Positions 1 to 64,000 of a stretch of DNA of 64,000 nucleotides are shown piece by piece. The position numbers and the translations under genes are program-made. This stretch comes from Embleya scabrispora DSM 41855 (GTDB lineage Bacteria > Actinomycetota > Actinomycetes > Streptomycetales > Streptomycetaceae): NCBI RefSeq assembly GCF_000372745.1, contig NZ_KB889662.1:62001-126000 (forward strand), given 5' to 3'. Positions within the stretch are counted from its first letter, which is position 1; each line of letters begins with the position of its first letter. Under the pieces are notes generated by a model. It did no database searches. It saw nothing but the letters and a program-made list of their open reading frames with translations, and was not told where the DNA came from.

Positions 1-218
1 AGCATCGCCTGGAGCGGTCGGCCCAGCGCCGCCGCGTCGACCTCGACCGTCGCCCCCTTGACCACCCCGGCCGAGCGCAGTCGGGCGACTCGATCCAGGC
101 ATGTCGAGGGCGCGATCCCGACCTCGGCGGCGAGCGCCTTGTTGCTGATCCGGGCATCGTTCTGGAGGGCGCGGAGAATTCCGAGATCGATCGGATCAAG
201 GGCGATGGATTGGCTCAT
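1..218 (-). CDS. Lrp/AsnC family regulator, 5' part only
   Basis: The first 72 codons of an Lrp/AsnC regulator; the rest lies beyond the left edge. The protein starts MSQSIALDPIDLGILRALQN and continues with the winged helix-turn-helix typical of AsnC (DARISNKALAAEVGIAPSTC, then a recognition helix with RVARLRSAGVV). The effector-binding RAM domain is not in view. It is divergent from a PLP-dependent sulfur amino acid enzyme about 50 bp away. In this family, a divergent Lrp gene commonly controls the neighbouring amino acid catabolic gene, so local control of that enzyme by an amino acid is inferred. Confidence 0.85.
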   Translation of the reverse strand, partial: MSQSIALDPIDLGILRALQNDARISNKALAAEVGIAPSTCLDRVARLRSAGVVKGATVEVDAAALGRPLQAM

Positions 219-269
219 CGGGCGATGATAGTTCGGCGGGCGGCCGGATTCTCCGGGGATCGGCGGACC

Positions 270-1685
270 ATGACGGGCATGGATGACCTCCGAGTGGATC
301 TTGACGGGCGTGCCGGGTCGACCGCCGTGGGTGGCGCGAGTGGTGCGAGTGGTGCGGGTGGTTTGGCTGCTTCGGCCGGCTCAGGTGGTGCAGGTGGTTG
401 TGGTGGCGGGCGGCACATGTTCGAGACTCGTGCGGTGCATGCCGGCCGGGACGACCTCGCCGCGCTGGGTACGCACGCCGTGCCGATCGATCTGTCCACC
501 ACCTACCCGCTGCCGGACCTGCCGGCCGCGGCGCTCGCGCTCGACGCGTACGCGGAGGGGGAACTCCCCGACGGCTCGCCGATCTACGGCCGATTGACCA
601 ATCCGACGGTGCGCCGCTTCGAGACCGCGCTCGCGGAGTTGGAGGGGTGCGCCGACGCGGTCGCGTTCGCCAGCGGCATGGCGGCGGTCACCGCGTGCCT
701 GCTGGCCGCCGCCGCACGCGGCAGGCGGCATGTGGTCGCGGTACGGCCGCTGTACGGCACCACGGACCACCTGCTCACGAGCGGGCTGCTCGGCACCGAG
801 GTCACCTGGGTCGATCCGGACGGGGTGGCCGGGGCGCTGCGGCCGGACACCGGGCTGGTCATGGTCGAGACACCGGCCAATCCGACGCTGGCCGAACTGG
901 ACCTGGCCGAGTTGGCCGCCCGGGCCGGGGACGTACCGCTCCTGGTGGACAACACGTTCGCGACACCGGTGTTGCAGCAACCCGCTCGGTCCGGCGCGCG
1001 GATGGTCCTGCACAGCGCGACCAAGTTCCTCGGCGGACACGGGGACGTGATGGGCGGCGTGGTGGCCTGCGACCGGGAGACGGCCCAGGTGCTGCGGCAG
1101 ATCCGGTTCGCGACGGGGGCGTTGCTGCATCCGCTCGCGGGCTACCTGCTGCTGCGCGGCCTCGCGACGCTGCCCATCCGGGTCGCGAAGGCGTCCGCGT
1201 CGGCGGCGACGCTGGCCGGACGACTGGCCGCCCACCCCGCGGTCGAGCGGGTGCGCTACCCGAGCATCGGCGGCGCCCTGGTGGCCTTCGAGCCGACGGG
1301 TGACCCGATGGAGCTGGTCGGCGCGCTGCGCTTGATCACGCCTGCGGTCAGCCTCGGCGGCACCGACACGCTGATCCAGCATCCGGCCTCGCTGACCCAC
1401 CGCGTGATCGACGACGCGGCGCGTGACGAGGGCGCCATCGGGCCGAAACTGCTGCGCCTTTCGGTGGGGCTGGAACACGAGGACGACTTGTGGGACGACC
1501 TGTCGACGGCCTTGGAGCACGCTTCGGGGCAGGGTGCCGGGTCGGCGCGGGATGTCGGATCGACGCAGGGGGCAGGGGCGGCGTCGCCTGCCGGGTCGGC
1601 AGTCGAGTGGGTGGAGGCGACGGATGCGCAGGCGTCGCCTTCGGTGGTGACGCTTCGTCAGGAGCAGCCCGCGGCTCACGTTTGA
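270..1685 (+). CDS. Trans-sulfuration PLP enzyme (methionine/cystathionine gamma-lyase type)
   Basis: Cys/Met metabolism PLP-dependent enzyme, fold type I. Conserved landmarks are ETRAVHAGRDD near the catalytic N-terminus, YGRLTNPT, AFASGMAA, the cofactor Asp in LLVDNTFATP and the Schiff-base lysine in LHSATKFLGGHGD (about Lys252 counted from this start). The sequence does not decide between methionine gamma-lyase, cystathionine gamma-lyase and gamma-synthase; the divergent Lrp gene favours a catabolic lyase. The start is uncertain: ATG at 270, ATG at 279, or ATG at 417, just before the conserved core. The 5' extension encodes a Gly/Ala/Ser-rich stretch unlike the family, and the C-terminus also carries a roughly 50-residue low-complexity tail. 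Confidence 0.85.
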   Translation: MTGMDDLRVDLDGRAGSTAVGGASGASGAGGLAASAGSGGAGGCGGGRHMFETRAVHAGRDDLAALGTHAVPIDLSTTYPLPDLPAAALALDAYAEGELPDGSPIYGRLTNPTVRRFETALAELEGCADAVAFASGMAAVTACLLAAAARGRRHVVAVRPLYGTTDHLLTSGLLGTEVTWVDPDGVAGALRPDTGLVMVETPANPTLAELDLAELAARAGDVPLLVDNTFATPVLQQPARSGARMVLHSATKFLGGHGDVMGGVVACDRETAQVLRQIRFATGALLHPLAGYLLLRGLATLPIRVAKASASAATLAGRLAAHPAVERVRYPSIGGALVAFEPTGDPMELVGALRLITPAVSLGGTDTLIQHPASLTHRVIDDAARDEGAIGPKLLRLSVGLEHEDDLWDDLSTALEHASGQGAGSARDVGSTQGAGAASPAGSAVEWVEATDAQASPSVVTLRQEQPAAHV

Positions 1686-1840
1686 TGTGAGCGGGTGGTA
1701 CTCGGTGAGGCTGGGCCGGTCCTCCTCGGGCTCGGCGGGGCTTGGTCGGGCATGGCGAGGCGTGGTCGGGCGCGGGGAGGCTCGCCGGGTGGCCCCGGCC
1801 GGGTCTCCGCAAGGATCCGGCCGGGTCACGCCGAGGCTGG

Positions 1841-3133
1841 TCAGCGGAAGTGATCGCGGATGACCTCACCGGCCAGGCGGCGTCGCGCCTCGGCGAGTTC
1901 GACCTCGATGGCGGCATTGCCGACGGCGTCGAGGCGGACTCGGCCCGGGTACCGTTCATCGGTCACCACGCGACGCCGGCGCAGATGGGTCGGCGGGTGC
2001 GTACTGTCCACGCTGTGTCCGCGCAACGCGCTGACCCGACGCAACCGTTCGTACTCACGCTCCGGGACGGCCTCGATGTGTGCCGCGAGGCTCGCCCACA
2101 GGCCCACCCCGGCGTCGTTGCGCGGCGCCGCCCGTCCGACCCGGGTGTTCGCCGCCACGGCCTGCCGACGAAGTTCGGTCTCGACGGACGCGCCGATCAG
2201 CAAACGATCCATCAGTTCGACGGCCGCCGCACTGGACCCGGCCTGGGCGGCGGTCCGGTCCGCGAGGTATTCGGCGTGCTGCGCGGCACCCAGCGTCAGC
2301 TGGTCGAGCAGCACCAGCATCCCGTACACAGCCCATCTCGGCACGAAGGTCAACCAGTTGACCACCAGCGCACCCGGGCCCGGGTGCGGGGTCGGTGCGA
2401 GCAGGTAGTACCAGACCCGCAGCGAGTGCAACGCGTTCCCGACGACGGCGCCGTGCCGGGTGTCGCCATGGGCGTAGTGTCCGAGTTCGTGACCCAGCAG
2501 GGCCACCCGCTGCTGCGGCGTCAGCACCTCCCACATGCCCAGGCCCAGGCGCAACATCCGACGCCGACGCAAGCCGTACGTGGTCACGCTCGCGTTGAAC
2601 CGCGCGTCGATCACGATCACGTGCACGCCGGTGGTCCCGACCACCGCCGCGATCTCGTCGACCAGGGCGAACAGGGCCGGGGCCGCAGCCCGTTCCAGGA
2701 CGGGCGCGTCCTTGGGCAGTGCTCCCCACCGCGGCCGGAGGATGTAGGCCACGGCCAACGACAGGGCGCCGACCACCGGTCCGAGCATCGTGCCCCAGCC
2801 GAGCACCACCAGCAGCACGCCCAGGACGAAGAGCGCGACCGTGACCCCGTGCACCGTCAGGGCCAGTACGTAGGTGAGCGCCCGGTACGAACTCCGAGGC
2901 GGTGGACGGTCCCGGCTCTGCTCGATGTCGGCGAGCAGTTGTTCACCGTAGCGATGTGCGAGACGACGCCGGGCAGCCTCGATCCGCCCCGGCTGCGGCT
3001 CCACCGCGCCGCTGGGATCCACGTTCCAGCCGCACTCCGCGCACCACGCGACGAACCGCTCCTCCTCGGGCACATCCGCACCACACTCCGGACACACCCG
3101 GAGCCGCTCCGAGCCGATCGCCGGAACTTCCAT
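1841..3133 (-). CDS. M48-family membrane metalloprotease with N-terminal zinc ribbon
   Basis: A 430-residue protein. The N-terminus has a CPEC...CAEC zinc-ribbon motif (Cys14, 17, 31, 34), followed by two hydrophobic segments (about residues 88-132) and an M48 peptidase domain with the zinc motif HELGH at 215-219 and a downstream AEYLADR helix supplying the third ligand. This resembles HtpX-like proteases acting at the membrane, but the zinc ribbon is an addition to the usual layout. ATG at 3133 is preceded by a good GGGAGG ribosome site. It is monocistronic and runs toward the PLP gene. The substrate is unknown; a quality-control role is inferred from the family. Confidence 0.85.
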   Translation of the reverse strand: MEVPAIGSERLRVCPECGADVPEEERFVAWCAECGWNVDPSGAVEPQPGRIEAARRRLAHRYGEQLLADIEQSRDRPPPRSSYRALTYVLALTVHGVTVALFVLGVLLVVLGWGTMLGPVVGALSLAVAYILRPRWGALPKDAPVLERAAAPALFALVDEIAAVVGTTGVHVIVIDARFNASVTTYGLRRRRMLRLGLGMWEVLTPQQRVALLGHELGHYAHGDTRHGAVVGNALHSLRVWYYLLAPTPHPGPGALVVNWLTFVPRWAVYGMLVLLDQLTLGAAQHAEYLADRTAAQAGSSAAAVELMDRLLIGASVETELRRQAVAANTRVGRAAPRNDAGVGLWASLAAHIEAVPEREYERLRRVSALRGHSVDSTHPPTHLRRRRVVTDERYPGRVRLDAVGNAAIEVELAEARRRLAGEVIRDHFR

Positions 3134-3357
3134 GATCCCTCCCCCGGTCGCCCCTCCCCCGGGGCCACCTCGATCACGCCGACACGAACGCGCCGACCAG
3201 GCAGGCAGGTTAGCCCCGGGGCCGGCAACAGGAACCACCGGCCGAACGGATGGTTGCGGCAGGGCAGTCGGGATGTGCGGTGTGATCGACGGTGGCGGCG
3301 GGCGGGCATGTGCCGAAGTGGCGCTTCCTGCTCGGGTGATGAGCCGGGTGGTCGGGG

Positions 3358-4512
3358 TCAGCGGTAGAGAAGGCCGGAGAGGCGCAGGGCAAGAGCGCGG
3401 CGTACGGCGGGGATTCGGGTGATCGTGCGCAGGATCGTGTTGCGCAGCGGGCGGAGCGCCGGGGTGATGGTGGCGATGCGGGTCATCCGGTCGGCGAGCT
3501 TGACGATCTGCTCGGCGATCGGGCGGCGGGTGGCGCCGTACGCGTCGAGCGCCGAGGTGGGGCCGCCGTCGAGGACCGAACCGAGTGCCTCGGCCAGCGT
3601 CACGGCGTCGAGGATGCCGGCGTTCATGCCCTGGCCGCCGGCCGGGCTGTGGACGTGCGCGGCGTCGCCGGCCAGCAGGACGCGTCCGGCGCGATAGGTG
3701 TCGGCGATGCGGTGATGGACCCGGAAGCGCGAGCCCCAGACGACCTCCTCGACCACCACGCGGCCGGCCGACGGGCCGCGCTCGTCCACGAGTTCCTGAA
3801 CGAACGCGAGCGACGGCTCGTGCGGCGCCTCGGCCACCGGCGCGACGATCCGGTGCCGACCGCCCGGCAGCGGGGCGACCACGGCGAGCCCGGCGGGCGC
3901 GAAGTACAGGACCACCTCGTCCGCCGAGACGGCGCCGCCGAGCCGTACGTCGGCGAGTACGAACGATTCGCCGTAGGTGCCGCCCTGGAAGCCGATGCCG
4001 GCCTGCTCGCGAACGGTGCTGTGCATGCCGTCGGCGCCGACCACCCACGCGGCACGGATTCGTTCGCCGTGCTCGAAGGTCGCGATCACGCCGTCGGCCT
4101 GCTGGTCGAGGGTGGTCACCGTGTACGGGCGCAGCACGGTGCCGCCGAGCTCGGTGAGCCGATCGAGCAGGACCTCCTCGGTGGTGGCCTGGGACACCAT
4201 CAGCGAGTACGGGTATCGGGTGGGGAGGCCGCCGAAGTCGATGCGGACGACCACGCGGTCACGGTCGCGGATGGTGAACGTCGGCGATCGCACGCCCTGC
4301 TCGACGAGCGGCCCGGCCACACCGAGCGGCGCGAGCACCTCCAGGGTGCGGGCGTGGACGACCGCGGCCCGCGAGGTGTGTTCGGCGACCGCGTGTGCGT
4401 CGACGACGGTGACATCACGGCCCTGGGCGACGAGGGCGAGCGCGAGGGTGAGCCCCGCGGGGCCGGCGCCGACGATCAGGACGTCCGTGGTGGCGGGAAG
4501 TTGTGGGGTCAT
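3358..4512 (-). CDS. FAD-dependent aromatic-type monooxygenase
   Basis: A 384-residue class A flavoprotein hydroxylase (PheA/TetX/MhpA-like). It shows the dinucleotide fold GAGPAG at residues 15-20, the VVGADGMHSTVRE motif, and the FAD/ribityl GD motif LLAGDAAHVHSPAGGQGMN near residue 280. It is shorter than phenol-hydroxylase types, which carry a C-terminal thioredoxin-like domain. ATG at 4512 has GAGGAG upstream. It is divergent from a TetR gene, and the shared intergenic region carries two TetR-type palindromes, so the monooxygenase is the probable target of that repressor. Substrate unknown; small aromatic xenobiotic or polyketide oxidation or detoxification is inferred. Confidence 0.88.
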   Translation of the reverse strand: MTPQLPATTDVLIVGAGPAGLTLALALVAQGRDVTVVDAHAVAEHTSRAAVVHARTLEVLAPLGVAGPLVEQGVRSPTFTIRDRDRVVVRIDFGGLPTRYPYSLMVSQATTEEVLLDRLTELGGTVLRPYTVTTLDQQADGVIATFEHGERIRAAWVVGADGMHSTVREQAGIGFQGGTYGESFVLADVRLGGAVSADEVVLYFAPAGLAVVAPLPGGRHRIVAPVAEAPHEPSLAFVQELVDERGPSAGRVVVEEVVWGSRFRVHHRIADTYRAGRVLLAGDAAHVHSPAGGQGMNAGILDAVTLAEALGSVLDGGPTSALDAYGATRRPIAEQIVKLADRMTRIATITPALRPLRNTILRTITRIPAVRRALALRLSGLLYR

Positions 4513-4593
4513 GGCGAGCTCCTCGGGTGCGGCGATGCCGAGTGGGATCGGGGGTCGACGGCCGGCGGTCGACACACATTTGCCGGCCCGTTG

Positions 4594-4694
4594 GTCAACA
4601 GGCATTGGTCAACAGGCGTTGGCCAACGTTTGTTGACATAACCATGACCCTCCCGGCCGACCAAGTCAACAGGCGTTGGCCTACAATCGTTGAC
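4594..4694. promoter_or_regulatory. Two 30-bp palindromic operators plus a half-site
   Basis: Site 1 (4608-4637) has arms GTCAACAGGCGTTGG and CCAACGTTTGTTGAC, matching at 13 of 15 positions. Site 2 (4665-4694) repeats the same left arm with a more diverged right arm and abuts the TetR start codon at 4695. A third half-site, GTCAACAGGCATTG, lies at 4594-4607. The site centres are 57 bp apart. TACAAT at 4682-4687 inside site 2 could be a -10 for a leaderless TetR transcript. Binding by the adjacent TetR, repressing both its own gene and the monooxygenase, is inferred. Confidence 0.8.
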
Positions 4695-5279
4695 ATGAGC
4701 ACTCCGCGAAGGTCGTCGACCGAGACCAAGGCCGTGATCCTGGCCGCCGCGCGCGAACGATTCGGTGCCGACGGCTACGAGCGCGCGACGATTCGGGCGA
4801 TCGCCTCGGACGCCGCGATCGATCCGGCGATGGTCATGCGCTACTTCGGCAACAAGGAGAAGCTCTTCGCCGCGGCCGCCGATGTCGACCTGCGGCTGCC
4901 CGCTCTCGATTCGGTTCCCCACTCACAACTGGGAGCGGTGCTCTCGGCCCACTTCCTGGACCGCTGGGAGGACGACGAGGCGATGATGATCCTGCTGCGC
5001 ACCGGCGTCACCAACGAGGAGGCCGCGGAACGCATGCGCGCGGTCTTCGCGGAACAGCTCGCCCCACTCGTGGGCCGCGTCTGCCCGACCCCGATCGAGG
5101 CCCCCCGCCGGGCCGGCCTGGCCGCCACCCAGGTACTCGGCCTGGCCCTGTGCCGCTACGTCCTGCGCCTCCCGCCGATCGTGGCGATGACCCACGCGGA
5201 GGTCGTCGCCTGGCTCGGCCCTCAACTGCAACGCTGCCTGACCGGGGACCTCGGCGTGCCGGAGAACCCGAGCGGGTGA
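4695..5279 (+). CDS. TetR family repressor
   Basis: A 194-residue TetR regulator. The N-terminal helix-turn-helix lies at residues 12-58 (ILAAARERFGADGYERATIR, then YFGNKEKLFAAA); the rest is an all-helical ligand domain of normal size that I cannot assign to a ligand. The ATG at 4695 directly follows an operator-like palindrome and has no Shine-Dalgarno sequence, consistent with a leaderless message under tight autorepression. It is divergent from the FAD monooxygenase at 3358-4512, its likely target. Confidence 0.9.
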   Translation: MSTPRRSSTETKAVILAAARERFGADGYERATIRAIASDAAIDPAMVMRYFGNKEKLFAAAADVDLRLPALDSVPHSQLGAVLSAHFLDRWEDDEAMMILLRTGVTNEEAAERMRAVFAEQLAPLVGRVCPTPIEAPRRAGLAATQVLGLALCRYVLRLPPIVAMTHAEVVAWLGPQLQRCLTGDLGVPENPSG

Positions 5280-5293
5280 TGGGCTGTCCTCGG

Positions 5294-5309
5294 GAGCGCC
5301 GGAGCGCTC
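5294..5309. terminator. Short hairpin after the TetR gene
   Basis: A 6-bp GAGCGC/GCGCTC stem with a CGGA loop just after the TetR stop codon, without a T-tract. It could be a weak terminator. Confidence 0.3.
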
Positions 5310-5482
5310 GTGCCGAAGCCATCGCCAGGCCGGGGCGAACGGTCGCCCCATGAGAACGCGGGCCGGAATCGGGGGATTACCCCCAGTGGTGGCCCGGTTC
5401 GACCGGGTAGCGTCCCGAGCAGGTCCGAACCGGCCAAGCCGAGCAGCGGTGTTCCGCACGCCGCCAGCGGAGGTGACGCGTC

Positions 5483-6607
5483 ATGCCCACGCACGCAGTC
5501 CGACCGAACCGCCCGGCCCGCCGTCCGCTGCGCGATCCGTCCCGGTACGCGTCCACCCGGTGCACGCCCGGCCGGCCGACGCGCCGCCGGGTGATGGTCG
5601 GGCCCGCCCTGGCGTTGCTGGCCGCGCTGTTCCTGTCGGCCTCCTGTACCTCCGCGACCTCCACCCCGCCTCCCGCGGCCGCGCCCACCGGCCCCGCGCC
5701 CACCGCCGAATCTCCGGGCGGCGGAAGCGATCCGAGGGCAGCCGGCGACCCGCCCCCCTCCTGCGGCGACCCGCTCGCGAGCCTGCGTCCCGGGTCGGGG
5801 CCACCGCGCGCCACCGACTATCCGAACGACGGCTCGCTCGCGCGGATCCTGCGCCAGGGATTCCTGACCATCGGAATCGACCAGAGCACCTACCCGTTCA
5901 GCTACGCCGACGTCGCCGACCACAATCGGCTCAAGGGCTTCGACATCGACCTCGTCCGGGAGATCGCCGCCGACCTGTTCGGCAGTGCGGACACGAGCCG
6001 GCTACGCTTCCGCGTTCTGCCCAACGACATCCGCGAACAGGCCGTCGCGAACGGCGACGTGGACATCGTCGCGAAGTCGGTCACCGTGAACTGCCGCCGC
6101 CGGGCGCTGGTCGACTTCAGCGCGGTCTACTACGAGTCGGGACAGCGCGTACTCGTCGTCCGCGACAGCCCGGCCGCATCCACCGACCACAACAGGGGCC
6201 TGATCGGCCTGCCCGCCGGAACCCGTGTCTGCACGGTCGGCAACACCACCGCCGCCGAGGCGGTGCGCGCGACGAAGGGCCTGGTCCCCGTCACCGGCGA
6301 GACCTGGGCGGACTGCCTCGTCCACATCCAACAGGGCCGCGCGGACGCATCCGTGGGCGACGACACCATCATGGCCGGCCTCCAGGCCCAGGACCGCTTC
6401 GTGCAATTGGTCGGCCCCAAGCTCACCCGCGAACCGTACGGCCTGGAAATCGCCAAGACCCACCCCGACCTGGTCCGCTTCGTCAATGCCTCACTGGAAC
6501 GCATCCGGCGAGACGGGACGTGGCTGCGGCTGTACGAAACGTATGTGGCCCGCTACATACCGGAACCCGGACCGGTGACGGCCCCCGACGCGGTGTATCG
6601 GGACTGA
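5483..6607 (+). CDS. ABC-type amino acid (glutamate-like) binding lipoprotein
   Basis: A 374-residue family 3 solute-binding protein. An arginine-rich n-region and hydrophobic core end in the lipobox LSASC (lipidated Cys55), followed by a Pro/Ala-rich linker and the binding domain, with typical segments LTIGIDQSTYPFSY, GFDIDLVREIA, DIVAKSVTVN and VGDDTIMAGL. It resembles GluB-type glutamate/glutamine binding proteins. GGAGGTGA lies upstream of the ATG at 5483, which supports the long N-terminus. No permease or ATPase gene is adjacent, so it either shares a transporter encoded elsewhere or acts as a sensor. Confidence 0.85.
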   Translation: MPTHAVRPNRPARRPLRDPSRYASTRCTPGRPTRRRVMVGPALALLAALFLSASCTSATSTPPPAAAPTGPAPTAESPGGGSDPRAAGDPPPSCGDPLASLRPGSGPPRATDYPNDGSLARILRQGFLTIGIDQSTYPFSYADVADHNRLKGFDIDLVREIAADLFGSADTSRLRFRVLPNDIREQAVANGDVDIVAKSVTVNCRRRALVDFSAVYYESGQRVLVVRDSPAASTDHNRGLIGLPAGTRVCTVGNTTAAEAVRATKGLVPVTGETWADCLVHIQQGRADASVGDDTIMAGLQAQDRFVQLVGPKLTREPYGLEIAKTHPDLVRFVNASLERIRRDGTWLRLYETYVARYIPEPGPVTAPDAVYRD

Positions 6608-6676
6608 GCACGGCAACGACGGCAACCCGGCCGGAGGCCGAGTCCGAGCCTTCACCCGTACGTCCACGTCCACGTC

Positions 6677-7402
6677 CTACATCTGTGTCGAAGGCAGGTC
6701 GTCCCCCGGCACGACCAGCCCCGACTCATAGGCCGTCACGACCAGTTGCGGTCGATCGCGTGCGCCGAGCCTGGTCATGATGCGGCTCACGTGGGTCTTG
6801 GCGGTGAGCGGACTCAGGCCGAGAAGCGTCCCGATCTCCGCGTTCGTCAACCCCCGACCGACCAGCGTGAGCACCTCACGTTCGCGCGCGGACAGGTCCG
6901 CCACCAGCACCGATTCCGGCTCACCCACCGTCCGCGCGGCCGGCATCCGCAGGACACGCGAGATCAGCCGCGCCGTCGGACCCGGCGACAGCAGCGCCTC
7001 GCCGGCCCCGATCGTGCGGATCGCGGCCAGCAGTTCCGCCGGTCGCGTGTCCTTGACCAGGAAGCCGCCGGCGCCGGCACGCAACGCGGCCACCACGTTC
7101 TCGTCGTCCTCATACGTGGTCAGTACCAGCACCCGGACTCCCGGCAATTCCGGATCGGCCGCGATCGACCGGGTGGCCTCGATCCCGTCCAGGATCGGCA
7201 TGCGAATGTCCATCAGTACGACGTCCGGACGGGTGGCCCGGGTCAGTTCGAGCGCGGCCTGCCCGTCGGCGGCCTCACCGACGACCTCCATGTCGGGCGC
7301 CGAGCCCACCAACATCGCGAAGGCCGACCGCACCAGGTGTTGGTCGTCGGCGAGCAGAACCCGCAGCCTGCCGACCGTCACACGCTCCCCCACTCGTCGC
7401 AC
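6677..7402 (-). CDS. NarL/FixJ-type response regulator
   Basis: A 241-residue two-component response regulator with a receiver domain (acidic pair Asp19/Asp20, phospho-acceptor Asp65 in VVLMDIRMP, conserved Lys in FLVKDTRP) and a C-terminal LuxR helix-turn-helix (LSAREREVLTLVGRGLTNAE, then TAKTHVSRIMTRLGARDR). It is the third gene of the MMPL - kinase - regulator unit, 80 bp after the kinase. The start may be GTG at 7402 or the in-frame GTG eight codons later, which has GGGGGAG very close upstream. It probably activates the MMPL operon promoter; convergent with the binding-protein gene. Confidence 0.92.
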   Translation of the reverse strand: MRRVGERVTVGRLRVLLADDQHLVRSAFAMLVGSAPDMEVVGEAADGQAALELTRATRPDVVLMDIRMPILDGIEATRSIAADPELPGVRVLVLTTYEDDENVVAALRAGAGGFLVKDTRPAELLAAIRTIGAGEALLSPGPTARLISRVLRMPAARTVGEPESVLVADLSAREREVLTLVGRGLTNAEIGTLLGLSPLTAKTHVSRIMTRLGARDRPQLVVTAYESGLVVPGDDLPSTQM

Positions 7403-7482
7403 ACCATCCGCAACCTCTCCCCGTCAGCGCGCACTTCACCGGCCCGTCACATCGCATGGCGCGCCCACACACCCTCACAGTG

Positions 7483-8712
7483 TCACCCGGCCCCCACTCG
7501 CTCGCCCATCGGCAACACCGCCTCGACCCGGAAACCGCCATCCACGCCGGGCCCGGCAACCAGCGTCCCGCCCACACTGCGCGCCCGTTCGGCCATCCCC
7601 ACGATGCCGAACCCGGCCTCCTTCCCGGCGTCCCGCCCAGTGTTCTTCCCGGCCTCCTTCCCGGCGTCCGCCTGCGCCGCGGCCCCGGGGCCCCGTCCGT
7701 CGTCATCCACGGCAACATGCAAATTCGCCTCGGCGAGCGACAGTTCGATCCGGACCGAACGAGCCTGCGAGTGCTTCACCACGTTCGTCAGCGCCTCCTG
7801 CACGATCCGGTACACCGCCACCCCCACGTCGGGCGCAGGAGGCGGTCCGTCATGGCCGGTCAGGGTGACCTCGATGCCGGCGGAGCGGGCCGCGTCCGCG
7901 AGCGGCACCAGGCCATCGAGCCCGGCCAGGCCCGGCACCGCCTCGTACGACGCGGCTTCCTCGGCGTCGCGCAACACCGACAGCGTGGCGCGGAGTTCGT
8001 GCCGGGCGTCCCGACACGTCTCGGCGATCGTGTCCAACGCGCTCACCATGACCGCACGTTCCGCCGGTGGCTCCTGGGCCGCCAGGTGCGCGGCCACACC
8101 CGCCTGCACGCCGATCAGCGTAATGCTGTGCGCAAGCAGATCGTGCAGGTCGCGCGCGATCCGCAGGCGCTCCTCGGCGACCCGCCGCCGGGCCACCTCG
8201 TCCCGGCTGCGCTCGGCGCGCTCGGCTCGATCGATAATGGCGCTCACGTACGCGTGGTGGCTGTGCCACGCCTGCCCCGCGACCAGCGCCGCGAGCACCC
8301 AGCCGACCATCCCGCAGCGGTCCCGCCAGGTGGGCGCGTCCTGACCGCCGACACTCATCGCCACGAGCACCACGATCAACGCCGCGAAGCCCAGCGCGAC
8401 TGCCTCCTCGCGCCGGATGTACGCCGCAAGGGTCCCCAGCGCGACCAGCGCCAACACGGCCGCGCTCTCGTGCAGATACTCCCGGTTGTGATACGGCACC
8501 GTCAGGATGAACGTCACCGACAGCACCGTGCCCGGGCTGGTCCGCCGCCAGGCCAACGGAATCGCCGCACCGAGCAGCAGCGCGGCACCGATCGGGTCCA
8601 GCGCGCGCTGCCCCGGCCACATCCACGCGGAAACAATCGCGCTCACCGCCAGGACGAGAGCGAGCAGGGCGTCCGCAAGGGATGCCCCACCCCATGTCGA
8701 TCGCTTCGTCAC
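7483..8712 (-). CDS. NarL-type sensor histidine kinase
   Basis: A 409-residue membrane kinase. Four to five hydrophobic segments occupy residues 10-150, followed by a HisKA_3 dimerisation helix with phospho-His190 in RIARDLHDLLAHS and an HATPase domain (N-box QEALTNVVKHS, G1 DDDGRG at about 336-341, G2 GFGIVGMAERA). A repetitive insert of about 24 residues rich in AGKEAG splits the ATP lid at about 344-367, encoded by a duplicated 22-bp sequence. The start is GTG at 8712, whose GTGA overlaps the TGA stop of the MMPL gene by 4 bp, indicating translational coupling. The partner is the regulator at 6677-7402. Confidence 0.9.
   Translation of the reverse strand: MTKRSTWGGASLADALLALVLAVSAIVSAWMWPGQRALDPIGAALLLGAAIPLAWRRTSPGTVLSVTFILTVPYHNREYLHESAAVLALVALGTLAAYIRREEAVALGFAALIVVLVAMSVGGQDAPTWRDRCGMVGWVLAALVAGQAWHSHHAYVSAIIDRAERAERSRDEVARRRVAEERLRIARDLHDLLAHSITLIGVQAGVAAHLAAQEPPAERAVMVSALDTIAETCRDARHELRATLSVLRDAEEAASYEAVPGLAGLDGLVPLADAARSAGIEVTLTGHDGPPPAPDVGVAVYRIVQEALTNVVKHSQARSVRIELSLAEANLHVAVDDDGRGPGAAAQADAGKEAGKNTGRDAGKEAGFGIVGMAERARSVGGTLVAGPGVDGGFRVEAVLPMGERVGAG
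7612..7669. repeat. 22-bp direct repeat inside the kinase ATP-lid region
   Basis: The sequences at 7612-7633 and 7648-7669 are identical over 22 bp and offset by 36 bp (12 codons), so the reading frame is kept. They encode the duplicated DAGKEAG peptide between the G1 and G2 boxes of the histidine kinase. Slippage or recombination between the copies would add or remove 12 residues in frame. Confidence 0.85.
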
Positions 8713-10826
8713 ACCGCCATCTTCCGGGACGGCGCGGACGGTTCCGCCGGCCGGGTCCCCGCCGGGTCCGGCACGGGCCGCCGGGACAACGGCCCCGGCC
8801 ACCAGATCCGCCGATCAAGCGCCACGCTCGCGGCGGTGACCAGGAACGTCCGGACCAGGAACGTATCGATCAACACCCCCACCGCGACCACGAATCCGAG
8901 TTCCACCAAGGACACCAGAGGCAGCAGCATCAGCACCGAGAAGGTGGCGGCGAGCACGAACCCGGCCGACGCGATCACCCCGCCGGTTGTCTCCAACGCG
9001 GCCGGCGCGGCGATCCTGACCGAGTCCCCACGCAGCGCCATCTCCCGCACCCGGTGCATCAGGAAGATGCCGTAATCCACCCCGAGCGCGACCAGGAACA
9101 CGAAGGTCAGCAACGGCGTTTGTGCGTCCACGCCCGCGTATCCGAAGCCGTGCTCGAAGATCAGCCCGCCGACTCCGAGCGAGGCGGCCCACACCAAGAC
9201 GACCGCGACGACCAGGATCAGCGGCGCGACCAGACTGCGCAACAACACGATCAGCACGAGCAGTACGGCGAGGAGCACGAGCGGAACGACCACCCGGCGA
9301 TCGCGGGCCGTGGTGTGCGAGGTGTCCATCTGCTGTGCGCTGGGACCGCCGACCCGCGTGTCCGGCACCGCCCGCAACCGCTCGATGGTGGCATGTTCAC
9401 CGTTCGACTCCGGCCGATCCTTCGCGAAGGCCAAGATTTCCGTCCAGCCGCCTGCGGTTCGCGCCTGCCGGGCATGATCGACGCCTTCCGTCGCGGAGAC
9501 CGCGGCGAGCACGGCAGCGGCCCGATCGGTACGCGCGAGCACCGATATCGGCGCACCCGACTGCTCCGGAAAGGCCGTGCTCAACATCTCCTGCGCGGCG
9601 ATCGACTCGGGCTTCGCGGTGAAGCCGTCGCTCTGCCGCAACGGACCCGGCAGCGCGAACGCGGTCAACGCGCACGCCCAGAGCAGGACGACTCCCGCCA
9701 CGAGCACCGCAATCGGCCGCCGGGACACGCCGGCCCCGATCCGGGCGTACGCGCCGCGGCCCCGCTTGGGCTCGCTGCCGAACGCGGGTACGAAGGGCCA
9801 GAACACCCGCCGCCCGAGCAGCACCAGCACGGCCGGCAGCAGCGTCGTCATCACCGCGAGCGCACACACCACGCCCACCGCGCCCACCGGCCCCATCCCG
9901 CGACTGCTGTTCAGATCCGCGGCGGTCAGGCACAGCAGCCCGACCACGACCGTTCCGGACGACGCCACGACGGCCGGCCCACACCCGCGCAGCGCCGCGA
10001 CCATGGCATGCAACGGCCGTGCGTGAACGCGTAGTTCCTCGCGATATCGAGCCACCAACAGCAGCGCGTAGTCGGTTCCCGCACCGAACACCAGCACCGT
10101 CAGGACACCCGAACTCTGTCCGGTGACGGTGATCCCGAACGCCTTCACCAGCCCGTATACCGCCGCCGACGCGACCGCCACCGCCACACCGGCACACGCG
10201 AGCGGCACAATCCACAGGTAGGGACTGCGGTAGGTCAGCATCAACAACACCGCGACCACGAGGACGCCGGCCAGCATCAACGTACCGTCGATCGATCCGA
10301 ACACCTCCTGCATGTCCGCCGTGATGCCACCGGGCCCACCCAATCGCACGGTGAGCCCGTCCGGGTGCCGATCGAGCACCTCGCGAATGTCGGGCACGAT
10401 GTCGTCCGGCTCGGCACCACGCCGATCGATGGACAACGCGTAGCGCAACGTCGCGTGATCGACCGACTCCTGCGCCACCGGCGGGGGGCCGGCCACCAGC
10501 GGATGCCGCCCGGACACCTCGGCCACCTGACCGGCCGCCAGTTCCCGGTCGGCGGCGGTCAATCCGCCATCGCGGTGGTACACGAGCTGTACGTCCATCG
10601 CGTCGCCACCGGGCAATCCGGCCTGGACCTTCGCCACTCGGGTGGACTCGGCGTTCGCCGGCAGATAGTCGACGGCTTCGTTGCGCTGCACGTCACCGAG
10701 CCTGGCCGCGAACATTCCGGCCACCAGGACGACAAGTATCCAGCCACCGACCACAGCCCACGGCACCGCCCACAACCGCCCCCGCCGCGGCGCCGGCACG
10801 GCTTCTTCCTTCGAGAGTGTCTCCAT
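8709..10826 (-). CDS. MMPL/RND-type membrane transporter
   Basis: A 705-residue MMPL-family exporter of normal length. One N-terminal membrane helix (about residues 20-40) is followed by an extracytoplasmic porter loop, a block of about five helices (GVLVVAVLLMLTYRSPYLWI, then VFGAGTDYALLLVARYREEL), a second loop, and a second helix block with VALGVDYGIFLMHRVREM. The GTDY and GVDY motifs are the usual proton-relay positions of the family. Such proteins export lipids, siderophores or drugs. It is the first gene of the operon with the kinase and regulator, so its export is probably induced by a signal sensed at the membrane. ATG at 10826. Confidence 0.9.
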   Translation of the reverse strand: METLSKEEAVPAPRRGRLWAVPWAVVGGWILVVLVAGMFAARLGDVQRNEAVDYLPANAESTRVAKVQAGLPGGDAMDVQLVYHRDGGLTAADRELAAGQVAEVSGRHPLVAGPPPVAQESVDHATLRYALSIDRRGAEPDDIVPDIREVLDRHPDGLTVRLGGPGGITADMQEVFGSIDGTLMLAGVLVVAVLLMLTYRSPYLWIVPLACAGVAVAVASAAVYGLVKAFGITVTGQSSGVLTVLVFGAGTDYALLLVARYREELRVHARPLHAMVAALRGCGPAVVASSGTVVVGLLCLTAADLNSSRGMGPVGAVGVVCALAVMTTLLPAVLVLLGRRVFWPFVPAFGSEPKRGRGAYARIGAGVSRRPIAVLVAGVVLLWACALTAFALPGPLRQSDGFTAKPESIAAQEMLSTAFPEQSGAPISVLARTDRAAAVLAAVSATEGVDHARQARTAGGWTEILAFAKDRPESNGEHATIERLRAVPDTRVGGPSAQQMDTSHTTARDRRVVVPLVLLAVLLVLIVLLRSLVAPLILVVAVVLVWAASLGVGGLIFEHGFGYAGVDAQTPLLTFVFLVALGVDYGIFLMHRVREMALRGDSVRIAAPAALETTGGVIASAGFVLAATFSVLMLLPLVSLVELGFVVAVGVLIDTFLVRTFLVTAASVALDRRIWWPGPLSRRPVPDPAGTRPAEPSAPSRKMAV

Positions 10827-10883
10827 GCCCCAAGGCTTCCGGCCGAGCAACCCGCAATCGTCCGGCCGACGGCCGATGTCCGG

Positions 10884-10932
10884 GTTACTCCGCACGACGT
10901 CCCGGGGCGAGGATTGCTCCCGCGGGAGTAAC
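10884..10932. promoter_or_regulatory. Inverted repeats upstream of the MMPL operon
   Basis: GTTACTCC (10884-10891) and GGAGTAAC (10925-10932) form a perfect 8-bp inverted pair, and CTCCCGCGGGAG (10917-10928) is itself a perfect palindrome. They lie 58-106 bp upstream of the MMPL start and are candidate binding sites for the NarL-type regulator of the same operon. The whole gene-free stretch 10827-11136 shows nothing else I can name. Confidence 0.45.
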
Positions 10933-11136
10933 GCTTGGGAGTAGGGCTGGTGGGTTGCGTCGGGTCGGGGCCGGTGAGCCGGCGCGGGGACGTCTCGGCG
11001 CCCGGAGATCGCGTCTCCTCGCGGTGCTCGGAGAGTTGCGCGGTTCGGCGGCCTTGAGCACCGCGCTTGTGCGTGAGCCCCGTCGGCCCCGACGCGCCTC
11101 CGTAGGGCTTGCCCGCGTCGGGTAGCGGAACGGCTC

Positions 11137-11847
11137 TCAGCAGCCGGCCTGAAACCGCTTCCGGCCAGGACGCTTGAAGCGGTGATACGGCCGCCGAGCC
11201 TGGAACGTGATGTCCAACTCGGGCCGTCGCAACGAGTCGTCGGGGGGCAGTTCATGAGTCAGCGAGCCGACCAACGCCAAATATCCCTTGAGCACGCCGG
11301 GTTCGCGCGGACCTCGACCGGCGGCAGCCGCGAACTCCTGCGACGCGGCCGCGAAGACATCCCGGCTGCCGATCAAGAACGCGGTCCGCGCATACGTCAC
11401 AGGCCGCAACCACTCCCGCGAATCGCGGTACCCGCTCTGCCTGAGCCAAGCAGCGGCATCCCGCTCTGTCCGGGCCTCGTTGGTCGCCACGGTGAGCGAC
11501 GTGCCGACCGTCAACCGCCGCCTGATCCGCGGCCATGCGGTGGGCCGAATTCCGAGCGAATGATGCGCCAACACCAGGTCCACCCGACCGCCACTGGCAT
11601 CGATGAACGCCTCATTGGCCAAGGGCACACCATCCCGAAGCGGGACGTGCACGACCGTGCGCCGCGAGTACGCCGCGAACGAGAACAACGCGGCCAGCCC
11701 GGACAGCCCGTCGTGATCCCCGATCACCACCCCGTACTCCCCCAGCGGATCGGCCAACGCCGTATGCCGCAACGGCGACCACGGTTGCACCACGCGATAC
11801 TCCACCGTCCCGATTCGCGGCCGATACCGACGCAACCTCAACCGCAT
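11137..11847 (-). CDS. Unrecognised soluble protein
   Basis: A 236-residue protein that I do not recognise. It has no signal peptide or membrane segment. It starts MRLRLRRYRPRIGTVEYRVV and contains GVVIGDHDGLSGLAALFSFA and VDLVLAHHSLGIRPTAW; the C-terminus is basic (HRFKRPGRKRFQAGC). ATG at 11847 has GGGGGG upstream; an upstream in-frame ATG at 11919 lacks support. The codon pattern is normal for the window, so I regard it as a real gene. It reads away from the ADP-ribosylglycohydrolase-like gene in the same direction, separated by about 300 bp. Confidence 0.7.
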   Translation of the reverse strand: MRLRLRRYRPRIGTVEYRVVQPWSPLRHTALADPLGEYGVVIGDHDGLSGLAALFSFAAYSRRTVVHVPLRDGVPLANEAFIDASGGRVDLVLAHHSLGIRPTAWPRIRRRLTVGTSLTVATNEARTERDAAAWLRQSGYRDSREWLRPVTYARTAFLIGSRDVFAAASQEFAAAAGRGPREPGVLKGYLALVGSLTHELPPDDSLRRPELDITFQARRPYHRFKRPGRKRFQAGC

Positions 11848-11988
11848 GGCCCCCCGCCCATCCCCATCCGCATCCCCTCGCCGCAACCTTTCCGAACCGA
11901 CCCGGCAGCCCGACCGCAACAGCCCCCGAACAGGTCGGGCAAGGCATACCGGGACGTCCCCGATCCATCACGCGGCCCGGCTCACCGA

Positions 11989-12096
11989 TCACCCGCCGCC
12001 GAACCATGCCGGCATGTCGAAGTGGAGCGAATCACCAGGCGTCTTCGTCCGAAGGTCCTCCTCCAACGCGCGCAGCCGTTGCACACCCGACGTCAC
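11989..12096 (-). CDS. Possible 35-residue peptide downstream of the ADPRH-like gene
   Basis: A short open frame starting GTG at 12096 (alternative GTG at 12114) that encodes a peptide with LRALEEDLRTKTPGDSLHFD and ending MPAWFGGG. It lies in the same frame as the upstream ADPRH-like gene, separated only by that gene's stop codon at 12142-12144, and its codons have the G/C third-position bias of real genes. It is either a tiny downstream gene, a readthrough extension, or the severed end of an originally longer protein. I know no family for it. The rest of 11848-12141 holds nothing I can identify. Confidence 0.35.
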   Translation of the reverse strand: MTSGVQRLRALEEDLRTKTPGDSLHFDMPAWFGGG

Positions 12097-12141
12097 CGCC
12101 CACCCGGCACGCACGGCGCGGGCGGGCGGCGGCCCCAGCCC

Positions 12142-14481
12142 TCACCGCAACGGCAGATCCACCCGGGTCACCGCGAGGGTGCGTCGCGCCAACTCCACCA
12201 GCGCGCACTGGTCTTGACCCGGCAGGCCGGTCCTGACCCGGGTCGCCGCCATCGACGGCCAACCCGCCTCCGCGCCGTGCAGGATCCCGGCGATCGAGCC
12301 CGTCATCGGCGCGGAGGTGTGGATGTCCCACCCTCCCCGCACGGTCAAGCCGATCTGCCGACACGGGTCGCCGTCACCCCACAGCAGCCCCGCCGCGACC
12401 AGGCAGGCGATACCCGGCGCGTCCCGCCGGGAACCGGTCCCGTACCGCTGGTGCACCTCGGCAGCCGCCCGCTCCCAGCTGTGACCACGGGTGTAGGCGA
12501 CCAGGACGCCCTGAATCGCCCGCGACAACCGCGACTCGACCGGCACATGCCGCAACGAGACCCCGACCGCCTGCGCGGCATCCCGCGCCGTGAACGCCGC
12601 CGCCGCAAGCGCGGCGCTCCACATCGCCGCGTACAGCCCCTCCCCCACATGCGACACGACCGCGTCCTTGCGAGCCAACCGCGCCGCCCGTCGGGGATCG
12701 CCGGGTGCCACGTACCCGTACAGGTCCGCACGTGCCATCGCCTCGTCGGTCCCGCCGTGCGCGGTCTCCTCGGACGCCGTCGCCGGCGGCAGCGCACCGC
12801 TCAGCAGGGCCTGATACGCGGCCTGCTCCGCCGCGCCCTGACGCAGGAACGGCAGGGTCAGCAGCCACAACGCCCCGACCTGCGCGCTGGTGAAGCCCGG
12901 TCCGTACAACTCCAACACCCGAAGGCTCAACACCGAACGATCCATCGCATCGCTGCGATCCTCCGCGCGGGCGGCATCCGGCACCCCTGATCCGTCCGGA
13001 ATGCGGGCCGCCTCGTAGGCGCCGAGACAACGGCCGATCCAGCCCCCGTGGATCCGATCCGGCAACGCCACGCCGGGCGGCGGCGGATCGATGGCACCGG
13101 CCGGCGGAAGCCCCTGATCCACAAGCCGATCGACGGCGTCGCCACGATCGTCGCGGCTCGGATCACCCCGACCCGGACCGCTCTGCCCCGGATCGTTTCG
13201 GATCAGACCATTCGCCGACAAAGCTTGTCGCCCCGGACCGCCTCGGCCCGGACCATCTCGGCCCGAATCGACCTGCCCGGCCCGCCCAGGCCACCCCCGC
13301 CCGAGGCGTTCACGCTCCAGGCGTTCTCGCTCCAAGCGCTCGCGCCGCTGACGGTCTCGGTCCAAGTGGCTCCGCCCCCACATGACTTGCCCAAGAGAAT
13401 CTTCATCAAGACGCCCGCCATCAAGTCGGTCACGACCCGGACGGCCGCGATCCAGGTACGCCCTGCCCAGAAGGTCCCGCTCCAGACCATCTCGCCCGTG
13501 GCCGTCCTGCGCGCGCTCGCCTCGGGCCCGACCGGTCCGGGCGCCGGCACCGCCTATTCGATCGTCACCCGCCACGCGCTCGCGACCCGCGTCATCCGCG
13601 AGTGAATCGGCTTGCTTCGGACGGTCGGACTCCACGCCATCCGGGCGCCCATCGAACGGAGTTGAGCCATCATCGCCGGAGCCGATGTCCGCGCCGCCCG
13701 AATGCTCCTCCGCCAGACGATCGCGCCGTCCATCGCCTCGGTCCGCGACACCCGAAGCCGGAACCTCCTCGCCGGCCACATCAGCTCTTGTCAGCGAGCT
13801 TTGCGCACGACTTTCCTCGGTCGGACGTTCACCTTCGCTCGGGTGAGCCGAGCGCCCACGCACACGCCCGCCCTCATCGCCGTCGCCATCGCCCCGCCTG
13901 CGGTCCGGCCGCATTCGGCGCCCCGAATCAAAGTTGTCCGATTCCCGACCGTCCCGACCCGCCTCCGCCACGCGCGTCACCGCTCCTTCGCCGACCGACT
14001 CCGCCCCGAAACCGACCTCCGACCCACCGCCCACGCCCGACCCGAATCCGGCGCCGACCAGGCCGCCCGCGTCCGGCCCGCGCGGGCCGACCGGCCCCTC
14101 CGCCCCAGCCGGGTCATCCGACTCATCCGGCCCGCCCGGCCCGCCAACCACACCCCCGCCTTCACCCTCCGGCCGCGCCGCCGCGCCACGCTCCGCAGCC
14201 CGCGCCGCCGCGCCACCCCACCTACCGCCCCGCCGAATACGAGCCCGCTCCCGACCCCCATCACGGGCCCCATCGCGCGCCTGCCCATCCACTTCCACCT
14301 GCGCCTGCCCTTCGACGCGCCCGTCCTGCGCCTTCTGCGAATCGTGCGGCACCTGGTCCTCCCCGGCCGGGTGGGCAGGCCGGCGCCGACCGGCGGGCGG
14401 CGCTGCCCGGGACGTTGGCGGTTTCGACACCCGGAACCCGATCGCGACTCCGGGTGACGAAGGCCGCTCGTAGCGCATCAT
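12142..14481 (-). CDS. ADP-ribosylglycohydrolase-like protein with long low-complexity N-terminus
   Basis: About residues 473-779 align with the ADP-ribosylglycohydrolase (DraG/ADPRH) fold: DRIHGGWIGRCLG, LRVLELYGPGFTSAQVGALW, ADLYGYVAPGDPRRAARLA, RYGTGSRRDAPGIACLVAAG and RGGWDIHTSAPMTGSIAGIL. Known members carry a DDDT-type motif before the first of these helices and GxDTD(S/C)NGAT at the end; here the equivalents read DAMDRS (about 510) and GWDIHTSAP (about 717-725), so the metal-binding aspartates appear lost. Residues 1-470 are Arg/Gly/Asp-rich, with decapeptide-like units such as LERERLERERLGRG. The start (14481 or 14478) is weakly supported and the N-terminal part is less certain than the domain. 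Confidence 0.65.
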   Translation of the reverse strand: MMRYERPSSPGVAIGFRVSKPPTSRAAPPAGRRRPAHPAGEDQVPHDSQKAQDGRVEGQAQVEVDGQARDGARDGGRERARIRRGGRWGGAAARAAERGAAARPEGEGGGVVGGPGGPDESDDPAGAEGPVGPRGPDAGGLVGAGFGSGVGGGSEVGFGAESVGEGAVTRVAEAGRDGRESDNFDSGRRMRPDRRRGDGDGDEGGRVRGRSAHPSEGERPTEESRAQSSLTRADVAGEEVPASGVADRGDGRRDRLAEEHSGGADIGSGDDGSTPFDGRPDGVESDRPKQADSLADDAGRERVAGDDRIGGAGARTGRARGERAQDGHGRDGLERDLLGRAYLDRGRPGRDRLDGGRLDEDSLGQVMWGRSHLDRDRQRRERLERERLERERLGRGWPGRAGQVDSGRDGPGRGGPGRQALSANGLIRNDPGQSGPGRGDPSRDDRGDAVDRLVDQGLPPAGAIDPPPPGVALPDRIHGGWIGRCLGAYEAARIPDGSGVPDAARAEDRSDAMDRSVLSLRVLELYGPGFTSAQVGALWLLTLPFLRQGAAEQAAYQALLSGALPPATASEETAHGGTDEAMARADLYGYVAPGDPRRAARLARKDAVVSHVGEGLYAAMWSAALAAAAFTARDAAQAVGVSLRHVPVESRLSRAIQGVLVAYTRGHSWERAAAEVHQRYGTGSRRDAPGIACLVAAGLLWGDGDPCRQIGLTVRGGWDIHTSAPMTGSIAGILHGAEAGWPSMAATRVRTGLPGQDQCALVELARRTLAVTRVDLPLR

Positions 14482-14685
14482 GCTCAGGCCGATCCGGGAA
14501 AGGCCAGACGCCCGAGACGGTTGATTCGACCCAAATGTGACGCCCTATCACATGCCCTGCGCAGGCTACGGAACTGCCCCGCTCCAGGCCATTGGCAAGC
14601 CTTGACGAAGTTCAGACGCAACCCGCTGAAATTCGTCACGACCCAGGGGGTTCGCCGGCGCCGCAAATCGCGTACCTTATCGGCC

Positions 14686-15201
14686 ATGACCTCGGCTCGC
14701 GCCTATGACGGCGGCATCTACTCGCCGTATTCGGAGACCCCGATCTACGACCGGCTCGTAGCCGAACGGGGTCGACCGGAGATCGGCCCCTTCAACCTCC
14801 CCGTGCCGGACTTCGCCATGCACCCGCTCTTCGGCGAACGACCGGCGCTCCCGGCCCTTCCGGCCCTGCCGTCCTCGTACTCGTCGCCCGCCCCGGCATA
14901 CGGGTCCGCGTACGGCTCGTCCGCTCCGGGCTACGGCTACAACGCTCCCGCCCCGATGCAGTCGCTGCCCGCCCCGCTGCCGGTTCCGGCGCAGTACGGC
15001 GGCGGCCAGTACAACAACGCGCCCATGTCCGGGTATGCGTCGATGGCCCCGGCCGCACCGCAGGCACCCCAACAGGCCGTACACCAGGCGCCGCAGCCCG
15101 GCGCCGGGCAGTACGCCGCGCAGTACGTTCAGCCGCCGCAGGTACCGACGCCCCGTGTGCCGAACATGGGCGAGCCGGGCCAGTTCCCGCCTCGCTACTG
15201 A
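14686..15201 (+). CDS. Proline/tyrosine-rich actinomycete protein (DUF6643-like)
   Basis: A 171-residue protein whose N-terminus, GGIYSPYSETPIYDRLVAER, matches what I remember of a conserved Streptomyces family of unknown function (I believe DUF6643; not checked). The rest is Pro/Ala/Gln/Tyr-rich and probably disordered, with many APAYGSAYG-like units. There is no signal peptide or membrane helix. ATG at 14686 has no clear ribosome site. TTGACG at 14602-14607 upstream could be a -35 element. Monocistronic; the function is unknown. Confidence 0.75.
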   Translation: MTSARAYDGGIYSPYSETPIYDRLVAERGRPEIGPFNLPVPDFAMHPLFGERPALPALPALPSSYSSPAPAYGSAYGSSAPGYGYNAPAPMQSLPAPLPVPAQYGGGQYNNAPMSGYASMAPAAPQAPQQAVHQAPQPGAGQYAAQYVQPPQVPTPRVPNMGEPGQFPPRY

Positions 15202-15353
15202 TCTCGCGGCAGCCGTAGGCCACCCCACGCGCCGCGCGCACGAGTCGAGTACCGAGTCGCACCACCCGCACGCCGTGCGACATCGTCCCGCACAGGACGG
15301 CGTCGTACCGATCCCCCGTCGGCTTCCCCGGGCCGGCGTGAAACAGTGAAGGC

Positions 15354-16166
15354 ATGCACCACCTCGCCTCCTTGCACCTGTATCCGATCAAGTCCGCACG
15401 CGGTATAGACCTCTCCGAGGCCGTGGTCGAACCGTGGGGCCTTGCCGGTGACCGCCGTTGGATGCTCGTGGACGAGGCCGGCCGGTTTCTGAGCCAGCGC
15501 AAGCAGCCACTGCTGGCCACCGTGACGGTACGTCAGGAGACGAGCGGGCGACTGGTCGTGCGTGCGCCCTCGATGGACGAACTGTGGGTCGAGCCGACTG
15601 CCGAGGTACAGCTCGTCCCGGTGACCGTGTGGAACGACGAATTCGAGGCCGCTCTGGGCCCGGACGACGCGCACACGTGGTTCGGGAAGTTGTTGGGCAT
15701 CGACGTCCGACTGGTACATCTCGACGACCCGACCCGACGGACTCCCGATCAGCGATACGCGGATGCGTCCGATCGAGTGAGTTTCGCGGACGGTTTTCCG
15801 CTGTTGCTGACGACGACGGGTTCACTCGAATCCTTGAACGCCGTCATGGATTCTCCGCTGCCGATGAACCGGTTTCGCCCCAACGTCGTCATCGACGAGC
15901 CCGAGGGCTGGGCCGAGGACCGCTGGCTCCGTGTCCGTATCGGCGATGTCATCTTCCGTGTCGTCAAGCCCTGTTCGCGCTGCGTGATCACCACGACCGA
16001 CCAACGCACCGGCGAACGAGGCCCGGAGCCGCTCAGGGCGCTCGGAAAACACCGCCGGTTCGGCAAGAAGCTGATTTTCGGCCAGAACCTGATACCCGAA
16101 CTCCCCTCGAACGGCACGGGCATCCTCCGGGTAGGCGACTCCTTCGAGGTCCTCGAAACCACCTGA
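15354..16166 (+). CDS. MOSC domain protein (YcbX-like)
   Basis: A 270-residue protein with an N-terminal MOSC beta-barrel (LASLHLYPIKSARGIDLSEA, WGLAGDRRWMLVDEAGRFLS) and a MOSC domain ending in VKPCSRCVITTTDQRTGER. The Cys in KPCSRC is the conserved residue used in molybdenum-cofactor sulfur chemistry and in N-hydroxylated base reduction in the YcbX/mARC group. The full family length is present without the C-terminal ferredoxin of E. coli YcbX, so electrons would come from another protein. Monocistronic. Confidence 0.9.
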   Translation: MHHLASLHLYPIKSARGIDLSEAVVEPWGLAGDRRWMLVDEAGRFLSQRKQPLLATVTVRQETSGRLVVRAPSMDELWVEPTAEVQLVPVTVWNDEFEAALGPDDAHTWFGKLLGIDVRLVHLDDPTRRTPDQRYADASDRVSFADGFPLLLTTTGSLESLNAVMDSPLPMNRFRPNVVIDEPEGWAEDRWLRVRIGDVIFRVVKPCSRCVITTTDQRTGERGPEPLRALGKHRRFGKKLIFGQNLIPELPSNGTGILRVGDSFEVLETT

Positions 16167-16295
16167 CGACCGACCGGCGACACCACCAACGGCGGTGGAT
16201 CCCGGGGCCGTTCCGACGTACCTCCACATACGGCAGGCCGGATTCCACAGACATCCGGGCCCGTGCGACGCAGGCGAAGCCATCCGGACAATGAG

Positions 16296-16401
16296 TATGC
16301 GGACATTTCGCATAAGTACTGATAGCGACCAGCCGACCGGGCCGCACCCGAAAGTATTCCGAACGTCCACTTGGCGCAGGGGTCGTCACTCACGTGGGTG
16401 A
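16296..16401. promoter_or_regulatory. Inverted repeats in the msiK upstream region
   Basis: Within the 342-bp gene-free stretch 16167-16508, TATGCG/CGCATA arms flank GACATTT at 16296-16314, and TCACTCACGTGGGTGA at 16386-16401 is a near-perfect 16-bp palindrome around CACGTG. Both lie more than 100 bp upstream of the msiK start. They look like operator sites for msiK; the regulator is not identifiable. Confidence 0.4.
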
Positions 16402-16508
16402 TATGCCCCGCGCGCCCCGACCCGGTGCCACTCGGCGCCCGGCACGCTGATGCCCCACGACCTCGGACCGTCCGGCACGTTCCTGCCGGGTGAGGGGACA
16501 GCGACATC

Positions 16509-17606
16509 ATGGCTACCGTCACCTTCGACCGAGCCACCCGCCGGTACACCAAAGGCGACAAGCCCGCCGTCGACCAACTCTCGCTCGACATCGGCGACGG
16601 GGAATTCCTCGTCCTGGTCGGCCCGTCCGGCTCCGGCAAGAGCACCGCTCTGCGCATGCTCGCCGGTCTGGAGGACGTGAACTCCGGCACGATCCACATC
16701 GGTGACCGCGACGTCACGAACCTCGAGCCCAAAGAGCGCGACATCGCGATGGTGTTCCAGAACTACGCGCTCTATCCACACATGACGGTGGCCGAGAACA
16801 TGGCCTTCGCGCTCAAGATCGCGCATCAATCGAAGGACGAGATCGCCCGCCGAGTCACCGAGGCAGCAAAGATTCTCGACCTGACCGAATACCTGGATCG
16901 CAAACCGAAGGCCCTCTCCGGCGGCCAACGTCAACGCGTCGCGATGGGTCGCGCGATCGTCCGCGAGCCCCGCGTATTCCTGATGGACGAGCCCCTGTCC
17001 AACCTCGACGCCAAGCTCCGTGTCCAGACCCGCATCCAAATCGCCGGGCTGCAAAGGCGGTTGGGTACGACGACGGTCTATGTGACACACGATCAGGTCG
17101 AGGCGATGACGATGGGCGACCGCGTCGCCGTACTCAGGGACGGCATCCTCCAGCAGGTCGCCACCCCGCGCCGGATGTACGAGCGGCCGATCAACGTATT
17201 CGTCGCCGGCTTCATCGGCTCGCCGTCGATGAACCTGATCGACACCGAACTGACCGGGGAAGGCATCCGCTTCGGTGACGTCCTGGTCCCGCTCACCCGC
17301 GAGGCGCACGCGACCAGCCGAGCGGAGAAGGCCGACCGGATCACGGTGGGCGTGCGCCCGGAGCATCTGGAGGTCGCGTCCGGCCCGGACGCACGCGGGC
17401 CGGCCATCACGGTGGACGTGGTCGAGGAACTCGGCTCCGACGCCTACGTATACGGCACAGCCCGGATCGAAGGTACGCCCACCACTCTGGTCGTCCGCGT
17501 CGCCGGTGATCGGGTCCCTCGCAAGGGCGACATCCTGCACCTCACCCCGCGCCCCGACGAGATCCACAAGTTCTCGACGTCCACCGGCGAACGCCTGGGC
17601 GACTGA
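16509..17606 (+). CDS. msiK: MsiK-type multiple-sugar ABC transporter ATPase
   Basis: A 365-residue ABC ATPase of the MalK/UgpC class: Walker A GPSGSGKST, Q-loop VFQNYALYPHMTV, signature LSGGQRQRVAMGRAIVR, Walker B VFLMDEPLSNLD, switch THDQ, and a C-terminal OB-type regulatory domain with VGVRPEHLE. In streptomycetes a single MsiK energises several sugar importers and is encoded alone, without permease genes, exactly as here. GTGAGGGGACAGCG precedes the ATG. It is cytoplasmic and would assemble on permeases encoded elsewhere. The assignment as msiK rests on the stand-alone context and family resemblance. Confidence 0.85.
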   Translation: MATVTFDRATRRYTKGDKPAVDQLSLDIGDGEFLVLVGPSGSGKSTALRMLAGLEDVNSGTIHIGDRDVTNLEPKERDIAMVFQNYALYPHMTVAENMAFALKIAHQSKDEIARRVTEAAKILDLTEYLDRKPKALSGGQRQRVAMGRAIVREPRVFLMDEPLSNLDAKLRVQTRIQIAGLQRRLGTTTVYVTHDQVEAMTMGDRVAVLRDGILQQVATPRRMYERPINVFVAGFIGSPSMNLIDTELTGEGIRFGDVLVPLTREAHATSRAEKADRITVGVRPEHLEVASGPDARGPAITVDVVEELGSDAYVYGTARIEGTPTTLVVRVAGDRVPRKGDILHLTPRPDEIHKFSTSTGERLGD

Positions 17607-17697
17607 CGACTGCCGCGCGATGCCCCACCTGCGGCCGGCGCCACGACCGTGCGATTGACTGTGGTGCGAGAACGGAGCACAGGGGGTTCAGACACCG

Positions 17698-18288
17698 ATG
17701 ACGACAACCAACGAGACGCCTCGGGTCCCGGACGCCGCATGGCTGGAAGCCCGGTTCGGCAGCGGTTCGCTCTGGCGGCCGAACGAAGCCGACCTTCCCG
17801 AGGAACTGACCGACCGCGAGACTCGCGACTTCCTGACCACGACCGGCTTTCCGGCCGTCGCGATCGACCTCGTCGAGTTCGACTCCACGCACCTACGGGA
17901 CGCCGACGAGCCGTACCTGTTCGACGCCGACGAACTGTACGGGCGCCGCTACCCCGACGACGACTCACCGCCCGAGAACTTCTGCTTCACGATAGGCATC
18001 CACTTCGACCAACAGTTGATGCTCGACACCGACCTCGGCGAGATCAACCACTACGATCCCTCCGGCTGGGACCACGGCGACGGCGACAAAGGCGTTGCCA
18101 CCTCCTCGCTGCCGACACTGGCCGTACTCCTGGGCCTGGTCGTCGAACGACGTGACGCCCTCGAAACCGACAACGACGGAATCCGCCACGCGGCAATCGT
18201 CGAACTCCGCCACCACATGGCCGCAATCGAACCCGAGGTGGAGAACTCCCCCTTCTGGGACAGCGTGTTCGACCACCTTTCGGCCTGA
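17698..18288 (+). CDS. SUKH-4-like immunity-type protein
   Basis: A 196-residue acidic protein resembling the SUKH-4 immunity family: LPEELTDRETRDFLTTTGFP at the N-terminus, then FCFTIGIHFDQQLMLDTDLG, SSLPTLAVLLGLVVERR and a helical C-terminus. Such proteins neutralise contact-dependent or polymorphic nuclease toxins, but many actinomycete copies are orphans. No toxin gene is adjacent: the neighbours are MsiK (92 bp upstream) and the convergent RecD-like gene. Function as an immunity protein is therefore only inferred from the family. Confidence 0.6.
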   Translation: MTTTNETPRVPDAAWLEARFGSGSLWRPNEADLPEELTDRETRDFLTTTGFPAVAIDLVEFDSTHLRDADEPYLFDADELYGRRYPDDDSPPENFCFTIGIHFDQQLMLDTDLGEINHYDPSGWDHGDGDKGVATSSLPTLAVLLGLVVERRDALETDNDGIRHAAIVELRHHMAAIEPEVENSPFWDSVFDHLSA

Positions 18289-18426
18289 CCTCCACGGCAA
18301 CCGCTGGAATACGCCGGGCGTCGGCTCCCGAAGAAAACCGCGGCCGGGAAACGGCGCGCCCCGGCCCGGCACCGGGGAGTCGTACCGAGCCGGCGTCGGG
18401 CATCCTTCCCACCGAGCTGCTGCCGA

Positions 18427-18467
18427 CGCCGCGTCCGGGGTCGCCGGCGGCGACCCCGGACGCGGCG
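18427..18467. terminator. 19-bp perfect hairpin between convergent genes
   Basis: Arms 18427-18445 and 18449-18467 pair perfectly over 19 bp around a 3-base loop. They lie between the SUKH-4-like gene and the convergent RecD-like gene and would terminate both. No T-tract, as is usual in actinomycetes. Confidence 0.8.
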
Positions 18468-18479
18468 CCGGCCTTCCGC

Positions 18480-21398
18480 TCAGCTCATGGCCTCGCGCAT
18501 CGCCTGCTGGAGATGGGTGGTTCGCCGGCGGGTCGGTTCGGCGGCCACCGCGGCGGCGAGGGCCGGTCCCGCCGCGTGGACGATCGAGACGTGGCGTTCG
18601 CCTCGGGTGACGAGCGTGTACATCAGGGCTCGGGTGTAGGCATCGGCGCCTTCGGACGGGAGTACGACCACCGCTCCCGGACGGCGGACGCCCAGGGATT
18701 GACGAGCCGTCAAGGCCCAGCCGTGGCGCAGCTCGGCCCCGTGGAGAGCTTCGGGGCCGGCGTCGCCGAAGGCCACCACAACTCGACCGTCCGGAAGGAC
18801 GTCGCGAACAACTCCTTGCACCACACCGCCACTTGGGTCGGTCGTGGCCCGGATGACCCGGTCACCGACGTCGATCAGGCCGGTCCCGTCCTGGTCCCGC
18901 CGAGCCGAACTCCCGGCTTCGGGGCTCGATTCGGGGCTCGGATTGAGCCGTGCCTTGAGCGCGACGTTCAGCGCCGTCGCGCCGGCGGGGCCGGTGGCGA
19001 GAGGAGCGACCACGAGTACGTCCCGAGCCGCGATGCCGATCGCACGCGGAATCGAATCGGCGACCAGTTGGGCACATCGGTGGGCGGCCTCCTCCCCGGT
19101 GCGGGCCGGGATCAGTACGGCGCGGCGTTCCGGGTCCTGGATCGGCGGCAGCCGACCGTCACGGATCCCGTCGGCAAGTGCCTCCAGCGGACCCTCGGGG
19201 ACGCTCGGAGCGACCAGGGCGCGGATCGTACCCGTCGCCGCGAGATCGGTGAACACCCGTCCCGGTCCGGTCGATTCGAGGCCGGCCGGGTCGCCGGCGA
19301 GGAGGAGCCTGGCACCATCCGGTACCGCCTCGAAGATTGCGGCGGCGGCGGTGACGTCCAGGAGTGTCGCGTCGGTGACCACGAGGAGGTCGAGTTCGAG
19401 AGTGCCGTCCGGGCCGCGCTCCATCGCGGCGAGTTCGCGGAGTCCGATCGTGCCCGCACCGAGCCGGTCCCGGCCGTCGATGGTCGGTGCGACGACGGCT
19501 ACGCGCAGGCCGGCCTCCCGGGCGTGCCGGGCGACGGTCAGGATTGCGGCCGGGGGTTCCTCGCCGGGGCCTGCGGCGTACAGCAGGACTCCGTTGGTGC
19601 TCAGCGCACCATCGAGTTTCGTGTCGCCGGTCTCCGGCCACGGTTCGACCGTCGACAACAACCGGACGACTGCTTCGGCGATGGCCTCCTCGGCGAGGGC
19701 GTAGTCGTCGAGGGCGAGCAGGACCCCGCCGGCGGCGGCGAGTTCGTCGGGTTCCTCGAAGTCGTCCTCGAAATCCGCCTCGAAGTCGCGGTCGGATTCC
19801 TCGAATTCGTCGGAGTCGCCGATGTCCTCACCCGGTCCGGCCGGCGCGGCGGCGAAGGCCATCACCCGGCCCTCGGCGAGTATGGCCCGGAGCGCCGTGT
19901 CCGGGTCACTCACCTCGAAGTGCGCGAGCGCGGCCCGCGCGGCATCGGCCTCGATCGCGGTATCCCCCTGCCGGGCGGCCCGTCGCAGCAACCACAACAC
20001 GATCCCGCGCACCCGTCGTGGGTCGTCGGCGGCCCAGCCGGCGCCGAGTGCTCCGCGGGCGAGCAGGTCGGCCTGTCGGGGTGTGATTCCGGGTACCGCG
20101 AGTAGCGCCCAGGGGTCTGCGGCCAACTGTTCCGCGGCCTCGCTTCCCAGAGCGGTGGCTACCTGAGGGGCCATGCGCTCCGGGGCGCCGGCGGCGGTCA
20201 GGAGCCGGGCGACGTCCGCGGCTACGGCGGCGAACGGTCGCCGGGCCTGGTCGGGTGGCGTGGCCGGCGCTGCCGCGGGCGCCGCGGGCACGGTCGGCGA
20301 AGCGTCCACGCCGGGCTCCGCCCAACGGCCGCCGCCGGTCCGACCGCCGGCTTGGGGCGAACTCGGCCCGGCAGCAGGGTTGTCCGAGGCGGGATCGACA
20401 TGCGAGTGCGCCCGGCCCGCGGGTTGACGCCGCTCTCCATCGAGAGCACCGCTCTCGTCATCCGTAGCAGGCCCGACATCGCGAGGACGACGCACACCGT
20501 CGAGAGCACTGCTCTCGGAATCCTGATCCGGCGACGTGCCTGCGGCGAACGAGTCGGCGCGAGCACTGCTCTCGCCGGCCGTGTTCCCCGACGTTGCGTC
20601 GGCGGCGGGCGACGCATCGAGAGCACTGCTCTCGGCATCCGAACCCTGTACCGCTTCCGACGCCGCTGCCGACGCGTCATCCGCTTCCGCGACAAATGTC
20701 GGACCGGCGTCGCCCGACATTTCGAGAGCTGTGCTCTCGGCGTTCGGGTTCGTGGCCACGAACGTCGCATCCTCCGCGCCGGTGGCAGCTTCCGCGGCCG
20801 GCGCCGCGGCCTCTGCGACTTCGGCGGCTTCCGCAGCCAGAGCAGTACGTCTGCGGGCACGCTCGGCGCCGGCGGGGTGAGGGGGGTCGACGTGGGTGAC
20901 GCCACCGACGACTGTCGGGGCTTCGCCGCGCGCCAATCTTGCGAGTTGGTCGCGCAGGAGGGCCACCGGATCGGGCTTCGGTCGGCTGTCGGACACGCCG
21001 GCCGAACCAGCCCGCGCGACGGAAGAGGCGGGCTCGACGGTCCTGCGTGCCGTCGCAGCCGCGGACCGGCTCTCGCCCTCGCCCCGGGGCCGGCCTGCGG
21101 ATCGATCCTCGGGGCCGGCCTCGACCGGGGCCTCGGCCGAGGTTCCGGATCGGTCCTCGCGGTCGTCGGGCCCGGCTTCGACTCGGGCCTCGGGATGCGG
21201 CTCGGCCGGGGACGCCGGGGACGCGGCTCGGTCCTCGGCCGCATCCTCCGCATCGCTGTTCAAACCGTCGCCGTTCATGCCCACACCATCCGCTTCACCC
21301 GCACCGCCGGTGCCGTCTGCACCACTCGCGTCACCCACACTGTTCGCGCCACCCACACTGCCAGGACCACTCGTATCACCCACGCTGCCCCACACCAC
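18480..21398 (-). CDS. RecD-like helix-hairpin-helix ATPase-related protein
   Basis: A 972-residue protein. Residues 1 to about 385 are low-complexity and acidic, with five ESSALD-like motifs. Next come a helix-hairpin-helix region (PGITPRQADLLARGALGAGW near 430) and a RecD/AAA-like core containing DLLVVTDATLLDVTAAAAIF, ARLLLAGDPAGLES and a C-terminal UvrD_C_2-like end, GAVVVLPSEG to LVTRGERHVSIVHAAG. It resembles an actinomycete HHH-ATPase family. The position where RecD has GGPGTGKT reads LLYAAGPGEEPPAAIL, so nucleotide binding may be lost. The start at 21398 is uncertain because the N-terminus is repetitive; ATG at about 21278 is an alternative. It lies 70 bp downstream of the aldo/keto reductase. 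Confidence 0.75.
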   Translation of the reverse strand: MVWGSVGDTSGPGSVGGANSVGDASGADGTGGAGEADGVGMNGDGLNSDAEDAAEDRAASPASPAEPHPEARVEAGPDDREDRSGTSAEAPVEAGPEDRSAGRPRGEGESRSAAATARRTVEPASSVARAGSAGVSDSRPKPDPVALLRDQLARLARGEAPTVVGGVTHVDPPHPAGAERARRRTALAAEAAEVAEAAAPAAEAATGAEDATFVATNPNAESTALEMSGDAGPTFVAEADDASAAASEAVQGSDAESSALDASPAADATSGNTAGESSARADSFAAGTSPDQDSESSALDGVRRPRDVGPATDDESGALDGERRQPAGRAHSHVDPASDNPAAGPSSPQAGGRTGGGRWAEPGVDASPTVPAAPAAAPATPPDQARRPFAAVAADVARLLTAAGAPERMAPQVATALGSEAAEQLAADPWALLAVPGITPRQADLLARGALGAGWAADDPRRVRGIVLWLLRRAARQGDTAIEADAARAALAHFEVSDPDTALRAILAEGRVMAFAAAPAGPGEDIGDSDEFEESDRDFEADFEDDFEEPDELAAAGGVLLALDDYALAEEAIAEAVVRLLSTVEPWPETGDTKLDGALSTNGVLLYAAGPGEEPPAAILTVARHAREAGLRVAVVAPTIDGRDRLGAGTIGLRELAAMERGPDGTLELDLLVVTDATLLDVTAAAAIFEAVPDGARLLLAGDPAGLESTGPGRVFTDLAATGTIRALVAPSVPEGPLEALADGIRDGRLPPIQDPERRAVLIPARTGEEAAHRCAQLVADSIPRAIGIAARDVLVVAPLATGPAGATALNVALKARLNPSPESSPEAGSSARRDQDGTGLIDVGDRVIRATTDPSGGVVQGVVRDVLPDGRVVVAFGDAGPEALHGAELRHGWALTARQSLGVRRPGAVVVLPSEGADAYTRALMYTLVTRGERHVSIVHAAGPALAAAVAAEPTRRRTTHLQQAMREAMS
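20441..20739. repeat. Five copies of a 17-bp palindrome inside the RecD-like gene
   Basis: Copies lie at 20441-20457, 20501-20517, 20558-20574, 20618-20634 and 20723-20739. The consensus is CGAGAGCACTGCTCTCG; four copies have perfect 7-bp arms and one (20558) has a single mismatch. Offsets of 60, 57, 60 and 105 bp are all multiples of three, so each copy encodes ESSALD or a variant. The arms force AGT (Ser) and GCT (Ala) codons that are otherwise rare in this GC-rich DNA, which argues for selection on the DNA sequence. The shape resembles a TetR-class operator. Confidence 0.85.
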
Positions 21399-21468
21399 TC
21401 ACGCCGTCCGCGTCGTCCACCTCACCGCGCCGCATCCCGCCGCGCCGCGCCGCGCCCGAAGCTCGCGC

Positions 21469-22449
21469 CTAAGCCTGGCTCCAAGTGTGGTCCGGGTAGC
21501 CCGTCATCGGTTGGGAGACGTCTTCGAGGGCGGAGCGGATCTCGGTGGGGAGGACGACGGTTTCGGCGGCCAGGGAGGCGCGGAGTTGGGTGGCGTTGCG
21601 GGCGCCGACGATCGGGGCGACCACACCGGGGCGGTCGCGGACCCAGGCGAGGGCCACCTCGATGGGCGCGGCGCCCAGGCCGTCGGCGGCGGTGGCGAGG
21701 GCGTCGACGATGCGGCGGGAGTGCTCGTCCAGGTAGGGGGCGACGAAGGGGCCCATGTGGGCGGAGGCGCCTCGGGAGTCGGAGGGCATGGCGTGACGGT
21801 ACTTGCCGGTCAGCACGCCTCGGCCGAGCGGAGACCACGGGAGCAGGCCGACGCCCAGGTCGAGGGCGGCGGGCAGGACCTCGCGTTCGATGCCGCGTTG
21901 GAGTAGGGAGTACTCCATCTGGGTGCTGGCCACGACCACCCGGCCCGGAGCGGCGGATTGCCACGTGGCCGCCTTGGCCAGTTGCCAGCCGCAGAAGTTG
22001 GAGACGCCGACGTAGCGGGCCCGGCCGCTGGTCACCGCGAGGTCGAGCGCGTGCAGGGTCTCTTCCAGCGGCGTCGACGGGTCGTACGCGTGTAGTTGCC
22101 ACAGGTCGACGTGGTCGGTGCCGAGGCGGGCCAGCGAGTGGTCGAGGGCCTGGAGCAGGTGTCCGCGCGAGCCGTCGAAGCGGCGTTCGCTGTACGGCAC
22201 ACTCGCGGCCTTGGTCGCGATGACCAGTTCCGAGCGCGGGATGTACCCGTCCAGGAGTCGGCCGATCATGTACTCGGCCTCGCCGTCGGCATACACGTCG
22301 GCGGTGTCCACGAGGTTGCCGCCGGCGTCCAGATATGCCTTCATCTGGTCGGCCGCGTCGTGCTCGTCCGTGTCTCGTCCCCACGTCATGGTGCCCAGGC
22401 CCATGCGGGAGACCCGCAGGCCGGTGCGGCCGAGATGTCGCTGCTCCAT
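21469..22449 (-). CDS. Aldo/keto reductase
   Basis: A 326-residue NADPH-dependent AKR with the complete tetrad Asp48 (NLVDTADVY), Tyr53, Lys80 (VIATKAA) and His120 (DLWQLHAYD), and the C-terminal cofactor site VVAPIVGARNATQLRASLAA. It belongs to the YajO/AKR11-like bacterial group; the substrate is unknown. ATG at 22449 (MEQRHLGRTGLRVSRMGLGT). It is upstream of and co-oriented with the RecD-like gene and divergent from the LLM oxidoreductase. Confidence 0.92.
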   Translation of the reverse strand: MEQRHLGRTGLRVSRMGLGTMTWGRDTDEHDAADQMKAYLDAGGNLVDTADVYADGEAEYMIGRLLDGYIPRSELVIATKAASVPYSERRFDGSRGHLLQALDHSLARLGTDHVDLWQLHAYDPSTPLEETLHALDLAVTSGRARYVGVSNFCGWQLAKAATWQSAAPGRVVVASTQMEYSLLQRGIEREVLPAALDLGVGLLPWSPLGRGVLTGKYRHAMPSDSRGASAHMGPFVAPYLDEHSRRIVDALATAADGLGAAPIEVALAWVRDRPGVVAPIVGARNATQLRASLAAETVVLPTEIRSALEDVSQPMTGYPDHTWSQA

Positions 22450-22714
22450 GGCACCGGAGACTAGTCGTTCCCTCCCCCGTGCCGCCGTTGGCGGGGCCGT
22501 TCGGGGGTATGCCGCCCGAGCAGGTTACCGGCGGGTAGGTCACACGATATGGTCGCCCGAGGCGACCTGCTCGGTTCGCCCGGATCGCCCGCCCACCCGG
22601 GCATCACGAACGACACCGAACAGCACGACGATCCACCCGACGAACACGGCGATGCCACCACGCGCAGCACCAGAACAGCACCGCATCACCACGCACGGCC
22701 ACGCCGCACATCAG

Positions 22715-22738
22715 TCGAACCGCCTCGAATCGGTTCGA
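22715..22738. promoter_or_regulatory. Inverted repeat before the LLM oxidoreductase
   Basis: TCGAACCG (22715-22722) and CGGTTCGA (22731-22738) form perfect 8-bp arms around an 8-base spacer, ending 27 bp before the LLM start codon at 22766. It is a plausible operator or leader hairpin. The remainder of the 316-bp divergent region 22450-22765 shows no other clear signal. Confidence 0.45.
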
Positions 22739-22765
22739 ACCACGCCCAACAGGGGGTCCGCGAAT

Positions 22766-23815
22766 ATGCGACTCGGTATCAACCTCGGATACTTCGGTGC
22801 CGGCAACGACGCCGACAACCTGGCGGTGGCCCAGGAGGCCGACCGTCTCGGTTATGCGGTCTGCTGGGCCGCGGAGGCCTACGGATCGGACGCGGCCACG
22901 GTGCTGTCCTGGGTCGCCGCGCAGACCACGCGGATCGACGTCGGCTCGGCGATCTTCCAGATCCCGGCCCGGACGCCCACGATGACCGCGATGACCGCCG
23001 CGACGCTGGACGTGCTCTCCGGTGGTCGCTTCCGACTCGGGCTGGGCGTGTCCGGGCCGCAGGTGTCCGAGGGCTGGTACGGGGTCAAGTTCGACAAGCC
23101 GCTCGCGCGCACCCGCGAGTACGTCGAGGTGATCCGCAAGGCGATGCGCCGCGAGCGGGTCGACCACCAGGGTGCCAACTGGACGCTGCCGCTGCCCGGC
23201 GGCCCGGGCAAGCCGCTCAAGCTCACCGTGCACCCGGTGCGCGAGCACATCCCGCTGTACATCGCGGCGGTCGGCCCGAAGAACCTCGAACTGACCGGCG
23301 AGATCGCCGACGGCTGGCTCGGCGTCTTCTACGCGCCGGAGCACGCCGAGGAATCGCTCGTGCACATCCGGGCGGGCCGGGAGAAGGCCGGTCCGGCGAT
23401 GACCGACTTCGACATCGTGCCCACCGTCCCGCTCGTGGTCGGCGACGACCCTCGGCAGGCGGCCGACCAGGTACGCGGCTACGCCGCGTTGTACGTGGGC
23501 GGGATGGGCAGCCGGGACCAGAACTTCTACAACCGGCTCGCGGTCCGAATGGGCTACGAGGCCGAAGCCAAGGAGATCCAGGACAAGTTCCTGGCCAAGG
23601 ACTACGCGGGCGCCGGCGCGGCCGTCCCGTACGACTTCATCGACAAGACCAGTCTGCTCGGCGGCAAGGAGCGGATCGCCGAACGCATGCAGGCGTACGC
23701 GGACACGGGTGTGACAACGCTGACGATCGCGCCGAACGGCACCACCCTGGACGAACGGGTCGCCGCGCTCCGGATCGCCGCCGAAGCCCTGGAACTGTCC
23801 GGTACGGGTTCCTGA
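22766..23815 (+). CDS. LLM-class F420-dependent oxidoreductase
   Basis: A 349-residue luciferase-like TIM-barrel enzyme starting MRLGINLGYFGAGNDADNLA, with ICSG-like segment TTRIDVGSAIFQIPARTPTM, LSGGRFRLGLGVSGPQV and PLYIAAVGPKNLELTGEIAD. These are hallmarks of the actinobacterial F420-dependent LLM group with a TIGR03559-like layout. Cofactor F420 is inferred from the family, not proven. ATG at 22766 follows AGGGGG with 9-base spacing. Monocistronic; substrate unknown. Confidence 0.88.
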   Translation: MRLGINLGYFGAGNDADNLAVAQEADRLGYAVCWAAEAYGSDAATVLSWVAAQTTRIDVGSAIFQIPARTPTMTAMTAATLDVLSGGRFRLGLGVSGPQVSEGWYGVKFDKPLARTREYVEVIRKAMRRERVDHQGANWTLPLPGGPGKPLKLTVHPVREHIPLYIAAVGPKNLELTGEIADGWLGVFYAPEHAEESLVHIRAGREKAGPAMTDFDIVPTVPLVVGDDPRQAADQVRGYAALYVGGMGSRDQNFYNRLAVRMGYEAEAKEIQDKFLAKDYAGAGAAVPYDFIDKTSLLGGKERIAERMQAYADTGVTTLTIAPNGTTLDERVAALRIAAEALELSGTGS

Positions 23816-23828
23816 CAGATCCGGCGGC

Positions 23829-23850
23829 CTGGCCCGGCCCGCCGGGCCGG
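23829..23850. terminator. Hairpin between convergent genes
   Basis: GGCCCGG (23831-23837) and CCGGGCC (23842-23848), extended by a GT and a CG pair, form a compact GC stem with a 4-base loop just after the LLM stop codon. Likely terminator. Confidence 0.55.
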
Positions 23851-23925
23851 CCGTCGCGGCCGAGCCGAAGCCGTCGAACGGCGGCGGGTCCACGCTTCGG
23901 GCCCGCCGGCCGACACACCGCCCGG

Positions 23926-24555
23926 TCAGCGCGGCCCCGGCACCCGGGCCGCGATCACCTCGGCGAAATCGAGGAGGCGGCGGATCTGCCCCGGTCCGCC
24001 GTCCTCCAGAGACTTGCTGAACCGGTACGCCTCCTGCCGGAAGCGGCCGGTGGACGCACCGTCCTCACCGCGCACGGTGGCCACCTCCTGGAGGGTCGGC
24101 GTGGCCAGGAACACGAACGCGCCGCGCAGTTGGCGTCGTCCGTCGGGGTCGGTGCCGACCAGCGTCCGTATCCCGACGTGCGACACCGAACCCAGCGGAA
24201 TCACCTGCACGGAGGAATCCAACACGGTGCCGCCGGGGGCGGACGGGTCGGTCATGTCCTCGCTGTGCCACAGCACGAGCCGCCGGTCGTCGCAGACCGC
24301 GGCCTCCTGCCACACCGAGGTGCCGTTCGCGTTGATGTCCACGACCCGTTCGAGGGTGAATCCGCGCACCGGGCGCCGGCCGAGCACCGAGCCCAACGCC
24401 TCCAGCGCCACGTCCGGATGCAGCAGGTAGGACCGAACCGCGTCCTCCAGCTGGGTGTGCGAGGACCAGTCGGCCCCGGCGGCTCCGGCCCCCGGAACCT
24501 GGGCCGGGCGCGTACCCGATGTGCGCTGCCTGCCCGACTTGCCGAACATCCCCAC
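23926..24555 (-). CDS. Unrecognised conserved-looking protein
   Basis: A 209-residue soluble protein that I do not recognise. A basic, Gly/Ala-rich N-terminus is followed by a domain with HTQLEDAVRSYLLHPDVALE, GFTLERVVDINANGTSVWQE, RRLVLWHSEDMTD and RQEAYRFSKSLEDGGPGQIR. The alternation of short beta-type segments and a C-terminal helix suggests one compact domain. GTG at 24555 has GGAAG upstream; ATG at 24549 is the alternative start. It is co-oriented with and downstream of corA, separated by 216 bp. Confidence 0.7.
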   Translation of the reverse strand: MGMFGKSGRQRTSGTRPAQVPGAGAAGADWSSHTQLEDAVRSYLLHPDVALEALGSVLGRRPVRGFTLERVVDINANGTSVWQEAAVCDDRRLVLWHSEDMTDPSAPGGTVLDSSVQVIPLGSVSHVGIRTLVGTDPDGRRQLRGAFVFLATPTLQEVATVRGEDGASTGRFRQEAYRFSKSLEDGGPGQIRRLLDFAEVIAARVPGPR

Positions 24556-24771
24556 CTGCTTCCGCCGCGTCTGTACAAGCAGAAGCCTACGAGAGTCCGG
24601 CGTGGGCGGCGCCAGGGTCCACCGCTTGATCGATCACGGAACGAAATCAGGCCGCGGCGGGGGAGTCCAGTGCGTCCCCGCCACGGCCGGTATGCGGTTC
24701 AACGACCGTGCGCGGCAAAGGACACGAAGAGAAACAGCGGAAAGCGACAAAGGCCACGTCCCGCCCCGGCG

Positions 24772-25746
24772 CTACAACCATCCGCTCCTGCGGAACATGC
24801 GATGCAGCACGATGCACGAGCACACCATCAGGGCGACCGCTCCCGGATAGCCCCATACCGTTTTGAGTTCGGGCATGTGGTCGAAATTCATCCCGTACAC
24901 GCCGGCGATCATCGTCGGCACCGCGAAGATCGCCGCCCACGCCGAAATCTTGCGCATGTCCTCGTTCTGCCGGACGCCCACCTGCGCCAGGTGCGCGCCG
25001 AGTACGTCGGACAACAGGCGATCGAAGGACTCGATCTGTTCGGTGACCCTGGTCACATGGTCGGCCACGTCGCGGAAGAAGGGCCGGGTCTCCGCAGGTA
25101 CGAAGGCGACGTCCGCCGTGGCCAGCTTGCGTATCGGCTCGATCAGCGGCAGCGCGGCGCGGCGGCACTCCAGGACCTCACGCTTGAGCAGGTAGATGCG
25201 CTCGGCGTCGTTCTCGCGGCTGGGCGAGAAGACCCGCGCCTCCAATTCCTCGAGGTCGGTCTCCAACTCGCCCGCGATCGCGAGGTAGGCGTCCACGACG
25301 GCGTCGGCCACCGCGTACATCACCGCGCCCGGGCCGTGCTTGAGCAATTCGGGCTGCTTCTCCACCCGACGCCGAACCGATTTCAGCTCCGCGCCCGGCC
25401 CGTGACGGACCGTCACCACGAACGAGTCGCCGACGAACATCATCAGCTCGCCGGTCTCCACGGAGGAGGTCTCGTCGTAGTAGTGCAGCGTCTTGAGCAC
25501 GAGAAAGATGGAATCGTCGTACGTCTCCAGCTTGGGTCGCTGATGCGCGTGCAGCGCGTCCTCGACGGCGAGCGGGTGCAGCCCGAACTCGCTGGTGACC
25601 AGATCGAACTCGCTCGGCGTCGGCTCGTGCAGCCCGATCCACAGGAACGAGTCGCCGACCCGCCGGGCCTGGTCCAACGCATCCGAGAAGTCGGCGGGGC
25701 CCTGGGTCCGGCGGCCGTTGGCATAAATGGCGCAGTCGACGATCAC
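24772..25746 (-). CDS. corA: CorA-family magnesium/cobalt transporter
   Basis: A 324-residue CorA protein. The N-terminal cytoplasmic alpha/beta domain (FLWIGLHEPTPSEFDLVTSE, HPLAVEDALHAHQRPKLETY) is followed by the long stalk helix and two C-terminal membrane helices with the selectivity motif YGMNF (GMN at 285-287) and a basic tail, MFRRSGWL. It forms a pentameric divalent-cation channel in the plasma membrane. GTG at 25746 is the start, since the upstream in-frame region is unlike the family. Divergent from the phosphomutase gene. Specificity for Mg2+ versus Co2+/Ni2+ cannot be read from sequence. Confidence 0.93.
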   Translation of the reverse strand: MIVDCAIYANGRRTQGPADFSDALDQARRVGDSFLWIGLHEPTPSEFDLVTSEFGLHPLAVEDALHAHQRPKLETYDDSIFLVLKTLHYYDETSSVETGELMMFVGDSFVVTVRHGPGAELKSVRRRVEKQPELLKHGPGAVMYAVADAVVDAYLAIAGELETDLEELEARVFSPSRENDAERIYLLKREVLECRRAALPLIEPIRKLATADVAFVPAETRPFFRDVADHVTRVTEQIESFDRLLSDVLGAHLAQVGVRQNEDMRKISAWAAIFAVPTMIAGVYGMNFDHMPELKTVWGYPGAVALMVCSCIVLHRMFRRSGWL

Positions 25747-25972
25747 CGGGCCATTTTGCCGGCTGCCCGACGGCGAGGCTGCCGGGCTCGAAAGGCGTAC
25801 ACCGGTGGGCCCGCTCCGAGGACGCTCTCGGAGGACGCTCGGAGGCATCCGCCCCGGGCGGCGGCACGCACCGACCGGGGGCGCGAGCGCGGCGCGCCGA
25901 GCCCGCCCCGTCCCGGGGTGCCACTTCCGACCGGCTCCGGTCCGTCCCGGGCCGGCGCATAGGCTTACGTCC

Positions 25973-26698
25973 ATGACGACGGTGCTCTTTGTTCGGCACG
26001 GGCGGACCACGGCCAACTCCACGGGGGTGCTCGCCGGTTGGACGCCGGGGGTGTTCCTGGACGAGCGCGGCGAGGAACAGGCCGCGGCGCTCGGCAAGCG
26101 CATCGCCGAGGTTCCGCTCGCGGCCGTGGTGACCAGTCCGCTGGAGCGGTGCCGGCAGACCTCGGAGGCGGTGTTGGCGGCCCGGCTCGGCACCAAGTTC
26201 GCGCTGGACGCCGACGCGCAGGTGGACGAGCGGGTCGGCGAGTGTCGGTACGGCGACTGGACCGGGCAGAAGCTCGGGAAGCTCGCCGAGGATCCGCTGT
26301 GGAAGACCGTGCAGGTCCACCCGAGCGCGGTCACCTTCCCCGGTCCCGGCGGCGAGGCGCTGCGCACCACCCAGGCCCGGGCCGTGGACGCGGTGCGCGA
26401 ATGGAACGCGCGGATCGCCGCCGAGCACGGCCCGGACGCGATGTATCTGGTCTGCTCGCACGGCGACGTGATCAAGGCTCTGGTCGCGGACGCGCTCGGG
26501 ATGCACCTGGACCTGTTCCAGCGGATCCAGGTCGACCCGTGTTCGCTCACGGTGATCACGTACGGCGGGCAGCGGCCGAGCGTCGGCCGACTCAACGACA
26601 CCGGCGGTTCGGTGGCCGGCCTGTTGCCGGCGCCCGACGGGCGGCACGCGTCCGGGTCCGGTGACGCGGTGGTGGGCGGCGGGGCCGGCGCGCCGTAG
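25973..26698 (+). CDS. Histidine phosphatase, MSMEG_4193-type phosphomutase
   Basis: A 241-residue histidine phosphatase superfamily protein with catalytic RHG (residues 8-10 in LFVRHGRTTANSTG), VVTSPLERCRQT, the acid region VDERVGECRYGDW and the second catalytic His in VCSHGD. It matches the actinobacterial MSMEG_4193 putative phosphomutase family, which sits immediately before DUF3090 and mshC in many actinobacteria. The C-terminal 25 residues are Gly/Ala-rich. Whether it acts in mycothiol metabolism is unproven; the conserved neighbourhood is the only hint. Confidence 0.88.
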   Translation: MTTVLFVRHGRTTANSTGVLAGWTPGVFLDERGEEQAAALGKRIAEVPLAAVVTSPLERCRQTSEAVLAARLGTKFALDADAQVDERVGECRYGDWTGQKLGKLAEDPLWKTVQVHPSAVTFPGPGGEALRTTQARAVDAVREWNARIAAEHGPDAMYLVCSHGDVIKALVADALGMHLDLFQRIQVDPCSLTVITYGGQRPSVGRLNDTGGSVAGLLPAPDGRHASGSGDAVVGGGAGAP

Positions 26699-27050
26699 GG
26701 TGCCGGGGAGGGCGTACTCCCCCCGTGCGCCCTCGCCGACCCCGACCGGCGGGAACACCCGGACAAGATCGAACCCGGCAGGAATGGGCAGGATCACCCG
26801 GGAATACCGCCCCGGAGCCGGCGGATATAACCGTGCAGGATTCACGTCGGGCCCACGCAGGGCCCACACCGGGCCCGACCCGGTGCACATCCGCCGCACC
26901 GAAGCGCCCAACCATCCACCCGCCCACCCGACCACCCACCGGCCGAGCAGCGCTCGACCCGCCGACGGATCGCCACCGGCACAGCCACCGGCGCCACCCC
27001 GGCACCACCACCCACCCCGTCCCGCTCTCGACAGAAACACGGAGCAGCTC
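26699..27050. other. 352-bp stretch without a gene
   Basis: Upstream of the DUF3090 gene. It has several GGGCCC clusters around 26855-26885 and a short GAGGGCG/CGCCCTC pair near 26709-26735, but no convincing promoter, operator or small gene. Confidence 0.5.
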
Positions 27051-27620
27051 GTGCCCCGCCAGGTCTTCCTGTACGACCCCCCGGAGCGGTTCGTCGCCGG
27101 CACCGTAGGTGAGCCCGGCCAGCGAACCTTCTTCCTCCAGGCCTCCGCCGCCGGCCGCGTCACCAGCGTCGCCCTGGAGAAGACCCAGGTGTCCGTCCTG
27201 GCCGAACGCGTCGACGAACTGCTCGACGAGTTGGTTCGTCGTACCGGTGGCGAGACCGCCGTGCCGGCCGTGACCCCCGCCGAACTCGAGGACTCCGGAC
27301 CGCTGCTGCCGCCGATCCTGGAGGAGTTCCGGGTCGGCACGATGGCGCTCGCGTGGGACGCCGACGACGAGCGGCTCGTGGTCGAGGCGCAGGCCCAGGT
27401 GCCCGACGACGACTCTCCCGAGGACACCCTGCTCGGCGATGACGACGACGAGGACGGCCCGCCGCTGCTTCGCGTCCGGCTCACCGGCGGTCAGGCCCGG
27501 GCGTTCGCCAAGCGTGCGCTGCTCGTGGTCGCGGCGGGCCGGCCCGCCTGCCCGTTCTGTGGGCTGCCGATGGACCCGGAGGGCCACATCTGCCCGCGCG
27601 CCAACGGGTACCGGCGTTGA
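27051..27620 (+). CDS. DUF3090 family protein
   Basis: A 189-residue protein starting from GTG (PRQVFLYDPPERFVAGTVGE) with GGAG six bases upstream. The DUF3090 pattern is clear: TFFLQASAAGRVTSVALEKT, FRVGTMALAWD, LRVRLTGGQARAFAKRALLV. The end, ACPFCGLPMDPEGHICPR, contains Cys167, Cys170, His179 and Cys181, a plausible zinc ribbon. The family is restricted to actinobacteria, and its function is unknown; it is linked with the next gene by a 4-bp overlap. Confidence 0.92.
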   Translation: MPRQVFLYDPPERFVAGTVGEPGQRTFFLQASAAGRVTSVALEKTQVSVLAERVDELLDELVRRTGGETAVPAVTPAELEDSGPLLPPILEEFRVGTMALAWDADDERLVVEAQAQVPDDDSPEDTLLGDDDDEDGPPLLRVRLTGGQARAFAKRALLVVAAGRPACPFCGLPMDPEGHICPRANGYRR

Positions 27621-28441
27621 CCGACACGGTTCTCGACGCCGCGGCCGTCCCGGAGCTGTTGCGCCGCGGCGAGTTGGCGGTGCGGGCGCGTCTGGAGGAT
27701 GCCTCCAACGCGACGCTGTACTGCGTGGCGACGCTGGACGGAGTGTCACTGCCGTGCGTGTGGAAGCCGGTCGCGGGCGAGCGGCCGCTGTGGGACTTCC
27801 CGGACGGGACGCTGGCGGGGCGCGAGGTGGCCGCCTACGAGGTGTCCGAGGCGCTCGGCTGGAACATCGTGCCGACGACCGTGTTCCGTGAGGGGCCGTA
27901 CGGCGCGGGCATGTGCCAACTGTGGATCGACCACACGCCGGCCGACGACGAACCGGAGCCGGTGGCGATCCTGCCCGCGGTGGACCCGGGCCCGGCCTGG
28001 AAGCCGATCGCGCACGTGGTCGTCCCGGACGAGCAGGGCACGGAGCAGCCCGCCCTGCTCGTGCACGCCGCCGCCGACGCGCTGCACCGGATCGCGGTGT
28101 TCGACGCGGTGATCAACAACGCCGACCGCAAGGGCGGCCACCTGCTGCCCGGTCCCGACGGCCACGTGTACGGGATCGACCACGGCGTCTGCTTCCATGT
28201 CGAGGACAAGCTGCGCACGCTGCTGTGGGGCTGGGCCGGCGAGCCGCTGCCGGACGCCGCGCGCGCGGCGCTCACGTCGCTGGCGACCGACCTGGCGGGG
28301 CCGCTCGGCGTGCGGCTGGGCGAGCTGATTACACCGGACGAGGTGGCCGCGACCCGCGAACGGGTGAGAGTTCTGCTCACCGAGGACCGGCTCCCCAAGC
28401 CGGACGGCCGCCGACACGTGATCCCCTGGCCGCCGATCTGA
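27617..28441 (+). CDS. SCO1664-type kinase-fold protein
   Basis: A 274-residue protein of the actinobacterial SCO1664 family, related to the PI3/PI4-kinase fold: LPCVWKPVAGERPLWDFPDG, EVSEALGWNIVPTTVFREGP, FDAVINNADRKGGHLLPG and YGIDHGVCFHVEDKLRTLLW. NADRKGGHLL and GIDHG sit where the catalytic and metal-binding loops of that fold lie. The start is TTG at 27617 and overlaps the DUF3090 stop by 4 bp (TTGA), so it depends on coupling. Function unknown; the next gene is mshC. Confidence 0.9.
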   Translation: MTDTVLDAAAVPELLRRGELAVRARLEDASNATLYCVATLDGVSLPCVWKPVAGERPLWDFPDGTLAGREVAAYEVSEALGWNIVPTTVFREGPYGAGMCQLWIDHTPADDEPEPVAILPAVDPGPAWKPIAHVVVPDEQGTEQPALLVHAAADALHRIAVFDAVINNADRKGGHLLPGPDGHVYGIDHGVCFHVEDKLRTLLWGWAGEPLPDAARAALTSLATDLAGPLGVRLGELITPDEVAATRERVRVLLTEDRLPKPDGRRHVIPWPPI

Positions 28442-28708
28442 GCACGGGCGAGGGTGAAGCCGGCTACGCACCCGGTCCGGCGGGGCCCGGACTCGCGCGC
28501 GGCGGGTCGGGGCCGGCCACGGGCTCGGCCCGCGCGGCAGTACGGATCGTCACCCGCTCGTCCCCGCGGCCGGGACGCACCCCACGCCCCGTCCCGGTGG
28601 TAGGACCGATCGCCGGCGCCGCGGCCGCGCGCCGTTCGGCAAAGACGCGGAAATAAGTCCGCCAACCCTGGAAGATCTTCCGCCCCCGCGGACGTTAGTC
28701 TCATACGT

Positions 28709-29935
28709 ATGTATGCCTGGCCTGCACCCGAGCTCCCCGTTCTCCCTGGTCAGGGTGCGTCCCTGCGCCTGCACGACAGCTCTGTGCGCGATCTTGTGAC
28801 GATCACCCCGGGACCGGTCGCGCGGTTGTACGTGTGCGGCATCACTCCGTACGACGCGACCCACATGGGGCATGCCGCCACATATGTCGCGTTCGATCTG
28901 CTTCAGCGGGTCTGGCGGGACGCCGGCCACGCCGTGGACTACGTGCAGAACGTCACCGACGTCGACGACCCGCTCCTGGAGCGGGCCGAGCGCGACGGCG
29001 TGGACTGGGTCGAGCTGGCGCAGCGCGAGACCGCGCTGTTCCGTGAGGACATGGCCTCGCTGCGGGTGCTCCCGCCGACCAACTACATCGGCGTGGTCGA
29101 GGCGATCCCGCTGATCGTGCCGCTGATCGAGGACCTGCTCGCCAAGGACGCCGCCTACTCGGTGGACGGCGACATCTATTTCTCGATCGCGTCGGACGAG
29201 AGCTTCGGCGGCGTCTCCGGCTACACCGCCGCCCGGATGCTGGAGATCTTCGGCGAGCGCGGCGGCGACCCGGAGCGGGCGGGCAAGAAGGACCCGCTCG
29301 ACCCACTGCTGTGGCGCGCGGCGCGGCCCGGCGAGCCGTCCTGGGACGCGTCCTTCGGCGCGGGCCGCCCCGGCTGGCACATCGAGTGTGTGGCGATCGC
29401 GCTCAAGTACCTGGGCATGGGCTTCGACGTGCAGGGCGGCGGCAGCGACCTGGTCTTCCCGCACCACGAGATGGGCGCGTCGCACGCGCACGTGGTCACC
29501 GGCGAGGTGCCGTACGCGAAGGCATACGCGCACGCCGGCATGGTCGCGCTGGACGGCGAGAAGATGTCCAAGTCGCGGGGCAACCTGGTGTTCGTGTCCA
29601 AGCTGCGCCGCGAAGGCGTGGACCCGATGGCGATTCGCCTGGTGTTGCTGGCCCACCACTACCGCAGCGACTGGGAGTGGACCGACGAGGTCCTGGCGGA
29701 CGCCCAGACGCGGCTCGCCACCTGGCGCGCGGCGGTCGGGCGCCCGGACGGGCCGGACACCACCGAATTGCTCGCCACGATCCGCGAACGCATGTCCGAC
29801 GACCTGGACGCGCCCGGCGCACTGGCCGCGATGGACGCGTGGGCGGCCCGGCAACTCGCCGACGGCGGCGACGACATGTCCGCCCCGGGCGTGGCCTCAC
29901 GCGCCCTGGACGCGATCCTCGGCGTGGCCCTCTGA
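28709..29935 (+). CDS. mshC: Cysteine:GlcN-Ins ligase (mycothiol synthesis)
   Basis: A 408-residue MshC, the ATP-dependent ligase joining cysteine to 1-D-myo-inosityl-2-amino-2-deoxy-glucopyranoside in mycothiol synthesis. It is class I synthetase-like and related to CysS: zinc Cys43 in [19 protein letters not shown]-equivalent THMGH (51-55), zinc-site region [19 protein letters not shown], and KMSKS at 285-289 followed by [14 protein letters not shown]. The length is typical. There is no ribosome site before the ATG at 28709, so the message may be leaderless. A 28-bp hairpin follows. Confidence 0.96.
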
Positions 29936-29952
29936 ACCGAGGGTCGCCGCAA

Positions 29953-30012
29953 CTCGTCGCGAACGAAGGCCCCGACCGGGATTGCCCGGTCGGGGCCTTC
30001 GTTCGCGACGAG
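29953..30012. terminator. 28-bp perfect hairpin after mshC
   Basis: Arms 29953-29980 and 29985-30012 are perfectly complementary over 28 bp around the loop ATTG. It lies 17 bp after the mshC stop codon and has no T-tract. An intrinsic or intercistronic terminator is the simplest reading, but the stem is unusually long. Confidence 0.85.
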
Positions 30013-30249
30013 CCGATGCGAAACCGACTCCTTCGCGGCGGCGGATATGCGATCACCGCTCCACCCGGCCACACCCCCGCGACGGCCGACCGGAGCGGTT
30101 CCCCGTCCGCGCCCCCAGCAGATCACGTGCGCCACTCCCGGCACTTCAGGGGAAGCCCTCATCTTCCGAGGGGTCCGCGAGGGAGTTTCGAGTCGGCCGC
30201 CGTCCCGCGCCCGCGACTGCGCCCGCGATCGGGCAGCTCCCGCCCCCGG

Positions 30250-30402
30250 TCACGCCTCCATCAGCAGATACTGCCGCACGTCCGGATACCCGGACCGAAA
30301 GCCCGCCTCGGACCAGGACAGGTACAGGTTCCACATCCGGCGGAACACGTGGTCGAAGCCCAACGCCTCCCGACGGATCGGCCCGGTGTGTCGGCGAAGT
30401 GG
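30250..30402 (-). pseudogene. Remnant of a cyclopropane-fatty-acid-synthase-type methyltransferase
   Basis: An open stretch of about 50 codons ending in a natural stop encodes the C-terminal end of a CFA synthase-like SAM methyltransferase: RREALGFDHVFRRMWNLYLS followed by WSEAGFRSGYPDVRQYLLM. In intact enzymes this follows about 350-400 residues of catalytic domain. Here an in-frame TGA at 30403-30405 closes the frame upstream and no catalytic motif is visible further upstream, so the gene has been deleted down to its tail. Confidence 0.7.
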
Positions 30403-30805
30403 TCACCCGCATCGAACCGGGCCGACGAGAGGGTGGCGGGTATGCCCGAGCGAGACCGGACCGTGAACGTCACCGGCAGTACGACGTGTTGCGAGAACAG
30501 GGCGAGAAGTCGCGATCACGGAGGGATCGACCGAGGGTGATGTCCGAGTCCCCGGACCGCAGTTCGGGTGGGGCGGTCGGACCGGCGAGGCCCGGTCCGA
30601 TCACGGCGTGCCGCCCGGGCGCATCGCACGCGGCGGGCGGAAAGGCATCGGCCCGGCGGTCGGGTCGGCTCTGTCGCCGTCCCCGATCCCGCCGGGCCGA
30701 TCACCTTGTCGGAGTCCGAGCACTCACGTGCGCCGTGCCGGATTCGCGTTGTCGTGTGGAGAGTTCGCAGCCGCGTGATGCACGGATGGGCGCGGATCGC
30801 GCGAA
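30403..30805. other. 403-bp stretch without a gene
   Basis: Between the CFA-synthase remnant and the TIGR04222 gene. I see no intact gene or recognisable further methyltransferase sequence; it is probably decayed DNA left from the same deletion. Confidence 0.4.
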
Positions 30806-31681
30806 TCAGCCGCCGCAGCCGCCGCCACCACAGCCACCACCGCCACCACAGCTGCTTCCCCCGCCACAGCTGCTCCCGCCGCCGTCCCCGCCGCTGCCGC
30901 CACCGCTGCTGCTGCCGCCGTAGGCCACCAATGCGGTCCTGGCGTCCGGGTCCGGGTGTGCGGCCATGCCCAGGCAGGCCACCGTGAACAGGCCCGCCAA
31001 CGCGCCGGCGCCGAGCAGGGCCCCGGAGCTGCGGTCCGCGCGCAGCTGCGTGGTCAGCTCGCGCAGTGCCCTGCGGCCGGCCCTGGTGACCCGGAACGGC
31101 GTACTGACCACGCCCGTCAGGATGAAGGTGAGCACGATCAGCGGGATCAGGAATCCGATCGGCCTGCCGTGCGCGATGCCATTGACGAACCGGGCGATAC
31201 CCACCAGCCCGAGCACCAGCATCAGCCGCGGCGGCACCTTGCCGATCCGCCGGGCCAACCGGGAGTGCACGAGTCCGCGCTCGACCAGGCTGCCCTCGAT
31301 CTCGGCGAGCATGGTGCTGCGTCGCCAGACCCGCAGCAGCGCGAGCCGGGTGCCCCGGGTGGTGCGCACGCAGTCCATCACGGCCGCCGCGACCGGGTCG
31401 GTCGGCCGCGATCCGGTCGCGGCGGTGACCTGACCGGCGCGCTGTACGTGCACGTATCCCTCGGTGATCAGCGAGGCCACCGCGGTCTCGGCGACCCGGA
31501 TGGGTCCGCCCGCGAGGTAGGCGGCGTCGTACGCGCCGAGCGGTGCCCGGCTCGCCTGACCTCGGATCGCCCAGGCCATCACGATCCGCAAGACGATCGC
31601 GAGGACGATCAGACCGGCGAGGATGCCGCCGTAGAGCTTGAGGAATTCGGGACCGGTCAGGCCCCACGCGGTGCCGTTCAT
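30806..31681 (-). CDS. TIGR04222-type membrane protein with Cys/Gly-rich tail
   Basis: A 291-residue protein of the TIGR04222 family. It starts MNGTAWGLTGPEFLKLYGGI with a membrane helix (15-38), has a cytoplasmic stretch with the family signature APLGAYDAAYLAGGPIRVAE, two more hydrophobic segments (about 155-200), and a final segment at about 225-245. It ends in a long Ser/Gly/Cys tail (SCGGGSSCGGGGGCGGGGCG), typical of this family; the cysteines could bind metal or be modified. ATG at 31681 follows GGGAGGGACGTCGC. Function unknown. Confidence 0.85.
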   Translation of the reverse strand: MNGTAWGLTGPEFLKLYGGILAGLIVLAIVLRIVMAWAIRGQASRAPLGAYDAAYLAGGPIRVAETAVASLITEGYVHVQRAGQVTAATGSRPTDPVAAAVMDCVRTTRGTRLALLRVWRRSTMLAEIEGSLVERGLVHSRLARRIGKVPPRLMLVLGLVGIARFVNGIAHGRPIGFLIPLIVLTFILTGVVSTPFRVTRAGRRALRELTTQLRADRSSGALLGAGALAGLFTVACLGMAAHPDPDARTALVAYGGSSSGGGSGGDGGGSSCGGGSSCGGGGGCGGGGCGG

Positions 31682-31724
31682 GCGACGTCCCTCCCGATGG
31701 TCCGACTCGCGGCTTGCCGTGTCT

Positions 31725-31781
31725 TGTTCGAGTTGTTCGGCTTGTTCGGTGTTCGGCTTGTTCGGTGTTCGGCTTGTTCGG
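31725..31781. repeat. 16-bp tandem repeat upstream of the TIGR04222 gene
   Basis: CTTGTTCGGTGTTCGG occurs at 31741-31756 and 31757-31772, followed by a partial third copy at 31773-31781; a degenerate version precedes it from about 31725. It lies 44-100 bp upstream of the TIGR04222 start, where a promoter or leader would be. The remaining part of the 355-bp divergent region 31682-32036 shows no further signal that I can name. Confidence 0.75.
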
Positions 31782-32036
31782 CCTGATCCGGAAGGTAGCA
31801 GCGGGTCGTTCCACCCGGTCAGAGGCATCTCCCTACGTTCGTACCGAGGCCGCCACCGAGGCTTTCGTCCGGCCCCTCGCCGCGGCCCCCTCGCGTGTCC
31901 GGCCGAGCCGATCGCCGTCCCACTCAACTGACTGGTCGTCAGAAGGCCGCCCGGGCCATGCCGGCTCCGCACGCGGGTGCAGGATGGTGGTACACCCGTA
32001 CACACGTGCCGTTCCGCCTTCCCCGAGGAGCCCGTC

Positions 32037-33365
32037 ATGACGGAGGCTGTCCGTCCCCAGCCCACCACCACCGCGGAGGACGAGGTCGTCGACCTGTGCC
32101 GCGATCTGATTCGGATCGACACGAGCAACTACGGTGACGGCTCGGGTCCGGGAGAGCGCGCCGCCGCGGAGTACGTCGCCGAGAAGCTCGCCGAGGTCGG
32201 CCTCGAACCGCAGATCTACGAATCCGAGCGCGGCCGGGCCAGCACCGTGGTCCGGATCGAGGGCACCGACCGGTCCCGGCCCGGGCTGCTGATCCACGGC
32301 CACTTGGACGTGGTCCCGGCCAACGCCGCGGACTGGACCTACGACCCGTTCGCGGGCGAGGTCGCGGACGACTGCGTGTGGGGTCGCGGCGCGGTCGACA
32401 TGAAGGACATGGACGCGATGGTGCTCGCGGTGCTGCGCGACCGGGTGCGCACCGGCCGACTGCCCTCGCGCGACATCGTGCTCGCCTTCGTGGCCGACGA
32501 GGAGGCCGGCGGCCTCTTCGGGGCGCGGCACCTGGTGAACAACCACGCCGACCTCTTCGAGGGGGTCAGCGAGGGCATCGGCGAGGTCGGCGGGTTCTCC
32601 TTCACGGTCAACGACGATCTGCGGCTGTACCTGGTCGAGACCGCCCAGAAGGGCATGGACTGGATGCGGCTGATCGTGGACGGCACCGCCGGGCACGGGT
32701 CGATGATCGCCAAGGACAACGCGATCACCGAACTGGCCGAGGCGGTCGCCCGGGTCGGTCGACACAAGTTCCCGATCCGCGTCACCAAGACGGTGCGGGC
32801 GTTCCTGGACGAGATCTCGGACGCGCTGGGCATCGAACTCGACCCGGACGACATCGAGTCCACGATCGAGCGGCTGGGCCCGATCGCGAGCATCATCGGC
32901 GCGACCATCCGCAACACCGCGCAGCCGACCATGCTCAACGCCGGATACAAGGTCAACGTGATTCCCGGACAGGCCACCGCGCACCTGGACGGCCGGTTCC
33001 TGCCGGGTTTCGAGGACGAGTTCCACGCCGAACTCGACGCGGTCCTGGGTCCGCGGGTGCGGCGGGAGACGGTGCACACCGACCAGGCCCTGGAGACCGG
33101 CTTCGACGGCGCGCTGGTCGAGGCCATGTCGGCCGCACTGCGGGCGCACGACCCGGCCGCGCGTGCGGTGCCGTACTGCCTGTCCGGCGGCACGGACGCG
33201 AAGTCCTTCGCCGATCTGGGCATTCGCTGCTTCGGCTTCGCACCACTGAAGCTGCCGGCCGACCTCGACTTCGCGGGCATGTTCCACGGCGTCGACGAGC
33301 GGGTTCCGGTGGACGGTCTCAAGTTCGGCGTACGGGTGCTGGACCACTTTCTTGACAACGCATGA
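32037..33365 (+). CDS. M20-family metallopeptidase
   Basis: A 442-residue M20/M25/M40 peptidase or deacylase. The di-zinc ligands are visible: His89 and Asp91 region in LLIHGHLDVVP, bridging Asp121 in WGRGAVDMKDMD, catalytic Glu155-Glu156 in VADEEAGG, with the dimerisation domain (MLNAGYKVNVIPGQATAHLD) and the final ligand region FHGVDERVP. Cytoplasmic, possibly a dipeptidase or N-acyl amino acid hydrolase. ATG at 32037 follows GAGGAG. The stop codon lies inside a tandem repeat that begins within the last codons. Confidence 0.92.
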   Translation: MTEAVRPQPTTTAEDEVVDLCRDLIRIDTSNYGDGSGPGERAAAEYVAEKLAEVGLEPQIYESERGRASTVVRIEGTDRSRPGLLIHGHLDVVPANAADWTYDPFAGEVADDCVWGRGAVDMKDMDAMVLAVLRDRVRTGRLPSRDIVLAFVADEEAGGLFGARHLVNNHADLFEGVSEGIGEVGGFSFTVNDDLRLYLVETAQKGMDWMRLIVDGTAGHGSMIAKDNAITELAEAVARVGRHKFPIRVTKTVRAFLDEISDALGIELDPDDIESTIERLGPIASIIGATIRNTAQPTMLNAGYKVNVIPGQATAHLDGRFLPGFEDEFHAELDAVLGPRVRRETVHTDQALETGFDGALVEAMSAALRAHDPAARAVPYCLSGGTDAKSFADLGIRCFGFAPLKLPADLDFAGMFHGVDERVPVDGLKFGVRVLDHFLDNA

Positions 33366-33435
33366 GCCTTGACAACGCATGAGCCCCGACAACGCATGAG
33401 TCTCGACAAGGCATGAGCCTCGACAACGCCTGGGT
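33351..33435. repeat. Five tandem 17-bp units across the M20 stop codon
   Basis: Consensus CTCGACAACGCATGAGC, units starting at 33351, 33368, 33385, 33402 and 33419; the first two are identical and the others differ at one to five positions. The first unit encodes the last residues LDNA and the stop codon; because 17 is not a multiple of three, the later units repeat in other frames. It looks like a recently expanded minisatellite just upstream of the chaplin gene. Confidence 0.9.
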
Positions 33436-33634
33436 GCCCGGCGCGTGGTCGGGTCCGGGAGCGCTCCCGGCACCCCGGCTGCGCGCCGGCCCGGCCGCCG
33501 AGGCCCGGCATTCCCGGGATCGAGCCCGAACGGGTGAATACCTCGGTCGACGCGTAGCCTCCGCCGGATCCCCTCGTTTCCCCTTGTGCGGCGCGCAAGC
33601 GCGTCGTGGTGTCGACAAGGAGGACGAAAGAATC

Positions 33635-33874
33635 ATGAAGAAGATGGGCAAGGTCGCGTTCATCGTCGCGGCCGGCGGTGGAATCGTGCTCGCCGGCGCC
33701 GGTGGCGCCATGGCGGACTCCGAGGCGCAGGGTGCGGCCGTCGGCTCCCCCGGTGTGCTCTCGGGCAACAACATCCAGGTTCCGATCCACATCCCGATCA
33801 ACCTGTGCGGCAACACCGTCGACATCATCGGTGTGCTGAACCCCACCTTCGGCAACACCTGCATCAACGCCTGA
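33635..33874 (+). CDS. Short chaplin (ChpD-H type)
   Basis: A 79-residue secreted hydrophobic protein: signal peptide (residues 1 to about 27) and one chaplin domain, GSPGVLSGNNIQVPIHIPIN, with the two conserved cysteines Cys58 and Cys76 that form an intramolecular disulfide. Short chaplins self-assemble into amyloid fibrils that lower surface tension and coat aerial hyphae. AAGGAGG lies upstream of the ATG at 33635. It is followed by a 16-bp hairpin and a second chaplin gene on the same strand, as in the chpH/chpC pair of S. coelicolor. Confidence 0.93.
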   Translation: MKKMGKVAFIVAAGGGIVLAGAGGAMADSEAQGAAVGSPGVLSGNNIQVPIHIPINLCGNTVDIIGVLNPTFGNTCINA

Positions 33875-33901
33875 TCCAGGCCCACACGCTCGTTGGCGTG
33901 C

Positions 33902-33937
33902 GGACGGCCCCGAGACCTCATGGTCTCGGGGCCGTCC
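33902..33937. terminator. 16-bp perfect hairpin after the short chaplin
   Basis: Arms 33902-33917 and 33922-33937 pair perfectly over 16 bp with loop TCAT. Separates the two chaplin transcription units. Confidence 0.85.
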
Positions 33938-34213
33938 CGCTGTGTGGTGACCCGGGCTCGGCACACCTCCGCCGGGTGGCTCGCCGGCGCTCCGCGGGCA
34001 CGCCTCGGCCGACGACGCCATCGTTCAGTCAAGCGCTCGACCGGGATGAAAAGTATCCAAAAGCGATCAATACCTGGTTGCAAAATGGATCCCGAAACTC
34101 AGCCGAACGAGCGAATCGATCCCGCTTCGGTGACCTCCTGTGTCGGCTCTCGTTGACGTCCGTGCGGGGTCATCGTCCCCCGCCCCTCGCGAGAGAGACA
34201 CAGGGGTACTTAC
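33938..34213 (+). promoter_or_regulatory. Upstream region of the anchored chaplin, with AT-rich patch
   Basis: The 339-bp stretch 33875-34213 holds the hairpin above and, at about 34044-34090, an unusually AT-rich patch (GATGAAAAGTATCCAAAAGC and following bases) in otherwise GC-rich DNA, 125-170 bp before the ATG at 34214. A promoter is likely here. Chaplin promoters in streptomycetes are known targets of the developmental sigma factor BldN, but I cannot assign exact -35/-10 elements. Confidence 0.4.
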
Positions 34214-34789
34214 ATGCACCAGTTCGCAAAGAAGGGGCTGTTGGTCGTCATCACCACCACGGGCGCGCTCGCGTCCGCGGCGGTAGGCGTCGCCAACGCC
34301 GGCAGTGCGGCCGATGGCGCGGCCGTCGGTTCCCCCGGCGTGGCCTCGGGCAACAACATCCAGGTCCCGATCCACGTTCCGGTGAACGTGTGCGGGAACA
34401 CGGTGAACGTGATCGGCGCCCTGAACCCGGCGTTCGGCAACAACTGCGTGAACGCGTCGCACCCCACGCACCCTCCGCAGAACAAGCCGCCGACCCACAA
34501 GCCGCCGACGCACAAGCCCCCCACCACGCACCCGCCGACCAACCACCCGCCGACCCACAAGCCGCCCACCAAGAAGCCGCCGACCACCGGTGGCGTCAGC
34601 GGTGGCACGACCGGCGGGACCACGGGCGGCACCACGGGTGGGATGGCCGGCGGCAACGCCGGTGGGTCCACGGGCCGCGCCGAACTCGCTCAGACCGGTT
34701 CGAGCGCGCTCAAGGTGGCTCCGATCGGCGCCGCACTGCTGCTCGGCGGCATCGTGTTGTACCGGCGCTCGCGTCCCGCGCAGGACTGA
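34214..34789 (+). CDS. Single-domain chaplin with cell-wall sorting signal
   Basis: A 191-residue protein. Signal peptide (1 to about 29); one chaplin domain (about 36-80) with Cys60 and Cys78; then a Pro/Thr/His/Lys repeat (THKPPTHKPPT units, 83-125); a Gly/Thr repeat (TGGTTGGTTGG); and a sortase signal LAQTG at 158-162 followed by a membrane helix and RRSR tail. The long chaplins ChpA-C known from Streptomyces carry two chaplin domains before an LAXTG signal recognised by class E sortases; here there is one domain and a long extended spacer. It would display one chaplin unit covalently on the wall. Confidence 0.92.
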   Translation: MHQFAKKGLLVVITTTGALASAAVGVANAGSAADGAAVGSPGVASGNNIQVPIHVPVNVCGNTVNVIGALNPAFGNNCVNASHPTHPPQNKPPTHKPPTHKPPTTHPPTNHPPTHKPPTKKPPTTGGVSGGTTGGTTGGTTGGMAGGNAGGSTGRAELAQTGSSALKVAPIGAALLLGGIVLYRRSRPAQD

Positions 34790-34814
34790 GCACCGTCTAC
34801 ACAGCGCATGAATT

Positions 34815-34858
34815 CGAGGACTGCTCGCCCCTGGGAGGACAGGGGCGAGCAGTCCTCG
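34815..34858. terminator. 19-bp perfect hairpin between convergent genes
   Basis: Arms 34815-34833 and 34840-34858 pair perfectly over 19 bp with loop GGAGGA. Lies between the anchored chaplin and the convergent DUF5703 gene; a bidirectional terminator. Confidence 0.85.
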
Positions 34859-34873
34859 TCGTTTGACGGCCCG

Positions 34874-35059
34874 TCACATGGTCCGCACCTGTCGGATGAT
34901 CCGGCGCCGCAGGACCACTCGTCGGCTGCCGTCGCCGCGCAGGAGCAACCGGTCCAGCTCCCAGTAGCCGTACTCGGCCTGCTCGGTCAGGATGCGACAC
35001 GCGTCGGTCCGGGAGGTGCCGCGCGGGATGTCCAGTTGCCGAAACTCGTATTCCGCCAT
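34874..35059 (-). CDS. DUF5703 family small protein
   Basis: A 61-residue basic protein matching the DUF5703 pattern known from Streptomyces: MAEYEFRQLDIPRGTSRTDA, EYGYWELDRLLLRGDGSRRV and the end RRRIIRQVRTM. No membrane segment; function unknown. ATG at 35059; an upstream in-frame ATG would add an unrelated leader. It is a conserved neighbour of the chaplin/M20 region in Streptomyces as I remember it. Confidence 0.88.
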   Translation of the reverse strand: MAEYEFRQLDIPRGTSRTDACRILTEQAEYGYWELDRLLLRGDGSRRVVLRRRIIRQVRTM

Positions 35060-35176
35060 GTTTCCGTTCCCCGGCGGCCGCGCAAAGACGCGGTGACCGG
35101 CCTTTTGCCGACTCTCCGACTCCGCCATCAGTGAACCATTGTGCGCGCGTGGGGGTCTTGCGGATAACGTCACCCC

Positions 35177-35818
35177 ATGACCGGTGTTGCGCAGCCCACG
35201 CCAGAGCAGGTCCGTGCCGCCGCGGACGTTCTCAAATCGGCGATCGACGACCATTTGGCCGCCGTCGAAGCCCGCCAAGGCGAGAGCGACCCGGCCGTGT
35301 TCGCCGCGTACGACGCGCTCGCGGCCGCCGCCGAGGCGTACGACGAGTTGTTGTACGACGCCTACGACGAGGTCACCCCGTTCGAGGTGCCGAGCAGCAG
35401 TGAGGAAACCGAGTACGAGGGCCCCACCAACCCGGAGGCGGTCACCGTGCTGATCCGCCGGGACTACGCGATCAAGGACTTGATCACGCTCGTCGACCAC
35501 GCCCGCCGGGCCGACGCCGAGGCCGGCGACGCGGAAGCGCCGGCGTCCCCGCGCGACACCGGCACGGACAGCGCGTCGAGCGCGGTCGCGGTGCTCTTCG
35601 ACGTGTACGACCCGGACGAGATCGCCCAGCGCGCCGAGGAACTCGGCCTGGAACCTGGCGATTCCACCCTGTGGGTGTCGGCGATCGAGCCGACCGAGCC
35701 GGGTGAGTGGCTGGACGCCCCGTTCGACGACGCGGATCCGCGCAGCATCATCTATCGGTTCGAGACCAGTACCGCGTACGAGGACGACCTCGAGGCGCTG
35801 GAGCGGGACCTGCACTGA
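35177..35818 (+). CDS. Acidic conserved protein of unknown function
   Basis: A 213-residue strongly acidic protein that I recognise only as an actinobacterial hypothetical. The helical N-terminus (PTPEQVRAAADVLKSAIDDH, AAYDALAAAAEAYDELLYDA) is followed by VTVLIRRDYAIKDLITLVDH and a C-terminal beta-rich part, VAVLFDVYDPDEIAQRAEEL to STLWVSAIEPTEPGEWLDAP. No signal peptide, metal motif or membrane helix. ATG at 35177. Convergent with the baeRF gene across a hairpin. Confidence 0.75.
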   Translation: MTGVAQPTPEQVRAAADVLKSAIDDHLAAVEARQGESDPAVFAAYDALAAAAEAYDELLYDAYDEVTPFEVPSSSEETEYEGPTNPEAVTVLIRRDYAIKDLITLVDHARRADAEAGDAEAPASPRDTGTDSASSAVAVLFDVYDPDEIAQRAEELGLEPGDSTLWVSAIEPTEPGEWLDAPFDDADPRSIIYRFETSTAYEDDLEALERDLH

Positions 35819-35864
35819 CCGATCGACCGAGCCGTCGGCGGATCCCCGCATCACCCGTGTCGAC

Positions 35865-35904
35865 CGAGTGCGGCGGCGGCCCCGAAGGGTCGCCGCCGCA
35901 CTCG
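35865..35904. terminator. 14-bp hairpin between convergent genes
   Basis: CGAGTGCGGCGGCG (35865-35878) pairs perfectly with 35891-35904 around a 12-base loop. A bidirectional terminator between the acidic protein gene and the baeRF gene. Confidence 0.75.
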
Positions 35905-35981
35905 TCGTATCTCCGGCCGAGGCGTGGGCCCGCAAATCGGCCACTGCGACACGACCCCGCCGAGATCCGCCGGACAGGGCC

Positions 35982-37115
35982 TCAGTAGCGCAGTGCCAAC
36001 GCGATGCCGCCGGCGTCCTTCAGCGTGTCGTCCGGCACGAAGACCACCTTGCCGTCCGCCTCCAGCGTCGCCTCGACCACGGTGTCCACGATGTCGTCCT
36101 CGGCTCGGCCGGCCAGTACCGCGTCCTCGGCGTGCGGCCCGGTGAGCACCTGGAGCGCGATCTCCCCGGTCCGATCGACCGTCACCAGTCGACCGGTCAC
36201 CCGCAACCCCTCCTCGACCACCAGCAGCGCGCCGCGGCCGGCCCGGGCGGGCGCCCACACCTCCTGAATGCCACCGGAGTACCGCTTGCCGCTGCGCGCG
36301 TCGTCCAGTACCCGCAACGCGGCGGCGGTCGCCTCCGCGGCCAGCGCGGTCCGCGCCGGCGCGAGGATCTCGGCGAACTGGCCGGGCGTCGCCTCGCTCA
36401 CGCCGCCGACCTCCAGCTCGGTCTCGGCCAGGTGCGCGCCGTTGCGGGCGCTCTCCCGGAACGCCTTCACCTGCGGTCGCAGACCGACCAGGACGACCTT
36501 GTCCTCGCGTCCGGCGAGCGCACGCGCCAACTGCTCGTCGGCCTCGTTCAGCAACCGCCGGAAGTCCTCGCTCACGCCCAGGCCGCCGCCCTCGCGCGTG
36601 GGCGGCCCGTCCCGCTCCGGACCGGCCGAGGTGATCGGGAAGCCCCCGTCGCGGACCTCGTGCACCTCGTCGCCGCGGCCGTGCCACAGGTGCACGTCGT
36701 GCTCGCTCAGCACCAGTGCCCAGTAGGGGGTGAGTCGTTCGGCCGCGGCCACCAGGTTGCGGGTGAGGTAGGTGGTCGCCAGCACCACCCGCTCACCGAC
36801 CGGCGCCTGCACGGTGAAGGCGAAGTGCTCGTCGGCCGAGGCGTAGAGCACCAGACCGTCCAGGAAGTGCTCGGGATCCAGCTCGGCCGCCGCCGCCTTG
36901 AGCCGGTCGACGGTCTTGATCCGGGCCTCCCGGGCCACCTCCGGATCCGCCGCGAGCCGCTTCTCCGCCTCGGCCAACACGTTCCGCAGCCGGATGTGGT
37001 CCTGCTGGTTCTCCGGGCGGCGCCGGTGCGTGGGCAGCGTCAGGGACACCGCGGGATACGCGCGCGGGCGGCGCAGCTCGGCGAGCAGTTCCGGCGACAG
37101 TGCGGCGGTCGTCAT
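35982..37115 (-). CDS. baeRF-family (archaeo-eukaryotic release factor-like) protein
   Basis: A 377-residue protein resembling the baeRF3 group of bacterial homologues of eukaryotic release factor 1: N-terminal LRRPRAYPAVSLTLPTHRRR and ENQQDHIRLRNVLAEAEKRL, central WALVLSEHDVHLWHGRGDEV, LLNEADEQLARALAGREDKV and the C-terminal L7Ae/pelota-like part AAALRVLDDARSGKRYSGGI. These proteins are thought to act at stalled ribosomes, but their role is not established. ATG at 37115 has AGGAGA upstream; an in-frame ATG at 37160 is less likely. Confidence 0.75.
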   Translation of the reverse strand: MTTAALSPELLAELRRPRAYPAVSLTLPTHRRRPENQQDHIRLRNVLAEAEKRLAADPEVAREARIKTVDRLKAAAAELDPEHFLDGLVLYASADEHFAFTVQAPVGERVVLATTYLTRNLVAAAERLTPYWALVLSEHDVHLWHGRGDEVHEVRDGGFPITSAGPERDGPPTREGGGLGVSEDFRRLLNEADEQLARALAGREDKVVLVGLRPQVKAFRESARNGAHLAETELEVGGVSEATPGQFAEILAPARTALAAEATAAALRVLDDARSGKRYSGGIQEVWAPARAGRGALLVVEEGLRVTGRLVTVDRTGEIALQVLTGPHAEDAVLAGRAEDDIVDTVVEATLEADGKVVFVPDDTLKDAGGIALALRY

Positions 37116-37386
37116 GCGGTCTCCTGGCGTGCGTTCGGGCCTCATGGCATCGACAAACACAGCGTCCTATGCCCGATTCGACACGGAAATCGCATCAATC
37201 ACCCGACCGGCCCGCAGCCGGCACCGCGCCCTCGCCGCGCCGCACGGTGATCACTCTGCATGGAACGGTTGTTGACGGTGAGTCAGGAGGGACCCTAGGT
37301 TGATCCCCGTTGATCCCCCAGACGCAGCATCCATGGAGACCCAGGGTCTGCCCGACCCAGGTGGGCCCATGCGAGGAGCGACCACC

Positions 37387-38940
37387 GTGCGATCCGTGCC
37401 CACCCGGCAGGCGGCCCTGTTCGCCGCGTTGACCGGACTGATCCTGACCACTGCCGCGTGCGGCTCCGACGACGGCGCCGGCGGCTCGGCGCGCGGCTCG
37501 ATGACCGTCCTGGTCACCCAGGAGGCGCGCAGCCTGGACCCGATCGTGGCGAGCCTGTCCCAGATCACCGGTGGCACCCAGGCCGCGGCCGTGTTCGACG
37601 TGCTGCTGTGGATCGACCCGAAGACCGGTCGGGCCCAACCCCAACTCGCCGAGAGCGCGACCGCGGCGGAGGGCGGTCGGGTCTGGACGTTGCGACTGCG
37701 GCCGGACCTGAAGTTCTCCGACGGCACCGCGCTGGACGCCGAGGCGGTCAAGTTCAACTGGGAGCGGCACGCCGATCCGGCGAACAAGTCGCTGCAGGCG
37801 CGCGTGGTCGCCGGGCTCGGCATAGCCGCCACCGACAGCCGGACCCTGAAGGTCACGCTGCCGGCACCGAACGCACACTTCGACAAGGTGATCGCGCACA
37901 ACCTCGCGTTCATCGGCTCGCCCACCGCGATCCGGGCCGACCCCAAGGGCTTCGGCGCCAAGCCGGTCGGCGCCGGGCCCTACCGGCTCAAGAGCTGGGT
38001 ACGCGACCAGCAGATGATCCTGGAGCGCAATCCCAAGTACTGGCAGGTGGGGGGCCGGCCGCCGCTGAAGGAGTTGACCCTCAAGCCGGTGGTCGACCAG
38101 ACGCAGCGACTGGCCATGCTGGCCGCCAACCAGGCCCAGGTGCTGACCACGGCTCAGGCCAAGCTGCTCGGCGACGCCCAGAAGGCCGGTCTGCCGGTGC
38201 TCACCGAGGGCAAGAGCGGCGGGTTCATGACGCTGTTCAACACCAGCCGGCCGCCGTTCGACGATCCGCGTGCGCGGCGCGCGTTCGCGTTGATCATGGA
38301 TCCGGCGGCACGCGCGAAGGTGGTCACCGACGGCACCGGCAAACCGCTGAGCACCTTCCTGCGCCCGGGTTCGGATTTCGCCGCGCCGGAGGCGACGCTG
38401 CCGTCGAACAACCGGGTCGAGGCCCAGCAGCTGCTGGACGCGCTCGCCGCCGAGGGCAAGCCGCTGGCCTTCACGTACAGCACCTACAACAGCCCGGGCT
38501 CGCATCTGACCGCCGAGTACTGGCTCGCGCAGGTGGCCGACATGAAGAACATCACCATGAGGACCGAGTTCCTGGAGGGCACCCAATACCTCCAGAAGGT
38601 GCAGATCCAGCGGCAGTTCGACGCGGGTGAGTTCGTGTTGTCCTTCGACGACCCGGAGCCGGTGTTGTACAACTTCCTGCACTCCAAGGGCCAGGACAAC
38701 CACATGCAGTGGAGGAACCCGGCGGTGGACCAGGCGCTGGACCAGGCGCGGGCCACCACCGACGCGGCGACCCGGCGGGCCGCCTACGCCGTGGTGCAGC
38801 GCGAACTGGTCAAGGACGTCCCGATGTTCGCCTACGAGCAGGCATTCACCGCGGCGATCCGGGCGAAGGACGCGAAGGTGGGCGACCTGACCGTGTTCGA
38901 GGACGGGCTGATCATGTTCGACCGGTTGGGTCCGGCGTAG
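37387..38940 (+). CDS. Peptide/oligosaccharide-type (family 5) binding lipoprotein
   Basis: A 517-residue SBP_bac_5 protein. Signal peptide with lipobox TTAAC (Cys25), then the dipeptide/oligopeptide-binding fold: VTQEARSLDPIVASLSQITG, WTLRLRPDLKFSDGTALDAE, GAGPYRLKSWVRDQQMILER, NPKYW and FNTSRPPFDDPRARRAFALI. GTG at 37387 is chosen because GAGGAG sits 8 bases upstream; ATG at 37369 is possible. No Dpp/Opp permease or ATPase genes are nearby. The 3' end overlaps the convergent MFS gene by 29 bp. Confidence 0.88.
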   Translation: MRSVPTRQAALFAALTGLILTTAACGSDDGAGGSARGSMTVLVTQEARSLDPIVASLSQITGGTQAAAVFDVLLWIDPKTGRAQPQLAESATAAEGGRVWTLRLRPDLKFSDGTALDAEAVKFNWERHADPANKSLQARVVAGLGIAATDSRTLKVTLPAPNAHFDKVIAHNLAFIGSPTAIRADPKGFGAKPVGAGPYRLKSWVRDQQMILERNPKYWQVGGRPPLKELTLKPVVDQTQRLAMLAANQAQVLTTAQAKLLGDAQKAGLPVLTEGKSGGFMTLFNTSRPPFDDPRARRAFALIMDPAARAKVVTDGTGKPLSTFLRPGSDFAAPEATLPSNNRVEAQQLLDALAAEGKPLAFTYSTYNSPGSHLTAEYWLAQVADMKNITMRTEFLEGTQYLQKVQIQRQFDAGEFVLSFDDPEPVLYNFLHSKGQDNHMQWRNPAVDQALDQARATTDAATRRAAYAVVQRELVKDVPMFAYEQAFTAAIRAKDAKVGDLTVFEDGLIMFDRLGPA

Positions 38941-40408
38941 CCGCGATGGCTCGGGGCTCGACGGCCGGAGCGGAGCCCGCCGATTCGGGCGGGATCGGCA
39001 CGGCCGTCGGGCCGGCGGGCTCGGGAATGCACAGGCACGCGACGAGCGCGCAGCCGGCCACGACGCCGGCGATCACGAAGACGACCATGTAGGCGTGCAG
39101 GGTGGGCAGCACGTGGCCGCCGACGGACATCGTGTACGACGTGAGCACCGCTGCCACCACCGCGCTGCACACGGCCTGGCCGATCGTGCGCATCAGCGCG
39201 TTGATGCCGTTCGCGGCGGCGGTCTGCGCGGCGGGGATGGCCCGGATGACCAGCATCGGCAGCGCCGAGTAGCACATCGCCGTGCCGGAGGCGACGACGG
39301 TCGCGCCCATGATGATGCTCCACAACTCGTGGCTCGTGAAGATCCGCACCACGTAGCCCAGGCCGAGCAGGATCGCGCCGACGCCGAGGCAGAACCTGGG
39401 CCCTCGGGTGGCGGTCAGCCGGGTGGAGATCGGCGAGAGCACGACCATCATCACCCCGCCGGGCAGCAGGCACAGGCCGCCGATCGCGACCGAGACGCCC
39501 AGTCCGTAGCCGCTCTCCTTCGGCGTCTGCACCAGTTGGGCGGTGGAGAGGCTGTTCGCGTAGAACGAGAAGCCGATGAACAGCGCGGCGATGTTGGGCA
39601 GGAGCACCGCCGGTCGGGCGGTCACCCGAAGGTCGACCAGCGGGGTACTCACCCGCCACTGGTGCATCCCCCACGCGAGCACGATCAGCACGGCGGCAGC
39701 CGACAGGCTCAGCGTCCGGGTGCTCGTCCAGCCCCAGGCGGTGCCCTTGGACACCGCGAGCAGCAGGCAGACCAGGAACGCGGCCAGGCCGAGCGAGCCG
39801 ACCACGTCGAACCGGCCGGGACTGCGCACCGGCGATTCGCGGACGACCAGCACGACCAGGCCCAGGACCAGCAGGGCGAGCGCGGTGGCGCCCCAGAACA
39901 TCGCGTGCCAGTCGGCGTGGTCCACGATCAGGCCCGCCAGCGGCAGGCCGACGGCCGCGCCGATGCCCAGCGTCGAACTCATCATCGCGACGCCGCCACC
40001 GACCTTGGCCGGCGGCAACTCGTCGCGCAGGATGCTGATCCCCAGTGGGACGACGGCGGTGGCCATGCCCTGGAGGGTGCGGCCGACGATCAGGACGCCG
40101 ATGTCCGAGGTCAGCGCGCACATCACCGAGCCGATCGAGAGCACGCTCATCGCCACGACCAGCATGCGCTTCTTGCCGAACATGTCGCCCGCCCGGCCGA
40201 GGAGCGGCGTGCACACCGAGCCGCTGAGCAGGGTCGCGGTGACCGTCCAGCTGACCGTCGAGGCCGAGCTGCCGGTCAGCGCGGGCAGATCCGGGAGCAG
40301 CGGTACCACCACGGTCTGCATGAGCGCGGCGACGATGCCACAGGAGCCGAGGACCGGTACCAGAAAACGTCGTCGCGGGTCCTGCGGGGTTGAGGCGGGG
40401 CCGGCCAC
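38912..40408 (-). CDS. MFS drug-export-type transporter (14-helix-like)
   Basis: A 498-residue major facilitator with many hydrophobic segments. Motif A GRAGDMFGKKRMLVVAMSVL follows helix 2, and motif C-like GIGAAVGLPLAGLIVDHADW follows in helix 5, which is characteristic of antiporters such as QacA/LfrA. GTG at 40408 with GGAG upstream. The C-terminal tail, about 45 residues, is Pro/Ala-rich. Its stop lies inside the end of the binding-protein gene on the other strand. Substrate unknown; no adjacent regulator. Confidence 0.9.
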   Translation of the reverse strand: MAGPASTPQDPRRRFLVPVLGSCGIVAALMQTVVVPLLPDLPALTGSSASTVSWTVTATLLSGSVCTPLLGRAGDMFGKKRMLVVAMSVLSIGSVMCALTSDIGVLIVGRTLQGMATAVVPLGISILRDELPPAKVGGGVAMMSSTLGIGAAVGLPLAGLIVDHADWHAMFWGATALALLVLGLVVLVVRESPVRSPGRFDVVGSLGLAAFLVCLLLAVSKGTAWGWTSTRTLSLSAAAVLIVLAWGMHQWRVSTPLVDLRVTARPAVLLPNIAALFIGFSFYANSLSTAQLVQTPKESGYGLGVSVAIGGLCLLPGGVMMVVLSPISTRLTATRGPRFCLGVGAILLGLGYVVRIFTSHELWSIIMGATVVASGTAMCYSALPMLVIRAIPAAQTAAANGINALMRTIGQAVCSAVVAAVLTSYTMSVGGHVLPTLHAYMVVFVIAGVVAGCALVACLCIPEPAGPTAVPIPPESAGSAPAVEPRAIAATPDPTGRT

Positions 40409-40517
40409 GGAACGCGCTCCAGGGTGGGGAGGGGATGGTCGGCCCCACCCTAGGGATAGATGTAGAACACATCAATCGCCTTCGCGCATCTTTGCCCGCC
40501 ACTTTCCGACGCGGCCC

Positions 40518-41618
40518 CTAGGCCGCGCGCCCGGTCTGCTCGGGCTGCCCGCCGTGCTCGGGCTGACCGGTCCGCTCGGCGCGCAGCGAGGCGCCCACGT
40601 CGTGCATGTGGCCCAGTGCCTGTCGGTAGGACCGCACCAGGCTCGTCTCCAGATAGGGCACGCCGAGCCGGTCGCAGTGCGCGCGCACGATCGGCTGGGC
40701 CTTGCGCAGGTTCACCCGCGGCATGTTCGGCACCAGGTGGTGTTCGATCTGGTAGTTCAGCCCGCCGAGCATCCAGTCGGTGACCGGGCCGCCCTCGACA
40801 TTGCGCGAGGTCAGCACCTGACGCCGCAGGTGGTCCCACTTCACGCCCGGCTCGGGCGCCGGCATGCCCTTGTGGTTGGGCGCGAACGCCATGCCCAGGT
40901 GCAGGCCGAGCAGCGCGTGCGTGACCAGGACGAAGACCAGCGCCTTGACCGGCGACATCGCGATCAGCAGCACGGAGAGGTACACGGCGTAGTGCACGGC
41001 CAGCACCGAGCCCTCCTCCAGGCGCTCGCGCGGGGTCCGCTCCTTGAGCGCCATCAGGCCGGTGACCTTGAGGTTGAGCCCTTCGAGCAGCAGCAGCGGG
41101 AAGAACAGCCGGGCCTGGTGCCGGGTCAGCCAGCCCATCAGGCCGGTCCGCCCGGCGGTCTGGTCGGCATCCCAGACCAGCACACCGGCCGAGACGTCGG
41201 GGTCCTTCTCCAGGTGGTTCGGGTTGGCGTGGTGCTTGTTGTGCTTCGCGTTCCACCACCCGCAGCTCATCCCCATCAGCAGGTTGCCGTGCAGCAGCGC
41301 GAGCAGGCGGTGCGTACGGGCGGTGCGGGCGATCTGCTGGTGGCCGGCGTCGTGGCCGACGAAGGAGGCTCGCGTGGTGAACAGCGCGACCGGAACGGCC
41401 ATGGCGAGCTGCCACCACGAGTCGCCGACCCACACGACCGCGGCCCAGGAGCCGAGCAGGAAGAGCAGGTTCAGGCCGATCATCCGGGCGTACCAGGCGG
41501 TGCGCCGCTCCAGCAGTCCGGCCGCCTTGAGGTCGGCGAGCAGCGGCGCGAAGTCGCTGCCTCGACGCGGCGGCGGAGATACCTCCGGATTGTCCAGGGT
41601 GGGTGCGGTCAAGGTCAT
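40518..41618 (-). CDS. Membrane fatty acid desaturase
   Basis: A 366-residue di-iron acyl-lipid desaturase with three histidine boxes: HDAGHQQ (89-95), HNKHH (126-130) and QIEHH (290-294), and membrane helices at about 45-80, 185-200 and 215-240. The QxxHH third box places it with front-end-type or Mycobacterium DesA3-like desaturases. ATG at 41618, within a GGGACGTCCC context; no strong ribosome site. No adjacent ferredoxin or oxidoreductase gene, so electron donors are supplied from elsewhere. Role: membrane fluidity, inferred. Confidence 0.92.
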   Translation of the reverse strand: MTLTAPTLDNPEVSPPPRRGSDFAPLLADLKAAGLLERRTAWYARMIGLNLLFLLGSWAAVVWVGDSWWQLAMAVPVALFTTRASFVGHDAGHQQIARTARTHRLLALLHGNLLMGMSCGWWNAKHNKHHANPNHLEKDPDVSAGVLVWDADQTAGRTGLMGWLTRHQARLFFPLLLLEGLNLKVTGLMALKERTPRERLEEGSVLAVHYAVYLSVLLIAMSPVKALVFVLVTHALLGLHLGMAFAPNHKGMPAPEPGVKWDHLRRQVLTSRNVEGGPVTDWMLGGLNYQIEHHLVPNMPRVNLRKAQPIVRAHCDRLGVPYLETSLVRSYRQALGHMHDVGASLRAERTGQPEHGGQPEQTGRAA

Positions 41619-41980
41619 GGGACGTCCCGGTATCTGGAAGAAGGGTGGTCGGCTGAGCGCGGTGGCTTGGCGCCATCTCGACGCTATTGACCGCCCGTCC
41701 GAGGGACGATCCGACAAGCCCCCCTATTGCGGGGGCAGGCTGCGCCCCCCGCCAGGGGGGTGGAGCACCATGGACACGCGCGGCGCGATCCGGTATGGGC
41801 CGGCACGGGTCTGGGCACCGTCGCCGCGTTATTCGAACTGTCGCATCTTGATCGGGGTGCCGGCTACCCGTTCCGCCGGCGAATATCCCGGAATCGACCG
41901 ACCCGTACCGTCGCGCCGCCGACGTGCCGACGCGCCGCACACCGCACACCGGCCGACACACGCTTGAACACCCGCGACGC
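41619..41980. other. 362-bp stretch without a gene; two G/C hairpins in the desaturase leader
   Basis: GCCCCC/GGGGGC (41718-41723 and 41731-41736) and CCCCCC/GGGGGG (41745-41750 and 41755-41760) are adjacent small hairpins 100-142 bp upstream of the desaturase ATG. They may be leader structures or simply G/C runs. No gene is apparent. Confidence 0.4.
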
Positions 41981-42928
41981 TCAGTCCGAGTCGAGCGCCG
42001 CCTCCTCGCCGAGGGCGGCCCGCAGCGCCACCGCCTGGTCGCCGATGCAGGCCAGGAACGCGCTCACCGCCGGCGTCGGCGTCCGGTCCGCCATCAGCGT
42101 GGTGCCCACCGTGCGGCGCACCGACTCCAGCGGCACCGGCAGCACCGCGAGCCGCTCGTCGCCGGTGACCACGAGCTCCGGCAGCGCGGCGATCATGTCG
42201 GTGGCCAGCAGCAGCGCCCGCACGGTCAGGATCGAGGTGCACTCGACCCGGTCGGCCGGCAGCGGCAGCCCGCTGCGGGTGAACAGCTGGGCCAACTCGC
42301 TGCGCAGCGCCGTCTGTTCGAGCGGCAGGATCCAAGGATGCGCGATCGTGTCGGCAAGCACGCGCGCGGTTTCCAGAAGCGGGTGACCGCGCCGGACCAC
42401 CAGCCGGATCGGCTCGCGATACAGCGCGGTCTGCCGGACCCGCCCGGCGTCCTCGGCCCGGCCGAGCCGGCCGACCACGACATCGATCTCGCCCGCGAGC
42501 AGTTGCGGATACAGCACGTCGTAGGTGGCCTCGCGAACGATCACGGTGATCCCGGGCCGGTCCCGCTTGAGCGCGGAAACCGCGCGCGGCAGCAGCACGC
42601 TGGTGCCCGCGAGCAGCGTGCCGACGGTGACCGTACCGGTCTGTCCCTCGCGCAGGCCGGCGATGTGGTCGCCCGCCCGGCGCACCTCGGCCAGGATCAC
42701 CCGCGCATGGGCGACCAGGGCATCGCCGTAGAGCGTGGGGCTCATCCCGTGCGGGCCCCGCTCGAACAGCGGAACGCCGACCATCGTCTCCAACTCGCGC
42801 AGGGTGCGGGTCGCGGCGGGCTGGGTCAGGTGCAGTGCCTCGGCCGCGCGGCTGACTCCCCCGTGCTCGGCGATCGCCGTGATCAGGGTCAGATGCCGAA
42901 ACTTCAGGCGTCCGTCGAGCAGGTCCAC
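41981..42928 (-). CDS. LysR family transcriptional regulator
   Basis: A 315-residue LysR regulator with N-terminal HTH (LKFRHLTLITAIAEHGGVSR, AAEALHLTQPAATRTLRELE) and an effector domain (VTVGTLLAGTSVLLPRAVSA, EIDVVVGRLGRAEDAGRVRQ). The HTH resembles regulators of aromatic and hydroxy-acid catabolism such as PcaQ/GbpR, but the ligand is not deducible. GTG at 42928 has GGGAG upstream. It is divergent from a secreted LVIVD-repeat protein across about 500 bp, which is the candidate target. Confidence 0.9.
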   Translation of the reverse strand: MDLLDGRLKFRHLTLITAIAEHGGVSRAAEALHLTQPAATRTLRELETMVGVPLFERGPHGMSPTLYGDALVAHARVILAEVRRAGDHIAGLREGQTGTVTVGTLLAGTSVLLPRAVSALKRDRPGITVIVREATYDVLYPQLLAGEIDVVVGRLGRAEDAGRVRQTALYREPIRLVVRRGHPLLETARVLADTIAHPWILPLEQTALRSELAQLFTRSGLPLPADRVECTSILTVRALLLATDMIAALPELVVTGDERLAVLPVPLESVRRTVGTTLMADRTPTPAVSAFLACIGDQAVALRAALGEEAALDSD

Positions 42929-43433
42929 GCAGGCTCCCGTGCCGGTTCGGTGCTGCGTACCGGGCGGGCACGCATACCTGTTTGGTGATGCAGTGGCGCC
43001 GGATCGGCATTGGATGGACATGCGCCGGCGCAGCCATCATGCACGTGGCGACGGCTTCTTGACGAGCCATCCGCCCGATGCCGCAGACACGGCATCGGGT
43101 ACGGGTGCCGCGTCGAGTCCGGCACGCCGTTGTTGTTCGGCCACGACGCCGACCCGTTCCGCGCGGCGGAGCGATCGGTCCGTCGACACCGCGGTCCTCG
43201 ACCAACGCGCGGTGACACCGGAGCATCCGGGGTCACCGGTCGGTTTCCATCGCAGGAGGTGCACTTCGCCTGCGAAGAGGTGACGAGGGCGGTTCGGCCG
43301 GTCATCGCGGCGCGCTCGCCATGTTGCCCGCCGGATCGGCGGCGGGCCGAACCCGTCTCGGCCCGCTCCCGCGCGACACCGCCACACGCAAGCGCACTTC
43401 CCCGTCATTGTCCCGTGTCGGAAGGTTCGTCAG
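42929..43433. other. 505-bp divergent intergenic region with a 10-bp inverted repeat
   Basis: CCCGATGCCG (43074-43083) and CGGCATCGGG (43090-43099) pair perfectly around CAGACA, roughly mid-way between the LysR and LVIVD genes. It could be an operator or a hairpin. I see no gene in the region; the open frames here have non-coding-like composition. Confidence 0.5.
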
Positions 43434-45305
43434 ATGCGCCGTACACCCACCCTCGGCAGCGGAGCCGGCAGATCCCGCAGATCCCGGAGATACGGCAGAT
43501 CGGGCGCGGTCGCGATGGCCGCCCTGGTGGCCGTCACCGGCAGCACCTACCTGGGCGACGGCGGCCGCACCGCCGCCGGTTCCGCGCCGCACACCGCGAA
43601 CGCCGCGGGCACCGCGCAGGACCCGAACATCCCGTTCGTCTGCCAGGAGCGCCGGCCGCAGCCGGCCGACCCGAACGCCTACGGCATGCAACTCGACGGC
43701 TCGTTCCTGGACCCCGCGTCCACCCCGCTCGACGAGGAGAACCCGCACCCCTTCCCGGGGCGCCGCGCCGACTACGACGACAGACAGTACGTGAAGAACA
43801 TGAACGTCGAAGCCGCCTACGAGGGCTACGACTTCACCCCGGACTTCTTCCACACGTGGCAGAACATCGTCGACTTCGGCGGACGCCGGTACATGTTCCA
43901 ATACGACCGTTCCGAGGGTCGCGTCTACGACATCACCGACGTCAAGCACGTCACGGTGGTGGAGAGGATGTCCCGCGAGGACGTGGGCGGCGACGAGCTC
44001 AAGGCCAACGGCACCTGGGCGGCGGGCGACTACTGGGGCGCGTCCACGATCCAGTGGAACAAGCGGCTGAACGCCTACGTGATGGTGCAGTCCTTCGAGG
44101 ACAAGCGGCAGATCAGCGAACTGACCGACGAGCCGGGACACGACAAGTACGGCAACCCGGAGGGCGTGGCGAAACTGCGCGCCAAGCCCGGGCTCAAGGG
44201 CTTCAAGGTCTACCGCCTGGACGGGCCGAGGAAGGCGGATTGGCGGCTGATCTCGACCGTCAGCACCGACTCGACCCAGCCGAACCCGCTCGACAGCGAC
44301 CCGGGCAAGGCCCAGCAGGGCTCCGGTTCGCTGGACGTGCCGTACTGGGACGGCGGCAAATACATGTTCATCGCCGTCGCGCCGAACGACACCTTCGCCA
44401 ATACCGAGTACCCGACCAACCTGCACTCGGCCGGCTACCAGTCCTACGACATGTCCGACCCGACCAGGCCGAAGCTCCTGGACACCTGGCACCTGCCCGG
44501 TCAGGTCACCGGCGAGGAGGAGGCGTACGCGAAGAACCCGCGCTGCGGCAACCGCACGAGCTGGCTGGGCGCGCGGATGTCGCTGTTCGTCCCCAAGCCG
44601 GTGGAGCAGGGCGGCCGGTACGGCTTCGCTGTCCAGGGCGGTCTGGGCATGACCATCCTCGACATCTCGGACCCGGCGAGGATGCGTCAGGTGGGCCACG
44701 TGGACCTGCCGCCGTCGGTGGCGGGCACCGAGGGCGACAACATCGACGTGTCGCAGTACGAGAAGACCGGGATGATCTACCTCTCCGGCTATCCGTTGAC
44801 CGAGGACTGCTACGAGCCGTACAAGCCGATCTACCAGATCGACGCGCGGGACGTGGCCAACCCCCGGATCGTCGGCCGGTTGCCCCGACCCACGCCGCCG
44901 AAATCGGCCGGGATCACCGACTACTGCCAGCGCCGGGGCAGCTTCGGGCCCAAGCGCACCGGCTACTACACCAACCCGGGCCGGCACGACGACGGCACGC
45001 TCGTGTACGGCTTCTACAACGCGGGCGCCCAGGTCTTCGACGTCAAGAACCCGGCCCGGCCGGAGATCGAGGCGTACTTCGTGCCCAAGGCGTTCGGCAC
45101 CAAGACCAAGGATTGGCCCACCGAGGACGGCGCCTTCCCGGAGTGGGCGATGGGCAACCAGACGCACGGCGTCTACGTCGAGTGGGACCGCAACGTCGTG
45201 TGGGTGCTGACCAACCACGGCATCTACGCGCTGTCATCCAAGGACGTGCTCGGCAAGCCGAACCTGGGCAAGCCGAAGGAGCCGTTCCGCAACAGCGGGT
45301 TCTGA
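43434..45305 (+). CDS. Secreted LVIVD-repeat protein of unknown function
   Basis: A 623-residue secreted protein. An Arg-rich start (RSRRSRRYGRSG) and hydrophobic core (about 25-40) form a signal peptide, possibly Tat-dependent although no strict SRRxFLK is present. The body shows several LVIVD-type beta-propeller blades, e.g. VYDITDVKHVTVVERM, SYDMSDPTRPKLLDTWHLPG, TILDISDPARMRQVGHVDLP and VFDVKNPARPEIEAYF. It resembles a family of large actinomycete exported proteins without assigned activity. Divergent from a LysR gene that may control it. Confidence 0.75.
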   Translation: MRRTPTLGSGAGRSRRSRRYGRSGAVAMAALVAVTGSTYLGDGGRTAAGSAPHTANAAGTAQDPNIPFVCQERRPQPADPNAYGMQLDGSFLDPASTPLDEENPHPFPGRRADYDDRQYVKNMNVEAAYEGYDFTPDFFHTWQNIVDFGGRRYMFQYDRSEGRVYDITDVKHVTVVERMSREDVGGDELKANGTWAAGDYWGASTIQWNKRLNAYVMVQSFEDKRQISELTDEPGHDKYGNPEGVAKLRAKPGLKGFKVYRLDGPRKADWRLISTVSTDSTQPNPLDSDPGKAQQGSGSLDVPYWDGGKYMFIAVAPNDTFANTEYPTNLHSAGYQSYDMSDPTRPKLLDTWHLPGQVTGEEEAYAKNPRCGNRTSWLGARMSLFVPKPVEQGGRYGFAVQGGLGMTILDISDPARMRQVGHVDLPPSVAGTEGDNIDVSQYEKTGMIYLSGYPLTEDCYEPYKPIYQIDARDVANPRIVGRLPRPTPPKSAGITDYCQRRGSFGPKRTGYYTNPGRHDDGTLVYGFYNAGAQVFDVKNPARPEIEAYFVPKAFGTKTKDWPTEDGAFPEWAMGNQTHGVYVEWDRNVVWVLTNHGIYALSSKDVLGKPNLGKPKEPFRNSGF

Positions 45306-45323
45306 TTCGGACCGAAGGATACG

Positions 45324-45364
45324 GCCGAGGCTCGACGTCCCGCGCGGGGACGCCGGGCCTCGGC
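45324..45364. terminator. Two-tier hairpin between convergent genes
   Basis: The outer stem GCCGAGGC (45324-45331) pairs with 45357-45364; the inner stem CGTCCC (45336-45341) pairs with 45347-45352. Lies between the LVIVD gene and the convergent SUKH gene; a likely bidirectional terminator. Confidence 0.6.
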
Positions 45365-45396
45365 GCGTCGGGTGCTTCCGGGCTCGGGCCGCCGGT

Positions 45397-46113
45397 TCAG
45401 GCGTCCGGCTCGTCCTCGTCGTCCTCGTCGCCGCAGACCACGTCGAAGAAGTACTCCATGTCCTCTTCCGTGCGCGCTCGGAACACGATCATCGCGCCGT
45501 CGTAGCGGGCCAGCAGATCGGGGCTCGCGAACCAGCGCACCCGGTTCCCGGGTTCGTCGCATTCGGGATACCCGGGGAACGCCACCTCCCGCATCTCCTC
45601 CGGTAGTCGGTCGATCTCTTCGGGAGCGAGTTCGATCGCCTCGACGAGTTCGTCGTCGAAGAGCAGGATCTCCGACAGCACGATCTCCACCGCCGCCATC
45701 GACAACCGCGGCAGCCAGGCCGACCAGGGGTCGGCCGGCTGCGCGGCCATGCCGTACCTCGCGAGCACCGCGGGATCGTCGCCGTCCGGCCGCACACCCC
45801 ACCACGCGACGCCCTGGTTCTCCTCGCGGAAGACCAGCACGCCGTCCTCGACGTAGAGCCTGTCCGGCGCCAGCAGGACGTCGTGATTGCTCGTCAGGTC
45901 GCCACGCCGACCCAGAAGTTCGTACAGCTCCCGAAGCGCGGTCGGCAACCGCACGCCCAGTCGCGCGGCGCTCGCGTCCAGTTCCGCCGGGTCGTATCCG
46001 TCCGCGGCCCCGATCGCCTCGGTCCGGTCGGCGGCGAACGCGCGGATGAACTCCCAGGCTCCGGCCCGATCCGCGAGCGCCGCGGGCAACTCCGCGTGGA
46101 TGTCGAAAGTCAT
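45397..46113 (-). CDS. SMI1/KNR4 (SUKH-1)-like protein
   Basis: A 238-residue acidic protein with the SUKH fold pattern: AARLGVRLPTALRELYELLG followed by LTSNHDVLLAPDRLYVEDG, LVFREENQGVAWWGVRPDGD and a C-terminal acidic tail (GDEDDEDEPDA). Members act as immunity proteins against polymorphic toxins or have regulatory roles. No toxin gene is adjacent; the neighbours are a secreted LVIVD protein and an MFS pump. ATG at 46113. Confidence 0.7.
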   Translation of the reverse strand: MTFDIHAELPAALADRAGAWEFIRAFAADRTEAIGAADGYDPAELDASAARLGVRLPTALRELYELLGRRGDLTSNHDVLLAPDRLYVEDGVLVFREENQGVAWWGVRPDGDDPAVLARYGMAAQPADPWSAWLPRLSMAAVEIVLSEILLFDDELVEAIELAPEEIDRLPEEMREVAFPGYPECDEPGNRVRWFASPDLLARYDGAMIVFRARTEEDMEYFFDVVCGDEDDEDEPDA

Positions 46114-46160
46114 GCCCGGACGCTACCGGGTCACGCGGACGTCCCCCGGGCGCCGCCGCG

Positions 46161-47591
46161 CTATCGGGGCATCAGGGTACGACCCTTGCGCAGGTCCAGG
46201 AAGGCGACCACGAACGCGGCGAGCACGAAGCCCACCGAGACCATCAGTCCCTGGCGCAGCGGCGCGGCCCAGTCCCGGCCCTGGTCGGCGGCCAGCCGGG
46301 AGAAGAAGACCGACCCGACCGCCGCGATCCCCATCGCCGAGCCGATCCGCTGCCCGGTCTGCAACACCCCGCCGGCGGCGCCGCCCTGCACGGGCGGCAC
46401 CTCGGCCAGGGTCAGCGTCTGGTTGGGCGAGATCACCAGTCCACTGCCCAGTCCCGCACACAGCAGCGGCGGCACCAGTACCCAGCCCACCTGGTGCCCC
46501 GGCACCTCGAACACGGTCAGGATCGCGGCGACCAGACCCACCGCGACCATCAGCAACCCACCGGTCACCAGCGCGTGGCCGAACCGGTTCACCAGGCGCC
46601 CGCCGATCGACGCGCCGACCGCCGAACCGAGCGCGAACGGGGTGATCGCCAGGCCCGCGAGCAGCGCGCTGTAGCCCAGCCCGGACTGGAGGTAGAGGGT
46701 GAAGACGAAGAAAATCGAGGTGAACCCGGCGAAGTAGAACAACATCACCAACAGGCCGAGCGTGTACGAGCGGACCTTGAACAGCGCCAGGTCGACCAAC
46801 GGTTTGCGGCCGCGCCGGCCCTGGCCGATCTCCCACAGGACGAAGACGACGAAGAACACCGCCGCGACCGGCACCAACAGCCACTTGGCGGGACCCTTCC
46901 ACTGGCGCTCCTCGACCAGCGGCAGCAGCAGAAACACCACGCCGGAGCCGAGCAGCAACACACCGACCGGATCCAGATCGCGCAGGCAGGCCCGGCTCTC
47001 GTGGTCGGGACCGGGCAACAGCCGCAGGGCCAGCACGAAGGCGACGATGCCGATCGGGAGGTTGACGTAGAACACCCAGCGCCAACCCTCGTCGGCGCCG
47101 AACACCTTGATGATCAGGCCGCCGAGCAACGGGCCCACGGCCGTGGAGATACCGATCACGGTGCCGAACATGCCGAACGCGCGGCCGCGTTCGCGACCGG
47201 AGAACATCTGCTGGATCAGCGCGGACACCTGCGGCGTGAGGATGCCTCCCGCGATGCCCTGGAGGAGCCGGGCCAGCACCAGCCACTGGGACGTCTGCGC
47301 CGCGCCGCACAAGGCACTGGCACCGGTGAACAGGGCCAGGCCGGTCATGAACATCATCCGGCGACCGCGCGCGTCGCCGATCCGGCCGGCCGGTACCAGG
47401 GCGAGTCCGAAGGTCAGCGCGTAGCCGGACAGCACCCACTGGATTTCGCTCACGCTCGCGCCGAGGCCCGCGCGGATGGACGGCAGCGCGACGTTGACGA
47501 TGGACACGTCGAGCAACGTGATGAACCCCGCGATCAGACAGACCGCGAGCGCCTGCCAGCGACGCGGGTCGGGCTCGTCGCGCTCGGACAC
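46161..47591 (-). CDS. DHA2-family MFS multidrug transporter
   Basis: A 476-residue EmrB/QacA-type proton antiporter, 14 predicted helices. Typical DHA2 opening (AVCLIAGFITLLDVSIVNVA), motif A GRIGDARGRRMMFMTGLALF, motif B-like LVLARLLQGIAGGILTPQVS, and the motif C region GISTAVGPLLGGLI. GTG at 47591 is preceded by AAGGAGGGG, which decides the start over upstream in-frame codons. Follows the SUKH gene's start by 47 bp on the same strand. Substrate unknown. Confidence 0.92.
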   Translation of the reverse strand: MSERDEPDPRRWQALAVCLIAGFITLLDVSIVNVALPSIRAGLGASVSEIQWVLSGYALTFGLALVPAGRIGDARGRRMMFMTGLALFTGASALCGAAQTSQWLVLARLLQGIAGGILTPQVSALIQQMFSGRERGRAFGMFGTVIGISTAVGPLLGGLIIKVFGADEGWRWVFYVNLPIGIVAFVLALRLLPGPDHESRACLRDLDPVGVLLLGSGVVFLLLPLVEERQWKGPAKWLLVPVAAVFFVVFVLWEIGQGRRGRKPLVDLALFKVRSYTLGLLVMLFYFAGFTSIFFVFTLYLQSGLGYSALLAGLAITPFALGSAVGASIGGRLVNRFGHALVTGGLLMVAVGLVAAILTVFEVPGHQVGWVLVPPLLCAGLGSGLVISPNQTLTLAEVPPVQGGAAGGVLQTGQRIGSAMGIAAVGSVFFSRLAADQGRDWAAPLRQGLMVSVGFVLAAFVVAFLDLRKGRTLMPR

Positions 47592-47855
47592 CGTCCCACG
47601 CCCCTCCTTCGGAGCCACCCATGACGGTGGCCATCCGAAGGACGGTGCCCACATCGGGCGATGGCAAGGCCGCCGCGCGGGTGACCCCGGCGCCGTGCGC
47701 TCGCGTCTTGCGGCCCGAGCCGGCCTCCGGCCCGGTGCCCGCAAACGCCGGGCGGGCTGATTGGCGTGGCTCGCCGCGCGCTTTGAGCGACCCAGGCCGT
47801 TGCGATGGCGTGGGCTCGACGAGTGCCTGGGCGATTGCGATTGGGCACAGGCGCG

Positions 47856-50018
47856 TCAGTACATGAGGGTCACCGCGACCGGGAGGTGGTCGGATGCGTT
47901 CGATGGTGGGGAGTCGACGGCGGCGACGCGCAGCCTGGTGTCGACCAGGACCTGGTCGATCTCCTTGTTCGGCTTGTCTGCGGGGTAGGTTCGGATCGGG
48001 CGGGCACGGGCCAGTCCGTCCACGAGTCCGCGCCCGGTGAACGCCTTCATTTGCGGGCTGTCGATCGTCGCGTTCATGTCGCCGAGTACCACCACCGGCG
48101 CCGAAGCGCCCATTCGCGCGGCGAACTCCGCGGCGCGTTCGGCCTGTGCCCGAGGCACCTCGTCGTCCGCGTCCTGAAGATGTGTGGACACCACGGCGAT
48201 CGACTTGCCGGGCGCCGCCTCGATGACCACGCCGAGAGCCTGCGCACCGGTCGGCGCACCACCCGCCGGCAGCTTGATCGACTCCAGGTGCCGGATCGGC
48301 TTGCGAGTGAGCACCGCGTCGCCCCACTGCGGATCGGCGGCGGGTGCGAACCGGTACGGCAGGTCGAGCCGCCGGGCGAGCAGCGTCAGCACGTCGTGGC
48401 CGCCGTTGAGGAACCAGGCCCGGTCCACCTCGTTCAGCACCAGCACGTCCGGCTTCAGCGCCCGGATCGTGTCCGCCGTGCGGTCCGGGTCGAAGCGACC
48501 GTCCACGCCGAAGCCCATCCGGATGTTGTACGTGACCACCCGCAACGTCCCCGCCGCCGCGTCCGACACCGGTGCCGATCCGGCGGCCGGCCGCAGCCCG
48601 AACGCGGCGAGCGCGATCAGTACGGGGAACACGGTCGCCAGGGCCGGCGAGGCGTGCACCCGCTCGGCCCAGGATGGGGGCGGCGGGACGTCCCTGAGCC
48701 GATCCGCCTTGCGGGCTCCGGCAGCGCCGGCCGCGGGCGCGGCGGGCGTACCCGGCCGGCTGCCCGCACGAGCGGGCGCGGGTTTGGCGCCGGGACGCGT
48801 GTCGGGCCGTCGACCGGGTCGTTGCGCGCCCCGACCGGCGCGGGGCCGACCGCCGAGCGGGACGTCGGACCGGGTCCCGCCGTGCCCACCACTGTGCGCG
48901 ACCGTCCGGCCTCGGGCGCGCGCGGGCGCGGGCGCGGATTCGGCCGGAGCGGGGGCGCGCCCGTCCCGCACCGCCGCCAGGCCCGCCGGCACCGCGAGCG
49001 CGAGCACGCCCAGGAGCAGCACCCGGCCGCGGGCCAACCCGCCGATCTCGACGTCGTAGCGGGCGTAGTGCAGGAAGGTCAGCGCGAAGAAGCCGACCAT
49101 GCTCCAGGCCGGCGCCCAGCGCACGGCGGGTCGCCCGCGCCCGGCGGCGTCGCCCAGGACCAGGCCCACGCCGAGCGCCCCCAGCGCCTGCCAACCGGCC
49201 GCGCCGCTCGGCGCCAGGCCGACGATCCCCTCGTGCGCGCTCGTCTCCAGGTAGCCCGCGCCGACCACGCCGGCCACCAGGAACACCAGGCCGAGCGGCA
49301 ACACCCACGCGCCGCGCAGCCGCGACACCGGCACCGCGAGGGCCCACGCGCCGACCAGGACCGGTACACCCCAGCGCGGCTCACCGGCCGCCGCGTGCGC
49401 GACGCCGACGTTGCCGAACAACACGCCGGTGAGGAACAGCACGGGCCCGAGCACGGACCACAGGACCGGCTGCGGCGTGGGGACCACCGGCGGCGCGATC
49501 CACACCTGCGCGGCCACGAACACCACGGCGAGCGTGCCCAGTACGGCCCAGCCGCGCCAGACCTGAAGCCACATCGGATCCAGCGTGCCCAGCCCCGCGT
49601 GCAGCGCCACCGCCACCGCCGCACCGGCCACGACCCCGACACCCGCGTCCCAGCCGGTGTGCGCCACCGCGATCAGCCAGCACAACGCGGCGACCAGCGC
49701 CAGACAGGCGAGGTAGAGCTGCGCGTCACCGCCGTCGGTGAACTGCAACCACAGCCGCACCATCACCATCGCCACCCCGGCCGCAACCGCGACCGGCCGC
49801 CCACCGACCCGCCGGCACAGCGGCACCGCCGCGAACGCGACCGCGAACCAGGCGAGCGCGAACAGGCCCAGTTGTTCGGCGGGCGTGGCCCCGGCATCCC
49901 CGTACACGGTGATCAGAGAGGGCAACCACACCCGCAGGATGTCGACCAGAAAGACGATCCCCAGAGCGATCGCGATCACAGGCACGCGCAACCCCCGTCT
50001 CGATGGCGGGGTCAGCAT
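47856..50018 (-). CDS. Membrane-anchored endonuclease/exonuclease/phosphatase protein
   Basis: A 720-residue two-part protein. About residues 10-380 form roughly ten hydrophobic helices; 380-475 is a Pro/Ala/Arg linker; the C-terminal EEP domain begins LRVVTYNIRMGFGVDGRFDP and has NEVDR, VVSTHLQ, VVLGDMNATIDSPQ and ASDHLPV, the metal-binding and catalytic set of the DNase I/sphingomyelinase-like fold. Activity on a lipid headgroup or other phosphodiester at the membrane is plausible but unproven. The start is uncertain: ATG at 50018 has no ribosome site; GTG at 49985 has GGGGG six bases upstream. Confidence 0.82.
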   Translation of the reverse strand: MLTPPSRRGLRVPVIAIALGIVFLVDILRVWLPSLITVYGDAGATPAEQLGLFALAWFAVAFAAVPLCRRVGGRPVAVAAGVAMVMVRLWLQFTDGGDAQLYLACLALVAALCWLIAVAHTGWDAGVGVVAGAAVAVALHAGLGTLDPMWLQVWRGWAVLGTLAVVFVAAQVWIAPPVVPTPQPVLWSVLGPVLFLTGVLFGNVGVAHAAAGEPRWGVPVLVGAWALAVPVSRLRGAWVLPLGLVFLVAGVVGAGYLETSAHEGIVGLAPSGAAGWQALGALGVGLVLGDAAGRGRPAVRWAPAWSMVGFFALTFLHYARYDVEIGGLARGRVLLLGVLALAVPAGLAAVRDGRAPAPAESAPAPARARGRTVAHSGGHGGTRSDVPLGGRPRAGRGAQRPGRRPDTRPGAKPAPARAGSRPGTPAAPAAGAAGARKADRLRDVPPPPSWAERVHASPALATVFPVLIALAAFGLRPAAGSAPVSDAAAGTLRVVTYNIRMGFGVDGRFDPDRTADTIRALKPDVLVLNEVDRAWFLNGGHDVLTLLARRLDLPYRFAPAADPQWGDAVLTRKPIRHLESIKLPAGGAPTGAQALGVVIEAAPGKSIAVVSTHLQDADDEVPRAQAERAAEFAARMGASAPVVVLGDMNATIDSPQMKAFTGRGLVDGLARARPIRTYPADKPNKEIDQVLVDTRLRVAAVDSPPSNASDHLPVAVTLMY

Positions 50019-50150
50019 AGAGCGGCGAAACACGCTTCGGGAGGCCACTCTTGACGATCGATCAGCCAATCCTGCGAGTGGCTCGGCGGGCCGCCGAGGA
50101 CCGACGGAGCACGTCGCGGCGGCCGTCCGGGCGAGGCGGAACGGCCGTGC

Positions 50151-50705
50151 TCAGGGGTGGGTCACGCGGATCGCCTCGGCGAGTGCGGTCAAGGCGGCGG
50201 TGATGCCCTTGCGTACGTCGGGGTCGGCGATCAGGCCGTCCGGGCCCACCGCGTCGCGGGCCACGCCCACGTGTACGCAGGCCGCGTCGACCACGTCGGC
50301 TCCGGTGTAGCCGAGCACGACACGCAGCGACTGGTGTGCCTTGGCCGCGCCGCCCGGGTTGGCGGAGGCATTGATCCAGGCCACCGGCTTCTCGCTGGTC
50401 TCCACGCCGCCGACGGTCCAGTCGAGCAGGTTCTTGAACGACCCGGGCAGCGCGCCGGCGTACTCGGGAGTGGACAACAGCACCGCGTCGGCGGCGTCGA
50501 TCGCGGCCCGCAGCTCCACGACGGCCGGCGGCAGCGGCTCGTGGTCCTCGTCCGGATTGAAGTGCGGCAACCGACCGAGCCCGTCGAACACGACCGCGTC
50601 CACGCCGGACGGCGCGACCTCCCGTGCGGTCCGGACCAGCGCGGAGTTGGTGGACTCCGCGCGAAGCGACCCACTGATCAAGAGCACCCGACGATTCGCT
50701 GTCAT
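50151..50705 (-). CDS. NADPH-dependent FMN reductase
   Basis: A 184-residue flavodoxin-like reductase. The FMN phosphate loop (LLISGSLRAESTNSALVRTA) and the flavin-ring loop (STPEYAGALPGSFKNLLDWT) are both intact, as in the ArsH/SsuE/azoreductase group. Cytoplasmic; reduces FMN, quinones or azo compounds with NAD(P)H. ATG at 50705. Divergent from the YbaK gene 41 bp away, so the promoters probably overlap. Confidence 0.92.
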   Translation of the reverse strand: MTANRRVLLISGSLRAESTNSALVRTAREVAPSGVDAVVFDGLGRLPHFNPDEDHEPLPPAVVELRAAIDAADAVLLSTPEYAGALPGSFKNLLDWTVGGVETSEKPVAWINASANPGGAAKAHQSLRVVLGYTGADVVDAACVHVGVARDAVGPDGLIADPDVRKGITAALTALAEAIRVTHP

Positions 50706-50746
50706 GGCCGGTCAAGGTAGCACCGCGAAAGCATTACCCTCACGTC

Positions 50747-51214
50747 ATGAACACGCCGGTCGAGAAGGTCGCCGAGGCGCTGCGTGCGCTCGATGCCACG
50801 GGAGAGATCCGGGAATTCACCGAGACGGTGCCGACCGCGGCAGCCGCCGCCGAGGTACTGGGCTGCGACGTGGGCGCGATCGCCAACAGTCTGGTGTTCT
50901 CCGCCGACGGCCAACCGCTGCTGGTGATCACCAGTGGGGCACATCGGGTGGACACGCGGGTGGTCTCCCGACTCCTCGGCATCCGCAAGATGCGCCGCGC
51001 CGACCCGGCCTTCGTGCTCTCCGCGACCGGCCAGGAGGTGGGCGGGGTGGCCCCGGTCGGCCACCCGCATCGGATCCGCACCCTGGTCGACACCTGGCTG
51101 GCCAAGCACGACGTGATCTGGGCCGGCGCCGGCGACCACAACCACATGTATCCGACCACGTACGCGGAATTGTTGCGGATGACCGGTGGTCGAGCCGCGG
51201 ACGTGGAGGCGTAA
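50747..51214 (+). CDS. YbaK/EbsC-type aminoacyl-tRNA deacylase
   Basis: A 155-residue protein of the YbaK/ProX deacylase family: EFTETVPTAAAAAEVLGCDV, IANSLVFSADGQPLLVITSG and VGGVAPVGHPHRIRTLVDTW, with the catalytic-type glycine motif GVAPVGH. Family members hydrolyse mischarged Cys-tRNA(Pro) or related species. ATG at 50747. Immediately downstream on the other strand is an enoyl-CoA hydratase remnant. Confidence 0.9.
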   Translation: MNTPVEKVAEALRALDATGEIREFTETVPTAAAAAEVLGCDVGAIANSLVFSADGQPLLVITSGAHRVDTRVVSRLLGIRKMRRADPAFVLSATGQEVGGVAPVGHPHRIRTLVDTWLAKHDVIWAGAGDHNHMYPTTYAELLRMTGGRAADVEA

Positions 51215-51218
51215 CGGG

Positions 51219-51317
51219 TCAGCGGCCGGTCCACCGCGGTGCCCGCTTGGCCAGGAACGCGGCGACGCCCTCCTTCATGTCCTCGGACGCGGTGATCGCG
51301 GCGAATCCCTCCGCCGT
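51219..51317 (-). pseudogene. C-terminal remnant of an enoyl-CoA hydratase
   Basis: The last 32 codons, TAEGFAAITASEDMKEGVAA then FLAKRAPRWTGR and a stop, are the characteristic end of crotonase/enoyl-CoA hydratases (EGVAAFLEKRxPxWxGR). Upstream in the same frame the resemblance ends abruptly and no oxyanion-hole or catalytic segment follows; about 230 residues are missing. The gene was presumably truncated by a deletion joining it to unrelated sequence near 51320. Confidence 0.7.
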
Positions 51318-51456
51318 GCCGGCCCCCGCTCGGCGGTCACCGTCATGACAGGCTCCTTCGTGGTCGATCGCATCCCGATGATCTCCAGTCCAGGTCGCTC
51401 GCCCCCGCAAGGGCGATGCCCACCTGCTCCGCGCCGGTCCGTGGCGGGACCGGTCC

Positions 51457-52119
51457 TCACACCGGCCTGCGCACGATGGTCTCCCAGTGCGCCCAGACCC
51501 CCGGCGGCGGATCGCGGCGCTCGGTGTGCTCCGCGCGCAACGGCAGCACCGGCTCGAAGTCACGAAGCAGCGCCTCCAGTTCGCGTCGCCCGTAATAGTG
51601 CACGGTGAGGCCGGCCTTGAAGCCCGCCAGGTAGCGGAAGGTCCGACCGCCGTCCGCGCCGGCGTCCAGCAGCTCGTGCGCCTCGACCGCCTCGGTGTCG
51701 GCGGAGGCGGTCCGCAGCGCGAACAGGCCGCCGGGCGCGACCCGGGCCAGCGAGCCGCGCAGGAGCGCGCGAGCGTCGGTGCGAGTACCGTGCTGGTGCA
51801 CCTGGATGCCGATCACCAGGTCGTAGCGCCGACCGGGCGGCAGATCCTCCTGGGTGCCGTGCACGAGCGTCAATTGCGGTGCCCGGGTGGCGAGTTGGTC
51901 CAGGGCCGTACGGGAGGGGTCGACGCCGACCAGGTCGAGGCCGGCGCGGGTCAACGGAATCAGGTTGCGACCGTTGCCACAGCCGATCTCCACGCCCGAG
52001 GTGCCCGGCGCGGCGACCGCCAGGATGCGGTCCACGAACGCATCGGGCCCGACGTCCGCGTACATCCCGCCCGCATAGGCGTTGTCCCAGTAGTCCACGG
52101 CGATCCGATCCCGGTCCAT
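51457..52119 (-). CDS. SAM-dependent methyltransferase
   Basis: A 220-residue class I methyltransferase: motif I GVEIGCGNGRNLIPLTRAGL, the acidic ribose-binding end LVGVDPSRTALDQLA, then YDLVIGIQVHQHGTRTDARA and PGGLFALRTAS. It includes the whole fold without extra domains. ATG at 52119. The substrate is not predictable: the family covers small molecules and tRNA/rRNA bases. Co-oriented with the VWA/MoxR pair upstream, 137 bp away. Confidence 0.88.
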   Translation of the reverse strand: MDRDRIAVDYWDNAYAGGMYADVGPDAFVDRILAVAAPGTSGVEIGCGNGRNLIPLTRAGLDLVGVDPSRTALDQLATRAPQLTLVHGTQEDLPPGRRYDLVIGIQVHQHGTRTDARALLRGSLARVAPGGLFALRTASADTEAVEAHELLDAGADGGRTFRYLAGFKAGLTVHYYGRRELEALLRDFEPVLPLRAEHTERRDPPPGVWAHWETIVRRPV

Positions 52120-52256
52120 GGGGTCGAGCCTGCCAGATCGGGCCCGGCCCTTCGCCGGCTTCGAGTCGGCGAGTCGGCGACGACGAACCGGCCACGTCCA
52201 CACCCGCCGGAGGGGTGTACGACTTTCCCTCGGTCGTGCGTCGGCTTCTGCCGTGG

Positions 52257-53660
52257 TCAGGCCAACTCGCCGATGAATCGACCCAGCTGGGTCAGGTTGC
52301 GGCACTCGATCATGGAGATCTGCCGGCCGTACACACCGGCGATCGAGTCACCGGTGTCCCAGTCCCGCTCCGGCTCGGGATTGAGCCACCACGCGTGGCG
52401 GGCCGGCGTCACCATCGCCGCGAGGGCCGTCAGGGCCGGGTCCTGGTAGTTGTTCCGCGCGTCGCCCAGAATCAGCAGCGAGGACTTCGGGCCGATCACG
52501 TCGCCATAGCGCCGCACGAAGACGTTGAACGCGTGTCCGTAGTCGCTGTGTCCGCTCAACCGCACCAGATTCGCCTCGGCGGTCAACCGGCGCATCGCCT
52601 CGGTGACGTCGCCACCCGGCTGCTCGAAGAATCGGGTCACCTCGTCCACCGTGTCGATGAACGCGAACGCCCGTACCCGGGCGAACTGTTCACGCAGCGC
52701 GTAGGCGAGCATCAGGGTGAAGTGGGCGAAGGAGGAGACCGACTCGCTCGCGTCGCACAACACCACCAGTTCGGGCTTGTGCGGCCGGCGCGGACGGTGA
52801 TGGGTGGTCAGGGGCACGCCACCCGTGGACAACGACGCGCGGACCGTCCGGCGAAAGTCCAGGCGACCGTGCCGGCCCGCCCGTTGCCGGATGGTCAGCC
52901 GGGTGGCCAGGCGCTGCGCGAGCGGTTGGATCTCCCGGCGCAGCGCGATCAGATCGGTCCGGCTCGCGCGCAGGATGTCCAGATTCTCCACGGCCGGTTT
53001 GACCGCGGTCTCGGCGACCCGCTCGATGCCGCGTTCCTCGGCGAGCCGGCGACGCACGTCGGAGAGGATGTGCTCGTTCAGCCGGTCCACCCGGGCCTGG
53101 ATCATCCGCCGCGCGTTGCGTTCGGCCACCCCGCCCGGGAGTCGCCCGCCGAGGACCGCGCGCAGCAGACCCGCCATCAGCGTCCGCGGGTCGAGCGCGC
53201 GACCGACCATGTGCGCGGACCACGAGGCTCCCGAGGGCCCGTCGAAGGCACCGAACCGCCCGACCGCCTCACGCGCCAACCGGCGCAGGGCGATGTCGTC
53301 CTCACCGAGCAGGAGTTCCCGCAACCGATCGCGGAAGACCTCGGCGTCGGCGGCGTCCGCACTCGCCCCGCCCTCGGCCGCGCCGTCCGGCCGCTCGCCG
53401 GTCGCCGCTCCGACCGGGTCGGCGTCGGCCCGCGCCGCCGCGCCCACCGGGAACCACAGCTCGAACAGCGTGTCAAAGACCGCCCGGTGAGTGTGCCGCT
53501 TGCACAGCGACGCCGCGTAGGCGGCCCGCAGTGTCTCCCGGTCCGTGAGGTCGAGCACGGTCAACGCACGGGCCGCGTCCAGTCCTTCGGCGAGCGACAC
53601 CGGCAATCCGCCGTGTCGCAGCGCCCGGACGAAGCCGACGTGGCGGTCGAGGAGGGACAT
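52257..53660 (-). CDS. CoxE-like VWA domain protein
   Basis: A 467-residue protein of the CoxE/VWA group. The N-terminal helical part (LRHGGLPVSLAEGLDAARAL) is a family hallmark; the C-terminal half carries a von Willebrand A domain with MIDAS motif in ELVVLCDASESVSSFAHFTL and later LILGDARNNY. Such proteins act with MoxR AAA+ ATPases as metal-dependent chaperones or activators, e.g. of molybdo-enzymes. It starts 5 bp after the stop of the MoxR gene, so the two are coupled. Cytoplasmic. Confidence 0.9.
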   Translation of the reverse strand: MSLLDRHVGFVRALRHGGLPVSLAEGLDAARALTVLDLTDRETLRAAYAASLCKRHTHRAVFDTLFELWFPVGAAARADADPVGAATGERPDGAAEGGASADAADAEVFRDRLRELLLGEDDIALRRLAREAVGRFGAFDGPSGASWSAHMVGRALDPRTLMAGLLRAVLGGRLPGGVAERNARRMIQARVDRLNEHILSDVRRRLAEERGIERVAETAVKPAVENLDILRASRTDLIALRREIQPLAQRLATRLTIRQRAGRHGRLDFRRTVRASLSTGGVPLTTHHRPRRPHKPELVVLCDASESVSSFAHFTLMLAYALREQFARVRAFAFIDTVDEVTRFFEQPGGDVTEAMRRLTAEANLVRLSGHSDYGHAFNVFVRRYGDVIGPKSSLLILGDARNNYQDPALTALAAMVTPARHAWWLNPEPERDWDTGDSIAGVYGRQISMIECRNLTQLGRFIGELA

Positions 53661-53665
53661 CGGCG

Positions 53666-54532
53666 TCAGCCGCCGATACCGGGCAGGCCGAGTTCCTTCG
53701 CGGCCCGCGTGTGGTCGGAGGCGTGCTTGAGCACGACACCGAGCGTGCTCGCTATCGTTTCCTCGTCCAACTCCTCGGCCGCCAGCGCGATCAGCGTCCG
53801 GGCCCAGTCCAGGGTCTCGGCGATCGAGGGCGCCTTCTTGAGCTCCAGGGCCCGCAGCGACGCGACGGTGCGCACCACCTGCTCGGCGAGCTGCTCGCGG
53901 ATTCCCGGTACCCGGGTGAGCACGATGTCCCGCTCACGCTCCGGCGTCGGATAGTCGATGTACAGGTACAGACAGCGCCGCTTCAGCGCCTCGCTCAGTT
54001 CGCGCGTCGCATTCGAGGTGAGCACCACGAACGGGCGCCGCGAGGCGGTGATCGTGCCCAACTCGGGGATGGTGACCTGGAAGTCGGAGAGCACCTCCAG
54101 CAGCAACCCCTCGACCTCGACATCCGCCTTGTCCGTCTCGTCGATCAGCAGCACGGTCGGCTCGTCGCGGCGGATCGCGGTGAGCAACGGCCGGGCCAAC
54201 AGGAACTCCTCGGCGAAGATCCCGGCCCGCGCCTCGTCCCACCCGTCCACGCCCGCCTGGATGCGCAGCAGTTGCTTGCGGTAGTCCCACTCGTACAGCG
54301 CGCGCGACTCGTCCAGGCCCTCGTAGCACTGCAACCGGATCAGCTCGGCGGACGCGGCCGCCGCGACCGCCTTGGCCAGCTCGGTCTTGCCGACTCCCGC
54401 CGGGCCCTCGATCAACAGCGGCTTGCCCAGCGCGTCGGCCAGGAAGACGGCGGTCGCGATGCCGGGATCGGTCAGGTAGTCGACGGCTCCGAGCCGGGTG
54501 CGGGCGTCCTCGGGCGAGGCGAACATCGTCAT
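53666..54532 (-). CDS. MoxR-type AAA+ ATPase
   Basis: A 288-residue AAA+ ATPase: Walker A LLIEGPAGVGKTELAKAVAA, Walker B PTVLLIDETDKADVEVEGLL, sensor 1 FVVLTSNATRELSEALKRRC, with the arginine-finger region downstream. MoxR proteins form hexamers that remodel partners presented by VWA proteins. ATG at 54532 with GAGGAG upstream. First gene of the MoxR-VWA unit, and divergent from three AIM24-family genes. Confidence 0.93.
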   Translation of the reverse strand: MTMFASPEDARTRLGAVDYLTDPGIATAVFLADALGKPLLIEGPAGVGKTELAKAVAAAASAELIRLQCYEGLDESRALYEWDYRKQLLRIQAGVDGWDEARAGIFAEEFLLARPLLTAIRRDEPTVLLIDETDKADVEVEGLLLEVLSDFQVTIPELGTITASRRPFVVLTSNATRELSEALKRRCLYLYIDYPTPERERDIVLTRVPGIREQLAEQVVRTVASLRALELKKAPSIAETLDWARTLIALAAEELDEETIASTLGVVLKHASDHTRAAKELGLPGIGG

Positions 54533-54722
54533 GGTGGTGCACTCCTCGCGGGGCGATCTGCGGCGGGGCGGCGCGCCGGGTTGCCGCCGGCCGCCTCTCA
54601 AGCTAGCAAGAGGCGCGCGTGGCGTATGCAACGGCGTGGCTGCCCCGGCGCTGGTAAAACCCCGGCAAGATGAGGGGTTTCCACCCTCCGGCGACCGGCC
54701 TCGCGCTGCTAGCTTCCCGATC

Positions 54723-55361
54723 GTGGCGACCTTTGTGATGCATGGCACGCGAGTTCTCGCGGTGGGCATGAACGGAGAGGCGGTCAAGGCCCGAAACGGG
54801 ACGATGATCGCCTATGACGGACGGATGTCCTTCAAACGACTGTCCGGCGGGGGTGAGGGGCTGCGCGGAATGGTGACCCGCCGGCTCACGGGTGAGGGCA
54901 TGACCCTCATGGAGGTGAGCGGTGAGGGCACCTGCTGGTTCGCCGACCGGGCCACCGAGATCAATCTCGTCCAGCTGACCGGCGAGACGCTGCACGTGGA
55001 GTCGAGCAACCTGCTCGCCGTCGACCAGAGTCTGCGCACCGGCACCGAGTTCACCGGCCTGAGCGGCGCGACCAGCGGCCAGGGCCTGTTCACCACGACC
55101 GTATCGGGCCAGGGCACGGTCGCGGTCACCTCCGACGGGCCGGCCATCGTGCTGCGGGTGTCGCAGGGCGAGCCACTGTCGGTGGACCCGGGGGCGTATG
55201 TCGCGCACACCGGGCAGCTGCGCAAGGAGTTCGTCAAGGACGTCAATTGGCGCACCTTCATCGGCGAGGGGTCCGGCGAGAGCGTGCAGTTGCGCTTCCA
55301 GGGCGACGGGCTGGTCTACGTACAGCCCACCGAGCGGCAGACCATCGGGGGGCAGACGTGA
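54723..55361 (+). CDS. AIM24-family protein, copy 1
   Basis: A 212-residue AIM24/TraT-fold beta protein: KARNGTMIAYDGRMSFKRLS, LRGMVTRRLTGEGMTLMEVS, CWFADRATEINLVQLTGETL and GQGLFTTTVSGQGTVAVTSD. The family is named for yeast mitochondrial AIM24; bacterial copies are of unknown function. GTG at 54723 (ATFVMHGTRVLAV) is chosen by comparison with the N-termini I remember for Streptomyces homologues. There is no ribosome site, so it may be leaderless. First of three overlapping AIM24 genes. Confidence 0.85.
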   Translation: MATFVMHGTRVLAVGMNGEAVKARNGTMIAYDGRMSFKRLSGGGEGLRGMVTRRLTGEGMTLMEVSGEGTCWFADRATEINLVQLTGETLHVESSNLLAVDQSLRTGTEFTGLSGATSGQGLFTTTVSGQGTVAVTSDGPAIVLRVSQGEPLSVDPGAYVAHTGQLRKEFVKDVNWRTFIGEGSGESVQLRFQGDGLVYVQPTERQTIGGQT

Positions 55362-56005
55362 CGTTCGACCAGGTCAACTCCAAGATGATCGAGGCCACCG
55401 TACGACCGGGGCAGACGCTGTACTGCCTGCGCGGGGCGATGCTGGCCTACCGCGGCGAGGTGTCCTTCACCCCGACCACCACGGGGGCGCAGGGCGTCGG
55501 CGGGATGATCGGGCGGCGGCTGGCGGGCGAGTCGGTGCCGCTGATGAAGGCCGAGGGTGACGGCACGGTGATGTTCGGTCACGCGGGCCGACACGTGCAC
55601 CTGATCCAGATCACCGGCGACACGCTGCACGTCGAGGCGGACCGGCTGCTCGTGTTCGAGGACTCGTTGCAGCAGGGCACCATGTTCATGGGCGCACAGG
55701 GCGGCGTCCGCGGGATGATCCGCGGCCAGGTGACCGGCCAGGGACTGTTCACCACGACGCTGACCGGCCACGGCTGGTGCGGGGTGCTCGCGCACGGCGG
55801 CGTGATCGAGCTGCCGGTCCAGCCGGGTCGCTCGATCCACGTCGACCCGCAGGCGTACGTGGCGCATCGGGGCCACATCGAAAACCGGATCGGCGCCAAC
55901 GTGGGTTGGCGCGACGTGATCGGGCGCGGTTCCGGCGAGGCGTTCCAGCTGGAGCTGTCCGGCACCGGCACGGTCTACGTCCAGGCGAGCGAGGAGAAGC
56001 TGTGA
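55358..56005 (+). CDS. AIM24-family protein, copy 2
   Basis: A 215-residue AIM24 protein: NSKMIEATVRPGQTLYCLRG, MLAYRGEVSFTPTTTGAQGV, RRLAGESVPLMKAEGDGTVM and GQGLFTTTLTGHGWCGVLAH. GTG at 55358 overlaps the stop of copy 1 by 4 bp (GTGA), implying coupled translation. Copies 1 and 2 share the internal pattern Gly-x-Val-Thr-Gly-Gln-Gly-Leu-Phe but have different N-terminal lobes. Confidence 0.9.
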   Translation: MTFDQVNSKMIEATVRPGQTLYCLRGAMLAYRGEVSFTPTTTGAQGVGGMIGRRLAGESVPLMKAEGDGTVMFGHAGRHVHLIQITGDTLHVEADRLLVFEDSLQQGTMFMGAQGGVRGMIRGQVTGQGLFTTTLTGHGWCGVLAHGGVIELPVQPGRSIHVDPQAYVAHRGHIENRIGANVGWRDVIGRGSGEAFQLELSGTGTVYVQASEEKL

Positions 56006-56775
56006 CCGCCCCCGGTTCCGGCCCTGCGGTGTTCGACGCGCGAACGCTGCCGCAGGACGACAACGTCAATCCGTACACCTTCTGTGTGGCCCTCGACGGC
56101 GAGTGGTTCGTGCAGAAGGGCAAGATGATCGCCTACTACGGGCGGATCAAGTTCGAGGCGCTGGGCGTGGGCGCGCTCGACCGGCTGGTCACCGCGAACT
56201 TCAACTCGCCGCTGTACATCCAGGACTGGATCGTCGCCCAGGGCAAGGGGCAGTTGCTGCTCGCCGACCGCGGCTTCGACGTCAACTCGTTCGACCTGGA
56301 GCAGGGCAACCTGACCATCCGGGCCGCCAATCTGCTCGCCTTCCAGCCCGGCCTGGACCTGAAGCAGTCGATCGTTCCCGGGTTCGTCACGCTGATCGGC
56401 ACCGGCAAGTTCGTCGCCGCCTCCAACGGCGCGGTGCACTTCGTCGAGCCGCCGATCCGGGTGGACCCCGAGGCGCTGCTCGGCTGGGCGGACTGTCCGA
56501 CGCCGTGCCACCACTTCGACACCAAGTACATGCGCGGCGCGCTGGGCATGGCGCGCCGGCTGACCGGCCTCGGCGGCGCGTCCGGCGAGGAGCACCAGTA
56601 CGACTTCGTCGGGGCCGGCACGGTGCTGATGCAGTCCTCGGAGATCTCGATCGACCCGAACCTGATCCCGGCCCAGGCCGCGGCGGCCAACCAGCCGCCC
56701 GGTGGGCAGCAGGGCGTGCCGGGGATTCCCGGACTGCCGAACATCCCGGGTCGGTTGGGACGTCTGCTGCAATAG
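56002..56775 (+). CDS. AIM24-family protein, copy 3 with Pro/Gly tail
   Basis: A 257-residue AIM24 protein and the most diverged copy: VALDGEWFVQKGKMIAYYGR, IVAQGKGQLLLADRGFDVNS, NLTIRAANLLAFQPGLDLKQ and FDTKYMRGALGMARRLTGLG. The C-terminus adds a Pro/Gly-rich tail (PPGGQQGVPGIPGLPNIPGR) absent in the other two. GTG at 56002 overlaps the stop of copy 2 by 4 bp. A hairpin follows 47 bp downstream. Confidence 0.88.
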   Translation: MTAPGSGPAVFDARTLPQDDNVNPYTFCVALDGEWFVQKGKMIAYYGRIKFEALGVGALDRLVTANFNSPLYIQDWIVAQGKGQLLLADRGFDVNSFDLEQGNLTIRAANLLAFQPGLDLKQSIVPGFVTLIGTGKFVAASNGAVHFVEPPIRVDPEALLGWADCPTPCHHFDTKYMRGALGMARRLTGLGGASGEEHQYDFVGAGTVLMQSSEISIDPNLIPAQAAAANQPPGGQQGVPGIPGLPNIPGRLGRLLQ

Positions 56776-56821
56776 ACCGGCGCGGCGGGAACCGGCGACA
56801 AGGTCGTGCCGTTGACGTGGG

Positions 56822-56853
56822 GAGGCCCTTCACCGGGGACGGTGAGGGGCCTC
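56822..56853. terminator. 13-bp hairpin after the AIM24 genes
   Basis: GAGGCCCTTCACC (56822-56834) pairs with 56841-56853 around a 6-base loop, with one GT pair. Ends the three-gene transcription unit. Confidence 0.75.
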
Positions 56854-57003
56854 GCCAATGCTTCGGATGAGCGGGCGTGAGTCGCCGGGCGGGTCGGGCG
56901 CGGGACGCCGTGCCGGCCCGGCGGGGGTCGCGTCGAGCGCTGCGGCCGGGCGGGCGGCCCGGGCACACCGGGTCGCTCGGGTCGACGCGGTGGGCCTACC
57001 GGC

Positions 57004-57912
57004 TCACAACTGGTCGGCCAAGTCACTGTCCGCCGCCACCTCGCGCAGCAGTTGGACCAGCACGCCGACCCCCTCGTGCTCCTGGTCGGCTCGCCAGAAC
57101 GCGGTCACCGCGACGTCCGGTGCTCCCGTCAGCGGCACCTGGACGACCCCGCGGACCGGGCGCTGCCGGGCCCATCCGCGCGGCGACAGCCCCACCCCTT
57201 GGCGGTCCACCACCCGCGCGATCACGTCGTCCACGCTGCCGTACGCCTCGACGATCTCGGTCGCGCCCGAGCGCCGCAGCGCCTCGGTGACGCGCGAGTA
57301 CAGCCTGGGGTGCGGCTGGCGCGGCCACACCACGATCGGCTCGCCGCACCCGACCAGTTCGGGCAGGTTCACCGACAGCCGCCCGGCGAGCGCGTGCTCC
57401 TGCGGGAGCAGCGCGACGAACGCGAACGTACCGACCCGGGCGGACTCGAAGCCCGGGCCCAGATCCGGCAGCCAGCCCAGTCCCGCGTCCAGGACGCCCT
57501 CGCGCACATCGGCCACCTGACGGGCCGTCGGCTCGCTGGTCCACTGCACACGCAGCGCCGGGTGGCGGATGTGCAGCGCGGAGATCGCGGCCGACACGAG
57601 CGAGGGGCCCAGGCCCGAGGTATACCCCACGCGCACCTGTCCGGCGTCCCAGGTGGCCCGCCGACGCACCTCCGCGCACGCGTCGTCGAGCACCCGCAGC
57701 GACTCGTCGAGCCGACTGCGGAACACCTCGCCGAGCGGCGTGAGCGCCACCGGCAGCGAGGATCGGTCCACCAGCCGGGCCCCGAGCTGCTGCTCCAGGC
57801 GGCGCACCGCCTTGCTGACCATCGGTTGGGACAGATACAGCCGTGCTGCGGCGCGGCCGAAGTGCCGTTCCTCGGCGACGGCCAGGAAACATCTCAGGTC
57901 ACGCAGTTCCAT
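57004..57912 (-). CDS. LysR family regulator
   Basis: A 302-residue LysR protein: HTH MELRDLRCFLAVAEERHFGR, AAARLYLSQPMVSKAVRRLE and a standard effector domain (VRVGYTSGLGPSLVSAAISA, VLDAGLGWLPDLGPGFESAR). ATG at 57912 with GGTGGG upstream. A 17-bp palindrome with the T-N11-A form lies just outside its start codon, and the divergent amidohydrolase gene 192 bp away is the probable regulated partner. Confidence 0.92.
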   Translation of the reverse strand: MELRDLRCFLAVAEERHFGRAAARLYLSQPMVSKAVRRLEQQLGARLVDRSSLPVALTPLGEVFRSRLDESLRVLDDACAEVRRRATWDAGQVRVGYTSGLGPSLVSAAISALHIRHPALRVQWTSEPTARQVADVREGVLDAGLGWLPDLGPGFESARVGTFAFVALLPQEHALAGRLSVNLPELVGCGEPIVVWPRQPHPRLYSRVTEALRRSGATEIVEAYGSVDDVIARVVDRQGVGLSPRGWARQRPVRGVVQVPLTGAPDVAVTAFWRADQEHEGVGVLVQLLREVAADSDLADQL

Positions 57913-57923
57913 GGAAACCCACC

Positions 57924-57940
57924 TATGCCGTGTCGGCATA
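57924..57940. promoter_or_regulatory. LysR-type palindrome
   Basis: TATGCCGTGTCGGCATA: perfect 7-bp arms around TGT, containing the T-N11-A spacing (57926 to 57938) typical of LysR sites. It lies 12 bp upstream of the LysR start codon. Confidence 0.75.
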
Positions 57941-58052
57941 ACGTTAGCAACAACAGGGGCTTGGCTGACGACCCGTCAGCGGGTTTCCTGGGTAGCGCAG
58001 GGTCCACGCGTCGCAAGCGGGGCCACCGCCGCCGGGCCCACGCAGACGCGAC

Positions 58053-58092
58053 GAGTCGCGTCGAGTCGCAAAGAGTCGCAAAGAGTCGCAAT
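58053..58092. repeat. Four 10-bp tandem repeats before the amidohydrolase
   Basis: GAGTCGCGTC, GAGTCGCAAA, GAGTCGCAAA and GAGTCGCAAT lie head to tail, and the last unit abuts the ribosome site AAGGAG at 58093-58098, a few bases before the ATG at 58105. A 10-bp period matches one DNA helical turn, so a same-face binding site is possible. Confidence 0.85.
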
Positions 58093-58104
58093 AAGGAGCA
58101 GGCC

Positions 58105-59319
58105 ATGACGCTCGAGATCCCGCGCATCATCTCCGTGGACGACCACGTGGTGGAGCCCCCGGACCTGTGGACCTCGCGACTGCCCGCCAAGTACAAGGAC
58201 CGCGGCCCGCGCGTGGTGCGCGACAAGGCGAAGTTCAACTTCATCGGCGGCGTGTTCTCCTACGAGCGCGGCGTCGAGGACGGCGAGTGGTGCGACTGGT
58301 GGCTGTACGACGACCTGGTCTACCCGTTCCCCAAGCTCTCGGCCGCGGTCGGCTTCGACACGCTGGACGTGACGCCGGTCACCTTCGACGACATCCGGCC
58401 GGGTGCGTGGATCCAGTCCGAGCGGCTCAAGGACATGGACGCCAACCACGTCGACGCGTCGCTGTGCTTCCCGAACATCCTGCCGCGTTTCTGTGGCCAG
58501 GCGTTCTACGAGCGTGAGGACAAGGAACTCGCGCTGCTGTGCGTCCAGGCGTACAACGACTGGATGATCGACGAGTGGTGCGCGGGCGACGGCAAGGGCC
58601 GCCTGCTGCCGATGACGATCATCCCGCTGTGGGACGCGAACCTGGCCGCCGCGGAGGTGCGCCGGTGCGCGGCGAAGGGTTCGTTCGCGGTCGCCTTCTC
58701 GGAGAACCCGGTCCCGCTGGGCCTGCCGTCGGTGCACGACAAGGACCGCTTCTGGGACCCGTTCTTCCGGGCGTGCGAGGAGACGAACACGATCGTCTGC
58801 ATGCACATCGGGTCGTCCTCGAAGATGCCGTCCACGTCGCCGGACGCGCCGTTCATCGTCTCCTCGGTGCTGACCTTCCAAAACGCCATGGGCTCGATGG
58901 TCGACTACATCTTCTCCGGCGTCTTCGACCGCTTCCCGAAGATGAAGATCGCCTACGCCGAGGGCCAGGTCGGCTGGATGCCGTACGTGATGGAGCGCGC
59001 GGACAAGCTGTGGGAGGAGCGCGACGACAACGCGTTCGGCTCGTCGCTGACCCAAAAGCCCAGCTCGTACATCCAGGACCGGATCTACGGCTGCATCTTC
59101 GACGACGAGATCGGCCTGCGCAACCGGGACGTGATCGGCATCGACCAGATCTGCTTCGAGGTCGACTACCCGCACGCGGACTCGACCTTCCCGAACACCC
59201 ACAAGGTCGCCTTCGACATCGCCACGAAGGCGGGCCTGACCCAGGCCGAGTGCGACAAGCTCTTCCGCACCAACGCCATCAAGGCCTTCGGCCTGGAACG
59301 CTTCGGAATCACGAAGTAA
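58105..59319 (+). CDS. Amidohydrolase-2 family enzyme
   Basis: A 404-residue TIM-barrel metal-dependent hydrolase/decarboxylase. It begins LEIPRIISVDDHVVEPPDLW, where DDHVVEPP carries the N-terminal metal-binding site variant, and continues with MDANHVDASLCFPNILPRFC, CMHIGSSSKMP, FPKMKIAYAEGQVGWMPYVM and FEVDYPHADSTFPNT (a metal-binding Asp/His segment). These proteins include gamma-resorcylate and o-pyrocatechuate decarboxylases and are frequent in actinobacterial steroid/aromatic clusters. AAGGAG precedes the ATG. Divergent from LysR; convergent with an SDR that may act on the same pathway. Confidence 0.9.
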   Translation: MTLEIPRIISVDDHVVEPPDLWTSRLPAKYKDRGPRVVRDKAKFNFIGGVFSYERGVEDGEWCDWWLYDDLVYPFPKLSAAVGFDTLDVTPVTFDDIRPGAWIQSERLKDMDANHVDASLCFPNILPRFCGQAFYEREDKELALLCVQAYNDWMIDEWCAGDGKGRLLPMTIIPLWDANLAAAEVRRCAAKGSFAVAFSENPVPLGLPSVHDKDRFWDPFFRACEETNTIVCMHIGSSSKMPSTSPDAPFIVSSVLTFQNAMGSMVDYIFSGVFDRFPKMKIAYAEGQVGWMPYVMERADKLWEERDDNAFGSSLTQKPSSYIQDRIYGCIFDDEIGLRNRDVIGIDQICFEVDYPHADSTFPNTHKVAFDIATKAGLTQAECDKLFRTNAIKAFGLERFGITK

Positions 59320-59326
59320 CCCGCCC

Positions 59327-59364
59327 CCGCCGGCCGCGCCCCCTCCCCCGGGCACGGCCGGCGG
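59327..59364. terminator. 10-bp hairpin between convergent genes
   Basis: CCGCCGGCCG (59327-59336) pairs perfectly with 59355-59364 around an 18-base C-rich loop. Bidirectional terminator between the amidohydrolase and SDR genes. Confidence 0.65.
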
Positions 59365-59378
59365 TGTCATGTCCCGGG

Positions 59379-60293
59379 CTACTTGCGGACGCCGCTCATG
59401 TCGGCGTTGCCGGCCGCCTTGGCGACCAGGTCGGGGATGACGTCGGTGAGTTCGGCGGGGGTCCAGCGGGCGCCCTTGTCGACCGTGGGGCCGTTGACCC
59501 AGCCCTCGGCGACGCTGATCGAGCTGCCGGTGACGGAGAAGACCCGGCCCGTGACGCCGGCGGAGGCGGGGCTGCCGAGCCAGACCACGAGCGGCGAGAT
59601 GTGCTCGGGGGCGAGTTGTTCGGCGAGCTGCGCGGCGGCGGCCTCGTCGGCGAAGCCGGCCAGGTCCTCGGTCAGCCGGGTCAGGGCGGTGGGGGCGATC
59701 GCGTTGACCGTGACGCCGTAGCGGCCCAGTTCCTGCGCCGCGATGATGGTGAAGCCCGCGATGCCGGCCTTGGCCGCGCCGTAGTTGGTCTGGCCGATGT
59801 TGCCGAAGATGCCGGACGGCGAACTGGTGTTGATGATTCGGGCGTCCACCTGCTCGCCCGCCTTGGCCAGGCCGCGCCAGTACGCCGCCGCGTGGTGCGC
59901 GGGCGCGAAGGTGCCCTTGAGGTGGACCTTGATCACCGCGTCCCACTCGGCCTCGGACATGTTCGTCAACATCCGGTCGCGCAGGATGCCCGCGTTGTTG
60001 ACCAGGACGTCGAGCCGGCCGTACGTCTCGATCGCCTGCGCGATCAGCGCCTCGGCGCCGGCGAAGTCGGAGATGTCGGAGGTGTTGGCCACCGCCTCGC
60101 CGCCCACCGCGACGATCTCCGCCACCACGGCCTGGGCCGGACCCGCCGACGCGCCGGTGCCGTCGCGCGCGCCGCCGAGGTCGTTCACCACGACCTTGGC
60201 CCCCTCGGCCGCGAACGCCAGTGCGTGCGCCCGGCCGATGCCGTTGCCCGCACCGGTCACGACGACGACGCGTCCCTCGCAGATCCCGCTCAT
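59379..60293 (-). CDS. Short-chain dehydrogenase/reductase (beta-hydroxyacyl-CoA-type)
   Basis: A 304-residue SDR: TGAGNGIG at 13-20, VVVNDLGGARDGTGASAGPA after strand 2, NNAGILRDRMLTNM, and the YxxxK catalytic pair in NYGAAKAG. The NDLGG insertion and 300-residue length are those of the peroxisomal-multifunctional-enzyme-like (3R)-hydroxyacyl-CoA dehydrogenases, consistent with fatty acid or steroid side-chain beta-oxidation. ATG at 60293 with GGGAGGGG upstream. Confidence 0.92.
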   Translation of the reverse strand: MSGICEGRVVVVTGAGNGIGRAHALAFAAEGAKVVVNDLGGARDGTGASAGPAQAVVAEIVAVGGEAVANTSDISDFAGAEALIAQAIETYGRLDVLVNNAGILRDRMLTNMSEAEWDAVIKVHLKGTFAPAHHAAAYWRGLAKAGEQVDARIINTSSPSGIFGNIGQTNYGAAKAGIAGFTIIAAQELGRYGVTVNAIAPTALTRLTEDLAGFADEAAAAQLAEQLAPEHISPLVVWLGSPASAGVTGRVFSVTGSSISVAEGWVNGPTVDKGARWTPAELTDVIPDLVAKAAGNADMSGVRK

Positions 60294-60483
60294 GTGGCCC
60301 CTCCCAAGGCTTGTCGATCGCTTCCGACGACCGCTACGGAGGTCACAGTATGTTGAGACCGTTGTCGCGTACATCCTTTGTTCCACCACGCTGCGGAACG
60401 ACGCGCGCACGGCGCGCGGGTCGCGAAGGGCCGTTGTCACGTGGGGACATACCGAGTCGGCGGTCGACAGCGGGTGGACAAGG

Positions 60484-60521
60484 GATCGGCCCCCGATCTC
60501 CTGGCGGATCGGGGGCCGATC
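60484..60521. terminator. 15-bp perfect hairpin downstream of the surface-protein gene
   Basis: GATCGGCCCCCGATC (60484-60498) pairs perfectly with 60507-60521 around an 8-base loop, 15 bp after the stop codon of the choice-of-anchor A gene (which runs leftward). Confidence 0.8.
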
Positions 60522-60535
60522 GGGTCGGCCGGCGG

Positions 60536-62011
60536 CTACGCGCGGCCACGACCACGCGCGCGGTGGACATACCGCAACATCGCCCCGAGGCCGATGGCGA
60601 GCGCACCGCCACCGAGCGATATCGCGGCGTTGCCCGTCATGCCGCTGTGGGCCAGACGCGATCCGCCGGATCCGCCGATGCCTCCACCGTTGCCACCGCC
60701 CGCAGCACCACCCCGGCTGCCCGGGCCGCCGGCACCGCCGCCGTGCGGCTCGGTGTGCGTACCGAAGGACGCCGCCGATCGACTGGCGGCGGGCGAGGGC
60801 GAGTCGGACCGGTACGCCGAGTACGAGGCCGGATGCGAGCCGGACCGAGACACCTCGTACGAGGCCGAGCGCGAGATCGATTGCGAGGCCGAGCGCAAGG
60901 CCGGCGGGCCGGCGGAAGGACTCGCCGAAAGCGAAGCCGACGTGGGCCCGCCGCAATCCGGCAGGTCACCGTCGAACGGGTACCGGTGGAACCCGGACCC
61001 GGACGTCGACTCGTGGATCAGCGAACCGGCCGTGAAGAACCGCCCGTTCATCCCCGGAACGGACACGGTCGTGGTGCTCGCCGGATTGCCCACCAGCACA
61101 CTGCCCTGGAACTGGGCGTTGCCCTTGATGGTCACCGACGCGGCCTCCGCGAAGTTCCACAGCAGGCGCTCGCGCAGCCCGGCGGGGATGTCCGCGCTGC
61201 CGATGAAGGCGCTGACCACCCGGGTCGGCCCGGTCAGGTTGACCAGCACGGTGGCGCCCGGGGGGATCCTGACGAACGAGATGCCCTGATCCGCGCCGCC
61301 CGCGGGATCGGCGATGTCGAAGTCGACGTTGAACACCTGGAGTTGGGACGTACCGTCGCCGGTGAACAGCGTCTCGAAGCCCACGTTCGTAGCGGTGCCG
61401 GTGGCCGCGCGCGGGCGGCCGTCCGGGAACGCGTAGCAACTCGACGAGTCGGTCGACCGGGGACGCAGACCGGCGTACGGAGCCGCGGCGGACCCGTCCT
61501 TGACCGGGGCGGGCGTCACGGTGTCGCCGGTAAGGGTGCCCGCGTAGCGCACCACGCCGTTGACGGTCCCCTCCTCGGCGCTCAGCGTCTGCCCGGTCGC
61601 GACCGTGAGGTTGCCGCCGACGGTGAGGAAGTCCGTGCCGTCGTCGGGGGGCACCCGGGTGCCGGCACCCACGATGCCCACGTTGTAGCTGCCGGACCCC
61701 GAGGTCTTGTTCATGTCGAAGTCGCCGAGGGCGACGAGCTTGCCCTCGGCCCCCGCAGAGGATCCGCGTACGGACCAGTCGTTGCCGACGAACATGTTGA
61801 TGCCGTTGTCGCGACCTGCGATCGGGCCGTTGTTGGGTTCTTCATTCGTGGCCGGACAACGGCCGGGAATGCAGGGGCCGAGTCCGTCGGGCAGCGGCTC
61901 GGCGAAGCCCATGGCGGCGAAAACGCCGACGAGGATCACACCGCCGAGGGTGACGACTCCGGACAGCGCGAGGCCCGTCGCGCGGATCCGGGCGTTCGGT
62001 TTCCTGTGCAT
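60536..62011 (-). CDS. Choice-of-anchor A surface protein with LAHSG sorting-like signal
   Basis: A 491-residue secreted protein. Signal peptide ([20 protein letters not shown] and following), then a choice-of-anchor A domain ([70 protein letters not shown]), a Ser/Tyr/Arg-rich linker and a Gly-rich region. The end is LAHSG + membrane helix + RARGRGR, a variant of the LAXTG sortase signal with Ser in place of Thr. ATG at 62011 or in-frame ATG at 62029; neither has a clear ribosome site. Likely displayed on the cell wall; ligand unknown. Confidence 0.85.
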
Positions 62012-62355
62012 TCCCGAAGAATCAGACATAAATCTACAAATCATGACAAGGCACGCAGAGGATTCCCTCGAATGCCTCCGTCGACGCGGCATGTCGTGCG
62101 TCGTCAACCGAGATGCGTACGGTCCGAGTACGCCGCAGGTATGGGATGTGATCCACGGGCCCGAATCGGAAACCGGCTGCGGAACACGATCGTTGGCGAG
62201 GCGAGACGAGGCGGGGAGGGTTTCGCGGTCGGTCCGAACCGGGCCGGCGCGGGCCGGCCGGCGCAAGGCTCGTGCGTACGATCCGCGCGGGGCCGGCAGG
62301 GTGTCCGTAGCCGCCCTCGCGGCATATCCGAGATCTTGGTGAATGGGAGTCTTCT
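62012..62355. other. 344-bp divergent intergenic region
   Basis: Between the surface protein and the NIPA/DMT-like gene. An AT-rich patch at about 62030-62050 beside the surface-protein start may be its promoter. No gene or clear operator is visible in the remainder. Confidence 0.4.
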
Positions 62356-63348
<993 letters not shown>

Positions 63349-63358
63349 TCGGCCGCCG

Positions 63359-63413
63359 GGCTCGGGTTCCTCGCGTGCGGCGCACGGCGCGTACGGCCCC
63401 GCGGCCCCGAGCC
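63359..63413. terminator. Interrupted hairpin between convergent genes
   Basis: GGCTCGGG (63359-63366) pairs with CCCGAGCC (63406-63413) around a 39-base GC-rich interior that can itself fold. Possible terminator between the membrane protein and the LysR gene. Confidence 0.4.
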
Positions 63414-63415
63414 GC

Positions 63416-64000
63416 TCAGCACTCCCGCGCCGCCAGCTCCGCGCCCACCGCGCGCAGCGTGGTCAGCAGCGGCGACGGACCGTAGCCTCGACGGACCGCC
63501 GCCATCAGGTGCCGGCGCGGTGCGGGCGCCGCGATCGGGCGCAGCACCACGCCGGACGGCAGCGCCGGCTGGGCCAGCCGGGGAATGATCGTCACGCCCA
63601 GACCGGCCGCCACCAGCGCCAGTTGGGCGCCGAAGTCGGTCGACGTGTGCACCAGACGGGGCTGGAATCCGGCCTGATGACAGGCCGTCAGGAGCAGCCC
63701 GTGGCATGCCGTCCCCGGTGCGGTGATGATCCAGTCGGCGTCCGCGAGGTCGGTCGCCAGGGAGACCTCGGCCCGCTCGGCGAGCGGGTGGCCGACCGGC
63801 AGCGCGATCTCGAACGGCTCGTCCAACAGCGGGTGCAACTCGATCCGCGGATGGTCGGGCGCGGGCATGTCGGGGTGCGTCATCACGACCGCCACGTCCA
63901 ACTCCCGGGCGGGCAGCAGCGGAAGCGCCTCCTCGGTCTCGTACTGGACCACCTCGAACCGCCACCCCGGATGGCTCACCTTGAGCCGGGCCAGCGCCGG
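63416..64000 (-). CDS. LysR family regulator, C-terminal part only
   Basis: The last 194 codons of a LysR regulator; the DNA-binding N-terminus lies beyond the right edge. The effector domain is clear: RFEVVQYETEEALPLLPARE, LDVAVVMTHPDMP, PFEIALPVGHPLAERAEVSL, ADWIITAPGTACHGLLLTAC and GAQLALVAAGLGVTIIPRLA. Ligand and target not deducible. Confidence 0.9.
   Translation of the reverse strand, partial: PALARLKVSHPGWRFEVVQYETEEALPLLPARELDVAVVMTHPDMPAPDHPRIELHPLLDEPFEIALPVGHPLAERAEVSLATDLADADWIITAPGTACHGLLLTACHQAGFQPRLVHTSTDFGAQLALVAAGLGVTIIPRLAQPALPSGVVLRPIAAPAPRRHLMAAVRRGYGPSPLLTTLRAVGAELAAREC

Follow-up and report, generated by a model that had tools for sequence, protein, structure and literature searches.

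The open reading frame at 12142-14481 on the reverse strand of the window, by which we mean the whole 64,000-nucleotide stretch of Embleya scabrispora DSM 41855 DNA that was analysed, very probably encodes a catalytically dead ADP-ribosylglycohydrolase (ARH) fold, as judged by sequence comparison with its relatives. The full explanation that we put forward, and consider probable, is that this pseudo-ARH became fixed in an ancestor shared by Embleya and Yinghuangia, which are related genera of soil actinomycetes, and was then kept for a non-catalytic role as a binding module. Catalytic residues are lost in all orthologues and the gene is maintained, as is required of a pseudoenzyme. Because the losses are found in every copy and selection yet maintains the gene, the product is probably a binding protein and not an enzyme. 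An earlier note on this DNA had suggested a pseudoenzyme, and the suggestion is supported: 7/7 orthologues share losses in the metal sites and the Glu flap that selection has maintained.

Predicted fold of the ARH domain

The open reading frame is present with 779 codons, and its C-terminal part is the domain considered here.

12142..13134, reverse strand: codes for the ARH-fold domain, 330 residues plus stop (PF03747, GC3 0.861, orthologues, AlphaFold and PDB matches)

Residues 509-739 matched the Pfam family PF03747 (ADP_ribosyl_GH) with 78.6 bits (E 8e-22), above the curated cut-off of 26.2, and the match entered the profile at position 48; an NCBIfam search of the same frame gave no match. 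AlphaFold, supplied with a 21-row alignment, returned a model of the domain with a pLDDT of 87 and a pTM of 0.90, with low confidence at the stretch where the flap is missing. The top Foldseek match of this model was ARH3 (6g1q_B, E 1.3e-6, TM 0.69). Superposition by VIA-align gave a Z of 29.8 against ARH3 (rmsd 2.8, 287 aligned), which displayed the alpha-helical ARH fold of the PF03747 family, and a Z of 25.3 against DraG. A phmmer search of the PDB sequences with the domain alone found no match, whereas a profile search did reach DraG. The C-terminal 330 residues are, on the evidence of the Pfam match and the model, a real ARH fold. The alignment with actinomycete ADP-ribosylglycohydrolases that had been noticed earlier is borne out by PF03747, the AlphaFold model and the superpositions on ARH3 and DraG.

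The source genome (11.39 Mb) holds seven PF03747 genes, of which this one is the second weakest, and the other six retain TDDT- and DxDS/T-type motifs. A weak-scoring ARH gene about 13.6 kb past the end of the window (L007, G000:C101:139570-140286) was also observed, in which TDDT and GDVDT are retained.

Residues lost and kept at the active site

Losses and retentions were counted by aligning the seven orthologues with 20 canonical relatives, out of 21, the two-residue row L016 having been dropped. Columns identical in at least 19 of these 20 relatives were taken as near-invariant, which resulted in 148 columns. All seven orthologues kept 69 of them and all seven lost 34, including 11 that are gaps in every orthologue. 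Many of the lost columns fall in active-site motifs and some lie outside them. Three features of the domain are concerned.

12937..12957, reverse strand: first metal motif, RSDAMDR for canonical RDDDVDY; Asp77 equivalent kept, Asp78 equivalent lost (alignment, correspondence with DraG TDDT)
12307..12333, reverse strand: second metal motif, GWDIHTSAP for canonical GLDTDSNGA; Asp314 equivalent kept, Asp316 equivalent lost (alignment, correspondence with DraG GGDADT)
12955..13023, reverse strand: shortened stretch, lacking about 40-50 residues among which canonical relatives have the GKPVE Glu flap (alignment, low pLDDT)

D62 is equated with ARH3 Asp77 and D270 with Asp314, and the two lost positions with Asp78 and Asp316, since the DraG profile alignment pairs the two motifs with TDDT and GGDADT. 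Both D62 and D270 are invariant in the seven orthologues, which also keep R60, D65, S161 and H162. DDDxDY has lost its first D, its third D and its Y throughout, and the Asp78 equivalent is A or T. At the second motif, the D-S-x-G of GxDTDSNG is lost in every orthologue, and the Asp316 equivalent is H, P, S or R, variable even inside the clade. Further losses shared by all seven are the WI of the WIGA loop, the N of SHxGN and the W of WIH. Much of a segment that reads GKPVE...WT..I..YL..PL.DY in canonical relatives is gone as well, a loss of about 40-50 residues that include the Glu flap. The earlier note had read DAMDRS and GWDIHTSAP in place of the canonical sites, and the motifs listed above confirm both readings. 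It had further taken the aspartates to be gone at both sites, which is true of the Asp78 and Asp316 equivalents, lost 7/7, but not of the Asp77 and Asp314 equivalents, kept 7/7; the third loss, the Glu-flap segment absent from all seven, it had missed. The intact binuclear metal ligands of ARH1, ARH3 and DraG (T/S-D-D plus D-x-D-T/S) were found in none of the seven orthologues. The Glu flap of these enzymes is likewise missing, GKPVE being absent 7/7 by alignment, with one row setting an E in the gapped stretch. As metal ligands and flap are both wanting, the protein is classed as an ARH-fold homologue and not as an ADP-ribosylglycohydrolase.

In ARH3, Asp77 and Asp314 contact both ADP-ribose and Mg while Asp78 and Asp316 contact metal only, and the mutants D77A, D78A, D314A and D316A are each described as impaired in PAR hydrolysis and without serine-MAR activity (PMC8141533). 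By extension from these mutants, loss of the Glu-flap segment together with the two metal-only aspartates would leave no binuclear metal centre, and loss of that centre would in turn abolish ADP-ribose hydrolysis. Glu41 of the Glu flap is crucial for the activity of ARH3, whereas the flap glutamate of RruDraG is of small catalytic importance and its mutation is tolerated (PMC7050489); for that reason loss of the flap is not decisive when taken singly. Retention of the Asp77 and Asp314 equivalents, moreover, makes a reduced or single-metal site conceivable. An active hydrolase with such a rebuilt or single-metal site and an unusual substrate would account for the invariance of D62, D65, D270 and the SH motif in all seven orthologues, and the tolerance of RruDraG to flap mutation would agree with it. 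We nonetheless consider it very unlikely, as the position of Asp316, the bridging carboxylate in ARHs according to PMC7050489, is not conserved inside the clade, and as D78A and D316A each impaired ARH3 (PMC8141533).

From the pattern of kept Asp77 and Asp314 and lost Asp78 and Asp316 it follows that metal-only ligands were shed and sugar-contacting ones retained. The aspartates kept 7/7 are exactly the equivalents of the ADP-ribose-touching pair, and those lost 7/7 are the metal-only ones as assigned in PMC8141533. This would suit a metal-free reader of ADP-ribose or of an ADP-ribosylated target, in which the two kept aspartates grip the terminal ribose without hydrolysis, as would retention of S161 and H162 of the SH motif in every orthologue. 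Other pocket columns are however lost in all seven (the W-I of WIGA, the N of SHxGN, the W of WIH and most of the flap segment), ARH3 without metal binds ADP-ribose weakly (KD 80.65 uM vs 1.42 uM with Mg, from the same paper), and the kept aspartates could be structural. A reader, which the earlier note had offered as a possibility beside a regulator, thus gains some ground from the kept pair and loses some through the other replaced pocket positions. A metal-free reader of this kind is in our view unlikely. It is quite unlikely, judging by residue patterns, that a prokaryotic metal-independent ADP-ribose reader arose here from a hydrolase, turning an eraser into a reader by shedding the metal-only aspartates and the flap and keeping the ribose-touching pair. 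The dead ARH fold that we favour is predicted to serve in binding, either of a partner protein or of a residual ligand of nucleotide type that would sit in the old cleft.

Orthologues, selection and the surrounding locus

The seven orthologues are found in four Embleya genomes (G000-G003) and three Yinghuangia genomes (G004, G020, G030), which are 4/4 Embleya genomes of the collection and 3/3 Yinghuangia genomes within a set of 61 relatives. A search of the 61 relatives with the ARH domain at E 1e-5 gave matches in 14 genomes, and a search of 394 family genomes at 1e-50 gave matches in 118. Among the matches listed for the 394 genomes, an identity of at least 55% was reached only in the four Embleya and three Yinghuangia genomes; all other family matches were at most 48% identical, and canonical where read. 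Scanning of genome contigs with the domain returned 20 loci, of which 4 belong to the clade with the losses, 8 to Nocardia and 8 to distant groups. A 41-row tree grouped the seven orthologues in a single clade (100/100), and the stem leading to it measured 1.07 changes per column. This result carries long-branch warnings; the trimming of some canonical rows was uneven, and row L056 retained extra upstream residues. A Nocardia MAG relative (L045:7941-8855) showed a separate deletion of the flap-to-DDD stretch with DADSN kept, which may be an independent loss or an assembly fault.

Nei-Gojobori dN/dS was 0.19-0.27 in the six Embleya pairs, 0.19-0.31 in the three Yinghuangia pairs and 0.18-0.41 in six pairs of four canonical ARH genes, all of these ratios being approximate because dS is high in many pairs. 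Third codon positions were the most divergent in 21/21 pairs counted, and the reading frame of the ARH domain is intact in 7/7 genomes. The alpha-helical ARH core is under purifying selection, and neutral decay of the gene is not supported. The search for orthologues sharing the replaced residues, which the earlier note had set as a check, returned 7/7 with the same losses and none with canonical motifs. Decay in a single strain is ruled out by these shared losses and by the within-genus dN/dS of about 0.19-0.31. The loss of motifs and of a whole segment, together with a repeat-rich upstream tract whose frame is broken in two of the sister genomes, might still be read as a decaying pseudogene or a sequencing artefact; with intact frames 7/7, identical losses across two genera and a dN/dS of about 0.2-0.3, this reading is scarcely credible. 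A role as partner of a close active paralogue was also considered and is weak, given that a canonical subfamily member was found by the 61-relative search in only 1/7 carriers (G004).

In the window and at the six orthologous loci, thus 7/7, the gene lies next to a DUF6643 gene.

14677..15201, forward strand: DUF6643 gene (PF20348, 43.6 bits), next to the ARH-fold gene and divergent from it in 7/7 genomes by synteny
14353..14676, no strand: divergent intergenic region between the two genes, the DUF6643-proximal part conserved in 7/7 genomes

Co-regulation of the two divergently transcribed genes is possible in view of their adjacency, which may on the other hand have been inherited with a single ancestral locus and have no functional meaning. 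A tblastn search of 24 DUF6643 loci with the ARH domain gave strong matches only in four (L079, L081, L082 and L083); these loci are short, the ARH gene of L077, L078 and L080 lying beyond the locus end, and absences hold within that reach. The Embleya flanks contain MOSC, ABC transporter, SUKH-4, MMPL and two-component system genes, and the Y. soli flank contains MshC, TetR, DegT, GNAT and glycosyltransferase genes. A gene at 28709-29935 in the window, matched by Pfam tRNA-synt_1e, is presumably of the MshC type, and its presence both here and in the Y. soli flank makes the region look like one rearranged locus. At 22549-25962 on the forward strand, an ORF of 1137 codons without a Pfam match has stretches 51-68% identical in three Yinghuangia loci.

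A SUKH-4 immunity-type gene was observed at 17698-18288 on the forward strand (PF14435, 33.2 bits), with no toxin among the ORFs scanned. Its position, 2.5 kb beyond DUF6643, and the existence of ARH-fold immunity proteins (6dre, Z 27.6; PMC3482391) would be in keeping with an ARH-fold immunity protein that occludes an ADP-ribosyltransferase (ART) toxin. No ART domain was however found among the neighbouring ORFs scanned, a subset of those present, PADLOC gave no match at the locus, and the stable position beside DUF6643 in both genera is unlike that of a shuffled immunity gene. We regard this role as highly improbable.

The remainder of the frame, upstream of the domain, is of a different character.

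13135..14352, reverse strand: variable Arg/Gly/Asp-rich extension in the frame of the domain, composed of degenerate 15-bp repeats, putative translation (periodicity, codon use)
14352-14350, reverse strand: candidate GTG start with a GGGGAGG ribosome-binding-like site, common to SID3343 (sequence comparison)

GC at the three codon positions was 0.865/0.626/0.697 in the tract vs 0.752/0.585/0.861 in the ARH domain, and the mean GC3 of 14 neighbouring genes was 0.862. The mean ln RSCU was 0.099 for the tract vs 0.331 for the domain, all 14 neighbours having at least 0.243. A 15-bp periodicity was detected in the tract of the window (z 7.0 overall) and in the corresponding tracts of E. hyalina (z 3.8) and G002 (z 2.3). 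In these two genomes stops interrupt the frame of the tract and an ATG is found near the domain. Between the domain and DUF6643 the window has about 1.5 kb, SID3343 about 0.7 kb, E. hyalina 2.9 kb, G002 4.3 kb and Yinghuangia 0.3-0.4 kb. A tblastn search of the orthologous loci with the N-terminus of about 450 residues gave no match. Our conclusion is that this tract came about by expansion of repeats, to an extent that varies between strains, in the interval from an old start site to the ARH domain; its Arg/Gly/Asp-rich frame would contribute no conserved part to the protein. A conserved functional domain in the N-terminal 450 or so residues is ruled out by the missing orthologous match, the stops and the non-coding-like codon use, and the low-complexity N-terminus that the earlier note had counted as an added protein feature is unsupported by conservation or codon use. 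A 406-codon frame stayed open by chance in 18/3000 order-1 and 3/3000 order-2 simulated frames, which is improbable; this and the GTG with its GGGGAGG site common to SID3343 speak against a pure artefact, and the tract may be translated in the source strain.

Within the tract, the degenerate repeats of 13135-13700 (reverse strand) stay in phase at 15 bases (z 8.2) and show no period of 3 (z -1.6). The corresponding interval is also repeat-bearing in L029 and L030, the latter with tandem arrays of 148 and 207 bp. Antisense frames over the tract at 13048-13605 and 13702-14457 (forward strand) have a gene-like GC (0.67/0.59/0.88 and 0.74/0.65/0.87, respectively) and no homologue except for a 43-residue match in L031.

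Comparison with known systems

The best-described dead ARH folds are those of vertebrates (ARH2/ADPRHL1), and no bacterial ARH pseudoenzyme was found in searches of an open-access library. A lineage-fixed prokaryotic dead ARH with active-looking close relatives and a clean residue pattern is a tractable system in which to study what purpose an ARH cleft serves once catalysis is gone and whether erasers can turn into readers.

Canonical ADP-ribosylglycohydrolases of Streptomycetaceae and Nocardia carry GKPVE, RDDDVDY and GLDTDSNGATAG motifs. The clade resembles them in sequence, the best Streptomycetaceae matches being up to 48% and those of Nocardia 39-43% identical, with 69/148 near-invariant columns kept, and differs from them in the missing flap segment and in the loss of the Asp78 and Asp316 equivalents in 7/7. 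ARH3 and DraG are alike in overall fold at about 15% identity, but their metal centre and flap are not preserved here. An Imm-ARG/Tri1-like immunity protein would need a linked ADP-ribosyltransferase toxin gene, of which the subset of neighbouring ORFs scanned holds none. ARH-fold subunits are also seen in PDB complexes of the FtsHi motor (8xks_Q, 8xqw_G) and of mitoribosome assembly (9hny_FP, 6sga_FP), which by entry title are non-ADP-ribosyl machines; these are organellar, unlike the present clade.

The closest likeness in kind is to vertebrate ARH2/ADPRHL1, which is a lineage-conserved ARH fold as well and has likewise lost metal ligands but retained the first of the two DD aspartates; by analogy, hydrolase activity would be expected of neither. 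According to PMC7390403, vertebrate Adprhl1 retains only the Asp55 equivalent and its old cleft is yet essential, whereas the Embleya/Yinghuangia clade keeps the equivalents of both Asp55/77 and Asp302/314. The clade differs further from ARH2/ADPRHL1 in being prokaryotic, in also being without the flap segment, and in having presumably arisen inside an actinomycete subfamily, as indicated by its actinomycete close relatives in a tree that was built without a vertebrate sequence.

Follow-up and report, generated by a model that had tools for sequence, protein, structure and literature searches.

Whether two gene modules that lie head to head also work together cannot be read from their position in a single genome. 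In the 64,000-nucleotide stretch of DNA analysed here (the window), which belongs to the 11.4-Mb genome of a species of the Embleya lineage, a MoxR-type AAA+ ATPase and a CoxE-like VWA protein are encoded divergently from three AIM24 genes, and the locus raises the question whether the AIM24 proteins are the clients of the MoxR-VWA pair, as the original prediction proposed. Dedicated protein complexes are frequent targets of such pairs, according to passages in two reports (PMC9976466, PMC3893208). All five reading frames were found, with Pfam matches in agreement, and both 4-bp GTGA overlaps said to join the AIM24 genes were located (a/b at 55358-55361, b/c at 56002-56005; Table 1). On the minus strand the MoxR gene precedes the VWA gene, with 5 bp between them. 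For copy a the most likely start is GTG 54723, ahead of ATG 54738, since relatives have kept N-termini of the VA[QT]FR type, such as GTGGCGCAGTTTCGA; the divergent region, previously put at 190 bp, is thus present with a length of 187 bp. The closest named relatives of the host are Embleya hyalina and 'Streptomyces' sp. SID3343, with Yinghuangia as sister genus.

Table 1. Coordinates of the features of the MoxR-VWA/AIM24 locus in the window.
Feature	Position	Strand	Evidence
VWA_CoxE protein, 467 aa	52257..53660	-	Pfam VWA_CoxE, E=2.4e-45
MoxR-type AAA+ ATPase, ~289 aa	53666..54535	-	Pfam AAA_5/AAA
Divergent intergenic region, 187 bp	54536..54722		Aligned with L032/L033
Inverted repeat AAAACCCC-N10-GGGGTTT, 25 bp	54656..54680		Pattern search of G000-G003
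TAGCTT, possible -10 element	54710..54715	+	Inferred by eye
AIM24 copy a, 212 aa, GTG start	54723..55361	+	Pfam PF01987, E=6.9e-38
AIM24 copy b, 215 aa	55358..56005	+	Pfam PF01987, E=1.3e-36
AIM24 copy c, 257 aa, divergent	56002..56775	+	Pfam PF01987, E=1.5e-10

Linkage between the modules was surveyed from both sides, in 40 loci with copy c and in two sets of MoxR-VWA loci, 20 drawn from many families and 80 that are named; genes were called by a codon-usage script. The pair adjoins the trio in all four Embleya-lineage genomes, and neither a MoxR nor a VWA gene was found near the trio in the 36 loci from other genera. Seen from the other module, 78 of the 80 named loci have a MoxR gene as partner of the VWA gene, and two, those of E. 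hyalina (L167) and SID3343 (L168), have AIM24 genes near the pair. Among 395 genomes of the class, copy c (strong matches, E below 1e-80) occurs in 56, the VWA protein in 173 and both in 28, against 24.5 expected (P=0.19, with shared ancestry ignored). The VWA gene is missing from most trio-bearing genomes of genus g9 in the Streptomyces clade (present in 14 of the 38 with copy c), and Yinghuangia carries MoxR-VWA and lacks the trio. Outside Embleya the two occur together in 27 genomes; the closest listed pairs there are separated by 84-130 kb (G290, G403, G426, G126), and the others with listed positions lie more than 1.5 Mb apart or on separate contigs. In G354, whose VWA position is not listed, no VWA gene was found in a 19-kb stretch around copy c. 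The VWA position is also not listed for G363, where the contig with copy c is 6.3 kb long. The four Embleya-lineage VWA proteins share 85-87% identity.

Each module also has other neighbourhoods. In several families the pair occupies the order rplU-rpmA-obg-proB-proA-[MoxR-VWA]-nadD-rsfS-phosphomutase, in a Frankiaceae genome (L038) it follows glcD-type genes and in Yinghuangia an RlaP-like gene; with neighbours that vary in this way, no client gene travels along with it. In other Streptomycetaceae the trio, often preceded by a DUF2127 gene, lies between two MarR genes in a scy-like/mce/thiolase/meaB ... methylmalonyl-CoA mutase region ('scy-like' and 'mce' being labels from our own reading of the sequences). 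The same region in Embleya (G000, G002) and Yinghuangia (G020) is without the trio, and the two MarR genes are adjacent, which suggests that the trio was relocated in or near Embleya, or that the opposite move took place in the rest of the family. Judged by gene order, the adjacency of trio and MoxR-VWA is local whichever direction the trio moved.

The region between the modules differs even within Embleya. A Band_7/slipin gene separates them in E. hyalina (G001) and G002, where it is the first gene of the AIM24 operon, some 22 bp ahead of copy a (352/364 aa in L032/L033); it is absent between the units in the window and in G003. The linked slipins branch apart from the housekeeping slipin, and none was found next to an AIM24 trio in other genera among the relatives searched. 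A relic of the slipin C-terminus in the window is only a possibility, since the block that is conserved there also covers part of the likely promoter of copy a and would be conserved regardless; the corresponding match in G003 is longer but GC-rich. The inverted repeat is conserved in the four Embleya-lineage genomes, where it is otherwise nearly unique, and it falls inside the slipin reading frame wherever the slipin is present. It gives no sign of being a regulon operator, as the genome of the window has just one other site with one mismatch, which reads as a GC hairpin; folding of the RNA is unremarkable (z=-1.48). A consensus scan found no sigma-70 pair. TAGCTT, 7 nt ahead of the GTG, is a possible -10 element of leaderless-like placement; TA(G/A)CTT stands at the equivalent position in Embleya, and boxes of the TACCTT type occur in other genera.

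The VWA protein has an apparent MIDAS motif, DASES (D303, S305, S307), and D303, S305, S307, T315 and D400 are invariant in alignment A2. As in pairs of the CoxD/CoxE and NorQ/NorD types, a MoxR AAA+ gene stands in tandem with a CoxE-type VWA gene, whereas the annotated neighbours included no recognisable genes for CO dehydrogenase, NO reductase or Rubisco. Past a LysR gene, an Amidohydro_2 gene is located at 58105-59319; members of this family are for the most part metal-dependent hydrolases, which makes the earlier statement that no metallo-enzyme is nearby doubtful. Against the NCBIfam models MadB and MadC, the MoxR and VWA proteins scored 319.1 and 153.6 bits, below the cut-offs of 475 and 600, respectively. 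A literature search on MadB/MadC and on Rv2425c/Rv2426c, M. tuberculosis names that we take only as a lead, gave no useful information, and no close solved structural relative of the VWA protein was found. The MoxR plus VWA core is shared with the MoxR-vWA ternary conflict systems (PMC7159879), whereas the VWA protein of the window (467 aa) ends with its VWA domain; it carries no effector domain, as Pfam gives only VWA_CoxE and a sub-threshold Phasin match. VMAP or iSTAND genes were not recognised near MoxR-VWA in the general annotation, and the neighbours vary between genomes. An anti-phage system and a phage origin were discarded, since PADLOC and PHROGs returned only generic AAA matches. 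The pair is, by its residues and gene order, an actinobacterial CoxD/CoxE-like chaperone pair with MIDAS residues apparently intact.

The explanations of the adjacency can be weighed on these observations. A dedicated chaperone that would assemble or remodel the trio, expressed with it from a shared divergent promoter region, agrees with the head-to-head genes, with the 187-bp gap in the window, with the constancy of the arrangement in the four Embleya-lineage genomes and with the frequent action of MoxR-VWA pairs on dedicated complexes. It is nevertheless very improbable, given the 0/36 and 2/80 linkage counts, the trio-bearing Streptomyces-clade genomes that lack this VWA gene, Yinghuangia with the pair alone and the slipin gene lying between the units in two of four Embleya genomes. 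Separation of the units in most relatives had been named beforehand as the outcome that would speak against AIM24 clients, and the neighbourhood survey found them apart in all relatives that fall outside the Embleya lineage, with co-occurrence at chance; the client hypothesis fails this check through the separation and the intervening slipin, and MoxR-VWA was discarded as the AIM24 partner on the linkage and co-occurrence counts. A functional link restricted to the lineage is conceivable, since trio and pair adjoin in each of the four Embleya-lineage genomes although the genes past VWA differ in one of them (L034). Such a link could consist in an Embleya-specific recruitment of a general MoxR-VWA pair, and in some species of a Band-7 slipin, to an AIM24 membrane-scaffold unit. 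The slipin gene at the head of the AIM24 operon in two genomes and its distinct branch speak for this recruitment, which we regard as unlikely: the slipin is missing from the site in the window and in G003, its matches are not beside trios in the other genera searched, and neutral synteny explains the adjacency equally well, as the LysR and amidohydrolase neighbours are also kept. Somewhat more doubtful is the larger proposal that the trio would be an actinobacterial three-subunit membrane-organising complex, a counterpart of mitochondrial Aim24, that gained MoxR-VWA partners, with or without the slipin, in Embleya.

The three AIM24 copies deserve consideration in their own right. All exceed the PF01987 gathering score of 25.7 (130.8, 126.7 and 41.6 bits for a, b and c), and the TIGR00266 equivalog cut-off of 96.6 is not reached (53.3 and 34.9 bits, copy c being without a match). 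The AF2 models of copies b (pLDDT 79.8) and c (pLDDT 73.7) matched 1PG6 and 1YOX with probability 1.00, these being the only confident PDB matches; a literature search on both entries gave no useful information. On these models copy c is predicted to have the AIM24 fold despite its weak sequence match. In family membership, and for b and c in predicted fold, the copies resemble AIM24 proteins such as yeast Aim24, from which they differ in forming a conserved three-paralog unit and in the diverged core of copy c. This core bears the signature GWADCPSPxxHxD (alignment A3), and C165, H171 and D173 are invariant, distant relatives included. A metal site CxxxCHH is weakened as a candidate, two of its residues, C169 and H170, being variable among distant relatives. 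The Pro/Gly tail ascribed to the third copy is present in the window and is no family feature: its length varies within the Streptomycetaceae, other families have a Gln-rich tail, and in some relatives a Pro/Gln-rich N-terminus takes its place. Copy b contains three segments of about 65-73 residues that align with one another in register (hhalign scores 14.2, 18.4 and 12.5, against column-shuffled maxima of 11.0, 9.8 and 10.0), and the same test gave weak or no signal for copies a and c. Each segment has a Gly-rich loop of low confidence, for example GAQGVGGMIGRRLAGE, which may serve as a membrane- or partner-facing end.

The trio is preserved as a unit far beyond Embleya. In all 40 trio loci, drawn from many genera and several families, the order is a-b-c; the gene caller showed it in 39, and in the last (G011), where the caller missed copy a, a Pfam search placed this copy at 5954681-5955274; as the loci were chosen via copy c, trios that lost c would escape this count. 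Copy c is present in 38 of the 39 sampled genomes of g9, a large Streptomycetaceae genus, and in several other actinobacterial families. Each copy is monophyletic across families (support 96/92 for a, 100/99 for b and 100/100 for c), and by these trees a, b and c belong to separate orthologous groups of ancient origin. A mere tandem duplication, in which the copies act redundantly or separately and share no complex, might be expected where tandem paralogs are common and where one copy has diverged as far as copy c (Pfam 41.6 bits). We consider it unlikely, although less so than the recruitment proposed above, since the copies are ancient and form separate clades over several families, their order is fixed, their spacing is tight and no single copy was lost in the examined loci found via copy c. 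Copies that stay together support a complex, and the predicted hetero-oligomer of fixed stoichiometry is strengthened at the level of sequence, the trio never being found split and its members forming ancient orthologous groups. The hetero-oligomer is therefore a plausible reading, and better supported by these comparisons than the sequence of the window alone could tell.

The reading that we consider probable is that of an obligate AIM24 a-b-c hetero-oligomer, peripheral to the membrane, lying beside an independent MoxR-VWA pair after a rearrangement at the level of the genus Embleya. Copies a, b and c would assemble into one obligate complex, and translational coupling of the overlapping genes may help to keep the subunit ratio. 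By analogy with yeast Aim24 alone, the hetero-oligomer could serve as a peripheral membrane scaffold: the yeast protein has no predicted transmembrane segment and yet binds the inner membrane firmly, it occurs in a complex of ~400 kDa and stabilises MICOS, and its authors note oligomer formation by TRAP-like proteins (PMC3975624). PMC5822837 cites Anantharaman et al. 2012 for AIM24 genes linked to TerD, of the Ter stress systems. The host genome has a second AIM24 triplet with one TerD-fused member (L008), which fits a three-subunit theme, whereas the trio of the window has no TerD nearby and its clades are separate from the TerD-linked copies. The MoxR-VWA pair would be functionally independent of the trio, its client probably being other than AIM24, and the adjacency of two conserved modules would reflect the Embleya rearrangement.

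Taken as a whole, the locus is unexceptional, with two modules of known kinds side by side, of which the AIM24 unit is modestly interesting. Its analysis removes a misleading guilt-by-association clue on the clients of MoxR-VWA pairs and leaves a cleaner target, the AIM24 a-b-c unit, which is intact in every locus read. As the trio occurs in genetically tractable bacteria of the Streptomyces type, the function of bacterial AIM24 proteins is directly testable.

The three AIM24 copies upstream of which the MoxR-VWA pair diverges carry features of their own. The protein of copy c contains a GWADCPSPxxHxD signature, of which C165, H171 and D173 were unchanged in an alignment of 20 diverse copies (20/20), and these residues could serve as metal ligands. 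The copy b protein shows a threefold internal sequence repeat, each unit with one Gly-rich loop. Upstream of copy a lies an inverted repeat that is conserved in all four Embleya-lineage genomes and, on searching each of them, proved almost single-site per genome. The window has no Band_7/slipin gene upstream of copy a, unlike Embleya hyalina (G001) and the sister genome G002, in which the tail of the slipin is proline-rich. A search covering slipin genes of relatives found no second, housekeeping slipin in G002.

AIM24 triplets are repeatedly present, at separate loci, in many Streptomycetaceae. The genome of the window holds a second one, apart from the trio, on contig C111 (L008:6467-9738), the first gene of which encodes a TerD-AIM24 fusion.

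Coordinates of the features described
Feature	Position	Remark
Inverted repeat AAAACCCC-N10-GGGGTTT	window 54656-54680	upstream of copy a
Copy b repeat units	residues 1-73, 76-145, 146-211	gene at window 55358-56005
GWADCPSPxxHxD signature	window 56482-56520	copy c residues 161-173
Amidohydro_2 gene	window 58105-59319	
Band_7/slipin gene	L032:8282-9340	G001, immediately upstream of copy a
Band_7/slipin gene	L033:8038-9132	G002, immediately upstream of copy a
MoxR-VWA locus	L038:574-7122	G060, Frankiaceae MAG

Among the Embleya-lineage genomes the Amidohydro_2 protein is 99% identical and its neighbours (trio, MoxR, VWA and LysR) are 83-96% identical; its conservation is unusually strong. In the Frankiaceae genome, a GlcD-like gene and a gene for an Fe-S/CCG-domain protein precede the MoxR-VWA genes with tight spacing. 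A metallo-flavoenzyme is a possible client of MoxR-VWA in that lineage.
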